A stretch of 64,000 nt of DNA, taken from assembly GCF_010119975.1 (NCBI RefSeq), contig NZ_CP048222.1, positions 6,052,501 to 6,116,500 of the forward strand, written 5' to 3'. This document shows, piece after piece, positions 1 through 64,000 of this stretch; positions within the stretch are counted from its first letter, which is position 1; each line of letters opens with the position of its first letter. Source of the DNA: Rhodocytophaga rosea (GTDB taxonomy: Bacteria > Bacteroidota > Bacteroidia > Cytophagales > 172606-1). The translations under genes were made by a program, and so were the position numbers. The notes beneath the pieces were generated by a model that made no database searches, was not told where the DNA came from, and was given only the letters and a program-made list of their open reading frames with translations.

Positions 1-201
1 CATCCTTTTTATATTTTAGCTGAACATAAAACGCTATATCCGATGTGTAATATAAAGCGCTGTCGGCATGAATGGAGATGAGACAAAATCAAAGTCTTTT
101 CTGGGCAAGTATGAAATCAGCCTGAATCAGCAGAAAAATAAGTTCAGCTGGGTGCATCTTGTTAAATAAATACAAGTCTGTAATTGACCTGCTATATAGA
201 T

Positions 202-843
202 ATGAATAGCTTATATTTTGCCCATAATTGGAGAAGTGGCCGTTTAATTTTGCTTCTTTCTATACTTTATATTTTTACTTGTACACCTGAAGCATTTTCA
301 CAGCAGAAGTTTCAAAATGGTTATATCATTAACCTGGAAGGAGACACTATAACCGGGTTAATTCACTTAAAAAGGCATACATTGAAATCGGGTATCGTGT
401 ATTATAAAGACCAGGCTTTACGGAAAGAAATTGCATATACCCCCTCTGAAATAAAGGGTTTTTTTGTAAATGATGAAATGTATAGAAGTGCTGTGGTTGG
501 AATGGAAATGCATTCTTCATCCGCCAATAACCTTCCCCATGCACAAGTAGGACGACCAACAGTTGATACCGTATTCATTCAGGTATTAATCACCGGCAAA
601 AAAAGCTTACTCCGGATGATAGATGTTAAAGGTAAAGCCCACTATTTAATTAATGATGGAAGTATATTCAAAGGTCATCAAGTAATACTAAATAAAGTAA
701 GCTTTAAGAATCAATTGAAAGCATATTTGCAAGATTGTCCTTCCATTGATGGCATTATATCCACTTCCAGGTATCAATACAATAGCCTCAAAAAAGTGTT
801 TGATACCTATTACAGTTGCAATCAGATAAAACAAAATATATAA
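202..843 (+). CDS. hypothetical secreted protein
   Basis: I do not recognise the family. The product of about 213 residues opens with a positively charged segment and a hydrophobic stretch ending near Ala-Phe-Ser-Gln-Gln (about residue 34), which looks like a Sec signal peptide, so it is probably periplasmic or surface-exposed. The rest is a soluble mixed alpha/beta-looking chain with no motif I can name. An upstream in-frame TTG at 184 exists, but the ATG at 202 places the charged N-region correctly and is preferred. It lies in the AT-rich accessory stretch left of an insertion sequence, with no obvious operon partner. Confidence 0.6.
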   Translation: MNSLYFAHNWRSGRLILLLSILYIFTCTPEAFSQQKFQNGYIINLEGDTITGLIHLKRHTLKSGIVYYKDQALRKEIAYTPSEIKGFFVNDEMYRSAVVGMEMHSSSANNLPHAQVGRPTVDTVFIQVLITGKKSLLRMIDVKGKAHYLINDGSIFKGHQVILNKVSFKNQLKAYLQDCPSIDGIISTSRYQYNSLKKVFDTYYSCNQIKQNI

Positions 844-1145
844 AAGACCCTGTAAAGTTAGTGTTGAAACTTTCCTCAAAGTAGATAGTTCTTCGAGTAA
901 GTTAGAATAAAGTAATATATAGAGTATGAAAATTGGGAGGTACTATCTTTATCTTATCTTTTGAATATCATACTATCAAGTTGAATCCCCTGTAACGATA
1001 TATTGCCCAGTTGGTAAAGCAGGTATATTTATCAACTCAAGTATTTCTGATGCCATAGCTGTTTTCGGAAACAATCACCAAACGTAAGTAGAATATCTAA
1101 GTTCAGTGTTACTATTTCTCCAGGAAATATGGACTTGCAACAAAA
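844..1145. other. AT-rich non-coding or decayed stretch left of the IS
   Basis: No complete gene is visible. Short open stretches, for example around 1099-1145, read like amino-acid sequence but have no start codon and are interrupted by stops. This fits decayed coding DNA cut by the IS insertion, but it cannot be proven from the sequence alone. Confidence 0.3.
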
Positions 1146-1146
1146 T

Positions 1147-1164
1147 TGTGGACAATAAATTAAG
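1147..1164. repeat. IS terminal inverted repeat, orfB-distal end
   Basis: Reads TGTGGACAATAAATTAAG and pairs with 2415-2432 at 15 of 18 positions. The exact outer base is uncertain by one or two nucleotides. Confidence 0.75.
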
Positions 1165-1639
1165 CAACTAACACATATTGATTTAAAAGTTGCTCCATCT
1201 GGGCTGGTGTTCTATATCCCAGAGAGGAATGCAGTCTTTTCCTGTTGTACCAGATTTCTATATATTCAAAAACAGTGGTAGCCGCTTGCTGCTGATGGGC
1301 AAACTTATAATCATATACACATTCCACTTTCAGGGTCTTAAAGAAGCTTTCTGCGACAGCATTATCCCAACAATTCCCTTTTCGACTCATGCTTGGCTTA
1401 ATAAGAGGATATGTACCTAATTCTTGCCTAAATTCATCACAGGCATACTGTATACCCCTGTCTGAATGAAATATTAGAGGTTGGATCACGGGCCTGTTTT
1501 TTATAGCCATTTTTAATGCTGCTATTGTCGTCTCTTTGGCCTTCATGGTTTTACTCAAGGCGAGAGCCAATAATCTTTCTGTCTGCCAAATCCAGTACCA
1601 CCGTAAGATATAGCCAACCTGTAATGGTTCTGATATAAG

Positions 1640-1671
1640 TGGACCCGATGCTGACATCGTCTGCAGGTCCA
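1640..1671 (-). repeat. 32-nt near-palindromic unit inside orfB (copy 2)
   Basis: Read on the minus strand it begins TGGACCTGC and ends GGGTCCA, with a perfect 6-base terminal inverted repeat (TGGACC/GGTCCA) and an inner CGATG/CATCG pair. It matches 27 of 32 positions of the unit at 2107-2138, which lies in the opposite orientation. It follows an Asp codon and adds bases absent from the expected transposase core. Confidence 0.75.
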
Positions 1672-2100
1672 TGTCTGATACCCAGGCCTGACCTGTTGCA
1701 TTAGCTGTAAAATTTCGATCCAGTAGATTTTCACTCACCGGATAGCTATGCTTTGAATCCGTAGTGACCTTATACCTTTTAATTCTTTTTGCCCTAAGCT
1801 CAGCCTGCTTCATTAAGCGGGCAACCCTGGGTCTGGAAACTGAAATGTTATTCGCTTTCAAGGCTTTACTGATTCTTGGGCTACCATAGGTCTGGCCACT
1901 CTCCTTATGGATCACTCTGATCTGTTGAAGAATTTCCCGGTTCTCTGTAGCTCGTTTAGATGGCTCACTGTTTATCCATCCATAATATCCACTTTTACTT
2001 ACTTGAAAGGCTTTGCACATCTTCTCAATGGGGTATACAGTGTGATTATCCTTTATGAATTGGAATATCTCCCATCGTTCCTGGAAAAGATGCTGACCGC

Positions 2101-2107
2101 CTTTTTT
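2101..2107 (-). promoter_or_regulatory. A-AAA-AAG programmed -1 frameshift heptamer
   Basis: On the minus strand the heptamer AAAAAAG lies in the orfA frame as ccA-AAA-AAG, the classical IS3-family slippery site. A -1 slip there enters the orfB frame exactly. It is now downstream of the in-frame TAG at 2116-2118 and probably not reached. Confidence 0.75.
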
Positions 2108-2138
2108 GGACCTGCCTACGTTGTGAGCATCGGCTCCA
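2107..2138 (+). repeat. 32-nt near-palindromic unit inside orfA (copy 1)
   Basis: Read on the plus strand it begins TGGACCTGC and ends GGCTCCA. It aligns without gaps to the minus-strand reading of 1640-1671 with 27 of 32 identities. It sits after an Asp codon in orfA and supplies the in-frame TAG. The two copies are the only ones I noticed in this window. Confidence 0.75.
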
Positions 2139-2414
2139 TATCCCTTTCCATTTCTGCATCCTTTAATGCCTTCTTTAGACGGGCTATTTCTGCTTCTTCA
2201 GGGGTTTGTTTTGGTTTTCCATGGCCAGGAAAACTTCCCTCCCTCTTGTCTAAAAACTCACGGCGCCAGCGATAAATCAATCCAATTTTGATATCCAATT
2301 CTTTAGCCAGATCTACTAAATTTTTTCTGCTCTTACTAAGTTCAACAGTCATTAGTTTGAACTCCTTGTCGAATTTTCTTCTTTGTCCCATTTTCATTAA
2401 GTTAAGTATTTTCT

Positions 2415-2432
2415 CTTAACTTAATGTCCACC
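2415..2432. repeat. IS terminal inverted repeat, orfA-proximal end
   Basis: The reverse complement GGTGGACATTAAGTTAAG matches the other end at 15 of 18 positions. It lies about 18 bases upstream of the orfA ATG, as usual in IS3 elements. Confidence 0.75.
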
Positions 2433-2433
2433 C

Positions 2434-2775
2434 AAATGTAGCAAGATCAGATCAATATACTGCAGAACATACGTAAAGCTGAACAAGTACTGGTAATAAG
2501 TTTCAAATGTATATGAGACTGTATATCCAGGAAGGCAGCAATGAAAAGACCATAGAATGTCAATTTCTGACCGTTTAAATATGGCTCAATTAAAAAAATG
2601 TGTAAATGGCAGAAAGTATGAATATGTAAGTCCAGAGTAAAAACAGGCTTTCTTCCGCTTTGTTTCTTCATTTGTTTCTTACTCTCTTAACATATCAGAT
2701 ACTACCCTTTTGCTTACACCTGGGTTTACCAGTCTCTGAAAGATAGACATATATAGGCAACCATTCTTTTGACTT
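2434..2775. other. Decayed or non-coding stretch right of the IS
   Basis: No complete gene. Short plus-strand stretches (about 2442-2520 and 2507-2578) read like protein but sit in different frames and lack a credible start, which suggests a degraded coding remnant. The minus-strand open frame across this region has no protein-like character. Confidence 0.3.
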
Positions 2776-3336
2776 ATGTACCTCTATCTAGGCCATACAT
2801 TAGCAGACAGAATAAAACTGATAGTGAGATACCTGTTATTATTGTGTCTGTTGGCAAGCGACAGTAATCTTAGAAAAAAGTTATTATGGGATGAATTCGA
2901 ATGGGCTTTTATGCGAGACCTTCCCATACAAATGGCTTCATTTGAGAGAATCAATGAGTTTGATATAGCTTTTCAGCAAGCCGGCACTTATACGGAAGAT
3001 GCTAATTACGCAGATAAATACATTGTAGGAATATATAGTCCGGTGGGCTTCCGGTTCGAAAGAATCCATTTGCTTTCCAGAGTTAATCCTTTCCTGGAAT
3101 ATTCTCTGGTGAAAACAGTTTCGGACCTGTATCAATCTGATACTACCTACCTGGATGTATTGGCCAGAACCCGGAAAAATCATCTGGAAGCTATCATTTA
3201 CCGGAAAGTGAAATCAGGAATTGAAACAGAGCCAGATATGCAATTTGTAATGTGGAAAAAAGAGAAAATTCTCATACAAAATAAAGGCTTAAAGATCAGA
3301 TTGGTCGAAAGGTGGAATAGAGAAATGTTTAATTAA
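2776..3336 (+). CDS. hypothetical protein
   Basis: Unrecognised protein of 186 residues. The first ~30 residues contain a hydrophobic run (LIVRYLLLLCLLAS) that could be a signal anchor. The remainder is soluble and rich in aromatic and charged residues, with no catalytic motif I can name. It begins at an ATG and is preceded by AT-rich DNA, about 340 bases right of the IS. No neighbour is close enough to suggest an operon. Composition resembles the other accessory genes of the first 6 kb. It may be lineage-specific. Confidence 0.5.
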   Translation: MYLYLGHTLADRIKLIVRYLLLLCLLASDSNLRKKLLWDEFEWAFMRDLPIQMASFERINEFDIAFQQAGTYTEDANYADKYIVGIYSPVGFRFERIHLLSRVNPFLEYSLVKTVSDLYQSDTTYLDVLARTRKNHLEAIIYRKVKSGIETEPDMQFVMWKKEKILIQNKGLKIRLVERWNREMFN

Positions 3337-3902
3337 TAATAACCTCAATGGTAATACATTGTAAGTGCTTATTACAATTGCTCAATCAGTAAATATATGA
3401 CATCCCGTTCTAATATTTCCTGTTTCGATTTATTCATATTTACCCGCTTTTTTTTTTATTTATCTGCCTCCTGATTGTTTTATCAAAATATGGAGGTGGA
3501 TGATTACTTTCTTCAATGGAGAAATGAATCTCTACAAGCAAAGTAGATATTTTAAAGCTTATTAATGAAAATTCTCCTATCAGAAACCTGCAAAATACTC
3601 TTTATAAGTTTGTGTATGGTAGAAATATATAGGCTGCATTTTGTACAAAAACTATCTGTAAAGAATACGTCAAAATTGATAAGGAATAATTGATAACCGG
3701 GCTGTTCTGATTATATATTTATTTGGGGAGGTTCTATTAATGGTAAGCCTGATACCCATTGGCTCAGTCTTTACAACTGCATTATTTATATTTGAATACT
3801 GAATCTTTGGTTGTTCAAAGTGCTTAAAAATAATCGCCCTGCTTGATGCGTACAAAAGCAGGGCAGAGTTTATTGAAAATGAAGGTTGATCTTTTGATAC
3901 AG
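3337..3902. other. AT-rich intergenic region
   Basis: I see no gene, RNA or clear repeat here beyond a T10 run near 3448-3457. A short minus-strand open frame at 3670-3855 has no protein-like features. Confidence 0.4.
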
Positions 3903-4148
3903 TTATGATTTCTTAAACAGCACTTTTCCTGCAAGTTCACCCTTCCTGATATTGTCAAATTCGCGTTTAGATTGAACTTTTAATAAAATTAAAAACTTAA
4001 ATGCCAGCCAGGATAGAACTGCCATTGCTATTACCGCGAAAATACCAGCCAGCCATGCAGCTATTATCTGATCTCCAAAACTATAAATAATCAGCCAAAA
4101 TAAACTCATAGTAAGAGCAGCTCCAAAAAATTGTAAATAGTTTCTCAT
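3903..4148 (-). CDS. small two-TM membrane protein
   Basis: An 81-residue protein with two hydrophobic helices (about residues 7-23 and 29-56) followed by a basic C-terminal tail (KVQSKREFDNIRKGELAGKVLFKKS), so the tail is likely cytoplasmic. I do not recognise a family. It starts at a normal ATG and lies alone on the minus strand in the AT-rich accessory stretch, followed within 2 kb by three more very small membrane or exported proteins. The length and regular TM-plus-charged-tail pattern support a real gene. Confidence 0.5.
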   Translation of the reverse strand: MRNYLQFFGAALTMSLFWLIIYSFGDQIIAAWLAGIFAVIAMAVLSWLAFKFLILLKVQSKREFDNIRKGELAGKVLFKKS

Positions 4149-4539
4149 AGTCTTTATTCGTCGTAACTTTAATGATGTCTTACATTGAAAAGTAAACCAA
4201 TGCTTCTGTTTTTGTTATTGTGTTTTTAAATTTTACCTATTTATATAACTCCATATGTAAATTATATAATTAAAGAGCATAGAGTAAATATTAACGGATG
4301 AAATCAAGAATCGAGCCGTATATGATATTAGGACTTTTATAAGCTAAATAATTTTTATACGAACAAAATCAAACATACCTGCTTACCTGACATATTAATT
4401 TCAGTATTTTCATACCTGAATGGTTGCAGATATTAGCCTTCAGAAAGGTGCAAAATTCCGCTTGGAATACACTATTAATTAGTTGAGGTAATAAATATTA
4501 GGGTGGTGTTTAGCCACAGACAATGTAGAATGAGGTATA
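4149..4539. other. AT-rich intergenic region
   Basis: Nothing recognisable on either strand; no long open frame, hairpin or repeat. It presumably contains the promoter of the small membrane gene read leftward from 4148. Confidence 0.35.
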
Positions 4540-4830
4540 TTATTTGGTAGCTGGCTTCTTTTTTCTTGTGATAGATTCTTCACTCAACGTGTGATTTGTA
4601 ATATATCCTATGTGTCTTTTTGCATTATATACGTATTCTACCTTTGACCAGGTACGGCTGATTTGTTCAATAATTCTAACTCTTGTTTTTTCTTCAAGTC
4701 TTATCATAATGTGAGCAGTAACTTTAGGTTCTTCTCTTAAAAATCCAACAGGAGCGTCTACAAATCTATAAGTTTGGGCATAACTGGATGTAAGCGCAAA
4801 GAGTAATCCAAAGAGTAAGAGAACTTTCAT
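4540..4830 (-). CDS. secreted SH3-like domain protein
   Basis: A 96-residue protein with a clean signal peptide (MKVLLLFGLLFALTSSYAQ, cleavage about residue 19) followed by one bacterial SH3-like fold: a pattern of short strands with VGFLREEP, RVRIIEQISRTWSKVEY and HIGYITNHTL, typical of SH3_3-type domains that bind cell-wall peptides or other ligands. It ends in a basic tail (RKKKPATK). A single-domain exported SH3 protein has no enzymatic role of its own, so a binding role in the periplasm is the most that can be inferred. No partner gene is adjacent. Confidence 0.6.
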   Translation of the reverse strand: MKVLLLFGLLFALTSSYAQTYRFVDAPVGFLREEPKVTAHIMIRLEEKTRVRIIEQISRTWSKVEYVYNAKRHIGYITNHTLSEESITRKKKPATK

Positions 4831-4986
4831 ATTATGGAGATGTATATAAAACTTATATTTTTCTGTATTAAAATTACATGAGTAAAACTGAAAGATCGGT
4901 TAATTTTTAGGGTAAAATTTTAAAAATAAACTACCAAATGAACCATAATAATTATTAAATTAATATTGACTTTACCTACTACGCTT

Positions 4987-5157
4987 ATGAGATTTGCTTT
5001 ACTGATTTTTCAATTAATGTTTTGTATTATACTCTATATATTCGTGCTTATCGCAATTGCGCTCTATTCTGAGGTTATGGCAGGTCTATTTGCCATGCAA
5101 ACTATTATTGTTTTTCTGATATACTATATTGTTAACACAGAGAACAAACCTCTATAA
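4987..5157 (+). CDS. small hydrophobic membrane protein
   Basis: A 56-residue protein that is almost entirely hydrophobic, with two probable helices (about residues 2-27 and 33-49) and a short polar tail NTENKPL. The ATG at 4987 is preferred over an upstream TTG at 4966, which would add polar residues ahead of the first helix. I recognise no family. It sits between the SH3 protein and another tiny membrane protein and belongs to the same cluster of small envelope proteins. Confidence 0.45.
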   Translation: MRFALLIFQLMFCIILYIFVLIAIALYSEVMAGLFAMQTIIVFLIYYIVNTENKPL

Positions 5158-5264
5158 CCTCTTAATCATTTAAATATTTTTAAATAGAACTCATATTAGA
5201 ACAGTGTTCTAACCGTATAAAAACCTGGCAATACACATGTTTCTGTTTAAACATAGATCAGGTT

Positions 5265-5411
5265 ATGATGAACATTTTACATACCGCTTGGAGAATATTC
5301 CTTACAAATAAGGAAGTCATGCTTGGCATACTCGGGATACAACTTCTTCTCATTATTATAATTGTAGTAATGCTAGCAATAGATGAAGAAGATCCTATTT
5401 TGCGACAGTAG
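5265..5411 (+). CDS. putative 48-aa single-TM protein
   Basis: Starting with two consecutive ATG codons, this frame encodes a 48-residue protein with a basic, amphipathic start (ILHTAWRIFLTNKEV), one strong transmembrane helix (LGIQLLLIIIIVVMLAI) and a short acidic tail (DEEDPILRQ). The ordered basic-helix-acidic layout is typical of small regulatory membrane proteins, but the frame is short and I recognise no family, so it may be chance. Confidence 0.4.
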   Translation: MMNILHTAWRIFLTNKEVMLGILGIQLLLIIIIVVMLAIDEEDPILRQ

Positions 5412-5616
5412 TATAGCTATTCTATTTGTACTCTATCGGGTTCAAATTCAAAATTTTACAGATTATTTTTAAGCTTCGGTCGCAATACTTAATGATTCAA
5501 TATATAAGAATAAATATGTGTGTTTAAGTGTTATATTTTATGTGTTTTCCTTAGATATATTTAAGAAAACTTGTAAGTTTTGGTTTTATATAGCCTAAAT
5601 AATAATTATTTTAAAT

Positions 5617-5787
5617 TTATATTAAAATTAAAATAATAAATGCAACAATCAGAAATACAGCAACTAATCCGGCTATTGCACCATACTTAATGGCATTTAC
5701 ATAAGAGTCTTCAATGCTCATCTGATAAGAGGAAAGAGCTGGAAGATTGAATTTGAGCCTCTTTGTCGTAAAAGTTTGCTTTTTCAT
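5617..5787 (-). CDS. putative 56-aa single-TM protein
   Basis: The minus-strand frame begins ATG-AAA-AAG and encodes 56 residues: a basic N-terminal half (KKQTFTTKRLKFNLPALSSY) and one C-terminal transmembrane helix (AIAGLVAVFLIVAFIILILI) that runs to the end, giving a tail-anchored layout. The regular codon use and start context suggest a real gene. No family is recognised. It is the last of the small membrane proteins of this stretch. Confidence 0.42.
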   Translation of the reverse strand: MKKQTFTTKRLKFNLPALSSYQMSIEDSYVNAIKYGAIAGLVAVFLIVAFIILILI

Positions 5788-6079
5788 TGCATGTAAGATT
5801 TTACGTTAATACAGCATACATGAAAATGGTAATTTTTGTTTTAAAAAATTATACACTTTATAAAAAATTACATGGGAAGATATGGAGCGCTGTAACCGCT
5901 AAAAAGATTTTTATGGAATCCTTCACCCTACAACATAACTAAAAATTAGCTAATTAAATTATGCAATTCAGAGAAGCGTTTTAGATTTATTTATATAGTA
6001 ATTATGTTGAAAAAAACCGTACCAGATTATAAAAATCAAGGTCTGTAGACATATCTGAAAGGAATATCAGAATAATATT

Positions 6080-7999
6080 TTATGAATTAGGCTGTACCCG
6101 GTAGATATTTCCTTTCGCATTATATCTGATCTCACCTGTATTTGTCATTTCCCGCAAGGTATCTATTAGTGCTTTTTCATCCTTAGGTTTTATCCGGTGG
6201 AGAAGTTGCTGCACACTAATTTCCTGGCTGGAAAGTGCTTCCATAATTTGCTTACGGTGCTGGTAATAATAGTCTTTAAAATCTTTTTGCTTTTTCTTCT
6301 CAATACAATTATCACAAACACCACATTCCAGTTCAGAAATCTCATCAAAATAAGCCAATAGAAGTAGGGTACGACACCTGTTCTGGTGTGTAACATAATC
6401 AATCACAGCGCCAATCTTCTGTAATTCCTGTTGCTTACGTATTTCCAGGTGACGGGCTTGAATTGGAAGATCCTGTGTATTAAACCGGACAGTGGTAAAA
6501 GTAAGCTGGGGTTTGTCCTTTTGTTTATCATAAATCAATACCTGAAGCGAATGCAACATCGTCAGCATTTTTTCGATATCCGAACGGCTAGCTTGTAATT
6601 GACGGGCAAGTGCTTGCTCGGAAATGATCATAAAGCTGGTGAACAATTCGCCACCATATAGCCGGAGCAGCATTTTTATGAGCGGATCATAACTGGCATT
6701 AGCTACCTGGAATTCATACAGTTGTTTTTTATCTATCGTAAAAAATACCTTGGAGGGGCTGAAAAAAGCCTCATTCAATTGAATAAATCCTTCATCTTCC
6801 AGGCGTTTTAAGGCATGATAGGTTTCGCCTGCCTGTAGTTTATAGGTTTTACAAAAATCTTCCAGTTCGAAGTTATAATTAGCCAGATAACCACTTCCGG
6901 CAGCGATCTGGTAATAATTAGCCAGTGACTGGTATACCCTTCGGATGAAATCAACAGGCGGAAAAGCTTGTTCTACTCTGTGTTTTAAATCTTCCAGGTC
7001 ACTTTTGTTGAATAACGCTACCGCATATGCTTTTTTTTCATCCCTTCCGGCCCGGCCTGCTTCCTGGTAGTAGGCTTCCAGGCTATCTGGCAGATCCATA
7101 TGAATAACCGTACGGACATCTGGTTTGTCAATTCCCATTCCAAAGGCGTTAGTGGCAACAATTACCCGGATGTGGTTATTAATCCAGGCATCCTGTTTAT
7201 AGGAGCGCTGGTCATTGTTTAGGCCGGCATGATAAAAATCGGCAGAGATTCCGGTTTTCAACAGCCATTCAGCCAGTTGTTGTGTGCGCTTGCGGCTTCT
7301 GGTATATACTACTGCCGAACCTGGTACATTTTGCAGAATAGTAAGCATCTTCCGCTCTTTATCTTCTTCCTGAAAAGCAGAATAAGATAAATTTTCCCTG
7401 GCAAAACTTTTCTGATAAACTTTTGGCTGGCGGAAAGCTAACTTATCCAGTATGTCTGCTTTTACCTCTTTGGTGGCTGTTGCAGTAAGAGCTATTACTG
7501 GAATCTGCGGCAAAATGTCCCGTAATTTAATAATTTCCAGGTAAGGTGGCCTGAAATCGTAACCCCATTGAGATATGCAATGTGCCTCATCTATTGCCAG
7601 TAAGCTTACCTTCATGCGTTTTACCCGTTCGATAAAAAGCTCTGTTTGTATACGCTCCGGGGAAACATACAGGAATTTGTAATGATTAAATACACAATTG
7701 TCCAGAATAATATCTATTTCCCTTCGGGTAAGTCCAGAATACAAGGCAACAGCCGGAATATTTCTTTTCTTTAATTGCTCTACCTGGTCTTTCATGAGAG
7801 CAATCAAGGGAGAAATCACAATACAAATGCCTTCTACAGCCAAAGCAGGTACCTGAAAACAAATAGATTTTCCGCCGCCAGTAGGCAGTAAGGCCAGGGT
7901 ATCCTGCTTAAGCAGTACCGACTGGATGATATCTTCCTGTAAAGGGCGGAAGGCATTATAACCCCAGTACCTTTTTAAAATATCATGTATCTGGCTCAT
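6080..7999 (-). CDS. recQ: ATP-dependent DNA helicase RecQ
   Basis: RecQ is a 3'-5' DNA helicase of recombination and stalled-fork repair in the cytoplasm. The 639-residue protein shows a helicase Walker A (LLPTGGGKS, about residue 40), the DEAH box with the RecQ-specific aromatic loop (DEAHCISQWGYDFRP, about 135), motif VI (QEAGRAGRDE, about 320) and the RQC zinc cysteines (CGVCDNC, about 565), followed by a winged-helix-like region. There is no clear HRDC domain, so this is the shorter RecQ form often seen in Bacteroidota. It is transcribed divergently from the SDR gene across about 95 bases. All key residues are present; confidence is high. Confidence 0.95.
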   Translation of the reverse strand: MSQIHDILKRYWGYNAFRPLQEDIIQSVLLKQDTLALLPTGGGKSICFQVPALAVEGICIVISPLIALMKDQVEQLKKRNIPAVALYSGLTRREIDIILDNCVFNHYKFLYVSPERIQTELFIERVKRMKVSLLAIDEAHCISQWGYDFRPPYLEIIKLRDILPQIPVIALTATATKEVKADILDKLAFRQPKVYQKSFARENLSYSAFQEEDKERKMLTILQNVPGSAVVYTRSRKRTQQLAEWLLKTGISADFYHAGLNNDQRSYKQDAWINNHIRVIVATNAFGMGIDKPDVRTVIHMDLPDSLEAYYQEAGRAGRDEKKAYAVALFNKSDLEDLKHRVEQAFPPVDFIRRVYQSLANYYQIAAGSGYLANYNFELEDFCKTYKLQAGETYHALKRLEDEGFIQLNEAFFSPSKVFFTIDKKQLYEFQVANASYDPLIKMLLRLYGGELFTSFMIISEQALARQLQASRSDIEKMLTMLHSLQVLIYDKQKDKPQLTFTTVRFNTQDLPIQARHLEIRKQQELQKIGAVIDYVTHQNRCRTLLLLAYFDEISELECGVCDNCIEKKKQKDFKDYYYQHRKQIMEALSSQEISVQQLLHRIKPKDEKALIDTLREMTNTGEIRYNAKGNIYRVQPNS

Positions 8000-8094
8000 G
8001 TAAAAATATTGGGTTGCTGGTAAAAATAATTAAAAAAAAGTGGAATAATGGTGAATCTTCCCTTAGATTAGGCCGCTTTATTGCCAATTATATT

Positions 8095-8889
8095 ATGAAA
8101 CGATTTTCTCAACAGAATGTACTGGTTACTGGTGCCGGCACTGGCATTGGTTTTGGAATATGCCGCAGTTTTGCTCTGGAAGGAGCCACGGTTGCCTTAA
8201 ATGATAAAGATGAAAACCTGGCCAGACAAGCGGCTTCAACAATCAATAAAGAAATAGGTACCGATAGTGTTTATCCATATGGTTGTAATGTGGCCGATAT
8301 AGTGCAGGTACGGGAAATGGTAAAGGATTTTACCGGAAAAGTAGGCGGATTACATATTGCAGTAATAAATGCAGGTATCACTAATTACGGACCTTTTCTC
8401 ACGTACACACCAGAAGCTTTCGATACGCTGACCAGTGTAAACCTGAGAGGTTCTTATTTTACAGCCCAGGCAGCTGCTTTGTCCATGATTGAGCATAAAC
8501 ATGCAGGCAGAATTATTCTGATGTCTTCCGTAACTGGCTTGCAGGCACACATCAATTTAAGCGCCTATGGCATGACTAAGGCTGCCCTGCGTTTGATGGC
8601 CAAAGCATTGGCGCTGGAACTTGGATCATACCAGATCACTGTAAATGCCATTGGTGCCGGAGCTACCATCACGGAACGCACCCTCTCTGATGACCCGGAT
8701 TATGAACGGAACTGGAATAGTGTAGCTCCCAATGGACGAACCGGTTATGTAGAAGATATTGCCAATACAGCTCTTTTTCTTGCATCTGCTGAAGCCCGCC
8801 ATATTACCGGAGATACCATTATGGTAGACGGTGGCTGGACGGTATATAGCCCAGTTCCTTCCCAGCACCCGACAGAGCAGCATAAATAA
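8095..8889 (+). CDS. short-chain dehydrogenase/reductase (SDR)
   Basis: A 264-residue classical SDR, an NAD(P)-dependent oxidoreductase of the cytoplasm. It has the glycine-rich cofactor motif TGAGTGIG (residues 12-19), the INAG motif (91-94), the catalytic Ser near 145 and the YxxxK pair Y158/K162. The C-terminal GDTIMVDGGW segment is typical of the FabG/glucose-1-dehydrogenase-like branch. The substrate cannot be read from sequence. A longer frame starting at 8014 adds 27 residues with no SDR character; the ATG at 8095 is the natural start. It converges on pgk, with a symmetrical hairpin between them. Confidence 0.9.
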   Translation: MKRFSQQNVLVTGAGTGIGFGICRSFALEGATVALNDKDENLARQAASTINKEIGTDSVYPYGCNVADIVQVREMVKDFTGKVGGLHIAVINAGITNYGPFLTYTPEAFDTLTSVNLRGSYFTAQAAALSMIEHKHAGRIILMSSVTGLQAHINLSAYGMTKAALRLMAKALALELGSYQITVNAIGAGATITERTLSDDPDYERNWNSVAPNGRTGYVEDIANTALFLASAEARHITGDTIMVDGGWTVYSPVPSQHPTEQHK

Positions 8890-8891
8890 AA

Positions 8892-8917
8892 ATTGCCACA
8901 CTTTAAAGTGTGGCAAT
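8892..8917. terminator. bidirectional terminator between SDR and pgk
   Basis: A perfect 26-base palindrome (arms TTGCCACACTTT/AAAGTGTGGCAA). On the minus strand it is followed directly by a T-run, so it should end pgk transcription, and probably SDR transcription as well. Confidence 0.75.
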
Positions 8918-8944
8918 GTAGAAAGGGCTTTAGGTCAATATAGT

Positions 8945-10132
8945 CTAAACTTCCAGTGCTTTTACACCTGGCAATTCTTTGCCCTCCATGTATTCCAGCA
9001 AAGCACCGCCACCTGTAGACACATAGGATACTCTTTCGCCAAAGCCGAGATTATTTACCGCTGCTGCTGAATCACCGCCGCCGATCAGAGAGAACGCACC
9101 TTTTTCGGTAGCTTTTACCACAGCTTCAGCCACAGCAATGGTACCTTTGGCAAAATTGGGCATTTCAAACACACCCATGGGCCCGTTCCAGAGAATGGTT
9201 TTTGAGTTTTCAATTACTTTGATGAAATCCTGACGGGCTTTTTCTCCGATATCCAGACCCATCCATCCATCCGGAATGTTCTTGTTATCAGTGGTTTTGG
9301 TTTGCGCTTCATTCTTAAACCCATCTGCCACGACAGAATCCTGTGGCAATAGCAGGTTTATGCCTTTTTGTTTGGCTTTTTCAATTAATTCTTTGGCTAA
9401 CTCTACTTTATCAGCTTCCAGAAGCGAGTTTCCAATATTTCCTCCTAAAGCCTTAAAAAATGTATAAGACATACCACCGCCAATAATCAGGTTATCTACT
9501 TTATCCAGCAAGCGTTCGATGATGAGGATTTTATCGGAAATTTTAGCACCGCCCATAATAGCTGTGAAAGGTCTTTCTGCATTGTCAAGCACTTTTTTGG
9601 CATTATCCAGCTCGGCCTGCATTACATATCCTGCTACTTTATCTTTGAAAAACTGTGCAATAACTGCTGTGGAGGCATGTGCCCGGTGAGCTGTACCAAA
9701 AGCATCATTTACATATACATCACCCAGCGCAGCTAATTTTTTTGAAAATTCAACATCTCCTTTCTCCTCTTCTTTATAAAAACGCAGGTTTTCCAGTAAC
9801 AGAATTTCTCCAGGTTTCAGACTTTGTGCTTTTTGCCTGGCTTGCTCACCAATACAATCATCTGCAAATTTTACCTGTGTCTTGAAGGTTTCAGACAGGT
9901 ATTCTACCAGGTGTTTGAGCGAAAATTCTTCCGTAGGACCACTTTTGGGCCGGCCTAAGTGTGACATCAGGATAACTGAACCACCATCTTTTAAAATCTT
10001 ATTAATCGTAGGAATAGTCGCTTTTAGCCTGGTATCATCTGTGATCTGGAAATTATTATCGAGTGGAACATTAAAATCCACCCGGATCAGAGCCTTTTTT
10101 CCTGCAAAGTTATAATTGTCTACTGTTTTCAT
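8945..10132 (-). CDS. pgk: phosphoglycerate kinase
   Basis: Pgk transfers a phosphoryl group between 1,3-bisphosphoglycerate and ADP, the first ATP-yielding step of lower glycolysis, and works in reverse in gluconeogenesis. The 395-residue length is standard. Visible signatures are the N-terminal RVDFNVPLD motif (about 17-25), the substrate loop SHLGRPKSG (about 58-66), [16 protein letters not shown] (about 145), the nucleotide-domain [11 protein letters not shown] (about 192) and the C-terminal GGGDSAAAV motif (about 350). All are intact. It stands alone on the minus strand, with the next gene (Sua5) 130 bases upstream. Confidence 0.97.
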
Positions 10133-10262
10133 AAAGTATAAGGTTGTAAGGTTGTGTACAATGAATGTGTTAAGATCATATGAGAGACACTAAGCCAGAA
10201 CCATCCATTTTCCGGCGGCTATTTATAAAAATCATTTCAAAATTCAAAAGCCATTTTCTGTA

Positions 10263-11219
10263 TTATTTCGCAGCTGCCCTCCGGATACGGTCATTAATTG
10301 CGCGGCCAAGTTCCAGTTCTGGCAACAATTCTGCAAAAATGGCTTGTATGGGTAATGCATCCAATTTTCTGAGACCAGAGAAAAGATTCCGGGCCGCTTC
10401 TGCAAAATCTCCTGCTGCTGATAAAATAATTTGATTTTTTGCCGGAATACTTTCTATTTGACTTTTGAAGGCAAGCACACCGATTTTTTCAGGCTTGAAT
10501 TGGGCAAGTAAACCCGGCAGGTCTTCTGTATAAAGGGGCTTTCTGGGTGCATAGTGACTCATCAGCATGCCTGGTGCCTGTGGGTTAGACGTAGAATGAG
10601 ATTGAACTTCTACCTTGCCGATTACTCTTTCAATATCTTCCAGGCTAATGCCTCCCAGGCGATATACTAGTGCCTCTTCGTCGAGGAAACCAACAATAGT
10701 AGATTCTATACCAATTTCTGCGCTTCCACCATCCAGAATATAAGGGATACACTCTCCCAGTTGTGCCTGCACGTGGGCGGCCTGTGTAGGACTGATATAA
10801 CCAAAAGGGTTTGCACTGGGAGCAGCCAGGGGAAAATCCAGTATTTCCAGCAATTGCCTGGTTAATGGATGATCTGGAATTCTGACACCTACTGTATCCA
10901 TACCGGAAGTAACCAGGTCGGAAATATGGCTGGTTCTGGGCAATACTAGAGTTAATGGTCCGGGCCAGAAGGCAGAAGCTAGCTGTACAGCTTTTTCCGG
11001 GAAATAGCTGACAAAGGTTTTAAGCTTATCGAGGCTATTTGTATGTACAATAAGCGGATCAAAAGTAGGGCGGTTTTTTACCTGGAATATCTTAGCAACG
11101 GCTTTATCATCGAATGCATTGCCTGCCAATCCATATACGGTTTCCGTAGGGATAGCTACCACCTGGGATTGTTCCAGAAAAATTTTGGCTTGCAGAATAT
11201 CTTTGCCAATAAGGGCCAT
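10263..11219 (-). CDS. tsaC: L-threonylcarbamoyladenylate synthase (Sua5/YwlC type)
   Basis: This enzyme makes threonylcarbamoyl-AMP from threonine, bicarbonate and ATP for the t6A37 modification of ANN-reading tRNAs. The N-terminal YrdC domain (about residues 8-195) shows VVAIPTETVYGLAG, KNRPTFDPLIVH, the SANPFG loop and GIESTIVGF. A C-terminal Sua5 domain (about 205-315) follows a linker that includes PGMLMSHYAPRKPL, so this is the long Sua5/YwlC form and not short TsaC. The reading frame can start at a TTG (11225), but the ATG at 11219 gives the usual N-terminus. Lone minus-strand gene upstream of pgk. Confidence 0.93.
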   Translation of the reverse strand: MALIGKDILQAKIFLEQSQVVAIPTETVYGLAGNAFDDKAVAKIFQVKNRPTFDPLIVHTNSLDKLKTFVSYFPEKAVQLASAFWPGPLTLVLPRTSHISDLVTSGMDTVGVRIPDHPLTRQLLEILDFPLAAPSANPFGYISPTQAAHVQAQLGECIPYILDGGSAEIGIESTIVGFLDEEALVYRLGGISLEDIERVIGKVEVQSHSTSNPQAPGMLMSHYAPRKPLYTEDLPGLLAQFKPEKIGVLAFKSQIESIPAKNQIILSAAGDFAEAARNLFSGLRKLDALPIQAIFAELLPELELGRAINDRIRRAAAK

Positions 11220-11486
11220 AAACAATTATTGAATCGACAAATTTAAGCGAATACTTTTGAAGAAATAGTTTTTATTAACGCTTTTCCGGTGAATTATGGC
11301 CAAAACAGAAAGTGAGCTTGCCCAAATAAAGTGTATGCGCTGTTTTCTGATTTTTTATCCTCAGGTATTTTTATGATCATACCAAATAGTAATGAATCGG
11401 TTTTATCTGAAACAGCTCATTCATTGGAGATTAGCTCCAAAAGCCATTATAGCGAATTAAATTAATATGCTTATATTGAATCGTAT

Positions 11487-13478
11487 ATGAAAGCCAGCTT
11501 CCTGAATTTTTGGTTAATAATTTTGTGTCTGACCGCTGCATGTCGCTCAAATGATTCTTTCCAGAAGCCACCTATAGCCATCAAAGGTATACTGGACCTG
11601 CGTACCTGGGATTTTGCCCGGCAAGGGTCGCTTACACTGGATGGTGAATGGGAGTTTTACTGGAAAAAGCTATATACCCCTGTAGATTTCCTGCAAGCCC
11701 ATACAGATTCGGTACATTGGGTGCAGGTACCCAAATCATGGAATGCGTATCAGTTAAATAACAAAGATATTACCGGCGAAGGGTTTGCTACCTACCGGTT
11801 ACGAATGGTGTTGAATAAACCTTCTTCAGGTAATTTTTCAATACGTGTACCATTAACCTATACAGCATCCAGAATGTGGGTAAATGGCCGGCTAATGTAT
11901 GAATCGGGAACGGTCAGCGAAGAATATTCTACAACGCTGCCGCAGTATAAACCGGAAATAATTGATTTTATACCGGATCAGGAGCAAGTTGAACTTGTAA
12001 TTCAGGTTTCTAACTTTCATTACAGCGATGGAGGACTCAGGCAGCCTATACAAGTGGGACTTGAATCCGACATTAGAGACAGGCGGTTGAAAGCAATTGC
12101 CGCAGAATTCTGGTTAGAGGGGAGTATTTTAATTATGGCCTTTTATCACCTGGGTCTTTTTCTTATCCGCAAACGTGATCTTTCTACACTCTGGTTCAGT
12201 ATTTTTTGTATGCTGGTGGCCCTGCGTATTTTTATAACCGGTGAGTACACGATTAATCTGTTTTTTGGACCGAACTGGTGGTTTTTGATCCGGGTGGAGT
12301 ATCTTACTTTTTTTCTGGGTACAGCTGCATTTACTTTATTCCTTTACACTGTTTTTGAAGCAGTATTTAGTAAGCAAGTGGTTCGTGTGGTGTGTGGAGT
12401 AGTGGCTTTATTTACCCTGATGGTGCTGTTTTCTTCACCAATATTTTTTTCATCGATGCTTATCCACTTTCAACTGTTTACGGTGCTGATTGCTATCTAT
12501 GGATTTTATGTGATCATCGGGGCTTGTGTATTTCATCTGGAAGGGAGTTATGCATTTCTGCTGGGATACCTGGTTTTTATTGCCACTTTTTTTAATGACC
12601 TGCTGTATTCTCACAAAATTGTTCATACCGGCTATTACATTTCACTTGGACTCTTTGTGTTCATTTTCTCACAGGCTTTTCTGCTGACCAGGCGCTTTTC
12701 TATTGCATTTGCTGAGCTGGAAAAGGCCAATCAAAAACTGTCGGAAGCTAATATCCTTACCAAAGAGCAGAATGAAAACTTATGGCAGTTAAATGCCGAA
12801 CTGGATAGCTTTGTATATCGTACCTCTCACGATTTACGTGCGCCAATTGCCTCGGTAATGGGACTGATTAATATTGCAAAACAAGAAAATGATCTCACGC
12901 AGATCAGGTATTATTTGTCTCTCAAAGAAAAATCGCTTAAAAAGCTGGATGGCGTAATCCGGGATATTATTGATTATTCCAAAAATAAGAGCCTGGATCT
13001 GGAAATTACCCCAATTGATTTTGAAACCCAGGTGGCAGAAGTCTTTGCTAACCATGATTATATGGAGAATGCTGGCCGGATTCATAAAAGTATAGAATCT
13101 ATGGGGCAGGATGTATTTTATAGCGACTCCAGGCGGATAGATATTATTCTCAACAACCTTATTTCTAATGCCATCCGCTACTTTAATCCTTATCAGGAAC
13201 AGCCATTCATTAAAATAAAAGTGACCACAGATGCTAAGAAGGCGCAAATTGAAGTGAGCGATAATGGATTGGGAATTGCTAAAGAATACCAGAACAAAAT
13301 TTTTGATATGTTTTTCCGGGTAAGTAACCATGGAGGCGGTTCGGGAATGGGATTGTATGTGGTAAAAGAAACGATTTATAAACTTGGAGGCGAAATAGCT
13401 ATAGAATCGGAAGCAAACAAGGGAACAATATTTAGGGTTACACTGCCTAATGTGAAACCGCCTGATAGTATTTCATAA
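11487..13478 (+). CDS. 7TMR-DISM sensor histidine kinase
   Basis: Membrane sensor kinase of 663 residues. A lipoprotein-like N-terminus (LTAACRSN) precedes a periplasmic 7TMR-DISMED2-like jelly-roll (about 30-185), seven hydrophobic helices (about 200-400), a coiled coil (about 405-440), a HisKA dimerisation domain with the phospho-acceptor His in TSHDLRAP (about 449), and a HATPase domain with the N box (LNNLISNAIRYF), G1 (DNGLGIA) and G2 (GGGSGMGLYVV). These proteins sense extracellular ligands, possibly carbohydrates, through the DISM domain. No response regulator lies beside it, so the partner is elsewhere. All catalytic boxes are intact. Confidence 0.92.
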   Translation: MKASFLNFWLIILCLTAACRSNDSFQKPPIAIKGILDLRTWDFARQGSLTLDGEWEFYWKKLYTPVDFLQAHTDSVHWVQVPKSWNAYQLNNKDITGEGFATYRLRMVLNKPSSGNFSIRVPLTYTASRMWVNGRLMYESGTVSEEYSTTLPQYKPEIIDFIPDQEQVELVIQVSNFHYSDGGLRQPIQVGLESDIRDRRLKAIAAEFWLEGSILIMAFYHLGLFLIRKRDLSTLWFSIFCMLVALRIFITGEYTINLFFGPNWWFLIRVEYLTFFLGTAAFTLFLYTVFEAVFSKQVVRVVCGVVALFTLMVLFSSPIFFSSMLIHFQLFTVLIAIYGFYVIIGACVFHLEGSYAFLLGYLVFIATFFNDLLYSHKIVHTGYYISLGLFVFIFSQAFLLTRRFSIAFAELEKANQKLSEANILTKEQNENLWQLNAELDSFVYRTSHDLRAPIASVMGLINIAKQENDLTQIRYYLSLKEKSLKKLDGVIRDIIDYSKNKSLDLEITPIDFETQVAEVFANHDYMENAGRIHKSIESMGQDVFYSDSRRIDIILNNLISNAIRYFNPYQEQPFIKIKVTTDAKKAQIEVSDNGLGIAKEYQNKIFDMFFRVSNHGGGSGMGLYVVKETIYKLGGEIAIESEANKGTIFRVTLPNVKPPDSIS

Positions 13479-13563
13479 AGTATTCAGTGAATGTCTTATT
13501 TATACTATTTTCTTAACTATTCTAAAATGACACTTGGATAATAAAAATATTACCTTTTGCTTG

Positions 13564-13592
13564 TTTGATTGGTAATAATTTTATTACCTTTG
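13564..13592 (+). promoter_or_regulatory. hicAB promoter with overlapping operator dyad
   Basis: A Bacteroidota-type -7 box TACCTTTG (13585-13592) lies 18 bases before the hicA ATG, with TTTG (13564-13567) as a possible -33 element. A perfect inverted repeat GGTAATAA-TT-TTATTACC (13571-13588) covers the spacer and part of the -7 box, and a further ATTACC half-site lies at 13549-13554. Antitoxins of this type bind such dyads through their C-terminal HTH, so autorepression is the likely control. Confidence 0.6.
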
Positions 13593-13610
13593 GTTATAAA
13601 TTTTAACCTT

Positions 13611-13871
13611 ATGAAAGCCACAGTTCTTATTCAATACCTGCAGCAAAACGGCTGGCAGGAAATTCGTCAGCAAGGGATACACCACATTTTACAGCATCCT
13701 ACTCATCCTAACCTTATATCCGTGCCAGATTTAGGCGAACAATTTTTAAGCCCCGAAATGATTAACGATATTACCCGTGAGGCAGGTTTAACAGGAAGAG
13801 TATTTAAAATCCGGTGGAGCCCGGCAGGCATGCTGCAGCTAATCAAAAATTTAATGGGTTTAACCAGATAA
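13611..13871 (+). CDS. hicA: HicA-family toxin
   Basis: HicA toxins are small mRNA interferases with a double-stranded-RNA-binding-like fold. This 86-residue protein has the expected start (KATVLIQYLQQNGWQEIRQQGIHHILQHP), containing the catalytic His in the GxHH segment (about residues 23-26), and the following VPDLGEQFLSPEMINDITREAGL helix. The tail (residues 63-86) is somewhat longer than in minimal HicA. The ATG at 13611 is preferred over an upstream GTG-type start at 13569, because the earlier one would run through the operator. It ends exactly where hicB begins, so the two are translated together. Confidence 0.85.
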   Translation: MKATVLIQYLQQNGWQEIRQQGIHHILQHPTHPNLISVPDLGEQFLSPEMINDITREAGLTGRVFKIRWSPAGMLQLIKNLMGLTR

Positions 13872-14303
13872 ATGGATTGTCTGCGTATGGAAAAACTCAC
13901 CACATTACCTGTTTTAATAGACTGGGAAGAAAATAAATTTGTAGCGCAGGTAAAAGCGCCTGGGTTTTTGTTTACTACGGCGGGTGATTCTGTTCCCAAA
14001 GTGCTGGAAAACCTGCAAAATCTGATTGCTGATTATCTGGCACACGAAGGTGCAATGTCTGAACATTGGCAAGGAATCATAGTTTCAGATATCTCTTTTG
14101 AATGTACCTATAACTTAGCCGCTTTTTTTGAACACTATAAAGAGTTAAAAATTTCGGCCATTGCAAACCGGGCCGGAATCAATGCTAATTTGTTGCAGCA
14201 ATACGTTTCAGGCAATAAACGGGCATCTGAAAGTCAGGCTAAAAAGATTGAGGCTGCTATTCATCTCTTAGCGAGTGAACTTAAACAAATAGCTTTGTCG
14301 TAA
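13872..14303 (+). CDS. hicB: HicB-family antitoxin with HTH domain
   Basis: HicB blocks HicA and represses the operon. The N-terminal half (about residues 10-60: LPVLIDWEENKFVAQVKAPGF, then VPKVLENLQNLIADYL) is the partly degraded RNase-H-like HicB fold. The C-terminal half (about 95-140: KISAIANRAGINANLLQQYVSGNKRASESQAKKI) is an XRE-type helix-turn-helix. Its ATG follows the hicA stop with no gap; an internal ATG at 13887 is an alternative start. The inverted repeat upstream of hicA is the obvious binding site. Toxin-first order matches the family. Confidence 0.85.
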   Translation: MDCLRMEKLTTLPVLIDWEENKFVAQVKAPGFLFTTAGDSVPKVLENLQNLIADYLAHEGAMSEHWQGIIVSDISFECTYNLAAFFEHYKELKISAIANRAGINANLLQQYVSGNKRASESQAKKIEAAIHLLASELKQIALS

Positions 14304-14346
14304 GTAATTAGAGACTCATACAAGATACTTGCCCTGAATATATTTA

Positions 14347-15396
14347 TCAGCTTTCCATTCCTTTTTCGATAAGTTCGGCTGCTTCTTTTTTATCCTCATG
14401 ATCGGCTTTTTTTGGTTGCTGTTCATGTTTTTCTTCAGGTTTATATACCAGCTCAATCAAAATTGGGAAATGGTCGGAGCCAAATTTTGGCAGCCGTTCA
14501 AGTTTCGACAATTTAAACCGGGGATCGTAAAAAACATGGTCCAGAGGATAGCGGAAAAAAGGCACAAATACATTGTATGTATTGAAGAATCCTCTGCCGA
14601 TCCTGGGGTCAAGTAATCCACTGATGCGCTCAAAAAGCTTCGTCGTATGCGACCAGCCCACATCATTCAAATCTCCGGCAACAATACTTGCCCGTTTTGA
14701 CTCTTTTACCGATTTACCCACCACTAAAAGTTCGGCTTCACGTTTATCAGTATCTGAGCCAATGGTAGGAGGCTGGGGATGTACACCGCAAAATTCTATT
14801 TCCTCCCCGGAACGTAATTTTAAGATGGTATGAATAGATGGAATATCACTTTCCAGCAGAAACTGCACATTGGCTTTTATAAACTCCAGTTTAGAAAACA
14901 GCATCATACCATAGGTGTTCTCCAGGGGCTTTTTTACAGAATAAGGATAGTCTTTATCCAGTTCAGACAGATGCTCTGCCCACCAGTTATTAGGTTCATT
15001 TACCAGCAGCATATCTGGTTTGTTTTGCTTTACAATCTCCAGAAATTTTCCAGTATTCTTATTGCTCATCTTTATATTGGAGATCATCAGCCGGATTGTA
15101 TTTTCCGGATCAGGCTCTGTGCAACGTTTGGCAGGTTTGGGAGAGAGAAAGGTAAAAGGATAAATATACCGGGCTTGTAGTATCCAGCAGCCTATTAAAG
15201 CAACTACAAATACATATTCAAGGGATGACTCAAGGCGATACGTAATCAGATAAAGCAGGAGTATTGCCGTAATGATTATCGCTATTTGAAACCGGGGAAA
15301 GTCAAGTATTCTGATCCACCATTTTGTAGTACGGATCATGGGAAGAAATGTAAACGCAATCATCAGGCACCCAGCGATTTCCAGAGCAAGTTTCAT
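14347..15396 (-). CDS. membrane-anchored endonuclease/exonuclease/phosphatase family protein
   Basis: A 349-residue protein with three N-terminal transmembrane helices (about residues 4-20, 35-53 and 60-78) and an EEP catalytic domain (about 100-315). The EEP signatures are present: NEP near 138 (metal-binding Glu), CGVHPQPP, GDLNDVGWS (about 240), PLDHVFYD (about 285) and GSDHFPI (about 307). The tail is lysine/glutamate-rich. Members hydrolyse phosphodiesters in nucleic acids, inositol phosphates or lipids. The domain probably faces the periplasm, but the substrate is unknown. It lies downstream of the DUF5686 gene on the same strand, with a terminator between them. Confidence 0.85.
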   Translation of the reverse strand: MKLALEIAGCLMIAFTFLPMIRTTKWWIRILDFPRFQIAIIITAILLLYLITYRLESSLEYVFVVALIGCWILQARYIYPFTFLSPKPAKRCTEPDPENTIRLMISNIKMSNKNTGKFLEIVKQNKPDMLLVNEPNNWWAEHLSELDKDYPYSVKKPLENTYGMMLFSKLEFIKANVQFLLESDIPSIHTILKLRSGEEIEFCGVHPQPPTIGSDTDKREAELLVVGKSVKESKRASIVAGDLNDVGWSHTTKLFERISGLLDPRIGRGFFNTYNVFVPFFRYPLDHVFYDPRFKLSKLERLPKFGSDHFPILIELVYKPEEKHEQQPKKADHEDKKEAAELIEKGMES

Positions 15397-15474
15397 TGTT
15401 ATATTCAGTTTACTGCATGTTTAAATTATACGAAATAGTACTAAAATAAATTTGATTAGTGCAAAAATAAAGCA

Positions 15475-15519
15475 ATAAAAAATTTCCCTTTTGAGTTGCT
15501 AACTATAAAGGTAAAAGGG
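15475..15519 (-). terminator. terminator downstream of the DUF5686 gene
   Basis: On the minus strand, just after the DUF5686 stop codon, CCCTTTT and AAAAGGG pair (plus positions 15486-15492 and 15513-15519) and are followed by a run of six T within a few bases. The stem is short, so this is tentative. Confidence 0.4.
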
Positions 15520-15520
15520 C

Positions 15521-18037
15521 TTATAATTTAAATTGGGTAGAGACTTTTACCCCAAAAGTACGTATACCAGGCCTGTCTTTATAAGTAAGCCTGTGTATAG
15601 CATCTATACGTATAAATTTGAAAATGTTTTCAATTCCGTAACCCACTTCTACATAAGGTATATTTCCCAGTGAGCTAAAATTGTCATCAACCGGATTTCC
15701 ATCCGGATCAGTAGTAGGGTATAGGGTCCTATTTTCGTTCCGCAGGCTGCCATAGAGTACATTGGCTGTAGCCACAAACCGCCACTTCAATTTTCGCATT
15801 AATGGAATACGGTTGAAAAACAATCCTTCAAAGTTATGCTGGTAATTCAATGAAGCATACTTATCACTGACAAACTCAAAGTAATTCATCAGGTTGAAAG
15901 ACTGGGAATTATAAAAAAAAGTCTGGTTGCCGAGGTGGGTACGTAGAAGGGGATAGGGGAGCCGGGAAGGAATATATCCGGCATTAATGATATAGGTGGA
16001 GCGGCCCAGGTATCCAAGTCTAAGATTCTGGGTAGCCATGATGTTAAATTTCTGATAATCAAAATCACCTCCTAATACACCTTTCAATCCTAAAGTATAT
16101 TGCAGGGTAATAACAGGCTTGGTTGTACCCAGGCTGATTCGTTCATTGTCGTTTTGCAGAAATAGTTCATCTTTAGTAAACCTGGACTCAATGATAATTT
16201 CTGAACTCTTGTAACTGCGTAAAATGGGGGAATTGTCTGTATCTTCCGGTTGCTTGTAAAAAGCAAAATCAAACAAGGGATCAAAGTGCTGCTGATGTAA
16301 TTTAATCCGCTGGGTAAAACCTTTCCGTACATCCGTTTGTGCGTACAGGGTGTTTTCTGTATAAATAAATGGCCGCCTGAGCGTTCCAAATCTGGAAGAT
16401 GCGAGGAATAGCGTATTATCATAAATATCTTCTGTAAGCAAGCCTACCTGTTCCAGGTCTGAGGTCCGTTTGAGGCCAATAAAACTCCAGGGCTTACGCG
16501 ATAAAATATGCTGCACTTCTGCACTGTATTTGAGCCTGGTATCTTTGGTACCATAGGCAGCATAGGCTTTAATTACCCACTTTTTACTAAAATCAATATT
16601 GGTTTTAAATCCCAGCCGAATCCGGTGCCCTTCTACTTCATTAAAGTTATACGCCAGTACATACGGGCCTATATCTACTTTTCCTACCTTTTTATAGCCA
16701 TTTACCACAATATTTACAATCTCGATGTATGACTTTACGACCGGCATATTGCGGATAGAATCGATCATGACATATACATTTTGTTCCGTAGGAGTAAGTG
16801 AATCGTGGCGGTTGGTTTCCCAATAGCCTTTTTCAGCCATTCTCGAATCTTCTTCTACTTCCAGTGGAACTTCATAAAACTTGAGGTCATGTGGCTGGTT
16901 GATTTTAAAGTTTTTATTGGAAGTGTAAAACTTTGCCAGCATACCAGGTGTCTGGTCTTTAATTTCTGCAATATCTATCAATACCCTGGTACGTACCGGG
17001 AGCCATGCCTGCGAAATAGTGGGAGCGAGTTCCTGCTGTATTTTTATTTTTTCTACAAAATTCAGGTTGGCTCCTTTTCCAATGCTGACATCAATCTGCT
17101 TGAGCGCATAACTTTTACTGTCGATCCAGATGGTTCCAGTAAATGCCAGGTCTTGCACCCGTTTGGGGGTAATATCCATGCGATAGCACCAGTGTTCGCC
17201 TACATACAGGCTATCTACCAGAATATATTCGTAATAGGTTTTCCATCCGTCGGCAATGGGAGAAACAAAGTCTTTTTCTACAATATTGAGCCAGTTATTA
17301 TAAAAATTATATTCCTGAAAACTCGAGCCGATGAGCTGCGAAACGAGACTTCCATCTTGTATACCAATGCCTGTAAGTTTGGTTTTGAGAATGTGTTCCC
17401 GCTTTTTCTGGGGCGTCTGGCGGTAATAATAGTTGGAAATAGATTCTGAAATGAATATAGGTAAAATAGGTTTTCCATCTTCCCCAGCGATACGTTCGAT
17501 ACTATCCATAACAGAAGTGATCTGCTGCATAAATTTGCGCTGCCGGAATTTTTCAGAAATCTGGTCAATATCAAGTTCTATTTTGTTATAGCTTTCAAAT
17601 TCATAGGCGGTCAATGACTTTTTATCATTGATATCTTTATTTTTAATTACGTTCCGCATGATAGGGAAAGCCGGATTTTCTCCGGCATATACAACTACTT
17701 CATCGAGTTTAACATTGTCGGTGGATAGCTGAAAGTCAATGGTCTGGTTTGCCTGTGTTTTACTTACAGATTTTGCCCGGGTGATGTATCCAATATATGA
17801 AGCCAGCAGGGAGTCGGATGGAACCTTGGAAACGGAAATAGTATAATACCCATCAAAATCGGTGGTGATACCAGTGGTTGTACTTTTAAAATATACGTTT
17901 ACAAAAGGCATAGCATCTCCTGTTTCCGCATCTGTTACCCTTCCCTTGATCTGAATGTTCTGGGCAAACAAACTCAATGGGAATAGCAATAATCCAATAA
18001 AAAATAGTAGCTGATTTATAAGTGTATGAAGCTTCAC
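15521..18037 (-). CDS. DUF5686 / carboxypeptidase-like regulatory domain outer-membrane protein
   Basis: A protein of about 838 residues. A signal peptide (…LLFPLSLFAQ) is followed by a CarboxypepD_reg-like beta-sandwich (about 20-105: IKGRVTDAETGDAMPFVNVYF…DGYYTISV) and then a long DUF5686 region ending as a beta-barrel (GIENIFKFIRIDAIHRLTY…STQFKL). Such proteins occur in Bacteroidota outer membranes; their function is not established. The reading frame opens at TTG 18049, but GTG 18037 gives a better basic n-region before the hydrophobic core. It lies downstream of the SusCD/UnbV block on the same strand, 183 bases after the UnbV stop, possibly as a separate unit. Confidence 0.85.
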   Translation of the reverse strand: MKLHTLINQLLFFIGLLLFPLSLFAQNIQIKGRVTDAETGDAMPFVNVYFKSTTTGITTDFDGYYTISVSKVPSDSLLASYIGYITRAKSVSKTQANQTIDFQLSTDNVKLDEVVVYAGENPAFPIMRNVIKNKDINDKKSLTAYEFESYNKIELDIDQISEKFRQRKFMQQITSVMDSIERIAGEDGKPILPIFISESISNYYYRQTPQKKREHILKTKLTGIGIQDGSLVSQLIGSSFQEYNFYNNWLNIVEKDFVSPIADGWKTYYEYILVDSLYVGEHWCYRMDITPKRVQDLAFTGTIWIDSKSYALKQIDVSIGKGANLNFVEKIKIQQELAPTISQAWLPVRTRVLIDIAEIKDQTPGMLAKFYTSNKNFKINQPHDLKFYEVPLEVEEDSRMAEKGYWETNRHDSLTPTEQNVYVMIDSIRNMPVVKSYIEIVNIVVNGYKKVGKVDIGPYVLAYNFNEVEGHRIRLGFKTNIDFSKKWVIKAYAAYGTKDTRLKYSAEVQHILSRKPWSFIGLKRTSDLEQVGLLTEDIYDNTLFLASSRFGTLRRPFIYTENTLYAQTDVRKGFTQRIKLHQQHFDPLFDFAFYKQPEDTDNSPILRSYKSSEIIIESRFTKDELFLQNDNERISLGTTKPVITLQYTLGLKGVLGGDFDYQKFNIMATQNLRLGYLGRSTYIINAGYIPSRLPYPLLRTHLGNQTFFYNSQSFNLMNYFEFVSDKYASLNYQHNFEGLFFNRIPLMRKLKWRFVATANVLYGSLRNENRTLYPTTDPDGNPVDDNFSSLGNIPYVEVGYGIENIFKFIRIDAIHRLTYKDRPGIRTFGVKVSTQFKL

Positions 18038-18232
18038 AATAAAGTGCAAATTACTTATGTAAATATAAGGTATGAACGGAAATTCAGCAGTAAATTTTAC
18101 TCAAACGGTATTTTTTGCGGCTGAAACGGGTGTATGTTTTAGTGATAAGTATTCAATGGTTAAAATAGTTTCAACCTCAGAAAACTATTCCTTTACACCT
18201 GATGTAAGTCCGGAAATTTTATAGTTTCCGCT

Positions 18233-20548
18233 TCATGTACGGATAATACAGAACTTTGGATGTATAAAATGAAACCAATCAATGGGTATGGGATTGTGAA
18301 GCAGAAAACCTGCTGAGGTGGCAAATTTAAATGCTTGTAAATTCAGTTGTTTGAAGCCTTTTTTCTTTTCTTCAATTACAATAAACTGATTGGCAGCTAT
18401 GTTTTCCAGTACTTGTGTAGTTTTGGAAGAAGGCCAGGTGACCTCAATTTTCCTGATCGTATCTGCTGTACCTAATCCGATCTGAGCACGCAGGGGAGAA
18501 CAGCCAAAACTTCCGCCTGAATTCAAATCCCGGTGGATAGTGCGTGTTTTTCCATTGTTTTGGAGGGTAAGTTTAATCCGGCCACCAATTCCGGCAGCAT
18601 TGGAAGTAGTACCTTTGAGCTGAATGGTAATCCAGTTATTGGTATTCTGGTAAGGATTTTCAAACAGTGCATTGCGGAAAATATCTCCTTCATAGGCTCC
18701 TCCCATTACCGCATAAATATCCTGGTCGCCATCGTTATCCAGATCGGCAAAGGAAACAGCATGCCCTTTCTGCAAGTGTCCGAACCCTCCGGCTGTGGTT
18801 ACATCCTGAAATTTTGTGCCATTTTGATTTCGGAAAGCTTTATTGGGAATAATAGAAGCAAAATTCACTTCTCCGGTAGCCAGGTACATATCCAGAAAAC
18901 CGTCGTTGTCAAAATCGCCAAAATTCGCACCCATGGCATAGGTTATCTTCTTTAAACCGACCTGCTCAGATACGTCTGAAAACGTTCCATCAGCATTGTT
19001 GTGGTACAGCCTGGCAGTTTCTGCACCAAAAGGCAAACCCAGGTATTCTGCTGCCACATCTTTGGTAATACTTTCCCAGAACACACTCCGTTGGAAGCCA
19101 GCTACAAACAAATCCAGCCAGCCATCATTGTCATAATCCCAGAACCAGGTAGGAAAAGAGGAAATATTCTCACCCAAACCTGCAGCCTGACTCACATTCA
19201 CAAACTGCGGAATACTATCACGACTTAAACCAGTATTCTTGAATAAAATATTTGGGTTGCGGTCGTCGAGGGCAGAAAGATACAGGTCTGGCCAGCCATC
19301 ATTGTCATAATCCCCGGCAGTAACTCCTTTTACATAATATAGTTCTCCATCTGTGCTTACTTGTACTCCAGCCCGTTTGGCTACTTCAGTGAAAGTTCCG
19401 TCCCGATTGTTTAAGAATAATTCGCAGGGATGAATATTGTCTTCTCCGGAGCTTTCGTTGCCAATAAACAGATCTACCCAGCCATCTTTATTAAAATCCT
19501 GCCAGACACCTGTTTGGGTGGGATGAAAAGAAAGAATACCGGCCTCTTCTGTCACATCAGTGAAAGTGCCATTGCCATTGTTGCGGAGCAGGGAATTTGG
19601 GTGTTTTCCCAAGGTTTCAAGCCAGGCACCTCTCAATACGAATACATCTGTAAATCCATCGTTATTATAATCAGCCTGCACCATATTCAAGCCTCCGGTA
19701 ATGCCGGTAAGTCCGGCTTCCTTTGTTTTTTCTGAGAAGGTGCCATTGCGGTTATTGATAAAGAGCCGCATCTGATGACTAGCTGCCCAGCTGGTAATCA
19801 GAATATCCAGGTAATGATCACCATTAAAATCATCTACCACACTTCCGCCAGCCAGCCGGTTATCATCCAGGCCAAGGTTTGGGGCAATCTCCTGAAAGGA
19901 CTGGAGCGGATATTCTGAGGCAAAAGCTTTGGGCGGAATCAGCCAGCGTTCCGGAACTTTTGTTGGGTATTCGCCGAGGGTCATATAGGCAACATTAAGT
20001 AGCCAGCGGCTGCTATAATCATGGCTGTTATTTTCGAGGATTTTCTGGTAAAGTTCTGTTGCCTTTCTGGAACCTTCCGGTAATTGATGAAAACCAGCCG
20101 GGGCAATCGGTATAATGCAGGAAGCAGAAGTATGGTTTGTAATGCAATTTTGCTGTTCGCCTAGCCGCAGGTAGGATAAGGCAAGGAGGGTAGTAAGCTG
20201 TTCTTCCTGATGAGGTTCAAGACCTTCTACGAATCGGTTTTTGTCACGGATCTGTAACAGTTCTTCCAGAATTTGGATGGATTGTTCGGTTTTTCCACCA
20301 AACAAACAAGATTCTGCCTGTAAAAACCTGAATTTATTCCGTTCCAAGGGAGAAGAAACTTTATATAAGCTATCGAAATGTGCTATTCTGGTTTTGCTGG
20401 CATATATATTAGCAGGCACATAAAATGATTCTCTGGCTGTTTGTTCCAGCAGTGCTACCATGCCTGATTTTTCCTGCTGTTTAACTCCGGGCTTGCAGGT
20501 ACTGAAGAGAATTCCTAAGCAGATAATGAGATAGTGGGATAAGCGCAT
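18233..20548 (-). CDS. FG-GAP/VCBS repeat lipoprotein with ASPIC/UnbV domain
   Basis: A lipoprotein (MRLSHYLIICLGILFSTC, lipid-bearing Cys about 18) of 771 residues. An alpha-helical TPR-like segment (about 50-190) is followed by a series of FG-GAP/VCBS calcium-binding blades (about 230-620) with repeated DxDNDGxxD motifs such as DFNGDHYLD, DYNNDGFTD and DLDNDGDQD, and an ASPIC/UnbV domain (about 650-735: GIGGRIKLTL…SGGSFGCSPLRAQIGLG). These propeller proteins are commonly encoded with SusCD pairs and are thought to bind or process surface ligands. An unusual C-terminal tail of about 35 residues (after FIVIEEKKKGF) is not part of the domain. A terminator-like hairpin separates it from susD. 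Confidence 0.88.
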   Translation of the reverse strand: MRLSHYLIICLGILFSTCKPGVKQQEKSGMVALLEQTARESFYVPANIYASKTRIAHFDSLYKVSSPLERNKFRFLQAESCLFGGKTEQSIQILEELLQIRDKNRFVEGLEPHQEEQLTTLLALSYLRLGEQQNCITNHTSASCIIPIAPAGFHQLPEGSRKATELYQKILENNSHDYSSRWLLNVAYMTLGEYPTKVPERWLIPPKAFASEYPLQSFQEIAPNLGLDDNRLAGGSVVDDFNGDHYLDILITSWAASHQMRLFINNRNGTFSEKTKEAGLTGITGGLNMVQADYNNDGFTDVFVLRGAWLETLGKHPNSLLRNNGNGTFTDVTEEAGILSFHPTQTGVWQDFNKDGWVDLFIGNESSGEDNIHPCELFLNNRDGTFTEVAKRAGVQVSTDGELYYVKGVTAGDYDNDGWPDLYLSALDDRNPNILFKNTGLSRDSIPQFVNVSQAAGLGENISSFPTWFWDYDNDGWLDLFVAGFQRSVFWESITKDVAAEYLGLPFGAETARLYHNNADGTFSDVSEQVGLKKITYAMGANFGDFDNDGFLDMYLATGEVNFASIIPNKAFRNQNGTKFQDVTTAGGFGHLQKGHAVSFADLDNDGDQDIYAVMGGAYEGDIFRNALFENPYQNTNNWITIQLKGTTSNAAGIGGRIKLTLQNNGKTRTIHRDLNSGGSFGCSPLRAQIGLGTADTIRKIEVTWPSSKTTQVLENIAANQFIVIEEKKKGFKQLNLQAFKFATSAGFLLHNPIPIDWFHFIHPKFCIIRT

Positions 20549-20570
20549 AGCAACTACTAGTTACAAAAAT

Positions 20571-20597
20571 AAAAAGCTCTTTCAAATGAAAGAGCCC
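20571..20597 (-). terminator. terminator or attenuator between susD and the UnbV gene
   Basis: Inverted repeat GCTCTTTCA-AA-TGAAAGAGC (20576-20595). On the minus strand it is followed at once by TTTTTATTTTTG, so it has the form of an intrinsic terminator placed after susD; it may lower expression of the downstream gene. Confidence 0.65.
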
Positions 20598-20631
20598 TTT
20601 ACAGTTTACGACAAATAAATGTTTGATAGAG

Positions 20632-22161
20632 TTAGTAACCAGGATTCTGGTCACTGTTTTCCAGCTGGCTGTTGTTATCTATTTCTGCAAGCGGAATCGG
20701 TAGTAATTCATGCTTGTTCACCTGGAAGCCAGCAATAGGTTCTGTAGTAAGCTTATTTTGTTTTCTCCAGCGGCGGATATCCCGGTTACGGATTTGTTCA
20801 CCACCCAGTTCTACCCGTCTTTCGTGTACAATCGCCCGGAACATTTCTTCTTTTGTATTCGCAGGATACTGTGCTGTTGGATAAGCAGGCATAGCTACAC
20901 TGGTTCTGGCTCTCACCTGGTTAATGTAGGGAAGTGCCGCAGCAGGTCCGGTAAGTTCATTCTCGCATTCTGCCATCATCAGCAGTACATCTGCATAACG
21001 GATTACCCGGAAGTTAATTCCGGAGCGGGAGTTTTCGGTCGTACGCTTGTAAATCATCTGGTATTTTTTCCAGCTGGGTATATTCACATTGCCCTGCACA
21101 TCCGTATTGGTCAGTGTATTCTGGTCGTTGTTAAATTTATCTCCTATGTAGTAAAAAGAATCTGCCCTGCGGGGATCATCTTTTGCTGCACCATTGGCAA
21201 CCCTTTCAAATTCAGCGACCAGGCTAGCAGAAGGAATCACATTCCGCCAGGCATTGGGGCCATATTCCTGGCCACGGAAAGTAACTTCGGCAATATCACT
21301 GCCATCTGCATTCCAGGCACCAGCGTCGCCAAAGGCTTCGGTAAACTGTACCTCAAATACTGATTCACTGTTGAACTCATTGTCTTCCCGGAAGTTATCC
21401 AGAAAATTAGGAATCAGGCTGTACTGGCCAGAAGTGATCACGGCATTGAGCAGGGGACGCGCTTCTGCATAATTACCTCTGAACATATGGATTCTGGCGG
21501 CCAGGGCTTGTGCCGCTCCTTTGGTAGCCCTGCCCAGGTCGGCGCCTGTATAATTCAGCGGAAGGTTGGCTATAGCCGTATTCAGGTCTTCAAAAATCAC
21601 TGCATATACTTCATCTTCTGAAGCTGAACGCCCCATATTTTCACCAGGTGTGGATGCTACTTTTGTCATGAGCGGCACTCTTCCCCACAAACTCACCAGT
21701 TCGAAGAATGCCCAGGCACGCAGAAATCTGGCTTCTCCCTCGATTCTTGCTTTCAGCGCAGGACTTACCAGTACATCATCTGCTTTAGGCACATTCTCAA
21801 TTACCAGGTTTGAGCGGTGTACCATGCGGTATAAACCCCGCCATACGGAATTTACAAGTGGATTGGAGGCATCAAATACGTGGTTGAGGATCTGCCCTCT
21901 GGGTGCTTCCAGCTGCGGGCCTCCAGACGAACAATCATCAGAAAGCAGGTCGTGTACGAAGAAGTATTCCCGGTTGTAGAGGTCATTTGCTTGCAAGCCT
22001 GCATACACAGAGTTGATAGCAGCCACCGCCTGTGGTTCGTTCTTATAAAATGTTTCAGTGATCAGTTGACTAGGATTGGTATCTTTATCGAGCACATTTT
22101 CATTACAGGACGAACCGAGAACAAAAACGGTAGTTATCGTTAATAATATTTTATTTCTCAT
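20632..22161 (-). CDS. SusD/RagB-family outer-membrane lipoprotein
   Basis: SusD proteins form the lid over a SusC barrel and capture oligosaccharides or other polymers at the cell surface. The 509-residue product has a lipoprotein signal (LGSSC, Cys about 19), a SusD-like N-terminal region (about 20-230: TETFYKNEPQAVAAINSVYAGLQ, ARFLRAWAFFELVSLWG) and the RagB/SusD C-terminal domain (about 270-509: FRVIRYADVLLMMAECENEL, LPYINQVRAR, RRVELGGEQIRNRDIRRW). It follows susC by 37 bases in the same direction and must form the complex with it. Confidence 0.95.
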   Translation of the reverse strand: MRNKILLTITTVFVLGSSCNENVLDKDTNPSQLITETFYKNEPQAVAAINSVYAGLQANDLYNREYFFVHDLLSDDCSSGGPQLEAPRGQILNHVFDASNPLVNSVWRGLYRMVHRSNLVIENVPKADDVLVSPALKARIEGEARFLRAWAFFELVSLWGRVPLMTKVASTPGENMGRSASEDEVYAVIFEDLNTAIANLPLNYTGADLGRATKGAAQALAARIHMFRGNYAEARPLLNAVITSGQYSLIPNFLDNFREDNEFNSESVFEVQFTEAFGDAGAWNADGSDIAEVTFRGQEYGPNAWRNVIPSASLVAEFERVANGAAKDDPRRADSFYYIGDKFNNDQNTLTNTDVQGNVNIPSWKKYQMIYKRTTENSRSGINFRVIRYADVLLMMAECENELTGPAAALPYINQVRARTSVAMPAYPTAQYPANTKEEMFRAIVHERRVELGGEQIRNRDIRRWRKQNKLTTEPIAGFQVNKHELLPIPLAEIDNNSQLENSDQNPGY

Positions 22162-22198
22162 AATTATGTTGAATGTCTGTTGTCGTAATTAGTTATTG

Positions 22199-25100
22199 CT
22201 AAAAGCCTACCTGGATACCCCCGATAATAGTTCTTGGTTGTGGGAACTGTCCATAATCCACACCGCTGTTTAAGGTAATATCACGGGCATCGGTAATGCC
22301 GGAACGGGCGCCTATTTCAGGGTCCCAGCCGGTATAGTCGGTAATTGTGAGCAGATTCTGGGTAGAAACATATACCCGTACATTAGAAATAAACCCTTTG
22401 CCAAATGATTTTAATATTCCGGCAGGCAATGTATATCCCAAGGAAAGGTTTTTAACACGCAGGTATGAACCATCTTCTATAAAGCGGTCAGAAACGCGGG
22501 AATTCCGGTTGGGATCATTAGCAATAGCCCTGGGTACATTGGTATTGGTATTGGTTGGCGTCCAGCGGTTCAATACTGCAGTGCCGGAATTAAACAAACG
22601 GGTCATTCCTTCCAGGTCGTAGCGGTTGGTATTTAAAATCTCATTTCCGGAAACTCCCTGGATAAAGAGCGTAAGATCAAAGTTCTTAAAGTTGGCGGTG
22701 GCATTAATACCATAAGAGAAATCAGGCAGAAAATGGCCTAACTGGGTCCGGTCGCTGGCATTTATTATGCCGTCGTTATTCAGGTCTTTGAAGCGGATAT
22801 CTCCTGGTGCCGTCGCATTAAGCTGATAAGGAGTTGCTGCATTTCCATCCAGTTCATTGTCAGCTGTAATTTCAGCCTGATTCTGGTAGATGCGGTCTAC
22901 CTGCCATCCATAGAAATAAGCAATAGGTTTTCCTTCTTCTGTATAGGTTACCGGGTCTCCTTCAAAGTTTGGACCGAATACCACATTACCAATACCTAAG
23001 TCAGTGAGTTCATTTTTGATAAAGGCAATGTTTCCGCTTACTGACCACTGGAATCCGCCGCTTGTTTTCCGGTAGCCTGCCATCAGTTCAAAACCACGGT
23101 TATTAACAGTACCTACGTTTGCCGTTGGTGCACCATCATAGCCTAAAGAAGGAGGTATCGGCACACCCAGCAGCATATCGCGGGTTTCATTATTAAACCA
23201 TTCTACACTGGCAGTTACCCGGTCATCAAACAGTCCCAGGTCAAGGCCCACGTTGGTCATAGCGGTAGATTCCCATTTAATAGTAGTATTGGCCAGATCT
23301 CTTACTGTACTGGCAGGCAATAAAGTGGCGCCGGCAAACTTATAAAAGAAATTACTGTTGATCGTATTTAAATAGCGGTAGTCGCCAATGTTGGCATTTC
23401 CGGTGAGGCCGTAGCTGCCACGTAGTTTCAGGTCGCTGATCAAAGGCACACTTTCCATAAATGATTCTTCACTGATACGCCAGCCAACAGACACGGAAGG
23501 GAAAGTTCCCCATTTATCAGCAGGAGAGAAACGAGAAGCCCCATCGCGGCGAATAGTCGCACTTAATAAGTATTTACCTCCAAAATCGTAGTTGATACGG
23601 CCAACATAAGAGATCAGGGCAAATTCTGATTTGCTGCCACCAGTGGTAGGTTGTTGAATACCCCCAGCACTTGCACATCATTGGTAATGGAATTCTGCCC
23701 ACCACCATCCTGAGACGTAAATACACTGGTCTGACGTTCTACTACGGCAAGGGCATCGATGGTATGGCGGCCGAATGTCCGGTTGAAACTCAACTGATTA
23801 GTAAGCAGCGGAGAAACAAAGGTGTTCCGGCTTTGACTCACAACAGCATTAGGAGCCACACTGAAGTCACCGGCGTTGAAACTGGGAGAGAACTGGTTGT
23901 TGGTAAAATAGTTCATATCTAATCCCACCTGGAACTTATATTTTAAGCCTGCAAAAATATCTACTTCCGCGTAAGCCGTACCCAGAAGTTTTGTGTTCTG
24001 GCTCCTGTTTTTACGCAGCACGGCATTCAGCACCGGATTTTCAGCATCAGAGCCATCTACCCTGTCCGGGCCACGGAAGCCACCTGCCCGGCTGGCATCC
24101 CGCACCGGAATATAAGGCACACTTTTAATCATGTGTTCCAGTTGGGAACGGCCGCCAGTGAAGGGTTCATTGTTCTGATTGGTATAAGCAACCGTAAGGG
24201 TTTGTCCAATATTTACCCGGCCGAGTTTAAAACTGGTATTGGTCCGGAAAGAAACGCGCTCGAAATCAGTGCCCAGCATAATGCCTTCCTGTTTGAAATA
24301 GCCGCCGGAAACATTGAATACAGTATTATCATTCCCGCCTGAGATACTCAGGTTATAGTCCTGAATAGGGGCGGTACGGAACATTTCATCCTGCCAGTCG
24401 GTATCTACATTGGCAAACGCTCCCAGGTCAGAAAAGCGTTGGGGAATGGCCGCATTGGCATTGGTTTGTAAGTCGGTACCATAGGCAATGTATTGATCGC
24501 GGTTGAGCAGATCCAGCTGGCGCCAGGCCGTCTGAACACCGGTGTAAGCATCCAGGTTTACTTTGGTTTTACCTCTTACACCTTTTTTGGTAGTAACCAG
24601 AATAACCCCGTTAGCTGCCCTGGAACCATAAATAGCGGCAGAAGCGGCATCTTTCAATACCTCTATGGATTCGATATCATTCGGGTTGATGGAATTAAGG
24701 CCACCTGCTGGTACCCCATCAATCACATACAAAGGATCGGTATTGCCTATAGTGCCTACCCCCGGATACGCACAGTTGGATTGGTTCCCGGAGCACCCCG
24801 GTTGGTGATGGTAACGCCGGCAGCTCTGCCTTGTAAGGCGGCATCCAGGCTGGCTACCGGCAAGGCATTGATCTCATCGGAGGAAATGGAAGAAATAGCA
24901 CCAGTAACTTTGGCCCGTTCCTGCGTTCCATAACCTATTACCACTACTTCTGAAAGTGCTTTCACATCCGGTGTCATCTGTATATCGATGGTGGTGCGGG
25001 TGCCGATAGCGATCTCTTCGGTGGTATAGCCTATATAACTGAACACCAGTGTTGCATTCTCAGGCGCGGTAAGCCGGTAGTTTCCATTCACATCAGTAAT

Positions 25101-25661
25101 GGTACCGATCGTAGTGGATTTAACAGTTACATTTACCCCAGGCAGACCTTCACCTGTTTCAGAAGTTACTTTCCCGCTTACAGCAATATCAGCGATCTTG
25201 TTGAGTACCAATCCCAGGCGGCCTACCCGTTCCACCAGCAGTTTTCCCGGCACATCCGGTTCAGCGGCTGCTTCCTGCCACTGGTTAATTTTACGTATAT
25301 GGCGGGTTTGTGCTTCATTCTTCAGCACAATGTAGAAGTTGTCGCGTACTTTGCGGTAATTTAACCCACGGGGCTTTAATAAGGCTTCCAGGGCTTCTTC
25401 TACGGTGGCAAAAGAATTTTTCTGGTAATTATCTATCTTTATTCCAATCAGTTCACTTTTATAGATGAATGAAACTTTAAATGTAGATTCAAGTTCAGAA
25501 AGGGCATATTTTAGAGTTGTCGCCTGGCTTTGCGGGCTGCCGGAATATGCTAATTCATACCCACTGGTAGTAGCCAGCGTTTGCGCATGGATGGGTACGT
25601 GCAAATAACTCAAAACGATGAGTGTGCTGCATACAAAATTTAAAATTTTTTTCATAAGCAT
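22199..25661 (-). pseudogene. SusC/RagA TonB-dependent receptor (STN type), two apparent frameshifts
   Basis: The gene reads as three frames: 25661-24756, then a frame resuming before 24732 and running to 23614, then a frame open from about 23660 to 22199. Joined, they give a normal receptor of about 1154 residues: signal peptide, STN domain (about 45-100), carboxypeptidase-like domain (about 165-245), VVIGYGTQ TonB-box-like segment, plug ([21 protein letters not shown]) and 22-strand barrel. Each junction is a G5 tract on the coding strand (24759-24763 and 23661-23665) where G6 restores the frame exactly. Two identical errors of the same kind favour sequencing or assembly loss over decay, though true inactivation or slippage is possible. 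The STN domain and upstream FecR predict control by an anti-sigma/ECF sigma cascade. Confidence 0.85.
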
Positions 25662-25695
25662 TTCGGTTAATAAAGGTTGGTTGATATGAGATGGA

Positions 25696-26724
25696 TTATT
25701 TGTTCGCTTTAAAGAGTATATGGTTGTCTTGCCGCTTAATATTCAGGTCGAATAACTGGGAAAGCCCTTCCAGCAGGATATCTACATTGTCGCTGGGTAC
25801 GGTACCATTAAATTTAAGCTGTAACAGGGAAGGATCAGATATTTCTACTGTCAGCCCATAGGTTTGTTCCAGAAGCACGATAATATCGGCCAGACTGGTA
25901 TCTTCGAAAGACATTTTGCTGCTTTTCCAGGAAGAATATATCTCCGGATTTACAGCCTTTTTAATAATTTTTGACGAGGCATCATTCACTTCTACCAGTT
26001 CGCCGGGCTTCATCAGAATAGGTTCTGCTGAGATAGTTTCTTTCAGATTAAGCCGGATTTTACCAGTGTTGAGGGTAACTTTTGTTTTATCTTTCCGCTT
26101 GAGCACATTAAAGGTAGTACCCAATACTTCTACATTAAAGTCCTCAGATGTGTGTACAAAGAAACGCTGGTCATTGGCCGTATGAATAACGGAAAAGAAA
26201 GCTTCTCCCTCCAGCCATACCCTTCTTGCCTGCTGCGCATCCCAGTTTTCGGCATAACTCAGGCTGGTATTTCCATTCAAAAAAACAGTTGAGCCATCGG
26301 GCAGGGTAACCTGTTTGGTTTCGCCATAGGCAGTCTGGTGGGTAATTTTGTTTTCTTGTCCCCAGATTAACCAGGAGGCGAAAGCAACGATGAGCAAGCC
26401 AGTGAGAACCGCTGCGATTTGATACCATCTGGATAAGTAACCAGTTTTACGCTGGGACGGAATGTGAATAGAGGATTTTTCCGGAGCGACTGGCTGCTGG
26501 CTGGCAATAGCCTCTGTTATTTTATGGTAGAGCAGCAGAGATTGTACCGGATGGTTTCGCATAATTTCCGGTTTTCGTTCCAGCAGTGCCATATCCTGGT
26601 CCATTTGAGAAAATAAGTACTTTTCTCCCTCCGGAGTGGAGAGCCATTGCTGAACCTCTTTTGCTTCTTCAGGGGAACATTTGCCCTGTACATAATTGAC
26701 CAACTTCTGATCAAAGTTTTCCAT
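25696..26724 (-). CDS. FecR-family anti-sigma factor
   Basis: FecR proteins sit in the inner membrane and relay TonB-receptor ligand binding to an ECF sigma factor. This 342-residue protein has a cytoplasmic N-terminal sigma-binding region (about 1-90), one transmembrane helix (about 102-122: IAAVLTGLLIVAFASWLIW), the periplasmic FecR domain (about 130-225: KQVTLPDGSTVFLNGNTSLSY, RRVWLEGEAFFSV, FNVEVLGTTFNV) and a C-terminal DUF4974/secretin-like domain (about 265-342: MSFEDTSLADIIVLLEQTYGL). It lies 34 bases upstream of the STN-type susC, the expected order. The matching ECF sigma gene is not adjacent: upstream is a cyclophilin gene, so the sigma factor must be encoded elsewhere. Confidence 0.93.
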   Translation of the reverse strand: MENFDQKLVNYVQGKCSPEEAKEVQQWLSTPEGEKYLFSQMDQDMALLERKPEIMRNHPVQSLLLYHKITEAIASQQPVAPEKSSIHIPSQRKTGYLSRWYQIAAVLTGLLIVAFASWLIWGQENKITHQTAYGETKQVTLPDGSTVFLNGNTSLSYAENWDAQQARRVWLEGEAFFSVIHTANDQRFFVHTSEDFNVEVLGTTFNVLKRKDKTKVTLNTGKIRLNLKETISAEPILMKPGELVEVNDASSKIIKKAVNPEIYSSWKSSKMSFEDTSLADIIVLLEQTYGLTVEISDPSLLQLKFNGTVPSDNVDILLEGLSQLFDLNIKRQDNHILFKANK

Positions 26725-26850
26725 CGGGTGCGTTTGATAAAGGTTTAAATAGAATCAGAAAATAGTCGTACGGCTGATATATTATTACTACACATAACTC
26801 TGGCAGTAGTATTATACAGCTATAAAATATTTTTTTACAGGGAAAGAATG

Positions 26851-26949
26851 ATTGGCAGTAGTTAATGGTCAGTAGTCATAGGTCATTAGTAAAAAGAGGT
26901 GTATATCACCACTATTACCAATGTCCGATAACTACTGACAAATGCCAAT
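26851..26949. repeat. long imperfect intergenic inverted repeat
   Basis: Arms start ATTGGCAGTAGTTA (26851) and end CTACTGACAAATGCCAAT (to 26949). The inner parts pair as GTCAGTAGTCATAGGTCAT against GTCAGTAGTTATCGGACAT (reverse complement). It follows the cyclophilin stop on the minus strand and may act as a terminator. It resembles other intergenic palindromes of this window. Confidence 0.5.
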
Positions 26950-26954
26950 TAAAC

Positions 26955-27548
26955 TTATTTCCTGGAAATGCGGATAATCTGGATGGATGGGGTTAGTTTT
27001 TGTTCACTGGCTGGCGAAGATTGAATTTTCTTTACGACTTCCATGCCTTTGGTTACCCTGCCAAAAGCAGCAAATCCTTGTCCATCGGGATTACGTTTGC
27101 CACCAAAATCCAGAGAAGGCTGGTCGCCGATACAAATAAAAAATTCGGTACTTCCGGTATCAGGTGCATCTCTGGCCATAGAAAGTGTGCCGTTTTTGTG
27201 TAAAACACCTGTTTTGGAAGTTCTTTCCAGAGGAATGGGGATAACAGTAGCCGTATCAATATTGGCAGGGTTTGCGCCGCCCTGTATTACTTCAATCCGG
27301 ATTTTATTATGCGGTTGATTTGTGGGTGTAACCGTCCGGTAGAAAGAACCGCCAGTAAAAGCACCTGTCTCTATATGTTTGAGAAAGTTGGCACTGGTGA
27401 TGGGCGCTTTTTTGGTATATAATACCGCTTCTATGTCTCCCATATTGGTCTGAAAGGTAATGAATACACTGTCGGGAGTAGTCTGCCCATAGCTTGCAAA
27501 AGCACTTAGGGTAAGGAGAAAAAATAGAAAGCGGTAAACAGTCAGCAT
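26955..27548 (-). CDS. exported cyclophilin-type peptidyl-prolyl isomerase
   Basis: A 197-residue protein with a signal peptide (…LLTLSAFASYGQ, cleavage about 22) and a cyclophilin domain (about 27-195). Visible cyclophilin elements are NMGDIEAVLYTKKAPITSANFLKH, SFYRTV, VIQGGANP, GTLSMARDAPDTGSTEFFICI and FAAFGRVTKGMEVV, including the Arg of FYRTV and the Gln of the QGG motif needed for activity. It assists proline isomerisation during folding of exported proteins. An inverted repeat follows its stop codon. It is upstream of fecR but probably not in the same unit. Confidence 0.92.
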   Translation of the reverse strand: MLTVYRFLFFLLTLSAFASYGQTTPDSVFITFQTNMGDIEAVLYTKKAPITSANFLKHIETGAFTGGSFYRTVTPTNQPHNKIRIEVIQGGANPANIDTATVIPIPLERTSKTGVLHKNGTLSMARDAPDTGSTEFFICIGDQPSLDFGGKRNPDGQGFAAFGRVTKGMEVVKKIQSSPASEQKLTPSIQIIRISRK

Positions 27549-27703
27549 AGGTTTTAGAGGGATGCGCTTTCAATATAGAGATTTTCGGAAGGTAAATAGG
27601 AAAAATCTCTACACAAAAGTTTTAGATGTTTTAGTATTTTTGGCCCTTCTTTTAAAGAATACCTCTTAACACTGAATAAATTCAGACATCCTTTCCAAAA
27701 TAA

Positions 27704-28366
27704 ATGACACAAAAACAGCAAGCTTTCCTTTTCGACCTGAATGGAACAATCATTGACGATATGGCTTTTCATGGCCGGGCATGGTACCAGATTTTAACGG
27801 TAGATTTGGGTGCAAAACTCACCCACGAAGAGGTGAAAGTACAGATGTACGGAAAAAACGGAGAAGTGCTGGATCGTATTTTTGGAAAAAACCGGTTTTC
27901 GGAAGAGGATGTAGAAAAATGGTCAATGGAAAAGGAACGGCGTTACCAGAAAGAATATTTGCCGCATATCAAATTGATAGACGGCCTGGATGATCTCTTA
28001 AAAAGAGCTGCCGAACATTCGGTTCAACTAGCGGTAGCTTCTGCAGCTATTCCGTTCAACATCGATTTTGCCCTGGATAACCTGAATATCCGGCACTATT
28101 TCGGAGCCATTGTCAGTGCCAATGATGTAGCCATCAGCAAGCCTCATCCGGAAACTTTTCTGAAAGCAGCACAATTACTGGGTGCCTCCCCGGAGAATTG
28201 TATTGTATTTGAAGATGCACCCAAAGGCGTAGAAGCGGCTCAGAATGCCGGAATGAAATGTGTGGCTATTACTACCGCTCATCCCAAGGAAGATTTCAGC
28301 CAATACACCAACGTACTGGCTTTTGTTAAGGATTATACAGACCCTTTTATTAAAAGTTTGTTGTAA
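27704..28366 (+). CDS. HAD-superfamily phosphatase/phosphomutase-like protein
   Basis: A 220-residue HAD subfamily IA protein close in layout to beta-phosphoglucomutase. Motif I reads FDLNGTIID (nucleophile Asp about residue 9), an alpha-helical cap spans about 20-85, motif II is ASAAIP (about 113), the motif III lysine is in ISKPHPE (about 145), and motif IV is FEDAPKGVEAA (about 168-178). The second Asp of motif I, the general acid/base in most HAD phosphatases (DxD), is Asn here (DxN), which should slow or change the chemistry. The substrate is unknown. It begins at an ATG and is transcribed away from the cyclophilin gene. Confidence 0.87.
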   Translation: MTQKQQAFLFDLNGTIIDDMAFHGRAWYQILTVDLGAKLTHEEVKVQMYGKNGEVLDRIFGKNRFSEEDVEKWSMEKERRYQKEYLPHIKLIDGLDDLLKRAAEHSVQLAVASAAIPFNIDFALDNLNIRHYFGAIVSANDVAISKPHPETFLKAAQLLGASPENCIVFEDAPKGVEAAQNAGMKCVAITTAHPKEDFSQYTNVLAFVKDYTDPFIKSLL

Positions 28367-28372
28367 AGTATG

Positions 28373-28423
28373 TCTGGAACCTGGATTTGTTGGATTTTGG
28401 GCTTTGAAGGATTTTAGTATAGG
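28373..28423 (+). repeat. left arm of inverted repeat pair around a lipoprotein gene
   Basis: Begins TCTGGAACCTGGATTTG and resembles the reverse complement of 29061-29112: TCTGGAACC-x-GGATTT-xxx-GGATTT is shared, as are a later GGATT and a terminal ATAGG. It starts seven bases after the HAD stop codon. Confidence 0.6.
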
Positions 28424-28459
28424 ATTTATTGTTCACCTGATGATTCTGGCATTATCGAA

Positions 28460-28990
28460 ATAAAAAATATCATAGTGATCCTCTTGTTAATAGCACTATT
28501 AACTACCTCTTGCGAAGAAATCACCAGAAAGGGGAAACATGCGCTTGAAAAAACCAATGAAAAAGTTCATAAAATATTAGAAAGGCAAACCCGGAGAATA
28601 AGCGATACAATATTTCCCCAATTTGATCCTGCTAAACCCGACAGCGACAATAATAAAATCAGATTCAAAGATTTTATTCAAGTTGAGATAACGCCAGATG
28701 TAAAAAATATTTATTGTTTTGATGATGTTATTGGCATAGACCAAGACTATATGTTCTCCTTCAATTGTAGTCAGGCGACCTCAGATAAAATCATTGAAAA
28801 ACATCACTTTATCGCAGATACTTTGAATCTGGATAATGGCTTTGGCATCCAGCATGATTTTGAATGGTGGGACAAAGATAGAATTGAGCAATTACAGAAA
28901 TACAGTTGGACGGATGGAAAGCATTACCATAAATATTACTGGTATGACTTACAAGCACAAAAGGCGTATTTTTTTGACTTCGATATGTAG
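28460..28990 (+). CDS. hypothetical lipoprotein with a non-standard start
   Basis: Unrecognised protein. The natural N-terminus is a textbook lipoprotein signal (basic, KNIIVILLLIALLTTSC), but the codon in the Met position at 28460 is ATA, not ATG. The first usable standard start is GTG 28475, which would leave no basic residue before the hydrophobic core. The mature part (about 155 residues) starts with a helical, lysine-rich stretch and continues as a soluble domain rich in Asp, Lys and aromatic residues (YCFDDVIGIDQDYMFSFN, HHFIADTLNLDNGFGIQHDFEWW). The gene lies between imperfect inverted repeats of about 50 bases, which may mean it was acquired as a cassette. Confidence 0.55.
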   Translation: MKNIIVILLLIALLTTSCEEITRKGKHALEKTNEKVHKILERQTRRISDTIFPQFDPAKPDSDNNKIRFKDFIQVEITPDVKNIYCFDDVIGIDQDYMFSFNCSQATSDKIIEKHHFIADTLNLDNGFGIQHDFEWWDKDRIEQLQKYSWTDGKHYHKYYWYDLQAQKAYFFDFDM

Positions 28991-29060
28991 AGAAAGTATC
29001 GATAATTACAATCATTGGATCATTAATTCACATAGTTAAATTTCTGGAAAATTTTATTAT

Positions 29061-29112
29061 CCTATTTGACTAATCCTGTGAATTTTTAAATCCGATAAAT
29101 CCTGGTTCCAGA
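29061..29112 (-). repeat. right arm of inverted repeat pair around a lipoprotein gene
   Basis: Its reverse complement begins TCTGGAACCAGGATTTATC, matching the left arm at 28373. It ends three bases before the stop codon of the convergent amidohydrolase. No clear target-site duplication flanks the pair. Confidence 0.6.
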
Positions 29113-29115
29113 AGA

Positions 29116-30414
29116 TTACTCATTCTTATACACCACACCCTCTCTCATCACAAACGTTACTTTCTCCATTGCAGCAATATTTTGAAGGGGATTGCCCTCA
29201 ACGGCGATAATATCGGCCAGTTTTCCAGCTTCCAGAGAACCTAAGCGGTCTTTTACTCCCAGCAGTTCAGCAGCCACTACCGTAGCCGATTGAATAGCAG
29301 CCATTGGAGGCATGCCAGCTTCCACCATGTATATAAATTCAGCTGCATTTCGTCCATGACGGAACACACCGGCATCAGTACCAAAAGCGATTCTGACACC
29401 AGCTTTATAGGCTTTGGCGAATGTACCCTGAATTTGCGAGCCAATAGCCAGGGCTTTGGGAACGATCACGGCGGGATAATAATTGGGGATTTTGGCTGAA
29501 TCGGCTACCGTTTTTCCGGCAGTAATAGTAGGAACATAGAAAGTGCCATTCTTTTTCATCAGTGCAATGGTTTCGTCATCCATCAGCGTACCATGTTCAA
29601 TGGAAGTTACTCCCGCCCGGACTGCCCTTTTCATCCCTTCGGCTCCATGGGCATGAGCCGCTACTTTAAATCCATAATCTTTGGCCGTTTCTACAATAGC
29701 CCGTATTTCATCCTCAGCAAATTGCGGACTGGAACCATCTTTGGCTACGCTTAATACACCACCGGTCGCCGTAATTTTAATCAGGTCAGCGCCATCTTTA
29801 TAGCGTTGCCTTACGGCTTTGCGGCACTCGTCCGGCCCATTGGCTACGCCGGCTTCCGGACCTGGATCACCCATCAGGTCTTTGCGGTATCCGTTGGTAG
29901 GGTCCGCATGGCCTCCGGTAGTGGCAATGGATTTTCCGGAGGTGTATATTCTCGGGCCAATTACCAGACCTTTGTTGATTGCATTCCGTAGCGAAACATT
30001 TACGCCACTTCCGCCCAGGTCACGTACGGTGGTGAATCCGGCCATCAGTGTTGTACGGGCATACACAGCGGCTTCATAAGCCTTATCAGCCGGATTTTGA
30101 GTGAAATTATCCAGGTAGCGGTTCTTATTGGTTTCTCCTTCCAGGTGAACGTGCATATCCATTAGTCCAGGAAGCACAGTTTTGTTTTTCAGGTCAATTA
30201 CTTTGTCACCCGAACCCGGATTGGTATAACCTTTTTCAATGCGGATGATTTTATTTTGTTGTATTACCAGGGTCATCTGGGATTGCGTCTGATTTTGCAG
30301 GCCATCAATCAGGTTCCCACAGTGAATGAGTGTCTGCTGGGCGAATAGTTCCAGGCTTAACAGCAATAGAAGGATGGCGATACAAAAAGGTGCAGGGGTG
30401 TAAAGTTTTTTCAT
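29116..30414 (-). CDS. exported amidohydrolase-family metallohydrolase
   Basis: A 432-residue protein with a signal peptide (…[11 protein letters not shown], about 26) and an amidohydrolase TIM barrel of the imidazolonepropionase/Xaa-Pro-dipeptidase-like branch. All metal ligands are visible: HxH in DMHVHLEG (about 88), the carboxylated Lys candidate in LIKITATGG (about 215), His in AAHAHG (about 255), His in SIEHGT (about 275) and Asp in FGTDAGVF (about 345). Relatives cleave prolyl dipeptides or other amides, but the substrate cannot be assigned. It converges with the unknown lipoprotein gene. Confidence 0.88.
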
Positions 30415-30746
30415 AAATGGTGAATAGGTGATGGTATAGTTGTTTTAGAAGTTGATAGATTTATTTGAAATAAAGGCTGGGATTCAAGAAAGCCAAGAAT
30501 AATAAATCAATTATCCAACACTTGAGCCGTCTTTGCTTTAATTTTTTTACATGCCCAAAAGAGGGCAAACATGCGAATGTTTGAGCCAGTTTTGGGCGTG
30601 AGTAACAAAATAAAAAGGCAAAATGAAAAATGCTTCCTCCCACACTCCAACGCTCACCCTCTTTTCATTTATCCCTACGCTCATGGAATGTTGTTTGATT
30701 TTTTGTTGTGGCTCCTTCCATGCATGTTTTAGTATACCCTAACTAC
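30415..30746. other. intergenic region containing a two-stem hairpin
   Basis: No gene is seen. The only structure is the hairpin at 30550-30600, listed separately. The rest is C/T-rich and has no credible reading frame. Confidence 0.4.
30550..30600 (+). other. structured intergenic element (two stacked stems, GCGA loop)
   Basis: An outer 11-bp stem (CATGCCCAAAA with TTTTGGGCGTG, one G-U) encloses an inner 7-bp stem CAAACAT-GCGA-ATGTTTG capped by a GNRA-type tetraloop. It has no T-run on the plus strand, so it looks more like a REP-type repeat or a small structured RNA than a terminator. Confidence 0.45.
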
Positions 30747-31181
30747 TTAGCTGGAATGATCGGCTACGATAAGCCATTTACCGCCGATTTTTCGCCACAA
30801 TAAAGTAAAATGGCCACTGGCATCTCCTTTCACTGGCCTGGTAAGAAAGAATTTACCAATCACAAAGGCCGCATCTTTACTGATGAATTCTGTACTCAGG
30901 ATTTCAAAGCGCAAAGTTCCCCGGCTGTCTTTATCCGGGTAACGGGTTTTATAGTTTTCCAGGGTTTGTTTGTAGCCGTAGGTGATGCCATTTTTGCCGA
31001 TAAACCTCAATGAGTCAGATGTCCAGTATCCTTCCATAAATTTTTCCAGATTTCCCTGGTTCCAGGAGGTAGTTTGTTCATCGAGTACCCGCAGAATTTC
31101 TTTCCGGTCGGCCGATGTCTGGGCTATACTCAGGGCGGAGCAGAGCAGAAAGCTCAGCAGGATAAAATAGGTTTTTTGCAT
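30747..31181 (-). CDS. exported SnoaL/DUF4440-like (NTF2-fold) protein
   Basis: A 144-residue protein with a signal peptide (MQKTYFILLSFLLCSALSIAQ) and one NTF2-like fold typical of SnoaL/DUF4440 proteins: a helical start (RKEILRVLDEQTTSWNQGNLEKFMEGYW), then strands LRFIGKNGITYGYKQTLENY, LRFEILSTEFISKDAAFVIGKFFL and GHFTLLWRKIGGKWLIVADHSS. These domains bind small ligands or act as isomerases; nothing here shows a catalytic residue. It is a single gene upstream of the amidohydrolase on the same strand, with 332 bases between. Confidence 0.8.
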   Translation of the reverse strand: MQKTYFILLSFLLCSALSIAQTSADRKEILRVLDEQTTSWNQGNLEKFMEGYWTSDSLRFIGKNGITYGYKQTLENYKTRYPDKDSRGTLRFEILSTEFISKDAAFVIGKFFLTRPVKGDASGHFTLLWRKIGGKWLIVADHSS

Positions 31182-31344
31182 AAGAATGGCTTGATCTCAA
31201 AATATACAGGATTTTGTGCAGATTTCCTTTGCATCGAAAAACGATGTTATTAAATTGTCGGATTCACCTATTGCCTAGGTATATTTTATACAATTATAGG
31301 TGAGTAAACTTTGGTTGCTTTGTGAAATTAAACTACCTGTAGCT

Positions 31345-31794
31345 ATGCATCTTTTTAAAAGACTATTCCTTTCCATACAACCTATTGCCCTCGATCTTGG
31401 CCTGCTTATTATCCGGCTTTCTACCGGTGGACTGCTGATGCAATATGGATTTCAGAAAATGCAGAAATTTGGTGAATTTAAAAGTGCATTTCCTGATCCT
31501 TTTGGACTGGGAAGTAAGCTTTCGCTGGTACTTTGCATCTTTGCCGAATTCTTTTGCAGTTTACTGATCGCATTGGGCTTGTTTACAAGGCTGGCGCTCA
31601 TTCCGCTCATCATTAATATGCTGGTAGTGGTGTTTATTGCACATGCCAACGATCCGTTCAGCGAAAAAGAACACGGACTATCTTTCCTGTTTCCACATAT
31701 TCTCCTTTTCCTGACCGGTCCGGGACGATTCTCTCTCGATGCATTGCTTTTTAACAGAAAAGGCAAAAAAAATATCTCATCTTTCGTAAAATAG
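31345..31794 (+). CDS. DoxX-family membrane protein
   Basis: A 149-residue protein with four hydrophobic helices and the DoxX-family pattern (LDLGLLIIRLSTGGLLMQYGFQKM at the start, LCIFAEFFCSLLIALGLFTRLALIPLIINM in the middle). DoxX proteins are small inner-membrane proteins linked to redox or sulfur metabolism; the exact role is unknown. The frame can be opened at GTG 31300, but ATG 31345 places the basic HLFKRL segment right before the first helix. It converges on the prolyl oligopeptidase gene with a hairpin between them. Confidence 0.83.
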   Translation: MHLFKRLFLSIQPIALDLGLLIIRLSTGGLLMQYGFQKMQKFGEFKSAFPDPFGLGSKLSLVLCIFAEFFCSLLIALGLFTRLALIPLIINMLVVVFIAHANDPFSEKEHGLSFLFPHILLFLTGPGRFSLDALLFNRKGKKNISSFVK

Positions 31795-31807
31795 ACATCT
31801 CTAAAAC

Positions 31808-31842
31808 ACCAATGGCTGTTCCCGGAAAGAGCAGCCATTGGT
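31808..31842. terminator. hairpin terminator between DoxX and the S9 peptidase gene
   Basis: Perfect 11-base arms ACCAATGGCTG and CAGCCATTGGT with a 13-base loop, located between two convergent genes. A short T-run follows on the minus strand. Confidence 0.7.
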
Positions 31843-31868
31843 ATATAAATGATAAAGAGAACTAAGAT

Positions 31869-34070
31869 TTACTCAGCTGTGGCCACTTGTGGTTTATCCT
31901 CGATGCCTAATATCTTGAAGATAAAAGCATATTCCAGGGCGGTATCTTTAAACTTTTTAAACCTGCCTGAAGCACCTCCATGACCAGCATCCATATTGGT
32001 ATGCAGAAGCAGTACATTGTCGTCTGTTTTGAGGGTACGGAGCTTAGCCACCCATTTGGCTGGTTCCCAATATTGTACCTGTGAATCATGCAAACCAGTA
32101 GTTACCAGCATGTGCGGATAGGCCTGGGCTTTTACATTGTCGTAGGGAGAATACGAGAGCATATAATCATAGTATTCTTTTGTATTCGGATTTCCCCATT
32201 CGTCATATTCCCCGGTAGTAAGCGGAATACTTTCATCCAGCATGGTATTGATCACGTCAACAAACGGTACATGCGCTACTACCGCTTTGTACAAATCCGG
32301 ACGCATATTTACTATGGCACCCATCAGTAAACCGCCGGCGCTTCCGCCCATGGCAGCTAACTTCTCTTTGCTGGTGTATTTTTCTTTGATTAAAAACTCA
32401 GAGCAATCGATAAAATCAGTAAACGTATTCTTCTTTTTAAGCAGCTTGCCGTCTTCATACCATTTGCGTCCCATTTCCTGACCACCCCGGATGTGTACAA
32501 TCGCATAGATAAATCCACGGTCAAGTAAACTGAGTCGGGAAGCACTAAAGTTGGCATCGGTGCTGTAACCGTAGGAACCATAGGCATACTGATACAAAGG
32601 ATTGTTGCCATCTTTATGGATGCCCTTGCGGTAAACCAGGGAAATCGGAATTTTTACCCCGTCTCTGGCCGTAGCATATACCCTTTCTGACTGATAATTT
32701 TCAGCCTTAAATCCGCCTAATACTTCCTGTTGTTTTAAAAGTTTTTTCTCCTTGGTGTCCATATTATACTCATATACCGAGCTTGGTGTGGTAAGGGAAG
32801 AGTAGCCGTAGCGCAAAACTGAGGTATTAAAATCGGGGTTTATTTCGGTATAGGCAACATACGTAGGTTCGCCAAAGTCAATATAATGTTCGCTTTTGTC
32901 CTGCCAATTGATAATGCGGAGTTGCAATAAACCTTCTTTACGTTCGCCTAACACGAGGTTATTTTTAAATACTTCAAAATTTTCCAGATACACATCTTCC
33001 CGGTTGGGGATCACTTCTTTCCAGGCTGTTTTGCTGGCACTTTGCGCTACCGGAACTTCCATCAGGCGGAAATTCTGTGCCTGCCAGTTGGTGCGGATAT
33101 AGAACTTATCTCCAAAATGCTCTGCCATATACTCATGGTCTTTCTCCCTGGGAAGCAATACTTTTAGCGGAGCATCCGGCTGGGAGGCATCCAGGTAGCG
33201 CATTTCAGAAGACAGGGTGCTGCCCATATACAGCATAACATATTTTTTGGATTTACTTCGAAAAATTCCGGTACCGAAGGTGTTATCTTTTTCTTCATAT
33301 ACCAGTTTATCGGTCTTAGGGTCTGTACCCAGTACATGTTTGTAAACCTGGTAGGGAAGGAGCGTTCCTACATCTTTCTTTGCATAAAATAGCGTTTTGT
33401 TATCAGTGGTCCAGGCAACGCCGGGAGATACATTGGAAATCGCTTCCGGGTATATTTCTCCGGTTGCCAGATTTTTAAACCGGATGGTATACAGGCGGCG
33501 GCTTACCGTATCGTCGGCATAAGCCAGAAGTTGGTTATTATCGCTTACATCCAAGCCGGAAACATTGTAATACTCATGTCCTTTGGCCATATCATTTACA
33601 TTCAATAATATCTCCTCAGCGGCTTGCAGAGAGCCTTTCTTGCGGCAATAAATGGGATATTCGAAGCCTTCTTCATAGCGTGAATAATAATAATACCCAT
33701 TATCCAGATAGGGAGCAGATTCGTCTTTTTCTTTAATGCGGCCTTTCATTTCATTGAACAAATCTTCCTGCAATCCTTTCGTATCTGCCAGCGCCGTGTC
33801 CAGGTATTTATTTTCGGCTTCCAGATAAGAGATCACTTCCGGATTTTCCCGTTCCCGAAGCCAGTAATAATTGTCGGTGCGGGAGATGCCGTTGGAAGTA
33901 AGCGTTTTAGGGATACTTTTAGCAACAGGCGGTGTAGCATTTACTTTCATTGTGGTGGCAGTTTCAGATGTTGAAGTATTTGACTGGCAGGCTGCAAGCC
34001 AGACCAGCCCTGACAAACAACCCAGCCGGAAAATTCCCTGGGTTATGGATTGAATGGTATTTGATTGCAT
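31869..34070 (-). CDS. prolyl oligopeptidase (S9, oligopeptidase B-like) lipoprotein
   Basis: A 733-residue serine peptidase with a lipoprotein signal (LSGLVWLAAC, Cys about 29), an N-terminal seven-bladed propeller (about 115-470) and an alpha/beta-hydrolase domain (about 480-725). The nucleophile Ser is in AAMGGSAGGLLMG (about 570), an Asp follows in VTTGLHDSQV (about 658), and the His is in NMDAGHGGASG (about 694). The family cleaves short peptides after basic or prolyl residues. The lipid anchor puts it in the periplasm or on the outer membrane, where it could process peptide nutrients. Confidence 0.92.
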   Translation of the reverse strand: MQSNTIQSITQGIFRLGCLSGLVWLAACQSNTSTSETATTMKVNATPPVAKSIPKTLTSNGISRTDNYYWLRERENPEVISYLEAENKYLDTALADTKGLQEDLFNEMKGRIKEKDESAPYLDNGYYYYSRYEEGFEYPIYCRKKGSLQAAEEILLNVNDMAKGHEYYNVSGLDVSDNNQLLAYADDTVSRRLYTIRFKNLATGEIYPEAISNVSPGVAWTTDNKTLFYAKKDVGTLLPYQVYKHVLGTDPKTDKLVYEEKDNTFGTGIFRSKSKKYVMLYMGSTLSSEMRYLDASQPDAPLKVLLPREKDHEYMAEHFGDKFYIRTNWQAQNFRLMEVPVAQSASKTAWKEVIPNREDVYLENFEVFKNNLVLGERKEGLLQLRIINWQDKSEHYIDFGEPTYVAYTEINPDFNTSVLRYGYSSLTTPSSVYEYNMDTKEKKLLKQQEVLGGFKAENYQSERVYATARDGVKIPISLVYRKGIHKDGNNPLYQYAYGSYGYSTDANFSASRLSLLDRGFIYAIVHIRGGQEMGRKWYEDGKLLKKKNTFTDFIDCSEFLIKEKYTSKEKLAAMGGSAGGLLMGAIVNMRPDLYKAVVAHVPFVDVINTMLDESIPLTTGEYDEWGNPNTKEYYDYMLSYSPYDNVKAQAYPHMLVTTGLHDSQVQYWEPAKWVAKLRTLKTDDNVLLLHTNMDAGHGGASGRFKKFKDTALEYAFIFKILGIEDKPQVATAE

Positions 34071-34139
34071 TGGGTTCAGGTTTTGAGAATCCTTTAAAAA
34101 TAAGGCTATTTTTCAGATTTTTCACCCGATGGCAGTATC

Positions 34140-35003
34140 TTATTTTAGTTCTTCCAACTTTTTTAAGGGAACATCTAAATATAATCTGTCGAGTAGATAT
34201 ACAGCAGATTGCAAACGTCTGTATCCGGCAATATCTTGTACGTCATCACATCCCAAACAAAAATGATCAATAGTGCCAGTGATTTTCTTGTATTGATTAT
34301 TATTGAAATGAAGGATTAATTCAAATCTTTGACCATCAATAATTCCTGGCAGCAGTGTATCCATTGTTGCTATATTGGCAAGCTTCAGATGGTTTTCTAT
34401 TTTAGAATATATAGAATCTGCTACCCTTCCCTGAAATATTCCTTTAAACTGTCTGGTATTTTCAATACCTTCAAAAAGAAGCCTTTTAACAGATAATAAT
34501 TCCAATTTTAATACAGGGCATGTTCCCCAAATGCATTCTCTCGTAGAGAAGGTAATTCTATTTATGACTAAAGATGAGTCATAATTGAGTTGTTCGTGAA
34601 AGAATGTGATAAGCTGGTTTCTTTTGAAAGAAAAATGATCAGATAATGAATCGTCTGATAAATAAAGTAACTGGAGTGAGTCAGGGGTTAGTTTTTGTAT
34701 TTTAGCTTTGAAGTAAATTTGCTTAGGTAAGGAATTCTTCTGGTCTTCATTATTTTTGAAAACAGTCAGTGTATCTTCTTTGAGACTATATTCACTACTG
34801 GAACTTAAAAAATCATATTCATCTAAGAATGTACTGTCAAACTTCCAGATCAGTTGATTGTACATTGGAACAATACTATTCGAGTCTATAGTAAGACTAT
34901 GTATCCAGAACTTGTTTATCAATAGTTCCGGGTTAACAGCAGACGCTTGTTTTTGGGAGCAGTTCAAAAGTGCGATAAGCAGTATCAGGATTAAATATCT
35001 CAT
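34140..35003 (-). CDS. hypothetical lipoprotein, DUF6438-like C-terminal half
   Basis: A 287-residue lipoprotein (MRYLILILLIALLNC, Cys about 15). The second half holds a segment resembling DUF6438 (about 150-270): a strand then CIWGTCPVLKLELLS, a RLLFEGIENTRQFKGIFQGRV strand pair, then a helical stretch and CLGCDD. The conserved GTCP core makes this placement plausible but not certain. The first half looks like a lipocalin-type or stress-response lipoprotein strand pattern, with no motif I can name. It lies 69 bases upstream of no partner on its strand except the S9 peptidase, so co-transcription with that gene is possible. Confidence 0.6.
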   Translation of the reverse strand: MRYLILILLIALLNCSQKQASAVNPELLINKFWIHSLTIDSNSIVPMYNQLIWKFDSTFLDEYDFLSSSSEYSLKEDTLTVFKNNEDQKNSLPKQIYFKAKIQKLTPDSLQLLYLSDDSLSDHFSFKRNQLITFFHEQLNYDSSLVINRITFSTRECIWGTCPVLKLELLSVKRLLFEGIENTRQFKGIFQGRVADSIYSKIENHLKLANIATMDTLLPGIIDGQRFELILHFNNNQYKKITGTIDHFCLGCDDVQDIAGYRRLQSAVYLLDRLYLDVPLKKLEELK

Positions 35004-35300
35004 TCAAATATAATGGCCTGTGTCAATTTAAAAATTATTCCTGTTTATCTATTTCCAATCTTGCTTTTATCTTATCAGCAAGTTGATTTGAATTATAGAG
35101 AATATGTATCAGGTTTCGCTTTCTCATGGTGATAAAAGCCTCTAAATCATGTATCTTTATTTGTGAAATATCACAGGTAACAAAGTTCGGGTTACTAAAT
35201 CAGGGCAACGCAATAAATACAGTTAACATCAGCATGCGGCAGCCTTTTATCAGATCATATTTGGGTTTGCTGTAGCTGTTTTTCTTAATCCATTAAACGT

Positions 35301-38174
35301 ATGCGTATTCTTTACCCTTCCTTTGTAAAAAGAATTTACTGCCTTATTGCCGTTTTTGTGGTATGTCTGTATGGCATTCCGGTGTTTGCCCAGAACCCTT
35401 TGAAAAGCTACATCAATGATAAGCTGAATGACAAAGAACTGCGCAATAAAGCGATGAATAAACTGACGGATAAACTTTCTGATGCCCGCAAAAACTACGA
35501 CGAAACTAACTTCAATTATGCCATTTCGCTCAGCGACAATGCCGGGCTATATGAAAACAATGAAAATGGGGAGCGTTCGCAGAAAATTTTACTGACTTAC
35601 CTGCAAAGCAGCGATAAACGGGAGGAAAGCGCCAGGGAAAAAGCCGCTAATACCAATGGAGCCGGAGAGTTGTTTTATGCGGGCAATAAATATAAATTGT
35701 CGGAACTCTATTTTTTGAGCACCCTTGCCATGCTTGAAAAAGATAATCTGGAGGCCGATAACCTGTATCCGCTTACGCTTAGTAATCTGGGACTGCTGTA
35801 TCATACCACCGGGCGCTATTCTCTAGCAGAAACCTATACCAAACATGCCCTGGAATTACGTAAGGAAAAAATGAGCGATAATGAAGCCGGATATGGCGCT
35901 TCTGTTAATAACCTGGGCGTGCTTTATAAAGACATGGGCAAATACGATGAAGCCGAAAAACTGCTGGAAGAAGCCTTGGCCATTCATGACAAAACAAAAG
36001 GTCCTGCCTCCATGCCTTATGCCATCACGATAAACAACCAGGCGGTTCTCTACCAGACCATCGGACGTTACCAGGAGGCAGAAAAGCAGATGAAAAAAGC
36101 CATAGATATAGCGGCAAAAAATATGGATGAAAAGTCTCCCAACTACAACCGCCTATTGACCAATCTGGCTTTGCTCTATAAGGACATGGGCCGCTATCAG
36201 GAAGCAGAACAGGAATACTTAAAAGCCATTAAAATCAAAGAAAAACGCCTGGGCACCCATCACCCGGATTATGCGGCTTTGCTCAACCAGCTGGCAGCAT
36301 TGTATGTTCAAATGGGCAAAAGCGATAAAGTGGAGGAATTGCTGAAAAAATCATCAGACATTTACAAAAAGAAGTTTGGAGAAAATCACCCTTCCTATGC
36401 CGGAGCGGTCAGCAACCTGGGCAATTTTTACCGCATCACCGGCAAACTCGACCAATCAGCTCCCTTGTTGAGCCAGGCGGTGACCATCCGCAAAAATACC
36501 CTGGGCGAAAATCATCCCGATTATATTGCTTCTCTGGAACATATGGCTTTGTTGCAGTGGCAGAAAAAACAGATCAGCGAAGCATACGCCTTATTCAAAC
36601 AAGTACTTGATAAAGATATGATGCTGGTCCGGAATTTCTTTCCTTCGATGAGTGAAAGGGAAAAAGGAAAATTCTGGGAAAAACTGCGTCCGAAGTTTCA
36701 GCGATTCAATTCATTTGCTTTAACTGCTTTGCCCAGCCATCCGGAAATAGCCGGAGATATGTACAATTACCAGCTGGCCACCAAAGCTTTGCTTCTCAAT
36801 GCGACCAACAAAATCAAGCACCAGATCCTGGCCAGTAAAGATGGCGTGCTTATCCGGCAATACCTGCGCTGGCTCGACCAGAAAGAAACCCTGGCCAAAT
36901 GGTACACCTATAGTAAGGAAGAGCTGGCCGCAGAAAGAATTAACCTGGATTCCCTTGAAAGAGTGGCCAATGCTACCGAAAAAGAGCTATCTCAGAAATC
37001 GAGTTTGTTTACACAGGGTTACGAACAGAAGGCGATTACACTGAAAGATATTACGGCCAAACTAAAGCCAGAGGAAGCCGCCGTCGAGGTAATTCATTTT
37101 AAAAAATTCGACATCGTATTCCGGGATTCTACTTATTATGCGGCACTTATTCTGACTAAGGAAAAACCACTGCCACAACTTGTATTGCTCGAAAACGGAA
37201 AGGAGCTCGAAACCAAGTATTACAATTATTACAAAAATGCCATCCGCAAAAAAACAGACGACCAGTTTTCTTACCAGCAGTACTGGAGCAAAATAGATGG
37301 AGCGCTTACAGGCAAAAAGACAGTATATCTTTCGCTCGATGGCGTGTATAACCAGATCAATCTGAATACCTTGCAGGTTTCGCCAGGAAAATACCTGCTG
37401 GATAACAAAAATTTTGTACTGCTCACCAATACCAAAGATCTACTGGCTTCCGGTACAGCACCCACCAAAACGAAGCTACAGGCAACTCTGGTTGGATTCC
37501 CGAACTATGGCGCAAAAGGCACCATTAATCCCCTGCCTGGCACCAAAGTGGAAATAGATAATATAAAGAAAGTGCTGGCAGCTAAAGGGTATCCAGTAAA
37601 AACTTTGATGCAGAATGATGCCTCTGAAGAACAGATAAAAACAGTAGCTAACCCCAGAATTCTGCATATTGCTACCCATGGCTTTTTTCTCAATGATATA
37701 GGTGACTCAGATGAAAAGATATTTGGCATAGAGCCAGATAAGGCCAGAGAAAACCCCTTGTTGCGCTCGGGATTAATGCTGGCTGGCGCCGAACAAACCA
37801 CAGAGAATATGGATACCAGGGAAACCAAAAGCAGCGATAACGGCGTTCTCACAGCGTATGAAGCCATGAACCTTCCTTTAGACCAGACAGATATGGTAGT
37901 GCTTTCTGCCTGCGAAACCGGCTTGGGCGAGGTACAGAATGGGGAAGGCGTATATGGTTTGCAGCGGGCTTTCCAGGTAGCTGGCGCTAAATCAATCATT
38001 ATGAGCTTATGGAAAGTAGATGATGCCGCTACCCAGCAACTGATGAGCAGTTTTTATAAAAACTGGCTGCAAACGAATAACAAAGCCCAGGCATTTAAAA
38101 TGGCACAACAGGAACTAAAAGTCAAATATAAGAGTCCCTATTTCTGGGGAGCATTTGTGTTGATCGGAAGCTGA
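35301..38174 (+). CDS. exported TPR-CHAT protease-like protein
   Basis: A 957-residue protein: signal peptide (…LYGIPVFAQ, about 31), about eight to nine tetratricopeptide repeats (about 110-430, e.g. NNLGVLYKDMGKYDEAEKLL), a helical linker (about 440-590) and a CHAT caspase-like domain (about 600-957). The catalytic dyad is present: His in ILHIATHGFFLN (about 793) and Cys in LSACETGLGEVQNGEG (about 870). CHAT proteins are cysteine peptidases of clan CD, often triggered through the TPR module; relatives include separase-like and Csx29-type effectors. The signal peptide puts this one outside the cytoplasm. Uma2 follows after 41 bases. Confidence 0.92.
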   Translation: MRILYPSFVKRIYCLIAVFVVCLYGIPVFAQNPLKSYINDKLNDKELRNKAMNKLTDKLSDARKNYDETNFNYAISLSDNAGLYENNENGERSQKILLTYLQSSDKREESAREKAANTNGAGELFYAGNKYKLSELYFLSTLAMLEKDNLEADNLYPLTLSNLGLLYHTTGRYSLAETYTKHALELRKEKMSDNEAGYGASVNNLGVLYKDMGKYDEAEKLLEEALAIHDKTKGPASMPYAITINNQAVLYQTIGRYQEAEKQMKKAIDIAAKNMDEKSPNYNRLLTNLALLYKDMGRYQEAEQEYLKAIKIKEKRLGTHHPDYAALLNQLAALYVQMGKSDKVEELLKKSSDIYKKKFGENHPSYAGAVSNLGNFYRITGKLDQSAPLLSQAVTIRKNTLGENHPDYIASLEHMALLQWQKKQISEAYALFKQVLDKDMMLVRNFFPSMSEREKGKFWEKLRPKFQRFNSFALTALPSHPEIAGDMYNYQLATKALLLNATNKIKHQILASKDGVLIRQYLRWLDQKETLAKWYTYSKEELAAERINLDSLERVANATEKELSQKSSLFTQGYEQKAITLKDITAKLKPEEAAVEVIHFKKFDIVFRDSTYYAALILTKEKPLPQLVLLENGKELETKYYNYYKNAIRKKTDDQFSYQQYWSKIDGALTGKKTVYLSLDGVYNQINLNTLQVSPGKYLLDNKNFVLLTNTKDLLASGTAPTKTKLQATLVGFPNYGAKGTINPLPGTKVEIDNIKKVLAAKGYPVKTLMQNDASEEQIKTVANPRILHIATHGFFLNDIGDSDEKIFGIEPDKARENPLLRSGLMLAGAEQTTENMDTRETKSSDNGVLTAYEAMNLPLDQTDMVVLSACETGLGEVQNGEGVYGLQRAFQVAGAKSIIMSLWKVDDAATQQLMSSFYKNWLQTNNKAQAFKMAQQELKVKYKSPYFWGAFVLIGS

Positions 38175-38215
38175 TAATATAATTACTAATTACGAATAGC
38201 TATTAACCAATAAAC

Positions 38216-38800
38216 ATGCGCAATTTTTCAACTCAAAAACAGCCCTACACCAAAGAAGAATACTTTGCTTTAGAAGAAACTTCAGAAGATAAATTTGAAT
38301 TTGAAAATGGCGAAGTGTTTGCCATGTCAGGTGGGACAGCAAACCATTCCTTGATTACCGGAAATATCATTACAGCATTGAATATTGCCTTAGGTAATAA
38401 AAACTGCCGTGTGTTTAGCAGTGATATGAAAACGGCAATAGATGCGGCTGAATCTTATGTATATCCTGATGCACAGGTAATTTGCGGAAAAGTGGAATAT
38501 GCGGAAGGGCGCAACGATATTGTAACAAATCCTTTACTGGTGGTAGAAGTTTTATCCGATTCCACGGAACGCTACGACCGGGGAAAGAAGTTTAAAAAAT
38601 ACCAGACTTTATCTTCATTCAAAGAGTATGTACTCATCTCCCAGGCAGAGCCGTTGGTAGAAACATTTGTGCGCCAGGATGAGAACCACTGGTTGTATAC
38701 CTTTACTGAAGGCATGGATTCAGTAGTGCAATTTCCTTCCATTGGGGTTGCGATTGCTATAGCAGATATATACCGGAAAGTGGAATTTGCAACAGAATAG
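38216..38800 (+). CDS. Uma2-family (PD-(D/E)XK-like) protein
   Basis: A 194-residue member of Uma2/DUF820, a restriction-endonuclease-like fold abundant in cyanobacteria and some Bacteroidota. The core is visible: YFALEETSEDKFEFENGEVFAMSGG (about 17-41), CRVFSSDMKTAIDAAESYVYPDAQVIC (about 60-86, with the metal-binding PDxxV) and LLVVEVLSDSTERYDRGKKFKKYQ (about 100-125, with the ExL..K active-site line). Biochemical function is not established for most of the family. It starts 41 bases after the CHAT gene in the same direction, so read-through is possible, although the CHAT protein carries an export signal and this one does not. Confidence 0.88.
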   Translation: MRNFSTQKQPYTKEEYFALEETSEDKFEFENGEVFAMSGGTANHSLITGNIITALNIALGNKNCRVFSSDMKTAIDAAESYVYPDAQVICGKVEYAEGRNDIVTNPLLVVEVLSDSTERYDRGKKFKKYQTLSSFKEYVLISQAEPLVETFVRQDENHWLYTFTEGMDSVVQFPSIGVAIAIADIYRKVEFATE

Positions 38801-38842
38801 GTAGTTCGTTTGTTAGTAGTAAGAATATAGATAAAATATTAT

Positions 38843-39325
38843 ATGGCTGAAAACTTAATTATTGCCTCAACCACAGAAAAGAAAGAGTTATATGATACAC
38901 TGGTGCCACAAATTGCCGCACTCGTAGCAGGAGAATCAGACCAGACCGCGAACCTGGCTAATATTGCTGCGGCGCTCAAACAAACCTTTGGTTTCTTCTG
39001 GGTGGGATTTTACCTGGTGAAAGACAATCAACTGGTAGTTGGTCCATTCCAGGGACCGATTGCCTGTACCAGAATCGATTTTGACAAAGGCGTTTGCGGT
39101 GCCTGTTATACCCGGCAGGAAACCATTATAGTTCCGGATGTAGAGCAGTTTCCCGGGCATATTGCCTGTAGTTCTGACTCAAAATCGGAAATTGTGTTAC
39201 CGGCTTTTAAAAACGGAAAAGTAGCCCTGGTTCTGGATGTGGATAGCGACAAACTCGATGATTTTGACGAGCAGGATAAAGCCGGGCTAGAGAAGGTGAT
39301 GCGGATTGTGGAAAGTGTTTTGTAA
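38843..39325 (+). CDS. msrC: free methionine-(R)-sulfoxide reductase (GAF type)
   Basis: fRMsr reduces free L-methionine-R-sulfoxide, using three cysteines in a GAF fold. The 160-residue protein has the family layout: FFWVGFYLVKDNQLVVGPFQG, the first Cys in IACTRI (about 74), the second pair in GVCGACYTR (about 83-86), and the third in GHIACSSDSKSEIVLP (about 110). It works in the cytoplasm in antioxidant repair. It follows Uma2 by 42 bases and ends at a strong terminator. All catalytic residues are intact. Confidence 0.92.
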   Translation: MAENLIIASTTEKKELYDTLVPQIAALVAGESDQTANLANIAAALKQTFGFFWVGFYLVKDNQLVVGPFQGPIACTRIDFDKGVCGACYTRQETIIVPDVEQFPGHIACSSDSKSEIVLPAFKNGKVALVLDVDSDKLDDFDEQDKAGLEKVMRIVESVL

Positions 39326-39346
39326 AACTCAGCAATTGACATATGC

Positions 39347-39377
39347 AAAAACAGCGGATCATAGGTCCGCTGTTTTT
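39347..39377. terminator. bidirectional terminator between msrC and psd
   Basis: Arms AAAAACAGCGGA and TCCGCTGTTTTT form a 12-bp stem with a T5 end on each strand, between two convergent genes. This is a typical two-way intrinsic terminator. Confidence 0.85.
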
Positions 39378-39402
39378 ATTCAATTAAGGAATAAAATATA
39401 TC

Positions 39403-40092
39403 TTATATAAGGAGATTGTCTTCTACAGTATCTTCCACTAATTCAGCAATTACTGTAACACCACCTACAGTTTTTTCACCCAGGTTGACAAGCACCTTTG
39501 CCGTAAGAGGTAAAAATACATCTACCCGGGAACCAAACTTGATAAAGCCAAATTCTTCTCCCTGACTAACCTCTTGCCCTTCTTTTACATACCATACAAT
39601 CCGCTTGGCTAAAGCACCGGCAATCTGGCGCATGAGAATTTCCACTTCATTTTTTGCTTTTACTACAATAGTGGTGCGTTCGTTCTCGGTACTTGATTTA
39701 GGATGCCAGGCCACCAGATATTTTCCGGCATGGTATTTAAAATATTTTACTACCCCTTCTATCGGATTCCGGTTGATATGCACGTTCACCGGCGACATAA
39801 AAATAGAGATCTGCCGGCGTTTATCGTTAAAATATTCTGTTTCCACTACTTCTTCAATCACAACTACTTTCCCATCTGCCGGAGCAATTACGTGCCTTTC
39901 ATTGAGAGAAATATTCCGCCTGGGATTACGGAAGAACTGTAAAATCAGGAAATAGAATAATACGCTGAAGGTCAGGAAAGCATTCTGAAAGATTTCATTG
40001 TTGGGCATATAGTAATACACCACCAGATTTATTCCGGTGAGTATTACCAACAGAACCAATAATATCTTATATCCTTCTTTGTGGATAGTCAT
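39403..40092 (-). CDS. psd: phosphatidylserine decarboxylase
   Basis: Psd converts phosphatidylserine to phosphatidylethanolamine at the inner membrane. The 229-residue protein has two N-terminal transmembrane helices (about 8-28 and 34-52), conserved VIAPADGKVVVIEEV (about 66) and IFMSPVNVHINRNPIEG (about 96-112), and a C-terminal FGSR site (about 180: FIKFGSRVDVFLP) where self-cleavage leaves the pyruvoyl-Ser. The short length matches the archaeal-type/Bacteroidota Psd, which lacks the long E. coli N-terminus. Single gene, followed by the shared terminator with msrC. Confidence 0.93.
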   Translation of the reverse strand: MTIHKEGYKILLVLLVILTGINLVVYYYMPNNEIFQNAFLTFSVLFYFLILQFFRNPRRNISLNERHVIAPADGKVVVIEEVVETEYFNDKRRQISIFMSPVNVHINRNPIEGVVKYFKYHAGKYLVAWHPKSSTENERTTIVVKAKNEVEILMRQIAGALAKRIVWYVKEGQEVSQGEEFGFIKFGSRVDVFLPLTAKVLVNLGEKTVGGVTVIAELVEDTVEDNLLI

Positions 40093-40111
40093 GGTAAAAA
40101 CGTTAGCTGGC

Positions 40112-40262
40112 GGTAAAGATAATTACGAATTGCGAATTACAAATGACTAATTACATTTGTTTGGAAGTAATATGGGAATAGATCGAGCGAGCGAAAATCA
40201 TCTATAGCCTTAGTATTCAACCGTTTGTTTTCATTTGTAATTCATAATTAGTCATTCGTAAT
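40112..40262. repeat. intergenic inverted repeat (AATTACGAAT / ATTCGTAATT type)
   Basis: The arms near 40121-40158 (AATTACGAATTGCGAATTAC…) and 40229-40262 (…TTAGTCATTCGTAATT) are imperfect reverse complements of each other. It lies between the gdhA stop and the psd start on the minus strand and may form a long hairpin. Similar repeats appear in several other gaps of this window. Confidence 0.5.
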
Positions 40263-40266
40263 TAAA

Positions 40267-41541
40267 TTAATAGCCTCCCCGGAACTTATAGGTCTTGGAA
40301 ACTTTATCGATGGCCACCAGATACGCAGCAATCCGCATGGGAACTTTGTATTGAACGGAAGCTTCATATACCTTATCAAAAGCCTCTTTCATGATGCGGT
40401 CACTGCGGCGGTTCACCCGTTCCAGTGTCCATTTATAACCCAGGCGGTTTTGTACCCACTCAAAATAGGATACGGTTACACCTCCGGCATTCGCCAGAAT
40501 ATCTGGCACCACCATAATTCCTTTTTCATTGATCACATTATCGGCATTAGCAGAAGTTGGCCCATTGGCACCTTCTACAATAAGCCTGGCATTGATGCTG
40601 GCCACATTATTCATCGTAATAACATCTTCTTTGGCTGCCGGAACCAGTACATCTACTTTGGCCGCCAGCAGGTCTTCATTGGTGCATTTTTCTGCATGTT
40701 GGTAGCCTTCCAGCGTACCTTTATTGGCATCCCGGTAACGGATGGCTTCCTCAATATCAATACCCTTGTCGTTGAAATAAGCGCCGGAAATATCACTGAT
40801 GGCCAGGATAGAAACACCTCTTTCATGTAGCAGCGAAGCCGCATGCGAACCCACATTTCCAAACCCTTGTACAGCACAAGTCGCTTTATATGGGTTGATT
40901 TTGAGTTTTTCCATGGCTGCCAGCGCCGAAACCATAACCCCCCTTCCAGTGGCTTCTGTACGTCCTAAAGAACCTCCTAAAACCAGAGGTTTTCCGGTTA
41001 CTACAGCATTTACAGTCATACCTTTCGCCTTGGAATATTCGTCCATCAGCCAGGCCATTTCCCTGGGACCAGTTCCCATATCAGGAGCGGGAATATCACG
41101 ATCCGGACCGAAAATATCTAGCATGGCAATGGTATAGGTTCGCATTAACCGCTCAATTTCACCAGCCGACATGGCTCTGGGGTTACAGGTGATACCTCCT
41201 TTGGCACCGCCATATGGAATATCTACCACCGCACATTTCCAGGTCATCCAGGCAGCAAGGGCACGTACTTCATCCAGGTTTACGCCCATATCCAGCCGGA
41301 TTCCCCCTTTGGCCGGACCTAAAATATTGGAATGGATTACCCGGTAGCCTTCAAACACGCGAATGGTGCCATCATCCATGGTAATCGGTAAACCTACAAT
41401 TACCTGTTTGGCAGGCACTTTTAAAATATAATACATTTGTTCGTCTATGCCTAACAGCTGTGCAGCCAGGTCAAATCTGGACATCATGGACTCCAATGGA
41501 TTTTCTTTATCCTTTATTGGTGCCGGTTCAATATATCCCAT
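40267..41541 (-). CDS. gdhA: glutamate dehydrogenase (Glu/Leu/Phe/Val family)
   Basis: Interconverts glutamate with 2-oxoglutarate and ammonia using NAD(P). The 424-residue length is standard for hexameric GDH of the ~420-residue class. Visible are the substrate-binding GPAKGGIRLDMGV (about 77-89), the catalytic-lysine motif VDIPYGGAKGGI (about 107-118), the dinucleotide-binding GFGNVGSHAA (about 215-225) and the C-terminal NAGGVTVSYFEWVQN (about 350). NAD or NADP preference is not obvious from sequence. It is separated from psd by an inverted repeat. Confidence 0.94.
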   Translation of the reverse strand: MGYIEPAPIKDKENPLESMMSRFDLAAQLLGIDEQMYYILKVPAKQVIVGLPITMDDGTIRVFEGYRVIHSNILGPAKGGIRLDMGVNLDEVRALAAWMTWKCAVVDIPYGGAKGGITCNPRAMSAGEIERLMRTYTIAMLDIFGPDRDIPAPDMGTGPREMAWLMDEYSKAKGMTVNAVVTGKPLVLGGSLGRTEATGRGVMVSALAAMEKLKINPYKATCAVQGFGNVGSHAASLLHERGVSILAISDISGAYFNDKGIDIEEAIRYRDANKGTLEGYQHAEKCTNEDLLAAKVDVLVPAAKEDVITMNNVASINARLIVEGANGPTSANADNVINEKGIMVVPDILANAGGVTVSYFEWVQNRLGYKWTLERVNRRSDRIMKEAFDKVYEASVQYKVPMRIAAYLVAIDKVSKTYKFRGGY

Positions 41542-41975
41542 AAAGATTTGCTTAAAATTTGAATAAAATATTGTTGTTGGTGTAAGTAAATTATACGCAA
41601 ATGTAGGAGTTTTCGGTCCGCTTTTATTACTAAACTAAGATTTTTCTTGACTTATTGGAGATGATGTAATAAAAACACGGATATTGTTTTCCTGCCAGTA
41701 ATTTAGAAATACTCTGCTGATTTGTAAGGTTTAATAAGTATATTTTATGTGCCTGCAAACTTATTATTTATAAAGTACAGTCAAACACCTATGATAGTGT
41801 TAATACCTAAAACCAGATGTAAACATAGCAGATCTATCCTGATTCATATCCATTTATGAACCTATTTTAATTCGATCATTCTTCTGCCATCACCTTACTT
41901 TGTAATTAATATTTTACTATACAAACCAAACCGCCCCAAAGCCGTTTGTACCCATGCACTGAACTTATTAATAAT
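41542..41975. other. AT-rich intergenic region
   Basis: This gap lies between the divergent gdhA and MtfA genes and presumably holds both promoters. I find no convincing TAnnTTTG box with a partner at the right spacing, no repeat and no RNA structure. Confidence 0.35.
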
Positions 41976-42893
41976 ATGTATTATCACTACATAGCGTATG
42001 CCGCCTTTTGCTGCTTATTGATTTTTGTTTTCTACAGATGGGCTACCCGGAAACAACGGAGAAGAAAACAGGTGCTACTACAGGAATTTCCTGTAGCCTG
42101 GCGACCGATTCTGGAAAACAGAGTCGGTTTTTATTTGACTTTGTCTGACCAGAAAAAGAAAAAATTTGAGAAACTCATCCAGCAGTTTATAGCCGAAAAA
42201 AGGATAATTGGCATCAAAACAGAAGTAGACGATACCATCCGGGTACTGGTGGCTGCCAGTGCCATCATTCCGATTTTCGGATTCGACAACTGGGAGTATG
42301 GTAACCTGGGCGAAGTATTTGTAACGCCTGGTGCGGTTGACACCCAGAAAGTGGATGAGCAGGTACAGAACATTATTGCCGGGCAGGTACGACCCTTTCA
42401 GAACCAGCATTATATGATCCTTTCGAAGAGTTCGCTGGAGCAAGGGTTCAACAATATGAAAGACCGCAGCAATGTAGGAATTCATGAGTTTGCGCACCTG
42501 CTGGATGAGGCCGATGGAGAAATTGATGGAATTCCGAAAGCTTACTTACCACCCGAACTTATCCAGCCCTGGACTGATCTGATGCAACGCAAGATGCAGG
42601 AAATCAAAGACGGGGAAAACAACATAAACACCTATGGAGCTACCAGTCCGGCGGAATTTTTTGCCGTCGTTACCGAATACTTTTTTGAAGACCCGGTCCG
42701 CTTGCAGAAGAATCATCCGAATTTATACCGGATGCTTACTAAAACTTTCCAGCAGAATCCCCGCAAAAGGTATGATCTGAATTTTAGAGAATTGCTTAAC
42801 CCTAATTACCGGAAAATGGACCGGAATGCGCCTTGTCCCTGTGGAAGTGGCGAAAAATACAAAAAATGCTGCTGGCAACAGAGCCATACCTGA
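41976..42893 (+). CDS. MtfA-family zinc metallopeptidase with C-terminal SEC-C motif
   Basis: A 305-residue protein with one N-terminal transmembrane helix (about 4-20), then an MtfA-like peptidase domain (about 35-265). The zinc site HExxH is in VGIHEFAHLLDEADG (about 169-173), with a downstream Glu in PAEFFAVVTEYFFEDP (about 235). E. coli MtfA is a peptidase acting on Mlc to modulate glucose uptake. The last 25 residues form a SEC-C zinc motif (NAPCPCGSGEKYKKCC), a domain best known from SecA and otherwise rare on MtfA; it could recruit a protein partner. The frame opens at TTG 41946; the ATG at 41976 starts the first helix and is preferred. Confidence 0.87.
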   Translation: MYYHYIAYAAFCCLLIFVFYRWATRKQRRRKQVLLQEFPVAWRPILENRVGFYLTLSDQKKKKFEKLIQQFIAEKRIIGIKTEVDDTIRVLVAASAIIPIFGFDNWEYGNLGEVFVTPGAVDTQKVDEQVQNIIAGQVRPFQNQHYMILSKSSLEQGFNNMKDRSNVGIHEFAHLLDEADGEIDGIPKAYLPPELIQPWTDLMQRKMQEIKDGENNINTYGATSPAEFFAVVTEYFFEDPVRLQKNHPNLYRMLTKTFQQNPRKRYDLNFRELLNPNYRKMDRNAPCPCGSGEKYKKCCWQQSHT

Positions 42894-43071
42894 TTTAAGT
42901 CATTAGTCTCTGGTATGTAGTCTTTATAAAGAGGATGAATTGATTGCAGAACCCGTCACCATTATAGCATGTAAGAATAAGCAACTCACAATAAATCAGT
43001 AAAACCATATTCCCTTATAAGTAGTATAGGTACTGGGGAAATAATTCTAACATTTCTTCACACATACCTTT

Positions 43072-44124
43072 ATGGAATCTATTATTTCAGAAACCCTTTC
43101 GCCGGTTGAATTTGCGAAAGAAGCCGGTTTGCGCTATATCACCGATAATATATCTGGGTTCACCAGAATTACGAGAAGAAAAAAATACATCTATCTGGAT
43201 ACCGGAAATAAAGAGATTTCAGATGAAAAAATCATTACCCGGATCGAATCACTGAAAATTCCGCATGTATGGGAGCAGGTATGGATCTGTCCTTCGCCAA
43301 ATGGACATTTACAGGCAACAGGCATCGACAGCAAAGGCCGCAAACAATACCGGTATCATACCAAATGGCAGCATTCCCGCAACAGCAATAAGTTCAGTAA
43401 AATGCGCTCCTTTGGGCAAGCATTATCTACATTGCGGGAAAAAATTGACCATGATATTGAAGAAAATGCTTTTTCCAGAGATAAAATGCTGGCATTAGTG
43501 GTAAGCTTACTCGACAATACCCTGATCCGGATTGGAAACAAATATTATGAAAAATCCAATAAGTCATACGGGTTAACCACCTTGCGGAATAAGCATGTGA
43601 AAATTGATGGAAAAGAAGTAAAAATCTCGTTTGTGGGAAAGAAAAACGTGGCCCAGGAAGTGGTACTCAGCGACAAACGGCTTGTGAAACTGGTAAAAAA
43701 ATGTAAAGAATTGCCAGGGCATCAGTTGTTCCAGTATTATGATGAGGAAGGACACAAACATCCTATTAGTTCAGATGATGTGAATGACTACCTGCGTGAA
43801 AACACCGGACTTGATCTGACGGCAAAGGATTTCAGAACGTGGGGTGGTTCAACGGCTGCCGTAAAGAAACTGCTGGAACAACCCAGGCCGGAAGATGAAA
43901 AAGAAATACAAAAGAAACTAACTGAAGCGGTGAAGTATGTAGCGAGCAAACTGGGAAATACAGTCGCTGTTTGCCGTAATTATTATGTTCATCCTATTGT
44001 GCTGGAAACTTATGCAGAAGGAAAGCTAACGGAAGCTATACCGGATGCCGCCGAAAAAAAGGAACAGGAAAATAAATGGCTGCAACCTGAAGAAATTATA
44101 TTCCTCAATCTGCTGGAAAGTTAA
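43072..44124 (+). CDS. DNA topoisomerase IB (poxvirus-like)
   Basis: A type IB topoisomerase relaxes supercoils by a 3'-phosphotyrosyl intermediate. The 350-residue protein has the N-terminal DNA-binding part (about 20-105: GFTRITRRKKYIYLD, QVWICPSPNGHLQATGIDSKGRKQYRYHTKW) and the catalytic part (about 125-320), with the Arg in TTLRNKHV (about 170), basic residues near 190-215, the Arg in DFRTWGGS (about 255) and the Tyr in RNYYVHPIV (about 305). It is the bacterial relative of the poxvirus enzyme, found in some Bacteroidota. Single gene; the next gene is a small convergent one. Confidence 0.92.
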   Translation: MESIISETLSPVEFAKEAGLRYITDNISGFTRITRRKKYIYLDTGNKEISDEKIITRIESLKIPHVWEQVWICPSPNGHLQATGIDSKGRKQYRYHTKWQHSRNSNKFSKMRSFGQALSTLREKIDHDIEENAFSRDKMLALVVSLLDNTLIRIGNKYYEKSNKSYGLTTLRNKHVKIDGKEVKISFVGKKNVAQEVVLSDKRLVKLVKKCKELPGHQLFQYYDEEGHKHPISSDDVNDYLRENTGLDLTAKDFRTWGGSTAAVKKLLEQPRPEDEKEIQKKLTEAVKYVASKLGNTVAVCRNYYVHPIVLETYAEGKLTEAIPDAAEKKEQENKWLQPEEIIFLNLLES

Positions 44125-44135
44125 AATAGAAAAAA

Positions 44136-44312
44136 TTACTCGCTCTTTTTCAGGGCTATAATTTCATCCATGAGTTTTTCTGCTTCGGCTGTTTTGAAGG
44201 CAAACGCTTTTAAGTCGCCGGAACGTTGAATGTCTCTGGCTTCCTGCATCAATTGCTGGTACTTTTTTTCCAGTTGCGCTTTTTTGTCTTTTTTACCGAA
44301 TAATCCGAACAT
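44136..44312 (-). CDS. DUF6435-like 58-aa protein
   Basis: A short minus-strand gene of 58 residues, MFGLFGKKDKKAQLEKKYQ followed by a helical stretch (MQEARDIQRSGDLKAFAFKTAEAEKLMDE), matching the pattern of DUF6435 proteins: a hydrophobic start, a lysine-rich segment, then a charged amphipathic helix with the RSGD turn. No function is known; the layout suggests a small peripheral or helical protein. It is bounded by topoisomerase IB on its left, and on its right by the promoter of the convergent-free gene at 44427. Confidence 0.7.
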   Translation of the reverse strand: MFGLFGKKDKKAQLEKKYQQLMQEARDIQRSGDLKAFAFKTAEAEKLMDEIIALKKSE

Positions 44313-44389
44313 AATTTCTGCTGAGTTATGGTTCTATAACCTTTGCTTGCCGCCTTTGTTTAAAATTTTTCTGAGGTATTATCCGGCTG

Positions 44390-44420
44390 TTGTAGCATAT
44401 TCTGTTTAGCAATAGCTTTG
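44390..44420 (+). promoter_or_regulatory. putative Bacteroidota-type promoter of the desulfhydrase-like gene
   Basis: TTG (44390-44392), a 20-base spacer and TAGCTTTG (44413-44420) fit the -33/-7 pattern of primary sigma factors in this phylum. The ATG is at 44427, so the transcript would be leaderless or almost so. Confidence 0.4.
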
Positions 44421-44426
44421 TATGAT

Positions 44427-45356
44427 ATGCAAATTTGGAATGAACCCGTTTCTACACCCCTACAACTCATCCGGGATGAAATTACAGAAAAAGCCGGAAT
44501 AGCTTTATATCTGAAACGGGAAGATCTGATTCATTTGCAGGTATCCGGGAATAAGTGGCGGAAACTCAAATACAATCTGCTGGAAGCAAGTAAACAGGGC
44601 AAACATACCTTACTTACATTCGGAGGGGCTTTTTCTAACCATATTTATGCGGTAGCTGCTGCCGGTAAGATTTCCGGTTTTCGTACCATTGGATTGATCC
44701 GGGGAGAAGAACACATGCCTTTGAACCATACATTGGCCTTTGCCATAGAGTCAGGCATGCAATTACATTATATCAGCCGCGAACAATATCGTCATAAACA
44801 GGAACCGGCCTTTCTGAAAGGTTTGCAGGAAAAATTTGGTGACTATTACCTTATTCCTGAAGGAGGAAGCAATGCCATGGCAGTCAAAGGATGTACAGAA
44901 ATCATCGCAGATATTTATATTTCCTATGACTATCTCTGTTGCCCTTGTGGCACCGGAGGCACCCTAGCCGGATTGATTGCCGGAACAACTGATACGAATC
45001 AAACTATTATGGGTTTTTCAGCCTTAAAAGGAGGAACCTTTTTAACCGGAGAAATAAACGAATTATTAACTGCCTATAGGCAACTGGAACCACATCATAC
45101 AGGTACTACTGCTTCATGGTTCATTCAAACCGATTACCACTTTGGAGGGTATGCCAAAACTACCCCAGTTTTACTGGACTTTATCCGCTGGTTTGAACAC
45201 ACACATGCTATACCTTTAGAACAAGTGTATACCGGAAAAATGATGTTTGGCCTCTATGATTTGATGAAGAAGGGATATTTTAAACGGGGAGAAACCATTA
45301 TTGCTGTTCATACCGGTGGTTTACAAGGCAGAATGCCTGCTTTAGATGCATCCTGA
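44427..45356 (+). CDS. PLP-dependent D-cysteine desulfhydrase / ACC deaminase-like enzyme
   Basis: A 309-residue fold-type II PLP enzyme. The Schiff-base lysine is in VSGNKWRKLKYNL (K43), with the neighbouring GGAFSNHIYAVAAAG (about 66-80) and the phosphate loop CGTGGTLAGLIAG (about 167-180). The family covers D-cysteine desulfhydrase and 1-aminocyclopropane-1-carboxylate deaminase; sequence alone does not separate them, and the protein is a little shorter than the typical 330 residues. The track of open reading allows a TTG at 44418, but ATG 44427 is the better start. Single gene with a likely promoter directly upstream. Confidence 0.87.
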   Translation: MQIWNEPVSTPLQLIRDEITEKAGIALYLKREDLIHLQVSGNKWRKLKYNLLEASKQGKHTLLTFGGAFSNHIYAVAAAGKISGFRTIGLIRGEEHMPLNHTLAFAIESGMQLHYISREQYRHKQEPAFLKGLQEKFGDYYLIPEGGSNAMAVKGCTEIIADIYISYDYLCCPCGTGGTLAGLIAGTTDTNQTIMGFSALKGGTFLTGEINELLTAYRQLEPHHTGTTASWFIQTDYHFGGYAKTTPVLLDFIRWFEHTHAIPLEQVYTGKMMFGLYDLMKKGYFKRGETIIAVHTGGLQGRMPALDAS

Positions 45357-45480
45357 ACAACGAAAAGATACAAATGCCGTAATGGGTATCGTCAATAGTC
45401 ATTAGTTAGCGGTGATAGAGTAGCTTGCTTTATAATTGCTTACTTCGAATGATTATACCTATAACTCAATCAAACCTGCT

Positions 45481-45741
45481 ATGGAAACGCTTAAAATTAT
45501 GTATCTACGACTGGCGAAAGCTACTTTAATCACTGCTTTGCTGTTTACTTTTGCCTGTGATGCCAAAACAGGCGATAGTGCAGGTGAAGAAAACCGGGAA
45601 AATCCAACCTTAGACAAAGCTACTGGTGAAGGTTCTCCTACTTCCAGAGAAGACAATGCGGATGAAAACCCAAATGGAACCATTACAGCCGATTCACTCA
45701 ATACCGATTCTTCCAGCATCAAAGTGGATAACAATCAGTAA
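45481..45741 (+). CDS. small hypothetical lipoprotein
   Basis: An 86-residue product with a lipoprotein signal (ATLITALLFTFAC, Cys about 24) followed by a low-complexity acidic and polar tail (GEENRENPTLDKATGEG…SREDNADENPNG) that has no visible fold. The ATG at 45481 is preferred over an upstream TTG. Such short acidic lipoproteins are common in Cytophagales, and no function can be given. No operon partner; the next plus-strand gene is 300 bases away. Confidence 0.55.
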   Translation: METLKIMYLRLAKATLITALLFTFACDAKTGDSAGEENRENPTLDKATGEGSPTSREDNADENPNGTITADSLNTDSSSIKVDNNQ

Positions 45742-46042
45742 TGAATAGGGTAGGGAGAGTAAAAATGACCACTTTGCTACGCATGTAAGGGTTTGTCAGG
45801 GCCGTACATCTTATAGCTGAAAATCTTCCCTGATCAGAAGAAAAGGCATAATTCTACTTCCTATGTAGTAAAAGTTAGTCTGTCAGATAGGGAAAGATTT
45901 GTACTTTATGGAGCAGATACGTCCAAATATTTGAGAAAAACTTTCGTTGACAAAGGAAAACTTACAATCTTGCGGTTCATCATCCAATACTATAGGCAGC
46001 AAATGATTGTTATTTAGCCATCTCAGGGCTAAATTAAGAACT

Positions 46043-47083
46043 ATGTCAGTAAATAAATATCTTTTTCGCACCCATATTATTGGCTCATACTTGCCATCTA
46101 TTTGCCTGGCTATCCTGTTATTGTGTATACTTTCTCCGGTTAAGGCACAGTACGGCACAGGAAATCTGGAAAAGATCAAAAAGCTGGAAGGCCGTACCTT
46201 AATTGTGGTGGAAGAAGAAGTTTCGGCCAGAATTGTTAAAATTCTCAAAACCAAACGTAACCCAGACCAGCTGGACCGGTACCAGAAAAAAATAGCGGCT
46301 TACAATGCTGCGTTACATGAGGCTGTAGAAAAGTTCTGGAAATTTAATACGCCGGTGGTTTACAAGACTTTCAGTGAGGCAGAAAAACTATTTAAATCTA
46401 AGGACTACGCCGTATTATTCTGTGCTACCTACGAGAATAACAAAAGGGTAGGGGAAAGTGGCGCTAAAATGTTGCAGGGGATTGCCTGGTCGTATCAGGA
46501 TGTAAATGTTAAACGGGATTACTGGGATAAGTATACGGTGATGCAAATACGCCTGATTGAAGAACTCAATAAGCCAGAACCTGTTTTCAGCCAGAACCTA
46601 TCTAATGTGTTCCCGGAAAAATCGGATATTGTGTTTGGCTTGCAGGCTTTACAGCAATATGCTTGTTCTGAAAAAAATTCCAAAGACCTGAGTTTTAAAA
46701 AAGCAATGCAGGTTTCATCAGATGACCTTTCCTCAAAAACTTTGCTATTGAAACAGGAGTGGATTCATACCTCATTGTCGGAAACGGAAGTAAAATCTAT
46801 TTATCCGTATAATGTACAGATTTCGGATGGAGCTACCTTCAATAACCTGGTGATGCAGGCCGACTCCGGCTATGCCTATGTGCAAATTATTCCCCAGATC
46901 GCTTCTACCAAAAACAGGATTAAAATTCAATACCTGCATGTAATTATGGATGCCACCGATGGAAAAATTCTGGGTCTTTCTTCGCCTGGAATGTCAGATG
47001 GGACTAAGATCATAACCAAAGCGAATCTGAAAGATTATCTGCACTCGGTAAAGCACAAAGATGCAAAAGCAGCCAATCAATAA
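46043..47083 (+). CDS. hypothetical exported protein
   Basis: A 346-residue protein with a signal peptide (…ICLAILLLCILSPVKAQ, about 35). I recognise no named domain. The mature part has an N-terminal segment (GRTLIVVEEEVSARIVKILKTKRN, about 45-70) that looks like the opening of an alpha/beta fold, a middle helical region (about 75-190) and a C-terminal strand-rich part (NVQISDGATFNNLVMQADSGYAYVQIIPQIA). The ATG at 46043 is preferred over the TTG at 46007. It faces the DUF1573 gene with an inverted repeat between them. Confidence 0.6.
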   Translation: MSVNKYLFRTHIIGSYLPSICLAILLLCILSPVKAQYGTGNLEKIKKLEGRTLIVVEEEVSARIVKILKTKRNPDQLDRYQKKIAAYNAALHEAVEKFWKFNTPVVYKTFSEAEKLFKSKDYAVLFCATYENNKRVGESGAKMLQGIAWSYQDVNVKRDYWDKYTVMQIRLIEELNKPEPVFSQNLSNVFPEKSDIVFGLQALQQYACSEKNSKDLSFKKAMQVSSDDLSSKTLLLKQEWIHTSLSETEVKSIYPYNVQISDGATFNNLVMQADSGYAYVQIIPQIASTKNRIKIQYLHVIMDATDGKILGLSSPGMSDGTKIITKANLKDYLHSVKHKDAKAANQ

Positions 47084-47095
47084 ACATTATCATCA

Positions 47096-47143
47096 GTCAA
47101 TAGTCATTAGGTATTTTTATTCTATTACCCAATGACTATTGAC
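47096..47143. repeat. inverted repeat between convergent genes
   Basis: Perfect 13-base arms GTCAATAGTCATT (47096-47108) and AATGACTATTGAC (47131-47143), with an inner AGGT/ACCC pairing. The position between two convergent stop codons suggests a terminator role; the AGTCATT core recurs in other gaps. Confidence 0.6.
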
Positions 47144-47156
47144 CGATGGCCCATTC

Positions 47157-47570
47157 CTAATTAACTACTTCCCCTTTGATAAATAACTGCATATTCTGGG
47201 CAGTTGTGTTTGCTGTAACAGCAATACTTTTATTGAAAACTCCTGGATTTTTGGCATTGTAAGTAGCTTTGATAAATCCTTTTTTACCTGGCAATACAGG
47301 CTCCTGTGTATAACTGCTCACCGTACATCCGCAGGAAGGCGCCACACTGGTAATTGATAAAGGCGCATTTCCGGTATTGGTAAATGTAAATTCGGCGGTA
47401 ACCGGTGCACCCATCTTGATTTTGCCAAAATCATGTGTAGTTGCTTTAAAATTGATAACAGCTGCTTTCGCTGGACTGGCTGAAGCCACTGGTACCACAT
47501 TTTGTCCATGAGATAAGCCGGCAGATAAGAGCAGGCCGAGAAGGGATAAAGTAAATAAAAGCTTTTTCAT
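47157..47570 (-). CDS. exported DUF1573 protein
   Basis: A 137-residue protein with a signal peptide (…LGLLLSAGLSHGQ, about 22) and one DUF1573 immunoglobulin-like domain (about 40-135). The hallmark is clear: ATTHDFGKIKMGAPVTAEFTFTNTGNAPLSI, then PSCGCTVSSYTQEPVLPGKKGFIKATYN. DUF1573 proteins are periplasmic or surface and common in Bacteroidota. Their function is unknown, but the CGC motif often pairs with transport or assembly genes. Single gene, convergent with the unknown exported protein. Confidence 0.88.
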   Translation of the reverse strand: MKKLLFTLSLLGLLLSAGLSHGQNVVPVASASPAKAAVINFKATTHDFGKIKMGAPVTAEFTFTNTGNAPLSITSVAPSCGCTVSSYTQEPVLPGKKGFIKATYNAKNPGVFNKSIAVTANTTAQNMQLFIKGEVVN

Positions 47571-48257
47571 ATGTTGTTTTGTTAAGTATACTACAAATAT
47601 GAAAAAGCTCTGGTTATGGCTATGTTAACGCCTGGCTAATAATTGTTAATGAAAAGTTAAAGATATGCGAGGGAGTAAATAAGTATAAAAATCTGATCTT
47701 AGCCCTCTCTTCCGGAATAGAAGTATGAGAATATACAGCAAATGTATAAATGAAGTAAACTCACCACCTTCCCTGCATGGAATAAAAGATTATAAGGAGG
47801 AAGGTGAATTAATAAATTGTATATTTTATTGATTTATACACACTTACCAGTTAATAAAAAAGATATGGTATGAAACCAGTTTCGGTAAAATATTTGAATA
47901 AAAAATACCTGATTTTAGGTATTGATTTTAATATTAAATAGTTATACATTACACACAAATATTTAACACTTTTTCCAACACCTTCGCAAAAATGCTTATT
48001 CAAGCTTCACATTAACTTTTTAACTATATTTTTTTCAACAACTATTTTAGTAAATAATTGATTGTCAACGTGATTTACTCAATGTCATAAATCTATATTC
48101 TTGTTCAGACAAACTCAATTAATTTTTTCTAAAATTTTTTTATTTAAGAAGTTACTTAATATTAAAATTTCTGGTTTACTGGAGTAATTTTTGATACAAA
48201 AGTATCTATTGGAAGTCTAAACAATAATCCTAAAACTTATAACAAACCACTACAACC
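47571..48257. other. 687-base AT-rich intergenic region
   Basis: No gene longer than a few dozen residues and no RNA structure is seen. It must contain the promoters of the DUF1573 gene and of the long T9SS gene. The ~250 bases before 48258 are strongly AT-rich with repeated T-runs. Confidence 0.4.
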
Positions 48258-51200
48258 ATGTTCAAAGTATTGAATGGGAAGATACCATTTGAGTATCTGC
48301 CAAAAAAGTTGAGGTATTATCCTGGTAGATACCTTATGCACTTTTTCCAATCTAGAGGAAAAGAAAATCTGCTGCAGCTTATAGCCAAAAAGGCTCAAGG
48401 CTATTCGTTAGCATTATGGATGAGTTTATGCATAGCCTTTTTCCTGATACCCTTACAAAAAACGAACGCACAGGCTCCTCCGGCTGGTTTTACTACTCAA
48501 ACTGTAGTTAGCGGGTTAAATCAGGCTGTTGGGCTTACCTTCAGTAAAGATGGAAACTATATGTTCGTCTGGGAAAAGGGCGGCAAAGCATGGGTAGTCA
48601 GAAACGGAGTAAAAACCCTTTTGATTGATATCAGTGAAGAAGTAGGTAACTGGGGTGACCTGGGTATGCTGGGTTTTGCGTTGCATCCGCAGTTTGATGT
48701 TAATGGGTATTTTTATCTGTTATATGTGGTAGACAGGCATCATTTACTGTATTATGGTACACAGTATTACTCACCTACTACCAACGTTTATTTTAATGCT
48801 ACCATCGGCAGGCTTACCCGTTATACAGCTACGAAAAATGGAACTGGCGATTATGTAGTAAATACTGCCAGCCGGAAAATTTTACTGGGTGAAAGCATAT
48901 CTACAGGTATTCCTAATTTATCTACCTTGCATGGAGCGGGTAGCCTGGTATTTGGTACAGATGGTACCTTGCTTATTTCGGCAGGTGATGGCGGGCATGC
49001 AGCAACGGATTCAGATGTAGGAAATGCAGCTTATGCAACCACTGCCTTAAATAATGGTATTATTCCTCCTCAACAAAATGTAGGTGCTTACCGGGCGCAA
49101 CAACTCGAGTCTTTAAATGGCAAGATTTTACGGGTTGATCCTGAAACCGGTAATGGGGTGCCAAGTAATCCTTTTTATAATGCATCTGCTCCCAGGTCGG
49201 CCCGTTCAAGGGTATGGGCTTTAGGTTTCAGAAATCCTTTCCGTATCTCGCTTATGCCGGGAAGTGGAAGTACGAATCCTGCAGATGGGAAACCTGGTAT
49301 ACTCTATGTAGGCGATGTAGGAATGAACCGGTGGGAAGAATTGAATATTGTTACCGATGCAGGACAGAATTTTGGCTGGCCGCATTTTGAAGGAATGACT
49401 TTAAATGAAGGCGTGAATGGAGATCTTTCCTTTTCTGATAAAAATGTAGAAAATCCCTATGCTCCCAACCCCTTATATGGTGTAAATGGTTGTACACAAA
49501 GGTATTTTAAATTTGGTGATTTACTAAAGCAAGCACAAATCGATCACTCACCAGCTTTTCCCAATCCATGTAATCCTGCACAAAGTGTTCCTGCCAGCAT
49601 CAATACTTTTATGCATACCAGGCCGACTATAGACTGGCGGCATGTATCCGGACCGTCACGAGCAGGTATTTATACTGCAGATGGGCAAGCATCCGTCGTA
49701 AATATTGGTGCCGTAAATTCACCGATAGCCGGGCCGCAGTTTGGCGGTAGTTCTTCGGTGGCAGGGGCATTCTATAGCCGGGATGATTTTCCTGCAGAGT
49801 ATATCAATAGTTATTTTCATGGAGATTATGCAAGCGGATGGATAAAAAATATGGTGTTGGATGAACATAATAAGCCAGTGGCTGTGAAAAACTTTATTAA
49901 CACCGGAGCAATTGTGGTTTGTATGGCTACCCATCCGAACCTGGAAGGACTTTATTATATTAATTATCAAACTGAGGTTAGGAAAGTTTATTATTCCGTT
50001 AATTTGCCTCCTCTTGTAGAAGCTTCGGTTAATAAAACTTTTGGTACCGGCCCGCTTGTAGTACAGTTTACAGGAAGTAATTCTTCAGATCCGGAAGGGT
50101 CTGCGTTAACCTACGAATGGAATTTCGGAGATGGTACCGCGCTAAGTACGCTGGCTAATCCGGCTCATACATATAATGCCCCAGCTGGTGTGCCTACCCG
50201 TTATAATGTAACCCTGAAAGTGAAAGATGCCAGCGGAGCAACTACAACCAATACTTTGTTATTCGTTTCAGTTAATAATACACCTCCTATAGTTAACATT
50301 ACTTCTCCTGCTGAAGGAACCAAGTATTCGCTTGCCTCCGAAACCGATTATATATTAAAAGCAACAGTAACAGATGCACAACATAGTGGCACTGGTCTCA
50401 CGTATCAATGGCAGACCACTCTTCATCATGAGAACCATATCCATCCTGGTCCTATTGTTACACAAATCCAGCCTACGACTACAATTTCCCCGGAAGGTTG
50501 TAATGGAGAAACTTTCTTTTATACCATTACCCTTACAGTAATTGATGCCGCAGGATTATCAGGTACGGATGAAATAATTTTACTGCCAGACTGTAATCCA
50601 ACGCCAGTAATAGTTAATAATATAACGAATCTGGCAGCTACAGCTTTAGATGCACAGGTAAGAGTAAACTGGACAAATCCTGCTAGCTTAGACCAGATTA
50701 TGATTGTAGCCAAAGCAGGCACAGGCATTACTGCTTCGCCTGTAGGAGATGGTTCAGCGTATGTAGCCAGCACTAATTTCAGTAATGGGGGGACCAGCTT
50801 TGACGGAGGAAAAGTAGTTTATAAAGGTACGGCCAGTCCACAGACCATTACCGGATTAACCAATAATACGTTATATTATTTTAAAGTATTTACTAGATCA
50901 GGTACCAATTGGTCGGATGGGATACAGACCAGCTCCACCCCTGTGGCACCAACCGTAACTGTAAGTAATGTAACCAACCTTGCCGCCACAGCTTTAGATA
51001 CACAAGTGAGATTAAATTGGACAAACCCTGCTAATCTGGATCAGATCATGATTGTAGCTAAAGCAGGCGCTTCTATTACTGCTACACCTACTGGAGACGG
51101 ATCTGCTTATATAGCCAGCACTAACTTCACCAATGGAGGCAGTAGTTTTGATGGAGGGAAGGTAGTTTACAAAGGCACGGCTAGTCCGCAAACAATTACA

Positions 51201-52508
51201 GGGTTAACTAATAATACGCTGTATTACTTCAAAGTATTTACAAGAATAGGTACGACCTGGTCCACAGGGATACAAACAAGTGCTACACCTTTTGTACAAT
51301 CAGTTACAGTAAGTAATGTAACGAACTTGGCAACTACGGCTTTAGATGCACAAGTGAGGGTAAACTGGACAAATCCTGCTAGCTTAGACCAGATTATGAT
51401 TGTAGCCAAAGCAGGCACAGGCATTACTGCTTCGCCTGTAGGAGATGGTTCAGCGTATGTAGCCAGCACTAATTTCAGTAATGGGGGGACCAGCTTCGAT
51501 GGAGGAAAAGTAGTTTACAAAGGCACGGCTAGTCCACAGACCATTACCGGATTAACCAATAATACGCTGTATTACTTCAAAGTATTTACAAGAATAGGTA
51601 CGACCTGGTCCACAGGGATACAAACAAGTGCTACACCTTTTGTATCCACTACAACCCTGCCAGCTCCCTGGAAAAACGCAGATGTAGGTGCAGTTGGATT
51701 AGCTGGCAGCGCTGGTTATAGCAATGGCACTTTTACTGTAAAAGGAGCCGGTTATGACTTCTGGACAGCGCCTGATAATTTCCACTTTGTTTACCAGCCT
51801 ATCTCAGGAAATACCACGGTTATTGCCCGTATTGCCAGCATTCAGAATACGGACCCAAATGCCAAAGCCGGCATTATGATTCGTGAAAATTTAACAGCAA
51901 ATGCTTCTTTTGCAGCTACTGTGGTACACCCGAGCGGTAGATTACTTATGTCTAGGCAAGGAACAGGTACACCCAAGTATGTTTATAAAACAGGCAGTGC
52001 GCCGGTATGGGTCAAGCTGGTGAGAAGTGGCAATACTTTTACTTCTTCTTATTCTACCACCGGTACCACCTGGACAACTATTGGTACAGTGACTATTACG
52101 ATGGGTACAACGGTATATGTAGGCATGGCGGTTACTTCCCATAAAACCACTGTACTTAACACCTCTACTTTTACCAATGTAAGTGTAACCGGGCAACCGG
52201 CAGCTACAGCAAGAAAAGATTATGCACCCGAAAATGTGGAACAAAAACTATCTGTTACTATTCACCCGAATCCTAATAGTGGAGATAAAATAATGGTAGA
52301 TATAGCAGGTTTTATACCCAGGGAAAAAGCAGGTGTTTCTCTACAGAATGTGTCCGGGCAAATTGTAGATACCAGCAATGGTACAGCGGATGAAGAAGGC
52401 AATCTGCATCTTACGCTTACGCCTCCCATTCCGTTAAGAGCAGGAGTATATATTATTCAGATTCGATCCGCTACAAGTGTCATCCATGAAAAAGTAGTGG
52501 TTCAATAG
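48258..52508 (+). CDS. T9SS-exported PQQ-type sugar dehydrogenase-like multidomain protein
   Basis: A 1416-residue surface or secreted protein. After a long signal segment (cleavage about 72, NAQA), a six-bladed GSDH/Sorbosone-like propeller (about 78-575) shows typical pieces: GLTFSKDGNYMFVWEK, GFALHPQFDVNGYFYLLYV, LNGKILRVDPETG, WALGFRNPFRI, GDVGMNRWEELNIV. It is followed by a PKD domain (about 590-675), an Ig-like segment (680-780), three near-identical 116-residue FN3-like repeats (788-1135), a DUF1349-like sandwich (1140-1310) and a type IX sorting domain (about 1330-1416, HPNPNSGDKIMVDIAG…). The protein probably oxidises a sugar or binds a glycan outside the cell. PQQ use is inferred from the family only. 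Confidence 0.9.
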   Translation: MFKVLNGKIPFEYLPKKLRYYPGRYLMHFFQSRGKENLLQLIAKKAQGYSLALWMSLCIAFFLIPLQKTNAQAPPAGFTTQTVVSGLNQAVGLTFSKDGNYMFVWEKGGKAWVVRNGVKTLLIDISEEVGNWGDLGMLGFALHPQFDVNGYFYLLYVVDRHHLLYYGTQYYSPTTNVYFNATIGRLTRYTATKNGTGDYVVNTASRKILLGESISTGIPNLSTLHGAGSLVFGTDGTLLISAGDGGHAATDSDVGNAAYATTALNNGIIPPQQNVGAYRAQQLESLNGKILRVDPETGNGVPSNPFYNASAPRSARSRVWALGFRNPFRISLMPGSGSTNPADGKPGILYVGDVGMNRWEELNIVTDAGQNFGWPHFEGMTLNEGVNGDLSFSDKNVENPYAPNPLYGVNGCTQRYFKFGDLLKQAQIDHSPAFPNPCNPAQSVPASINTFMHTRPTIDWRHVSGPSRAGIYTADGQASVVNIGAVNSPIAGPQFGGSSSVAGAFYSRDDFPAEYINSYFHGDYASGWIKNMVLDEHNKPVAVKNFINTGAIVVCMATHPNLEGLYYINYQTEVRKVYYSVNLPPLVEASVNKTFGTGPLVVQFTGSNSSDPEGSALTYEWNFGDGTALSTLANPAHTYNAPAGVPTRYNVTLKVKDASGATTTNTLLFVSVNNTPPIVNITSPAEGTKYSLASETDYILKATVTDAQHSGTGLTYQWQTTLHHENHIHPGPIVTQIQPTTTISPEGCNGETFFYTITLTVIDAAGLSGTDEIILLPDCNPTPVIVNNITNLAATALDAQVRVNWTNPASLDQIMIVAKAGTGITASPVGDGSAYVASTNFSNGGTSFDGGKVVYKGTASPQTITGLTNNTLYYFKVFTRSGTNWSDGIQTSSTPVAPTVTVSNVTNLAATALDTQVRLNWTNPANLDQIMIVAKAGASITATPTGDGSAYIASTNFTNGGSSFDGGKVVYKGTASPQTITGLTNNTLYYFKVFTRIGTTWSTGIQTSATPFVQSVTVSNVTNLATTALDAQVRVNWTNPASLDQIMIVAKAGTGITASPVGDGSAYVASTNFSNGGTSFDGGKVVYKGTASPQTITGLTNNTLYYFKVFTRIGTTWSTGIQTSATPFVSTTTLPAPWKNADVGAVGLAGSAGYSNGTFTVKGAGYDFWTAPDNFHFVYQPISGNTTVIARIASIQNTDPNAKAGIMIRENLTANASFAATVVHPSGRLLMSRQGTGTPKYVYKTGSAPVWVKLVRSGNTFTSSYSTTGTTWTTIGTVTITMGTTVYVGMAVTSHKTTVLNTSTFTNVSVTGQPAATARKDYAPENVEQKLSVTIHPNPNSGDKIMVDIAGFIPREKAGVSLQNVSGQIVDTSNGTADEEGNLHLTLTPPIPLRAGVYIIQIRSATSVIHEKVVVQ
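50619..51662 (+). repeat. three tandem 348-bp coding repeats
   Basis: Units start at about 50619, 50967 and 51315 and encode 116 residues each (NITNLAATALDAQVRVNW…). Units 1 and 3 are identical over 137 bases (50664-50800 and 51360-51496); units 2 and 3 are identical over 87 bases (51210-51296 and 51558-51644). Unit 3 is therefore a patchwork of 1 and 2. Confidence 0.9.
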
Positions 52509-52527
52509 TGTTACACTACTAAATAAC

Positions 52528-52580
52528 AAATCCGGATGTTGCTATTCCTGGTATAACAGGTTAGGACAACATCCGGATTT
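52528..52580 (+). terminator. terminator after the T9SS gene
   Basis: Arms AAATCCGGATGTTG and CAACATCCGGATTT form a 14-bp stem, followed by TATACTTTTTA. It lies about 20 bases after the stop codon. Confidence 0.7.
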
Positions 52581-52644
52581 ATACTTTTTAATTGCGCAAT
52601 TTTCTAATCCGGACTCCGGATAATCACTCATTTACTACGCTTGC

Positions 52645-53700
52645 CTACACCGCTGGTTCCTGCTGGCTCAGGCAATGAAAACTGCCGAGGCCCCATATAA
52701 TATCGGTAGAATCCAGCCCAATTACTTTTCTGTCCGGGAAACATTTGGAGAGAATTTCTAAGGCAACCTGGTCGTTTTTATCCCGGAAGGTGGGCATCAC
52801 CACTGCCGCATTACTGATATAGAAATTGGCATAAGAAGCCGGCAGAATCTGGTCTTCGTAGATAACAGGGGTTGGCAAAGGCAATTCTACTATATTGAGC
52901 TGTTTACCGTTGAGCAGCCGCATTTTGCTCAGTTCTTTCAGGTTATCCTGTAAAATCTGGTAGTTTTCGTCGCTTTTATTGGTTTCTACTACCGTTACTA
53001 CTGTATCGGAATTTACAAACCTGGTAATATCATCAATGTGTCCATCGGTATCATCGCCAATAATGCCTTCGCCCAGCCACAGTATCTGCTGAACGCCATA
53101 AAAATCATGCAAATATTGTTCGATCTGTGCCTGGTTCAGGTGCGGATTCCGGTTAGGATTGAGCAGGCAAGCAGTAGTGGTAAGTAGGGTGCCTTGTCCG
53201 TTAAAATCTACCGAACCTCCTTCCATCACAATACCCGGATGATAGACCGGAATCTGATAGTTTTTGGCGATTAATGTTGGAATAACATCGTCCAGGTCAT
53301 AAGGCGGATATTTATTTCCCCAGGCATTATAACCCCAGTCAACCACCATTTTTTTAATATCCGCTTTTGGATTGATCAGGAAAGCAGGCCCATGATCGCG
53401 GCACCAGGCATCGTTGGTGGGATGCAGAAAAAAGCTGACTTTATTCACATCCACTTCCTGTTCATGCAGATACGAAAGTGCCTGCGCTTGCATGGCTGCG
53501 TCGCCTACATTGATGCACACCTGTTCACCGGCCGCCACTTCTTTTACAAAATGGCTGTAAATAGAAAAAATACTGTCTAACTTACCGGGCCAGGAAGCTT
53601 CTTTATGCGGCCAGCTCAGCCAGGTAGCACTATGTTTTGCCCATTCAGCCGGGAAATAATAGCCCAGAGCGGCAGGAGTATCGGGAGTATATTGGGTCAT
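52645..53700 (-). CDS. aguA: agmatine deiminase
   Basis: AguA hydrolyses agmatine to N-carbamoylputrescine and ammonia, the first step of the arginine-decarboxylase route to putrescine. The ~351-residue protein has the guanidino-group modifying fold: PAEWAKHSATWLSWPHKEASWPG (about 12-34), DAWCRDHGPAFLI (about 92), DWGYNAWGNKYPPYDLDD (about 115), MEGGSVDFNGQGTLLTT (about 147), IDDITRFVN (about 205) and the nucleophile Cys in LGSFHCLSQQEP (about 345). The open frame extends to 53748, but the extra 16 residues derive from an intergenic palindrome; ATG 53700 is the true start. It follows aguB in the same direction. Confidence 0.94.
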   Translation of the reverse strand: MTQYTPDTPAALGYYFPAEWAKHSATWLSWPHKEASWPGKLDSIFSIYSHFVKEVAAGEQVCINVGDAAMQAQALSYLHEQEVDVNKVSFFLHPTNDAWCRDHGPAFLINPKADIKKMVVDWGYNAWGNKYPPYDLDDVIPTLIAKNYQIPVYHPGIVMEGGSVDFNGQGTLLTTTACLLNPNRNPHLNQAQIEQYLHDFYGVQQILWLGEGIIGDDTDGHIDDITRFVNSDTVVTVVETNKSDENYQILQDNLKELSKMRLLNGKQLNIVELPLPTPVIYEDQILPASYANFYISNAAVVMPTFRDKNDQVALEILSKCFPDRKVIGLDSTDIIWGLGSFHCLSQQEPAV

Positions 53701-53715
53701 GGAAGTTCGTTGTTG

Positions 53716-53763
53716 GTTATTCGCTATTAGTTGTTCGTTTTCGAACAACTAATAGCGAATAAC
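53716..53763. repeat. 22-bp perfect inverted repeat between aguB and aguA
   Basis: Arms 53716-53737 and 53742-53763 (GTTATTCGCTATTAG… and its exact complement) with a four-T loop. It lies between aguB's stop and aguA's start on the minus strand. It could attenuate aguA or be a REP-like repeat. Confidence 0.7.
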
Positions 53764-53767
53764 TAAA

Positions 53768-54652
53768 TTAATTTTCTTCGTCAATAAAACGTTTGGTAAT
53801 GGGCTGGTAAGAATCTATCCGGCGGTCACGCAGGAAAGGCCAGTGTGTACGGTAGCTATCGGTTTTGTTCAGGTCAATATCCTGTACATGCACTTCTTCC
53901 TGGTCATGGGAAGCTTTGTATAGCAGCTTGCCGAATGGATTGGCAACAAACGAACCACCCCAGAATTTCATCGGGCCTTCGTCGCCTACCCGGTTTACAG
54001 AAACCACATGAATGCCATTGGCTACCGCATGTGAACGCTGAATGGTTTGCCAGGCATTATACTGCTCGGTATTAGTGTCTACCTCCTGGCTCGAAGCCCA
54101 TCCGATAGCAGTAGGATAAAACAGGATTTCTGCATCCATCAGCGCCGTAATTCTGGCTGCTTCCGGATACCACTGGTCCCAGCAGATGAGTACGCCGATC
54201 CTGGCAAATTTAGTCTGGAATACTTTATAGCCTAGATCGCCAGGCGTAAAGTAGAATTTTTCGTAATAGCCCGGATCATCGGGAATGTGCATTTTGCGGT
54301 ATTTGCCTAGGTATTTTCCGTCTGCATCAAGTACAGCCGTAGTATTGTGATAAATGCCGTTGGTGCGTTTTTCAAACAACGAAGCAATAATGACTACGCC
54401 CAGTTCGGCGGCTACCGCTGACAAAGCTTCGGTAGAAGGACCAGGAATGGGTTCGGCAAGTTTAAAATTTTCGTAATCTTCCACATCGCAGAAATACAGG
54501 GAAGTAAACAGTTCCTGCAAACAAATGATCTGGGCACCTTTGGCGGCGGCCTCCCGTACTTTGCCAATGGCTTTCTGTAAGTTCTCTTTTGGTTCTTTGG
54601 TGCAGGACATCTGAACAAGTCCTACTTTTACCAGTTTGGATGGTGTGCTCAA
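53768..54652 (-). CDS. aguB: N-carbamoylputrescine amidohydrolase
   Basis: A nitrilase-superfamily amidase of 294 residues that releases putrescine, CO2 and ammonia from N-carbamoylputrescine. The Glu-Lys-Cys triad is visible: Glu in CLQELFTSLYF (about 47), Lys in KYRKMHIPDDPGYYEKFYF (about 120) and Cys in VLICWDQWYPEAAR (about 157). It is followed by aguA, so both steps from agmatine to putrescine are encoded together. The start is TTG: a stop codon directly precedes it and no upstream ATG is in frame. Arginine decarboxylase is not in the window. Confidence 0.94.
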   Translation of the reverse strand: MSTPSKLVKVGLVQMSCTKEPKENLQKAIGKVREAAAKGAQIICLQELFTSLYFCDVEDYENFKLAEPIPGPSTEALSAVAAELGVVIIASLFEKRTNGIYHNTTAVLDADGKYLGKYRKMHIPDDPGYYEKFYFTPGDLGYKVFQTKFARIGVLICWDQWYPEAARITALMDAEILFYPTAIGWASSQEVDTNTEQYNAWQTIQRSHAVANGIHVVSVNRVGDEGPMKFWGGSFVANPFGKLLYKASHDQEEVHVQDIDLNKTDSYRTHWPFLRDRRIDSYQPITKRFIDEEN

Positions 54653-54814
54653 TTATGAATGAATAATTGGTTTAATGTGTTCAAAATTAATTTCTTAGAC
54701 CAGATAATTTGCTACATATACTATTACTTATCTGTCAATGTATATAGTGATATAAGGCGTATATAGTTCCATTGCAAAGCCAATATTTTACCTGATTTGG
54801 GAAAAAAATATACT

Positions 54815-55504
54815 TCATTGCTGGTGCGTAATCAGTTGCAATCTGGGCTTTTTTTCTCCCGTTGCATTGCCTAAAGAATCAGTAAGCAGGATGGTATAAT
54901 TATTTTGCCGGGTAATTTTTAAATTATACACAGTATTAGGTATAACAACGCCTTTCTGGCGAAGTCTGAAAGTATAGTAGGAGGAGGTATCGGTAGAAAC
55001 GAATGCAGTTATTTTTCCGAATGTTTGCTTTGTAAAAAGGGCATCCGTTCGGCCACTTACCATTAAATCAATTTCTGCAGTTTTATCCGGATACAGATTC
55101 ATAAAACGCACATTTGCTTTGCCGGCAGCAGGTTTTATTATTGCATCCTGATAAAAATACAATCTGCCTACTTCCGGAGTTTGTGTAATGTCTTTGGTAA
55201 TATAAGCTGTAAAGTAACTAAACTCTGGAACATAGAAAGTATCCTCTTCACTAGGTTCGGAATATTCCGACAGTTTCACGGATACCATCCTTCGGCCTGC
55301 CCGTATATCCCGGTAGGAAGTAGTAAAAGTATCATAAACCAATGGTTTGGTATTTAGCGGTTGTCCATCAAACAGGAGGGTGGCTTCATTGCTTCCTGGT
55401 AAGGCATTGATAAAAATGACTTTGGATATAGCAGGCTCTTCTTTCCAGTTGGAACAGGCGGAAATAATAAGCAGGGCAAGAAAAAACACAATCTTAAAAC
55501 GCAT
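54815..55504 (-). CDS. DUF4397 lipoprotein
   Basis: A 229-residue lipoprotein (MRFKIVFFLALLIISAC, Cys about 17) with a DUF4397 beta-sandwich. The pattern is clear: VIFINALPGSNEATLLFDGQPL (about 29-50), YRDIRAGRRMVSVKL, FTAYITKDIT, then ANVRFMNLYPDKTAEIDLMVSG (about 128-149), consistent with two related halves. DUF4397 proteins are periplasmic or surface lipoproteins whose role is unknown. It is a separate gene on the minus strand, divergent from the aminotransferase gene. Confidence 0.85.
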   Translation of the reverse strand: MRFKIVFFLALLIISACSNWKEEPAISKVIFINALPGSNEATLLFDGQPLNTKPLVYDTFTTSYRDIRAGRRMVSVKLSEYSEPSEEDTFYVPEFSYFTAYITKDITQTPEVGRLYFYQDAIIKPAAGKANVRFMNLYPDKTAEIDLMVSGRTDALFTKQTFGKITAFVSTDTSSYYTFRLRQKGVVIPNTVYNLKITRQNNYTILLTDSLGNATGEKKPRLQLITHQQ

Positions 55505-55708
55505 TGGCAGTAAATAAAAATTTAATGATTCATCTCAAAACGGCATCAATCATTCAGCTTTCTGGCAAGGCCAGCAAAGGTACAAGGCTAATTTAAATTG
55601 AGAAACACTTTGCTCAATAAACTAGAGCGCCCCAGAGAAATCGCCATAAAATCTTCTTTCCCTCGCACATTTCTTTTTACTTTACAAGTACTATATACGA
55701 CACCACCT

Positions 55709-56803
55709 ATGCAAGCAGAGCAACATCTCCCGTTTGAACTTCCCCCGGTTACATTTTATCCAGGACCTTCCAAGGTGTATCTGCAACTGAGCCGGTATAT
55801 GCAGGATGCTTTTACACAAGGTATCCTGAGTATTAACCACCGGAGTGCCACTTTTATGGAAATCTGCCGGAAAGCCATTGAGCATACCCAGGCGAAATTA
55901 AATCTTCCGGACGGGTACAAAGTGCTGTTTGTTTCTTCTGCCACCGAAAGCTGGGAAATTATAGCCCAGTCTCTTATTGGCCGCAAAAGTTTTCATCTCT
56001 ATAACGGCGCTTTCGGCCAGAAATGGATGGAATATACACAAAAGATTCACCCAGCTTCCAATGGCTTTCAGTTCGATGTAAACCAGGCGCTTTCTCCAGA
56101 TGATATACAGGTGCCTGCCGATGCAGAATGTATAGCCCTTACACAAAATGAAACTTCCAACGGAACACAGGTTTCGAATGCAATCATTACACAATTTAAA
56201 CAGAAATACCCGCATATGCTGGTGGCGGTAGATGCCACTTCTTCACTGGGAGGAATTAAACTGGATTTTATAGCCGCCGACATCTGGTTTGCTTCGGTAC
56301 AAAAATGCCTGGGATTACCTGCCGGTCTGGGCTTACTTATTGTTTCTCCCAGGGCTATGGAAAGAGCCAGAGAGATTGGAGATAATACCTATTACAATAG
56401 CCTGCTGTTTATGGCAGAAAATATAGAAAAATACCAGACGCATTATACGCCCAATGTACTCAATATTTACCTGCTCATGCGGGTGATGGAGGAAGTGGAA
56501 GATATCAGTATTATTGACAAACGTACCCGGCAGCAGGCACATGCGTGGTATCATTTTTTTGAAAAATATACCTCTGTTTCTCCAATAGTGACCAATACTG
56601 CCGTCCGCTCGGATACGGTGATTGCCATTGGGGCAGATAAACAGCAGATCGCTTTTATTAAAGAAAGAACCAAACAGGCTGGCATTATAATAGGCAATGG
56701 CTATGGCAGCTGGAAGGAAACAAGTTTCCGGATCGCTAATTTTCCGGCTATCAGCCTGCAGGAAATCCAAGATCTGCAACACTGCCTGGCCGGGGTTTTG
56801 TAA
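55709..56803 (+). CDS. class V aminotransferase (SerC/alanine-glyoxylate-like)
   Basis: A 364-residue PLP enzyme of the class V group. It has the N-terminal FYPGPSKV segment, INHRSATFMEICRKAIE (about 40-56), VLFVSSATESWEIIAQSLI (about 70-88), LTQNETSNGTQV (about 140), VAVDATSSLGGIKLD with the cofactor-binding Asp (about 173-187), and the Schiff-base lysine in WFASVQKCLGLPAGLG (about 200). It resembles phosphoserine aminotransferase of the Bacteroidota type, but assignment of the serine pathway rests on family resemblance. The frame opens 37 residues earlier; ATG 55709 is the natural start. Confidence 0.85.
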   Translation: MQAEQHLPFELPPVTFYPGPSKVYLQLSRYMQDAFTQGILSINHRSATFMEICRKAIEHTQAKLNLPDGYKVLFVSSATESWEIIAQSLIGRKSFHLYNGAFGQKWMEYTQKIHPASNGFQFDVNQALSPDDIQVPADAECIALTQNETSNGTQVSNAIITQFKQKYPHMLVAVDATSSLGGIKLDFIAADIWFASVQKCLGLPAGLGLLIVSPRAMERAREIGDNTYYNSLLFMAENIEKYQTHYTPNVLNIYLLMRVMEEVEDISIIDKRTRQQAHAWYHFFEKYTSVSPIVTNTAVRSDTVIAIGADKQQIAFIKERTKQAGIIIGNGYGSWKETSFRIANFPAISLQEIQDLQHCLAGVL

Positions 56804-56931
56804 GCAGAAACGAGTAAGGATGAAAAAATGCACACAAAACTTCCCTGTATAACTTTATTAATTGGAGCGGATGAGTATTTGAAATATTTCATATAGGAAG
56901 TGATACCTGTTTTTATGCAAAATTTTAGCTG

Positions 56932-57726
56932 ATGATGCCATTCAGATACATTTTTCCTGTGCTGTTTCTGCTCTTTTTTCACTTGAACAGGAGTATATGC
57001 TGTTATTATTTATTGCCGGATGTAACTAAAAGCCAAACAACTCTAAACAAAATGGGCACTGGCGGGTTAGTCATACCAGACCGGTCGGATGTCGATTTTG
57101 TAGCTTCGGGTGAAAAACCACAATGGACCCTGGAAATAGATTTTAGTAACCTGATCCATTTTTATTCAGCCCAGACAGGTTCTGTGTATATGCCCGTAAC
57201 AGTTCCGGTAAAAGATGAAAGTAATGGTAAAGTAACCTATGTGACTTCTTCCGGTTCAGAGAAAATACAGATCACAATGCAGGCAGTAGCTTGTAGCAGC
57301 CATGGAGCGGAAAACGGATTTACTTACAAGGTAGAAGTAACCTATAAAAACAATACCTATACTGGCTGTGGACACTATCTTTTTCCGGCAGAAAGGTTGC
57401 ATGATATCTGGGTACTGGAAGCCTTGAATGAGCGGAAAGTTTCAGCAACAGCATTTCTTAAGGGAATTCCAACCCTGGAAATTTTTGTGCTGGAACAAAA
57501 GGGGTTAGGCACTACCGGCTGTAATTCCTTTGGTGGCCAGGTTATGATAGAGAAAGAGAAGATCCGTTTTTTACAGCTGGTAGCTACTGAAATGGCTTGT
57601 GCAGGCAGTCTGGAAAAAGAGTTCTTACAGGCGTTAGATAAAACAAATGTGTACCAGCTAGATTCCGGAAAATTGATTCTGCTGAAAGATAAATCGGAAG
57701 TGCTTCGTTTTAAGAAAGTTGATTAA
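56932..57726 (+). CDS. exported protein with COG3650-like and META (HslJ-like) domains
   Basis: A 264-residue product with a hydrophobic leader (MMPFRYIFPVLFLLFFHLNRSICC). The first mature half (about 40-145) resembles COG3650-type domains: FVASGEKPQWTLEIDF, QITMQAVACSSHGAENGFTYKVEVTYKNNTYTGCG. The second half (about 158-264) is a META domain: WVLEALNERKV, LEIFVLEQKGLGTTGCNSFGGQV, VATEMACAG, FLQALDKTNVYQL, KLILLKDKSEVLRF. META proteins such as HslJ are outer-membrane or periplasmic and linked to stress or antibiotic tolerance. Another META lipoprotein follows 3.3 kb on, after mscL and mscS. Confidence 0.82.
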   Translation: MMPFRYIFPVLFLLFFHLNRSICCYYLLPDVTKSQTTLNKMGTGGLVIPDRSDVDFVASGEKPQWTLEIDFSNLIHFYSAQTGSVYMPVTVPVKDESNGKVTYVTSSGSEKIQITMQAVACSSHGAENGFTYKVEVTYKNNTYTGCGHYLFPAERLHDIWVLEALNERKVSATAFLKGIPTLEIFVLEQKGLGTTGCNSFGGQVMIEKEKIRFLQLVATEMACAGSLEKEFLQALDKTNVYQLDSGKLILLKDKSEVLRFKKVD

Positions 57727-57960
57727 TGGGAATGGCAGCAGGAAAAGAAAATTTCACTTGCAATAAATAAGAAGAATAATAGCTACTTTATCTGTTTTTT
57801 TATAGATTACCCGGACTTATAATGAGCGCTTAGCTAAACCATTGCCCTGTTATGTAAGCTAAGAAAGAAGAAATAGCCTAAACCAGTATACCTTTCAGCT
57901 ATTTAGAATGAGCCTTCAGCAACAAATCCTTGTACAACCTAAACAAACCACCAGTCACCT

Positions 57961-58842
57961 ATGATCAAAAATTATCTCGCAGCTTTGCTCATTATCTTAT
58001 GTACAACTGCCGGTCTTGCCCAGACAGATACTACCTATTGGCGAAAATCTTTGTCAACCGGAGCTAACATTAACCAGTCTTCCTTCAGCGATAACTGGAA
58101 AGCAGGTGGAGTGAATTCTATTGCCTTGTCTTTGTTTTTAAATGCGAAAGCCAATTACCTGAAAGATAAGATTTCCTGGGATAATGCTTCTGAACTGCAG
58201 TATGGATTAATTAAAAATGCCAAACAGGATATGCGTAAAAGCCTTGACCGTATTTTCCTGGATTCCAAAGTAGGCTATAAGCTCAGCGGACACTGGAATG
58301 CGTTTGTATCCGGAAACTTTATTACTCAGTTTGGCCCAGGCTATATTTATGATACGGATGCTGCCGGTAGTGACTCGCTCATTTCTGCTTTTATGGCACC
58401 TGGTTTCCTCACATTTGCCCTGGGTTTTGAATACAAGCCAGTACCCTGGTTTTCCCTGCGGTTGAGCCCATTTGCCCCCAGGTTTACATTCCTGACCAAC
58501 GATGCCGTGGCTGAGAATCAGCGCTATGGCGTGCCAGTAGGCAAAACCATTCGGACGGAATGGCTGGCGGCTATGGTACAGGCGGATCTGGAGAAAGATA
58601 TTGCCACTAATCTCAACCTGAAAGTTAATTACCTGGCCTATGCCAACTACGAAACATTGGCATTTAATACCATCGACCACCGCATTAGCACCACACTTAC
58701 GGCTAAGGTAAACCGCTTTATCAGTGTAAACCTGACTGGTATTCTGCTCTACGACCGAGACCAGGACACAGATGTTCAGTTAAGCCAGACACTGGGACTA
58801 GGCATTCTGTATAATGTGCAGAATTTTACTGATCCTAAGTAA
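57961..58842 (+). CDS. DUF3078 outer-membrane beta-barrel-like protein
   Basis: A 293-residue protein with a signal peptide (…LLIILCTTAGLAQ, about 20) and a DUF3078 core, recognised by WRKSLSTGANINQSSFSDNWKAGGVNSIAL (about 27-56), FLDSKVGYKLSGHWNAFVSG (about 100) and alternating aromatic strands to the end, as in an outer-membrane barrel. The function of DUF3078 is unknown. It starts 75 bases before the mscL ATG on the same strand, so both may share a transcript, which would tie the barrel to envelope stress. Confidence 0.85.
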   Translation: MIKNYLAALLIILCTTAGLAQTDTTYWRKSLSTGANINQSSFSDNWKAGGVNSIALSLFLNAKANYLKDKISWDNASELQYGLIKNAKQDMRKSLDRIFLDSKVGYKLSGHWNAFVSGNFITQFGPGYIYDTDAAGSDSLISAFMAPGFLTFALGFEYKPVPWFSLRLSPFAPRFTFLTNDAVAENQRYGVPVGKTIRTEWLAAMVQADLEKDIATNLNLKVNYLAYANYETLAFNTIDHRISTTLTAKVNRFISVNLTGILLYDRDQDTDVQLSQTLGLGILYNVQNFTDPK

Positions 58843-58917
58843 ATATTTTTGCTTACCTGCATTGAAATATATATATTTTCCAGATAGCTTAATTCACTAA
58901 CCTAAACCAACAAATGT

Positions 58918-59388
58918 ATGTCAATTTTAAAAGATTTTAGAGAGTTTGCCATGCGGGGCAATGTGGTTGACCTCGCCGTGGGCGTTATTATTGGTGCCGC
59001 TTTCGGGCAAATTGTGAACTCCGTGGTAAAAGACCTGATCATGCCACTGGTCGGCATTGCCGGTTCGGTGGATTTTACCAATAAATACCTGCCGCTGTCC
59101 GATAAAGTCCGATCGGCCATGAACCTTCCGGATGGCAGCGTTTTGGGCCTTGAGAAGGCCAGAGAACTGGGACCGGTGTTTGCGTATGGTAATTTTATTA
59201 CGGTGCTGATTAACTTTATTATTCTGGCCTTCATCATTTTCCTGCTGGTAAGGGCTATGAATAATTTGATGAAGAAAAAAGTAGAAGCGCCTGCTGTACC
59301 TCCTGCCCCCACCAAAGAAGAAGTATTACTTACTGAAATGCGGGATTCTCTTAGACAGATTGCTACCAACGGACGCATTGTTTCCTAA
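58918..59388 (+). CDS. mscL: large-conductance mechanosensitive channel MscL
   Basis: MscL is the emergency valve that opens under hypo-osmotic shock in the inner membrane. The 156-residue length is slightly above the E. coli 136. It has the N-terminal amphipathic helix ([14 protein letters not shown]), TM1 with the conserved [13 protein letters not shown] pattern (about 18-40), a periplasmic loop (about 48-80), TM2 (about 86-106: [19 protein letters not shown]) and a C-terminal charged helix ([15 protein letters not shown]). The gate residues are intact. It is followed by a hairpin and about 550 bases later by mscS. Confidence 0.95.
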
Positions 59389-59939
59389 CCTGGTTTTTAG
59401 AACTGATAGTTACATAGTGCCAGAAAACAGTTTTCTGGCACTATCATAGATCAATAAATAAATACAAGTGAGATTTTGTGCCAATAGCATTGCTGCTCAT
59501 TGGAGAATTCTCTGTTTCTGTCTTGATGATTGCTTTAGCATATTTTTAATCATACTATAAAACATGCCTCCGGCATTTGTTTTATTTTGTTTGCTGGCTG
59601 TTTAGTTATTGTATGAGCTATTCACGGCAGGCAGGAATTCAGAATCCATCAGTACAGGCAGAAGTAAAATAATTAGTGTATACTTGTTTCCAGACCTTAG
59701 CCTAATATTTTCCCTTGTATTATCAGGGCTAAGGGAATAATGACTCATTCCGTTGCGTATTAAAAATTTGAAGTATAAGCAGGCAGACAGCTATTCAGCA
59801 TACGATCTGTTAAACCTGTTTCTGTATGGCACCTGCTTAAAGCAAACCATATTTTGAAGTATATTGAATATGGGAGCCAGCTAATTTCCTACGATACACC
59901 CAAACGCTATTCATTATAACCTTATAAATATATCACTTT
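59389..59939. other. intergenic region with a hairpin near mscL
   Basis: The hairpin at 59414-59444 is listed separately. Elsewhere I see no gene, RNA or repeat; the mscS promoter must lie in the right part but I cannot place it. Confidence 0.4.
59414..59444 (+). terminator. hairpin after mscL
   Basis: Perfect 15-base arms ATAGTGCCAGAAAAC and GTTTTCTGGCACTAT with a single-base centre. It has no T-run, so it may be a weak terminator or an mRNA-stabilising hairpin. Confidence 0.6.
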
Positions 59940-60776
59940 ATGGAAAAGTTTGAGATCTATGCCCGGAGAATAGTTGAACAAGGTATTTTGTTCATTCCTT
60001 CCTTAGTGCTCGCCTTGTTTACACTGGTAGTGGGCTGGTGGATTATCGGTCGTCTGGGACATCTGGCCAGCAAAGCCATGGCCCGGCTCGATATTTCCCT
60101 CAGGACATTTCTGACCAGTATCGTCATCATTACCCTTAAAATACTGCTCATCATCAGTGTGGCAGGTATGGTTGGTTTCCAGACCACTTCCTTTATAGCC
60201 ATTTTAGGTGCGGCTGGTCTGGCTATTGGACTTGCCTTGCAGGGAACCTTATCTAATTTTGCGGGTGGTGTATTAATTCTGATTTTCAAGCCATTTAAAG
60301 TAGGGGATGTAGTAGAAATGCAGGGGCAAAAAGGCGTGGTTACAGAAATACAGATTTTCAATTCCATTCTGGTAACGCCCAAAGGAGAAACCATCATTCT
60401 GGCCAATGGAGCTGTAGCCGGAGGCACCATTGTGAACAGCACCAGTGAGGGAAAATTGCTGGTTGAAATTCTGGTAGACCTGGAGAGTAATACCGATATT
60501 GATATGGTGCGTTTCCTGATGATCCCTATGCTACAGCAGGACGAACGTATACTGAAAGATCCTGGTCCTGCCGTACTTATCGCCGAATTGAAGCCTGGCG
60601 GTATTGTAGTTGCTTTCCGTGCCTATACGTTGCCTGGAGATAATGTAGCCGTAACTGGTAGTATGCGGGAAAAAATACGGGCAGTGCTGGCTAAGAATAA
60701 TATCGGATCACCTATTCCGCATTCTTTTGTCCATACAGTTCCTATGCAGGTACCCTCTGTTGCCTCACAATCTTAA
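59940..60776 (+). CDS. mscS: small-conductance mechanosensitive channel MscS
   Basis: An inner-membrane channel that opens at moderate tension. The 278-residue protein has three transmembrane helices (about 15-37, 60-82 and 86-110, the last being the pore-lining TM3: ILGAAGLAIGLALQGTLSNFAGGVLIL), the beta domain (about 115-175: FKPFKVGDVVEMQGQKGVVTEIQIFNSILVTPKGETIILANG) and the C-terminal alpha/beta domain (about 180-270). The glycine/alanine packing of TM3 is normal. It lies downstream of mscL, so this strain has both valves near one another. Confidence 0.95.
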   Translation: MEKFEIYARRIVEQGILFIPSLVLALFTLVVGWWIIGRLGHLASKAMARLDISLRTFLTSIVIITLKILLIISVAGMVGFQTTSFIAILGAAGLAIGLALQGTLSNFAGGVLILIFKPFKVGDVVEMQGQKGVVTEIQIFNSILVTPKGETIILANGAVAGGTIVNSTSEGKLLVEILVDLESNTDIDMVRFLMIPMLQQDERILKDPGPAVLIAELKPGGIVVAFRAYTLPGDNVAVTGSMREKIRAVLAKNNIGSPIPHSFVHTVPMQVPSVASQS

Positions 60777-60997
60777 TTAACTGGTTATTGATCATTGGTT
60801 AATTCTTTAGAAGAAAGGATTGGTGCGCTCTAAATTTAAGAGCGAGTATTTTATATTGTATTAAAACATTTCTTTGATTTCCAGGTTTATAAGCAATAGT
60901 TTAGTAGTATAAACTTTGTGTAAAATCATGGCAAATCGCTATTGCCCAATGTCTACTGACCATTTACAAATCAATATATCCTTAACGTCACCACGCT

Positions 60998-61441
60998 ATG
61001 AAAAAAACCATTTTGCTGCTATGCCTGGCAGTTCTATTTACCTCTTCCTGTTCTTCTTCTAAAAATTCACCAGGAGGCAATTCATTAAGTAGTATCATGC
61101 AAGTATTAAATGCCAGGTGGGCGCTGCAGTCTATAGCCGGACAAACAGGTTTGGGAGATTTATTCGGAGAACAAATGCCTTTTCTGCAATTCGATACACA
61201 AGCCAGCCGGGTAAGCGGGAATAATGGCTGTAATTCCCTGGCTGGTCCGCTAAAAATAGAAGCCGGCAACAAAATCAGTTTTGCCAATATGGTAAGCACC
61301 AGAAAAGCTTGCCCTGGGCAGGGAGAAAGTGTGTTTATGAATGCATTGAATAAAGTAACTAATTTCAAAGTGGATAATGGCGTACTCAAATTACTGAACC
61401 AGGGCGAAGAAGTAATGAGCTTTATCAAAGGAGATAACTAA
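60998..61441 (+). CDS. META-domain (HslJ-like) lipoprotein
   Basis: A 147-residue lipoprotein (LLLCLAVLFTSSC, Cys about 15) with one META domain (about 30-140): LNARWALQSIAGQTGLGDLFGEQMPFLQFDTQASRVSGNNGCNSLAGPL, ISFANMVSTRKACPGQGESVFMNALNKVTNFKV, LKLLNQGEEVMSFI. The conserved GCNS and the Cys in KACPG are present. META/HslJ proteins are stress-linked surface proteins. It is the second META protein of the region and a near neighbour of the mechanosensitive channels. Confidence 0.88.
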   Translation: MKKTILLLCLAVLFTSSCSSSKNSPGGNSLSSIMQVLNARWALQSIAGQTGLGDLFGEQMPFLQFDTQASRVSGNNGCNSLAGPLKIEAGNKISFANMVSTRKACPGQGESVFMNALNKVTNFKVDNGVLKLLNQGEEVMSFIKGDN

Positions 61442-61506
61442 GTCAGTACATATAACTCATCGGACAATCCCTTAATTTTGTAAACACACCATCCATAAAC
61501 TCTTGA

Positions 61507-62316
61507 ATGAAACCAATTACCTATTCTTATTTCCTTTTTGTACTGACCAGTATTATTCTTTCATCTTGCGGTGACTCCGGCAAGCAAACAAGTGAAACTA
61601 CTGCTTCAACTGACACAACTGAAGCGGTTGCGAAGCCAGATGCCCCAACATTGGCTGACGGTTCTTTCTGCTACCGCACTGTTTTGGGTAAAGACAGTGT
61701 ATTGATGCATTTAAAAGTAGCTGGCAATATTATTACCGGCGGTCTGAATTACGATTTTGCTGAAAAAGACCGGAATACCGGAACCATCAGCGGAGAGATG
61801 AGAGGCGATACCTTGCTGGCAACCTATACTTTTATGTCGGAAGGCCAGGAGTCTCAGCGGGAAGTAGCTTTCCTCAAAAAAGGAGAGGAGTGGGTAGAAG
61901 GTTATGGCGAAAGTAAAGAAGATAAAGGCAAAATGATATTTGTAAACACCAGCGCTCTGGATTTTACTTCGGCAAAGCCGCTCACAAAAACAGATTGCCA
62001 GGAAGATAGTCATGGCTGTGTAGGTATGGTAGGGTATACCTGGTCCACCTTGCAGAATGAGTGTATCCTGCCTTACAAAACCGCAACCCGCCTGAATGCC
62101 GGAGGCGAGGCCGGTTCCAAAGAAAGTCCTGCGTTTGTACATTTCTCCACAGACAAAGCTCAGGCTGAACTTTTCCTGCCAGGTAAAGCACCGCTGCTGA
62201 TGGAGCGTAAGGGAAAAGAAGGAAACCAATCCTGGGAAAACGGTACGCTCAAACTTATTCCTTATAAAGGTTATGTTTTGAAAGAAGGCGATAAAATACT
62301 GTATGCAGGTTCCTGA
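61507..62316 (+). CDS. hypothetical lipoprotein
   Basis: A 269-residue lipoprotein (YFLFVLTSIILSSC, Cys about 20). I do not recognise a family. The middle part (about 55-140: RTVLGKDSVLMHLKVAGNIITGGLNYDF, TGTISGEMRGDTLLATYTFMSEGQESQREVAFLKKGEEWVEGYGE) looks like a lipocalin- or calycin-type strand pattern. The second half has CQEDSHGCVGMVGYTWSTLQNEC and strand pairs that may bind a ligand, with a possible disulfide. It begins 66 bases after the META gene on the same strand and is probably co-transcribed. Confidence 0.6.
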   Translation: MKPITYSYFLFVLTSIILSSCGDSGKQTSETTASTDTTEAVAKPDAPTLADGSFCYRTVLGKDSVLMHLKVAGNIITGGLNYDFAEKDRNTGTISGEMRGDTLLATYTFMSEGQESQREVAFLKKGEEWVEGYGESKEDKGKMIFVNTSALDFTSAKPLTKTDCQEDSHGCVGMVGYTWSTLQNECILPYKTATRLNAGGEAGSKESPAFVHFSTDKAQAELFLPGKAPLLMERKGKEGNQSWENGTLKLIPYKGYVLKEGDKILYAGS

Positions 62317-62617
62317 AACGGTAAACAGATAAAAGTAAGCTTCTCCTTTTACAGAAATTAACTATATTCAGTGGCATCTGGTAGCAACCGAAGTGCCTTG
62401 CTTATTGACTATAACTGCCTGTCAGAGAGATTAATAGGTTCGAGATTAATTTTCCGGCTGGGTATGGAGGAACTACTAAAATTCCATGTTTGGCTTCTGC
62501 TTTTCAACCTGCTTTATTACGTCAACTTTCTGAACAAAAGTATACTTTCCGGGTTGATAAAGAATAGCTTCTTCTGAAAAGTAAACAACTTATCCTCATC
62601 TTCAAACCACTGAATTC
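62317..62617. other. intergenic region
   Basis: No credible gene; a 68-codon open frame at 62371 lacks a normal start and protein-like composition. No hairpin or repeat is obvious. Confidence 0.35.
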
Positions 62618-63712
62618 ATGCGAATTAAATTACGTACAGCCTTTTTTGCCTGTATATTTCTTATTTCTGCCGGCAGCTATGGACAGGTTTTACAACCTGG
62701 TTTTGATAAAGCAGAATTTGTTGAATTACTGAAAGTGTTTTCCAGATGGGGAGATTCAACCTTTTACAAGGGCATTCCCGAATCCCAGGAATACCGGAGG
62801 GTATACAGCTCTCCTATTATGGGTTTAGAAAATAAATGGGAACTGCTCTCCAGTAAAACCCGAAATGTAGCCCTCATTAACCTCCGGGGCACCACCACCG
62901 ACCCTGTAAGCTGGCTGGAGAATTTTTATGCAGCTATGGTTCCTGCTTCCGGTTCGATGATTTTAGCCAAAAACATGAAATTTGATTACCAACTGGCTAC
63001 TAATCCCAGGGCGGCTGTACATGTAGGATGGCTGATAGGCATAGGGTTTTTAGCGGCAGATATTTTACCCAAAATGGATTCATGCTATAAAGCAGGTACC
63101 AAAGATTTTATCATTCACGGCCATAGCCAGGGAGGCGCACTGGCTTACCTGCTTACCGCCCACCTCTATAGCCTGATCGATTCCGGAAAATTGCTTAAAG
63201 ACATACAACTGAAAACCTATTGTGCGGCAGGGCCAAAACCTGGCAACTTGTATTTTGCCTATGATTATGAAAAACGTACGATGGGCGGCTGGGCGTATAA
63301 TATCGTAAATTCTGCCGATTGGGTGCCGGAAGTGCCCATTTCCATTCAAACCGTAAATGATTTTAACCAGACCAATCCCTTTGTAAATGCCAGGAAAGGA
63401 TTTAAAAAAGAACCGCTTGCCAGGAGAGTTGCCTTGAATCATGTGTATTCCCAGCTTACTAAACATACCTTGCGGGCACAAAGGCGTTACCAGAAATACC
63501 TGGGTAAAACAACCTCCCGGTTTGTAAAATCGCATTTAAAGGATATAGAACTTCCAAAATATGTAGATTCCAACCATTATGTGCGAACAGGCAACTTTAT
63601 TGTGCTGGAAGCCGACGAAACCTACTATAAACAATTCCCGGATAGTGAAACAAAGGTGTTTACCCATCACCTGATTCAGCCTTATCTCTACCTGACCGAA
63701 AAACTCAAGTAA
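62618..63712 (+). CDS. exported class 3 lipase-like protein
   Basis: A 364-residue protein with a signal peptide (…FLISAGSYGQ, about 23) and a Lipase_3-type alpha/beta-hydrolase domain (about 60-270). The nucleophile Ser is in IHGHSQGGALAYLL (about 170), a typical GxSxG. The acid and His are probably in SADWVPEVP (about 233) and LNHVYSQLT (about 275). The N-terminal WELLSSKTRNVALINLRGTTTD is characteristic. It would hydrolyse acyl-glycerols or other esters outside the cytoplasm. It is followed by a phospholipase A-like gene in the same frame after four bases, so they form a lipid-degrading pair. Confidence 0.82.
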   Translation: MRIKLRTAFFACIFLISAGSYGQVLQPGFDKAEFVELLKVFSRWGDSTFYKGIPESQEYRRVYSSPIMGLENKWELLSSKTRNVALINLRGTTTDPVSWLENFYAAMVPASGSMILAKNMKFDYQLATNPRAAVHVGWLIGIGFLAADILPKMDSCYKAGTKDFIIHGHSQGGALAYLLTAHLYSLIDSGKLLKDIQLKTYCAAGPKPGNLYFAYDYEKRTMGGWAYNIVNSADWVPEVPISIQTVNDFNQTNPFVNARKGFKKEPLARRVALNHVYSQLTKHTLRAQRRYQKYLGKTTSRFVKSHLKDIELPKYVDSNHYVRTGNFIVLEADETYYKQFPDSETKVFTHHLIQPYLYLTEKLK

Positions 63713-63715
63713 GGC

Positions 63716-64000
63716 ATAAAGCATCTTTATTTAATTGTTGCCAGAGTAATAGTCTGTCTGATAGCCTGCTTAATAGTTGGCCATGCCTATGTACAGGCAC
63801 AAGGACAGAATGAACCTTTGTTTGCTGATTCTATTTATATACACAGTCTGTCGCAGCGATGGGAACTGGATGCTGTCAGCAAAAGAGGAACCTTCCGGAT
63901 TACGCCCTACAAACCGGTGTATATTACAGCCGGCCGCTGGTCGGATAAGCCGAATGAACAGCCGGTGAGTGAAAATCCGAATTATTCTTTACCGTTCCCT
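63716..64000 (+). CDS. pldA: phospholipase A (PldA/OMPLA-like), N-terminal fragment
   Basis: Partial gene, cut by the window end. Frame 63716-64000 gives a signal-like start (KHLYLIVARVIVCLIACLI, cleavage about AYVQA) then SLSQRWELDAVSKRGTFRI, TPYKPVYITAGRWSDKPNEQPVSENPNY, the conserved N-terminal block of outer-membrane phospholipase A, which hydrolyses phospholipids when activated by dimerisation and calcium. The catalytic His/Ser lie beyond the window. The codon at the Met position is ATA, not ATG; no ATG, GTG or TTG precedes the hydrophobic core in this frame. It directly follows the lipase stop. Confidence 0.7.
   Translation, partial: MKHLYLIVARVIVCLIACLIVGHAYVQAQGQNEPLFADSIYIHSLSQRWELDAVSKRGTFRITPYKPVYITAGRWSDKPNEQPVSENPNYSLPFP

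Follow-up and report, generated by a model that had tools for sequence, protein, structure and literature searches.

Very small fold elements, dispersed among the transposase genes of Rhodocytophaga rosea and some of its close relatives, very likely form a genuine set that is apparently undescribed. Two of them lie in one IS3-family element of the window, the 64,000-nt stretch of the R. rosea genome analyzed here, and others interrupt transposase genes of several further insertion sequence (IS) types, often at the same conserved sites and usually in a way that breaks the reading frame. Many of the interrupted genes remain conserved at the codon level, and some of the elements have multiplied. 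From these sequence patterns, we put just short of an even chance on very short mobile fold elements whose damage would be masked, most likely by ribosome bypassing and otherwise by removal of the fold from the RNA.

Two Related Units in One IS3 Element

The IS3-family element occupies window positions 1130–2449 on the minus strand (1,320 bp), and its imperfect terminal inverted repeats (approximately 1130–1164 and 2415–2449) can be read directly from the sequence. It is present in 8 copies at eight places in the 8.98-Mb R. rosea genome, seven of them identical over the 1,260 nt compared and the eighth differing by a 1-nt deletion, and the flanks of these recent copies show no clear 3–4 bp target duplication. 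The orfB unit, TGGACCTGCAGACGATGTCAGCATCGGGTCCA in gene sense, lies at 1640–1671 on the minus strand, at WVSD/ITY (a slash marks the place of a unit), and adds a net 29 nt; the unit at the end of orfA, TGGAGCCGATGCTCACAACGTAGGCAGGTCCA in gene sense, lies at 2107–2138 on the plus strand, at ERD/ILKK, and adds a net 27 nt. An earlier sequence-only reading had described the pair accurately: the two units match at 27 of 32 positions (84%) without gaps, are placed in opposite orientation, and each follows GA(T/C)-A in gene sense, as GAC-A in orfB and GAT-A near the end of orfA.

That reading had also held both units to be extra DNA, and had proposed an alignment of intact copies, which indeed places the insertion points. 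Two IS3 relatives, L041 (from genome position 7,654,500) and L042 (from 130,000), read DILKKAVSIF at the orfA site; at the orfB site L041 reads WVSDLTYIKT, and an alignment of L042 with L041 shows no insert there. Both sites are thus empty in relatives within the same genome, and both window units are therefore extra DNA. L041, which has neither unit, keeps its orfA and orfB frames open, and its empty WVSD/ITY site is filled in other IS3 copies.

The two units affect their genes differently. The orfA frame (2116–2397, minus strand; 93 aa; HTH_Tnp_1 domain) stops within its unit, at a TAG that the unit introduces directly ahead of an A AAA AAG stretch. The orfB frame (1160–2020, minus strand; 286 aa; HTH_21 and rve-type domains) stays open only through the combined effect of the +29 unit and a lone +1 base downstream of it, which together restore the frame. 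This base, a C at approximately 1561–1568 on the minus strand, is common to all 8 copies and sits 79 nt beyond the orfB unit when the window element is compared with L041, so that some 26 codons between unit and base are out of frame.

Distribution of the Unit Family

The proposal that the two units represent a tiny dispersed palindrome that had entered one IS twice is borne out by searches of wider scope: the units recur across many IS families, four genomes contain them, and empty sites exist. Within the window, the common pattern (≤3 mismatches) matched twice, while 100 dinucleotide shuffles averaged 0.00 matches. The genome search that the same reading had suggested gave 26 matches with this pattern and 43 with a looser variable-gap pattern in R. 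rosea, and the backward-read control gave 0 in each case. A covariance model built from 25 units returned at least 55 matches in R. rosea (E ≤ 1; 150 of 2,954 candidates were scored, and the weakest rows may be chance). At the same threshold there were 12 matches in a genome of the same genus (G001), 18 and 46 in two further unit-bearing kin genomes (G002 and G004, respectively); four other family members gave at most one match apiece.

The exact pattern occurred in 4 of the 59 genomes searched, R. rosea among them. One strict 30-nt pattern, run against 84,980 species in a scan that may leave out R. rosea's own genome, was found only in R. aerolata KACC 12507 and in the Cytophagales MAGs YX1bin7 and YX2bin28. 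A similar unit pattern had 0 matches in the viral_contigs set, and on this result spread of the units by viruses was rejected.

Transposase Genes and Sites Occupied

Of the 55 model matches listed for R. rosea, 50 fall inside or border on a region similar to an IS3, IS1182, or IS5 transposase. Three further matches, at 8,969,103 (L037) and at 2,419,116 and 2,419,585 (L082), are transposase-like by eye, and another lies directly behind the L037 transposase-like gene. The match at 7,601,227–7,601,256 (L084; E 0.002) is unplaced, and the ORF there has neither a Pfam match nor a match to the IS proteins compared.

Across the genomes, the transposase genes in which units were found are of IS3, IS1182, IS5, IS630, IS66, IS21, and IS91 types, and most of the sites involved are conserved and used repeatedly. 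In the kin genomes, where placement of units is partial (L147 and L231, for example, are unread), a profile search on the pieces of interrupted genes gave DDE_3, IS66, Y2_Tnp, DDE_Tnp_1, and an rve/HTH protein. We take DDE_3 to denote the IS630 type and Y2_Tnp the IS91 type, and the rve/HTH protein looks like IS21. For profile naming, IS5 was scanned with its unit in place, and IS1182 and IS3 were named via unit-free relatives. Sites recur across IS copies and species, and many of them coincide with conserved blocks: WVSD/ITY, RQT/YGSP, RVAR/LMK, GN/CYDNA, the D block of IS630, and the VER/AWLN block of IS5. Judged by eye, several unit sites fall at blocks that are presumably catalytic (D/ITY, H/HSDRG, VCL/DERPC, VT/DNAPYH, and VER/AWLN). 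A unit may lie either way round with respect to its gene, and we therefore infer that shape, and not the sequence of one strand, would be what is recognized.

Two loci in kin genomes show more complex arrangements. In the IS91-type transposase L090 (G001 contig 116), a second hairpin, GTGGATC..GATCCAC, apparently lies upstream of the unit and shifts the frame. In L139 (G004 contig 153, at about 71,620), the IS3 orfA site is joined via a single unit to the later LATWMD/YSR site, an arrangement that could have come about by recombination between two units of one IS with loss of the intervening DNA.

Host genes gave a different picture within the small sample compared. In 14.1 kb, made up of the 8 blocks that matched best when 20 kb of the window were compared with R. 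aerolata, no such insert was seen; these blocks are 67–78% identical, and their net length differences are solely 0, 3, or 6 nt. Between the blocks, at approximately 20,176–20,632 of the window, a stretch is 26 nt longer in R. aerolata contig C44.

Inserts Across IS1182 and IS3 Copies

For IS1182 we aligned 9 full-length copies from two species and 4 partial ones (L051, L204, L206, and L208). The fragments L207 and L209 were left out, as were the duplicates of L051 (L203) and of L181 (L185, L188, and L191). Three full-length copies (L182, L192, and L200) are insert-free and have open frames. Relative to the intact L182, the other six hold 20 inserts of net 16–47 nt and no other frame-breaking indel, L198 alone carrying 8 inserts; apart from the inserts, the full-length copies show just one indel, 3 nt missing from L181 and L192. 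Eight of the 10 insert sites are used in at least 2 of the 13 aligned copies. The aligned stretch of the partial copies contains one insert in L051, two each in L204 and L206, and four in L208. Other lesions comprise one nonsense codon each in L186 and L051 and a 1-nt deletion plus stops in L204 and L206; stops at codon 382 (L189, L201, L204, L206, and L208) and codon 152 (L198) are at insert junctions and were counted with the insert.

IS3 copies show the same pattern. Compared with L041, L089 has 3 inserts without other frame-breaking indels and L060 and L109 have 5 inserts each, while L035, L043, L061, and L093 have inserts plus other lesions, and L038 and L040 each have one unit and two 1-nt indels. 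In-frame stops number 3 in L035, 4 in both L061 and L093, and one each in L038, L040, and L043.

Insert lengths show little regard for the reading frame. Of the 15 distinct pairs of site and length in IS1182, 3 are multiples of 3; IS3 has 6 among 20 (9 of 35 over the two families), the IS3 count omitting inserts shorter than 15 nt and two unclean L093 inserts of 67 and 17 nt. A rule by which the net insert is always 2 mod 3 is untrue in these counts. The wider set of hairpin and pseudoknot inserts is mostly net 16–56 nt, again usually not a multiple of 3, and besides the GGACC units it includes the types TTGACC..GGTCAA, CTGAGC..GCTCAG, and GGAGC..GCTCC. The L198 copy (G001) has hairpin families of unrelated sequence at sites 419, 454, 705, and 739 of one gene (TTGACC..GGTCAA, CTGAGC..GCTCAG, and CGGATG..CATCCG), each at its own site. 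At site 870 of the same copy the unit is 48 nt vs. 28–30 nt elsewhere, with a much longer loop and the same conserved ends, and at IS3 site 764 of L043 a 56-nt insert resembles one class X unit (see below) nested inside another. We also considered a junction rule in which one T is replaced by the unit; it fits IS1182 sites 303 and 870 and IS5, fails at sites 705, 739, and 1145, and was set aside as a rule.

Folding and Covariation

One unit class, here called class X, has the form GGACCT-P-Q-P'-AT-Q'-AGGTCC. Its P/P' and Q/Q' pairings cross, and the fold would therefore be either a pseudoknot or two alternative hairpins. In the search pattern, 3 nt per P arm and the entire Q arms were free to vary. 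Thirteen distinct sequences were collected (one orientation each), of which 12 were tested in groups of 7 and 5, the 31-nt one being left out. In the group of seven, 98% of cells are paired and 5 pairs are changed on both sides, a result reached by 0 of 500 shuffles; in the group of five (the 32-nt form), 1 of 500 shuffles reached the covariation score and 52 of 500 the number of pairs changed on both sides. These shuffles do not control for relatedness, and the fold was proposed from some of the tested sequences. For the class to which the window units belong, the consensus fold combines a short inner stem with an outer stem that is conserved, none of its pairs is changed on both sides, and covariation is weak (38 of 500 shuffles in the 28-nt subset). 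Among 32 inserts, 21 fold better than simple letter shuffles by more than 1 standard deviation and 11 do not; the window orfA unit folds no better than its shuffles.

Selection on Interrupted Genes and Multiplication of Copies

Codon comparisons in IS1182 and IS3, which exclude the codons around each insert site, indicate that interrupted genes have been conserved. Among the six full-length unit-bearing IS1182 copies, dN/dS was 0.093–0.166 in 15 pairs, vs. 0.137–0.176 in 3 unit-free pairs; across all IS1182 pairs with enough codons it was 0.059–0.217. Copy-specific changes likewise showed no relaxation (N 66 and S 44 in unit-bearing copies vs. N 34 and S 19 in unit-free ones). In IS3, dN/dS was 0.06–0.20, except for L060 and L035 (0.43), L035 being a decaying copy. 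Some IS1182 inserts are shared by sister copies, namely L198 and L204 at site 1300 and L201 and L206 at site 1145, with 96% tree support for each pair; dN/dS was 0.17 and 0.21, respectively, and L204 and L206 bear other lesions. Furthermore, units are more conserved than their flanks. At site 1145, all 29 of 29 inserted nt are identical among L189, L201, and L204, for which pairwise dS is 1.13–1.54, and at site 870 L181 and L051 have an identical 30-nt unit at a dS of 0.84.

Interrupted elements have also multiplied. There are 8 copies of the IS3 element, 4 of an IS1182, and 7 of an IS5, each with one identical unit set. In the multiplied IS1182 copy no ORF spans the inserts. The IS5 unit is of another kind: at +27 it is in frame and open in all 7 copies, and needs no masking.

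How Might Interrupted Transposases Be Expressed?

On the reading that we prefer, gene-less fold elements (hairpins or pseudoknots of about 15–50 nt) occupy recurring transposase sites in many unrelated IS families of the Rhodocytophaga group. A ribosome that meets such a fold would release and then resume beyond it at low efficiency, much as in yeast mitochondrial byps and T4 gene 60. Alternatively, the fold might be cut from the RNA by an RNA nuclease and a ligase; we regard this route as less likely because bypassing needs no extra machinery. One transposase would in this manner be assembled from up to nine disjointed pieces. Transposases, in contrast to host genes, are needed in tiny amounts, so that low efficiency would be tolerable, and this would explain why units are found almost only in ISs.

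That the damage is masked, by what mechanism, and how units move are all matters that we infer, and we consider the chances roughly even that masking takes place after transcription. Frame-blind lengths, conserved folds, insertion at conserved codons, the conservation of the genes that harbor the units, and the near-restriction to low-demand genes favor masking of a byps-like kind. Decaying unit-bearing copies, the weak covariation in the class of the window units, and an orfA unit that folds no better than shuffles, on the other hand, count against masking. Skipping by ribosomes, which the sequence-only reading had raised with caution, is now the best single reading of genes that are conserved and yet interrupted, but the window element itself fits it poorly: the +1 base found in 8 of 8 IS3 copies restores the orfB frame if ribosomes read straight through and would disrupt that frame if they bypassed the unit. 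Take-off and landing codons were unmatched where checked by eye, and the junction codon is often changed. Loss of bL9 loosens bypassing in E. coli; bL9 is present in 10 of 10 genomes, and its loss was rejected as a cause of loose decoding.

A distinctly possible, if somewhat doubtful, alternative is that the hairpins are mobile and unmasked and simply inactivate transposases, the copies being dead or moved in trans and the conservation reflecting a recent insertion wave. Intact unit-free relatives are present in the same genome (IS1182 L200 and IS3 L041), and their action in trans, or a recent wave, could also account for the conserved genes; several unit-bearing copies do have additional lesions, and identical units in diverged copies could mean recent spread. 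Such a history is harder to reconcile with a copy that has 8 inserts and no other frame-breaking indel, with sites shared by sister copies, and with unrelaxed dN/dS, all of which speak for a long life with inserts. Moreover, class X units have diverged with compensatory changes and therefore are not all recent, and the full-length DNA match ranking next after the 8-copy IS3 is only 68% identical to it and itself bears a unit in orfA.

It seems improbable to us that a host or rival-element system writes the hairpins into catalytic and other conserved motifs of transposase genes in order to silence them. The location of nearly all placed units in transposases, several of them at blocks that we presume to be catalytic, and the lack of units in the 14.1 kb of other genes compared would suit such a system. 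However, the single identical unit set in all copies of each multiplied IS3, IS1182, and IS5 is what insertion before amplification would be expected to leave, and many sites are non-catalytic (the orfA end, RVAR/LMK, and YGSP). Less probable still is that the units are in general tolerated coding insertions, translated as extra amino acids in the manner of Rickettsia palindromic elements. The open IS5 unit would suit this reading, as would L148, whose frame runs for 421 aa through the unit, and for IS5 the explanation may hold. As a general account it is refuted because multiplied copies carry inserts that disrupt the frame: few insert lengths are multiples of 3, the multiplied IS1182 has no spanning ORF, and the window orfA ends inside its unit.

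Relation to Known Systems

The masked mobile folds that we prefer resemble the byps of Magnusiomyces capitatus mitochondria, described at 81 positions in 12 of 15 genes (PMC5009743). Both are short, frame-disrupting extra blocks, many per genome, in otherwise conserved genes. Sites of the units are filled or empty from copy to copy, and one unit type can be found in several IS families. Unlike byps, the units reside in a bacterial chromosome, so far almost solely in transposase genes, and are known here from sequence alone; the main unit classes also differ from byps in their conserved outer stem, GGACC/GGTCC, and one class in its covarying inner folds. In T4 gene 60, a folded 50-nt insert between codons is skipped by ribosomes (PMC5009743). 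That gap is one fixed instance, in which GGA codons match and the nascent peptide provides a signal; matched codons were not seen in the units. For Prevotella loescheii, a 29-nt hop within an adhesin gene has been reported, and a review describes follow-up as lacking (PMC5009743). This species likewise belongs to the Bacteroidota, and 29 nt is a common net insert here, but the hop is one case and concerns an adhesin gene.

The other kinds of element that the sequence-only reading had offered as candidates agree less well with the units. REP sequences are multicopy palindromic repeats of 20–40 bp (PMC3733652). They are extragenic, whereas nearly all placed R. rosea units are within or abut transposase matches and usually break the frame, so a REP-like identity is a poor fit. 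A link to REPs and their RAYT proteins was set aside as doubtful, given that the distribution of Y1_Tnp genes does not clearly track the units: such genes occur in 6 of 8 genomes, namely all four unit-bearing ones and two in which the exact pattern is absent, G006 and G007. Rickettsia palindromic elements lie in frame inside the coding sequences of ordinary genes and are about 100–150 nt long. The units, by contrast, are 15–50 nt, mostly break the frame, and sit in transposases, being in frame only singly (e.g., in IS5), and this identity too suits them badly. The MITE-like option stands loosely, in the sense of a small mobile palindrome; against it, no target duplication was seen in the filled and empty sites compared, nor any transposon end on the unit. 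Group I or II introns and inteins were set aside on general knowledge for the size of the units (15–50 nt). A search of open-licence literature returned no report of such inserts in ISs, nor any of Rhodocytophaga transposases.

Implications

Mobile bypass elements, either skipped or excised from RNA, might form a population in the chromosomes of Rhodocytophaga and its close kin, the first such known in bacteria. It would comprise dozens of hairpin and pseudoknot inserts from several sequence families, at recurring transposase sites in at least seven IS types; we give this claim somewhat less than an even chance. If the units are skipped, bacterial ribosomes beyond those serving phage T4 would routinely bridge long gaps, the few bypassing cases known would become many more, and the units would constitute natural, comparable test pieces for bypassing. 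If they are not skipped, they would still be apparently undescribed minute mobile folds, so far almost only in transposase genes, and would point either to a new route by which ISs are silenced or to how interrupted ISs keep multiplying.
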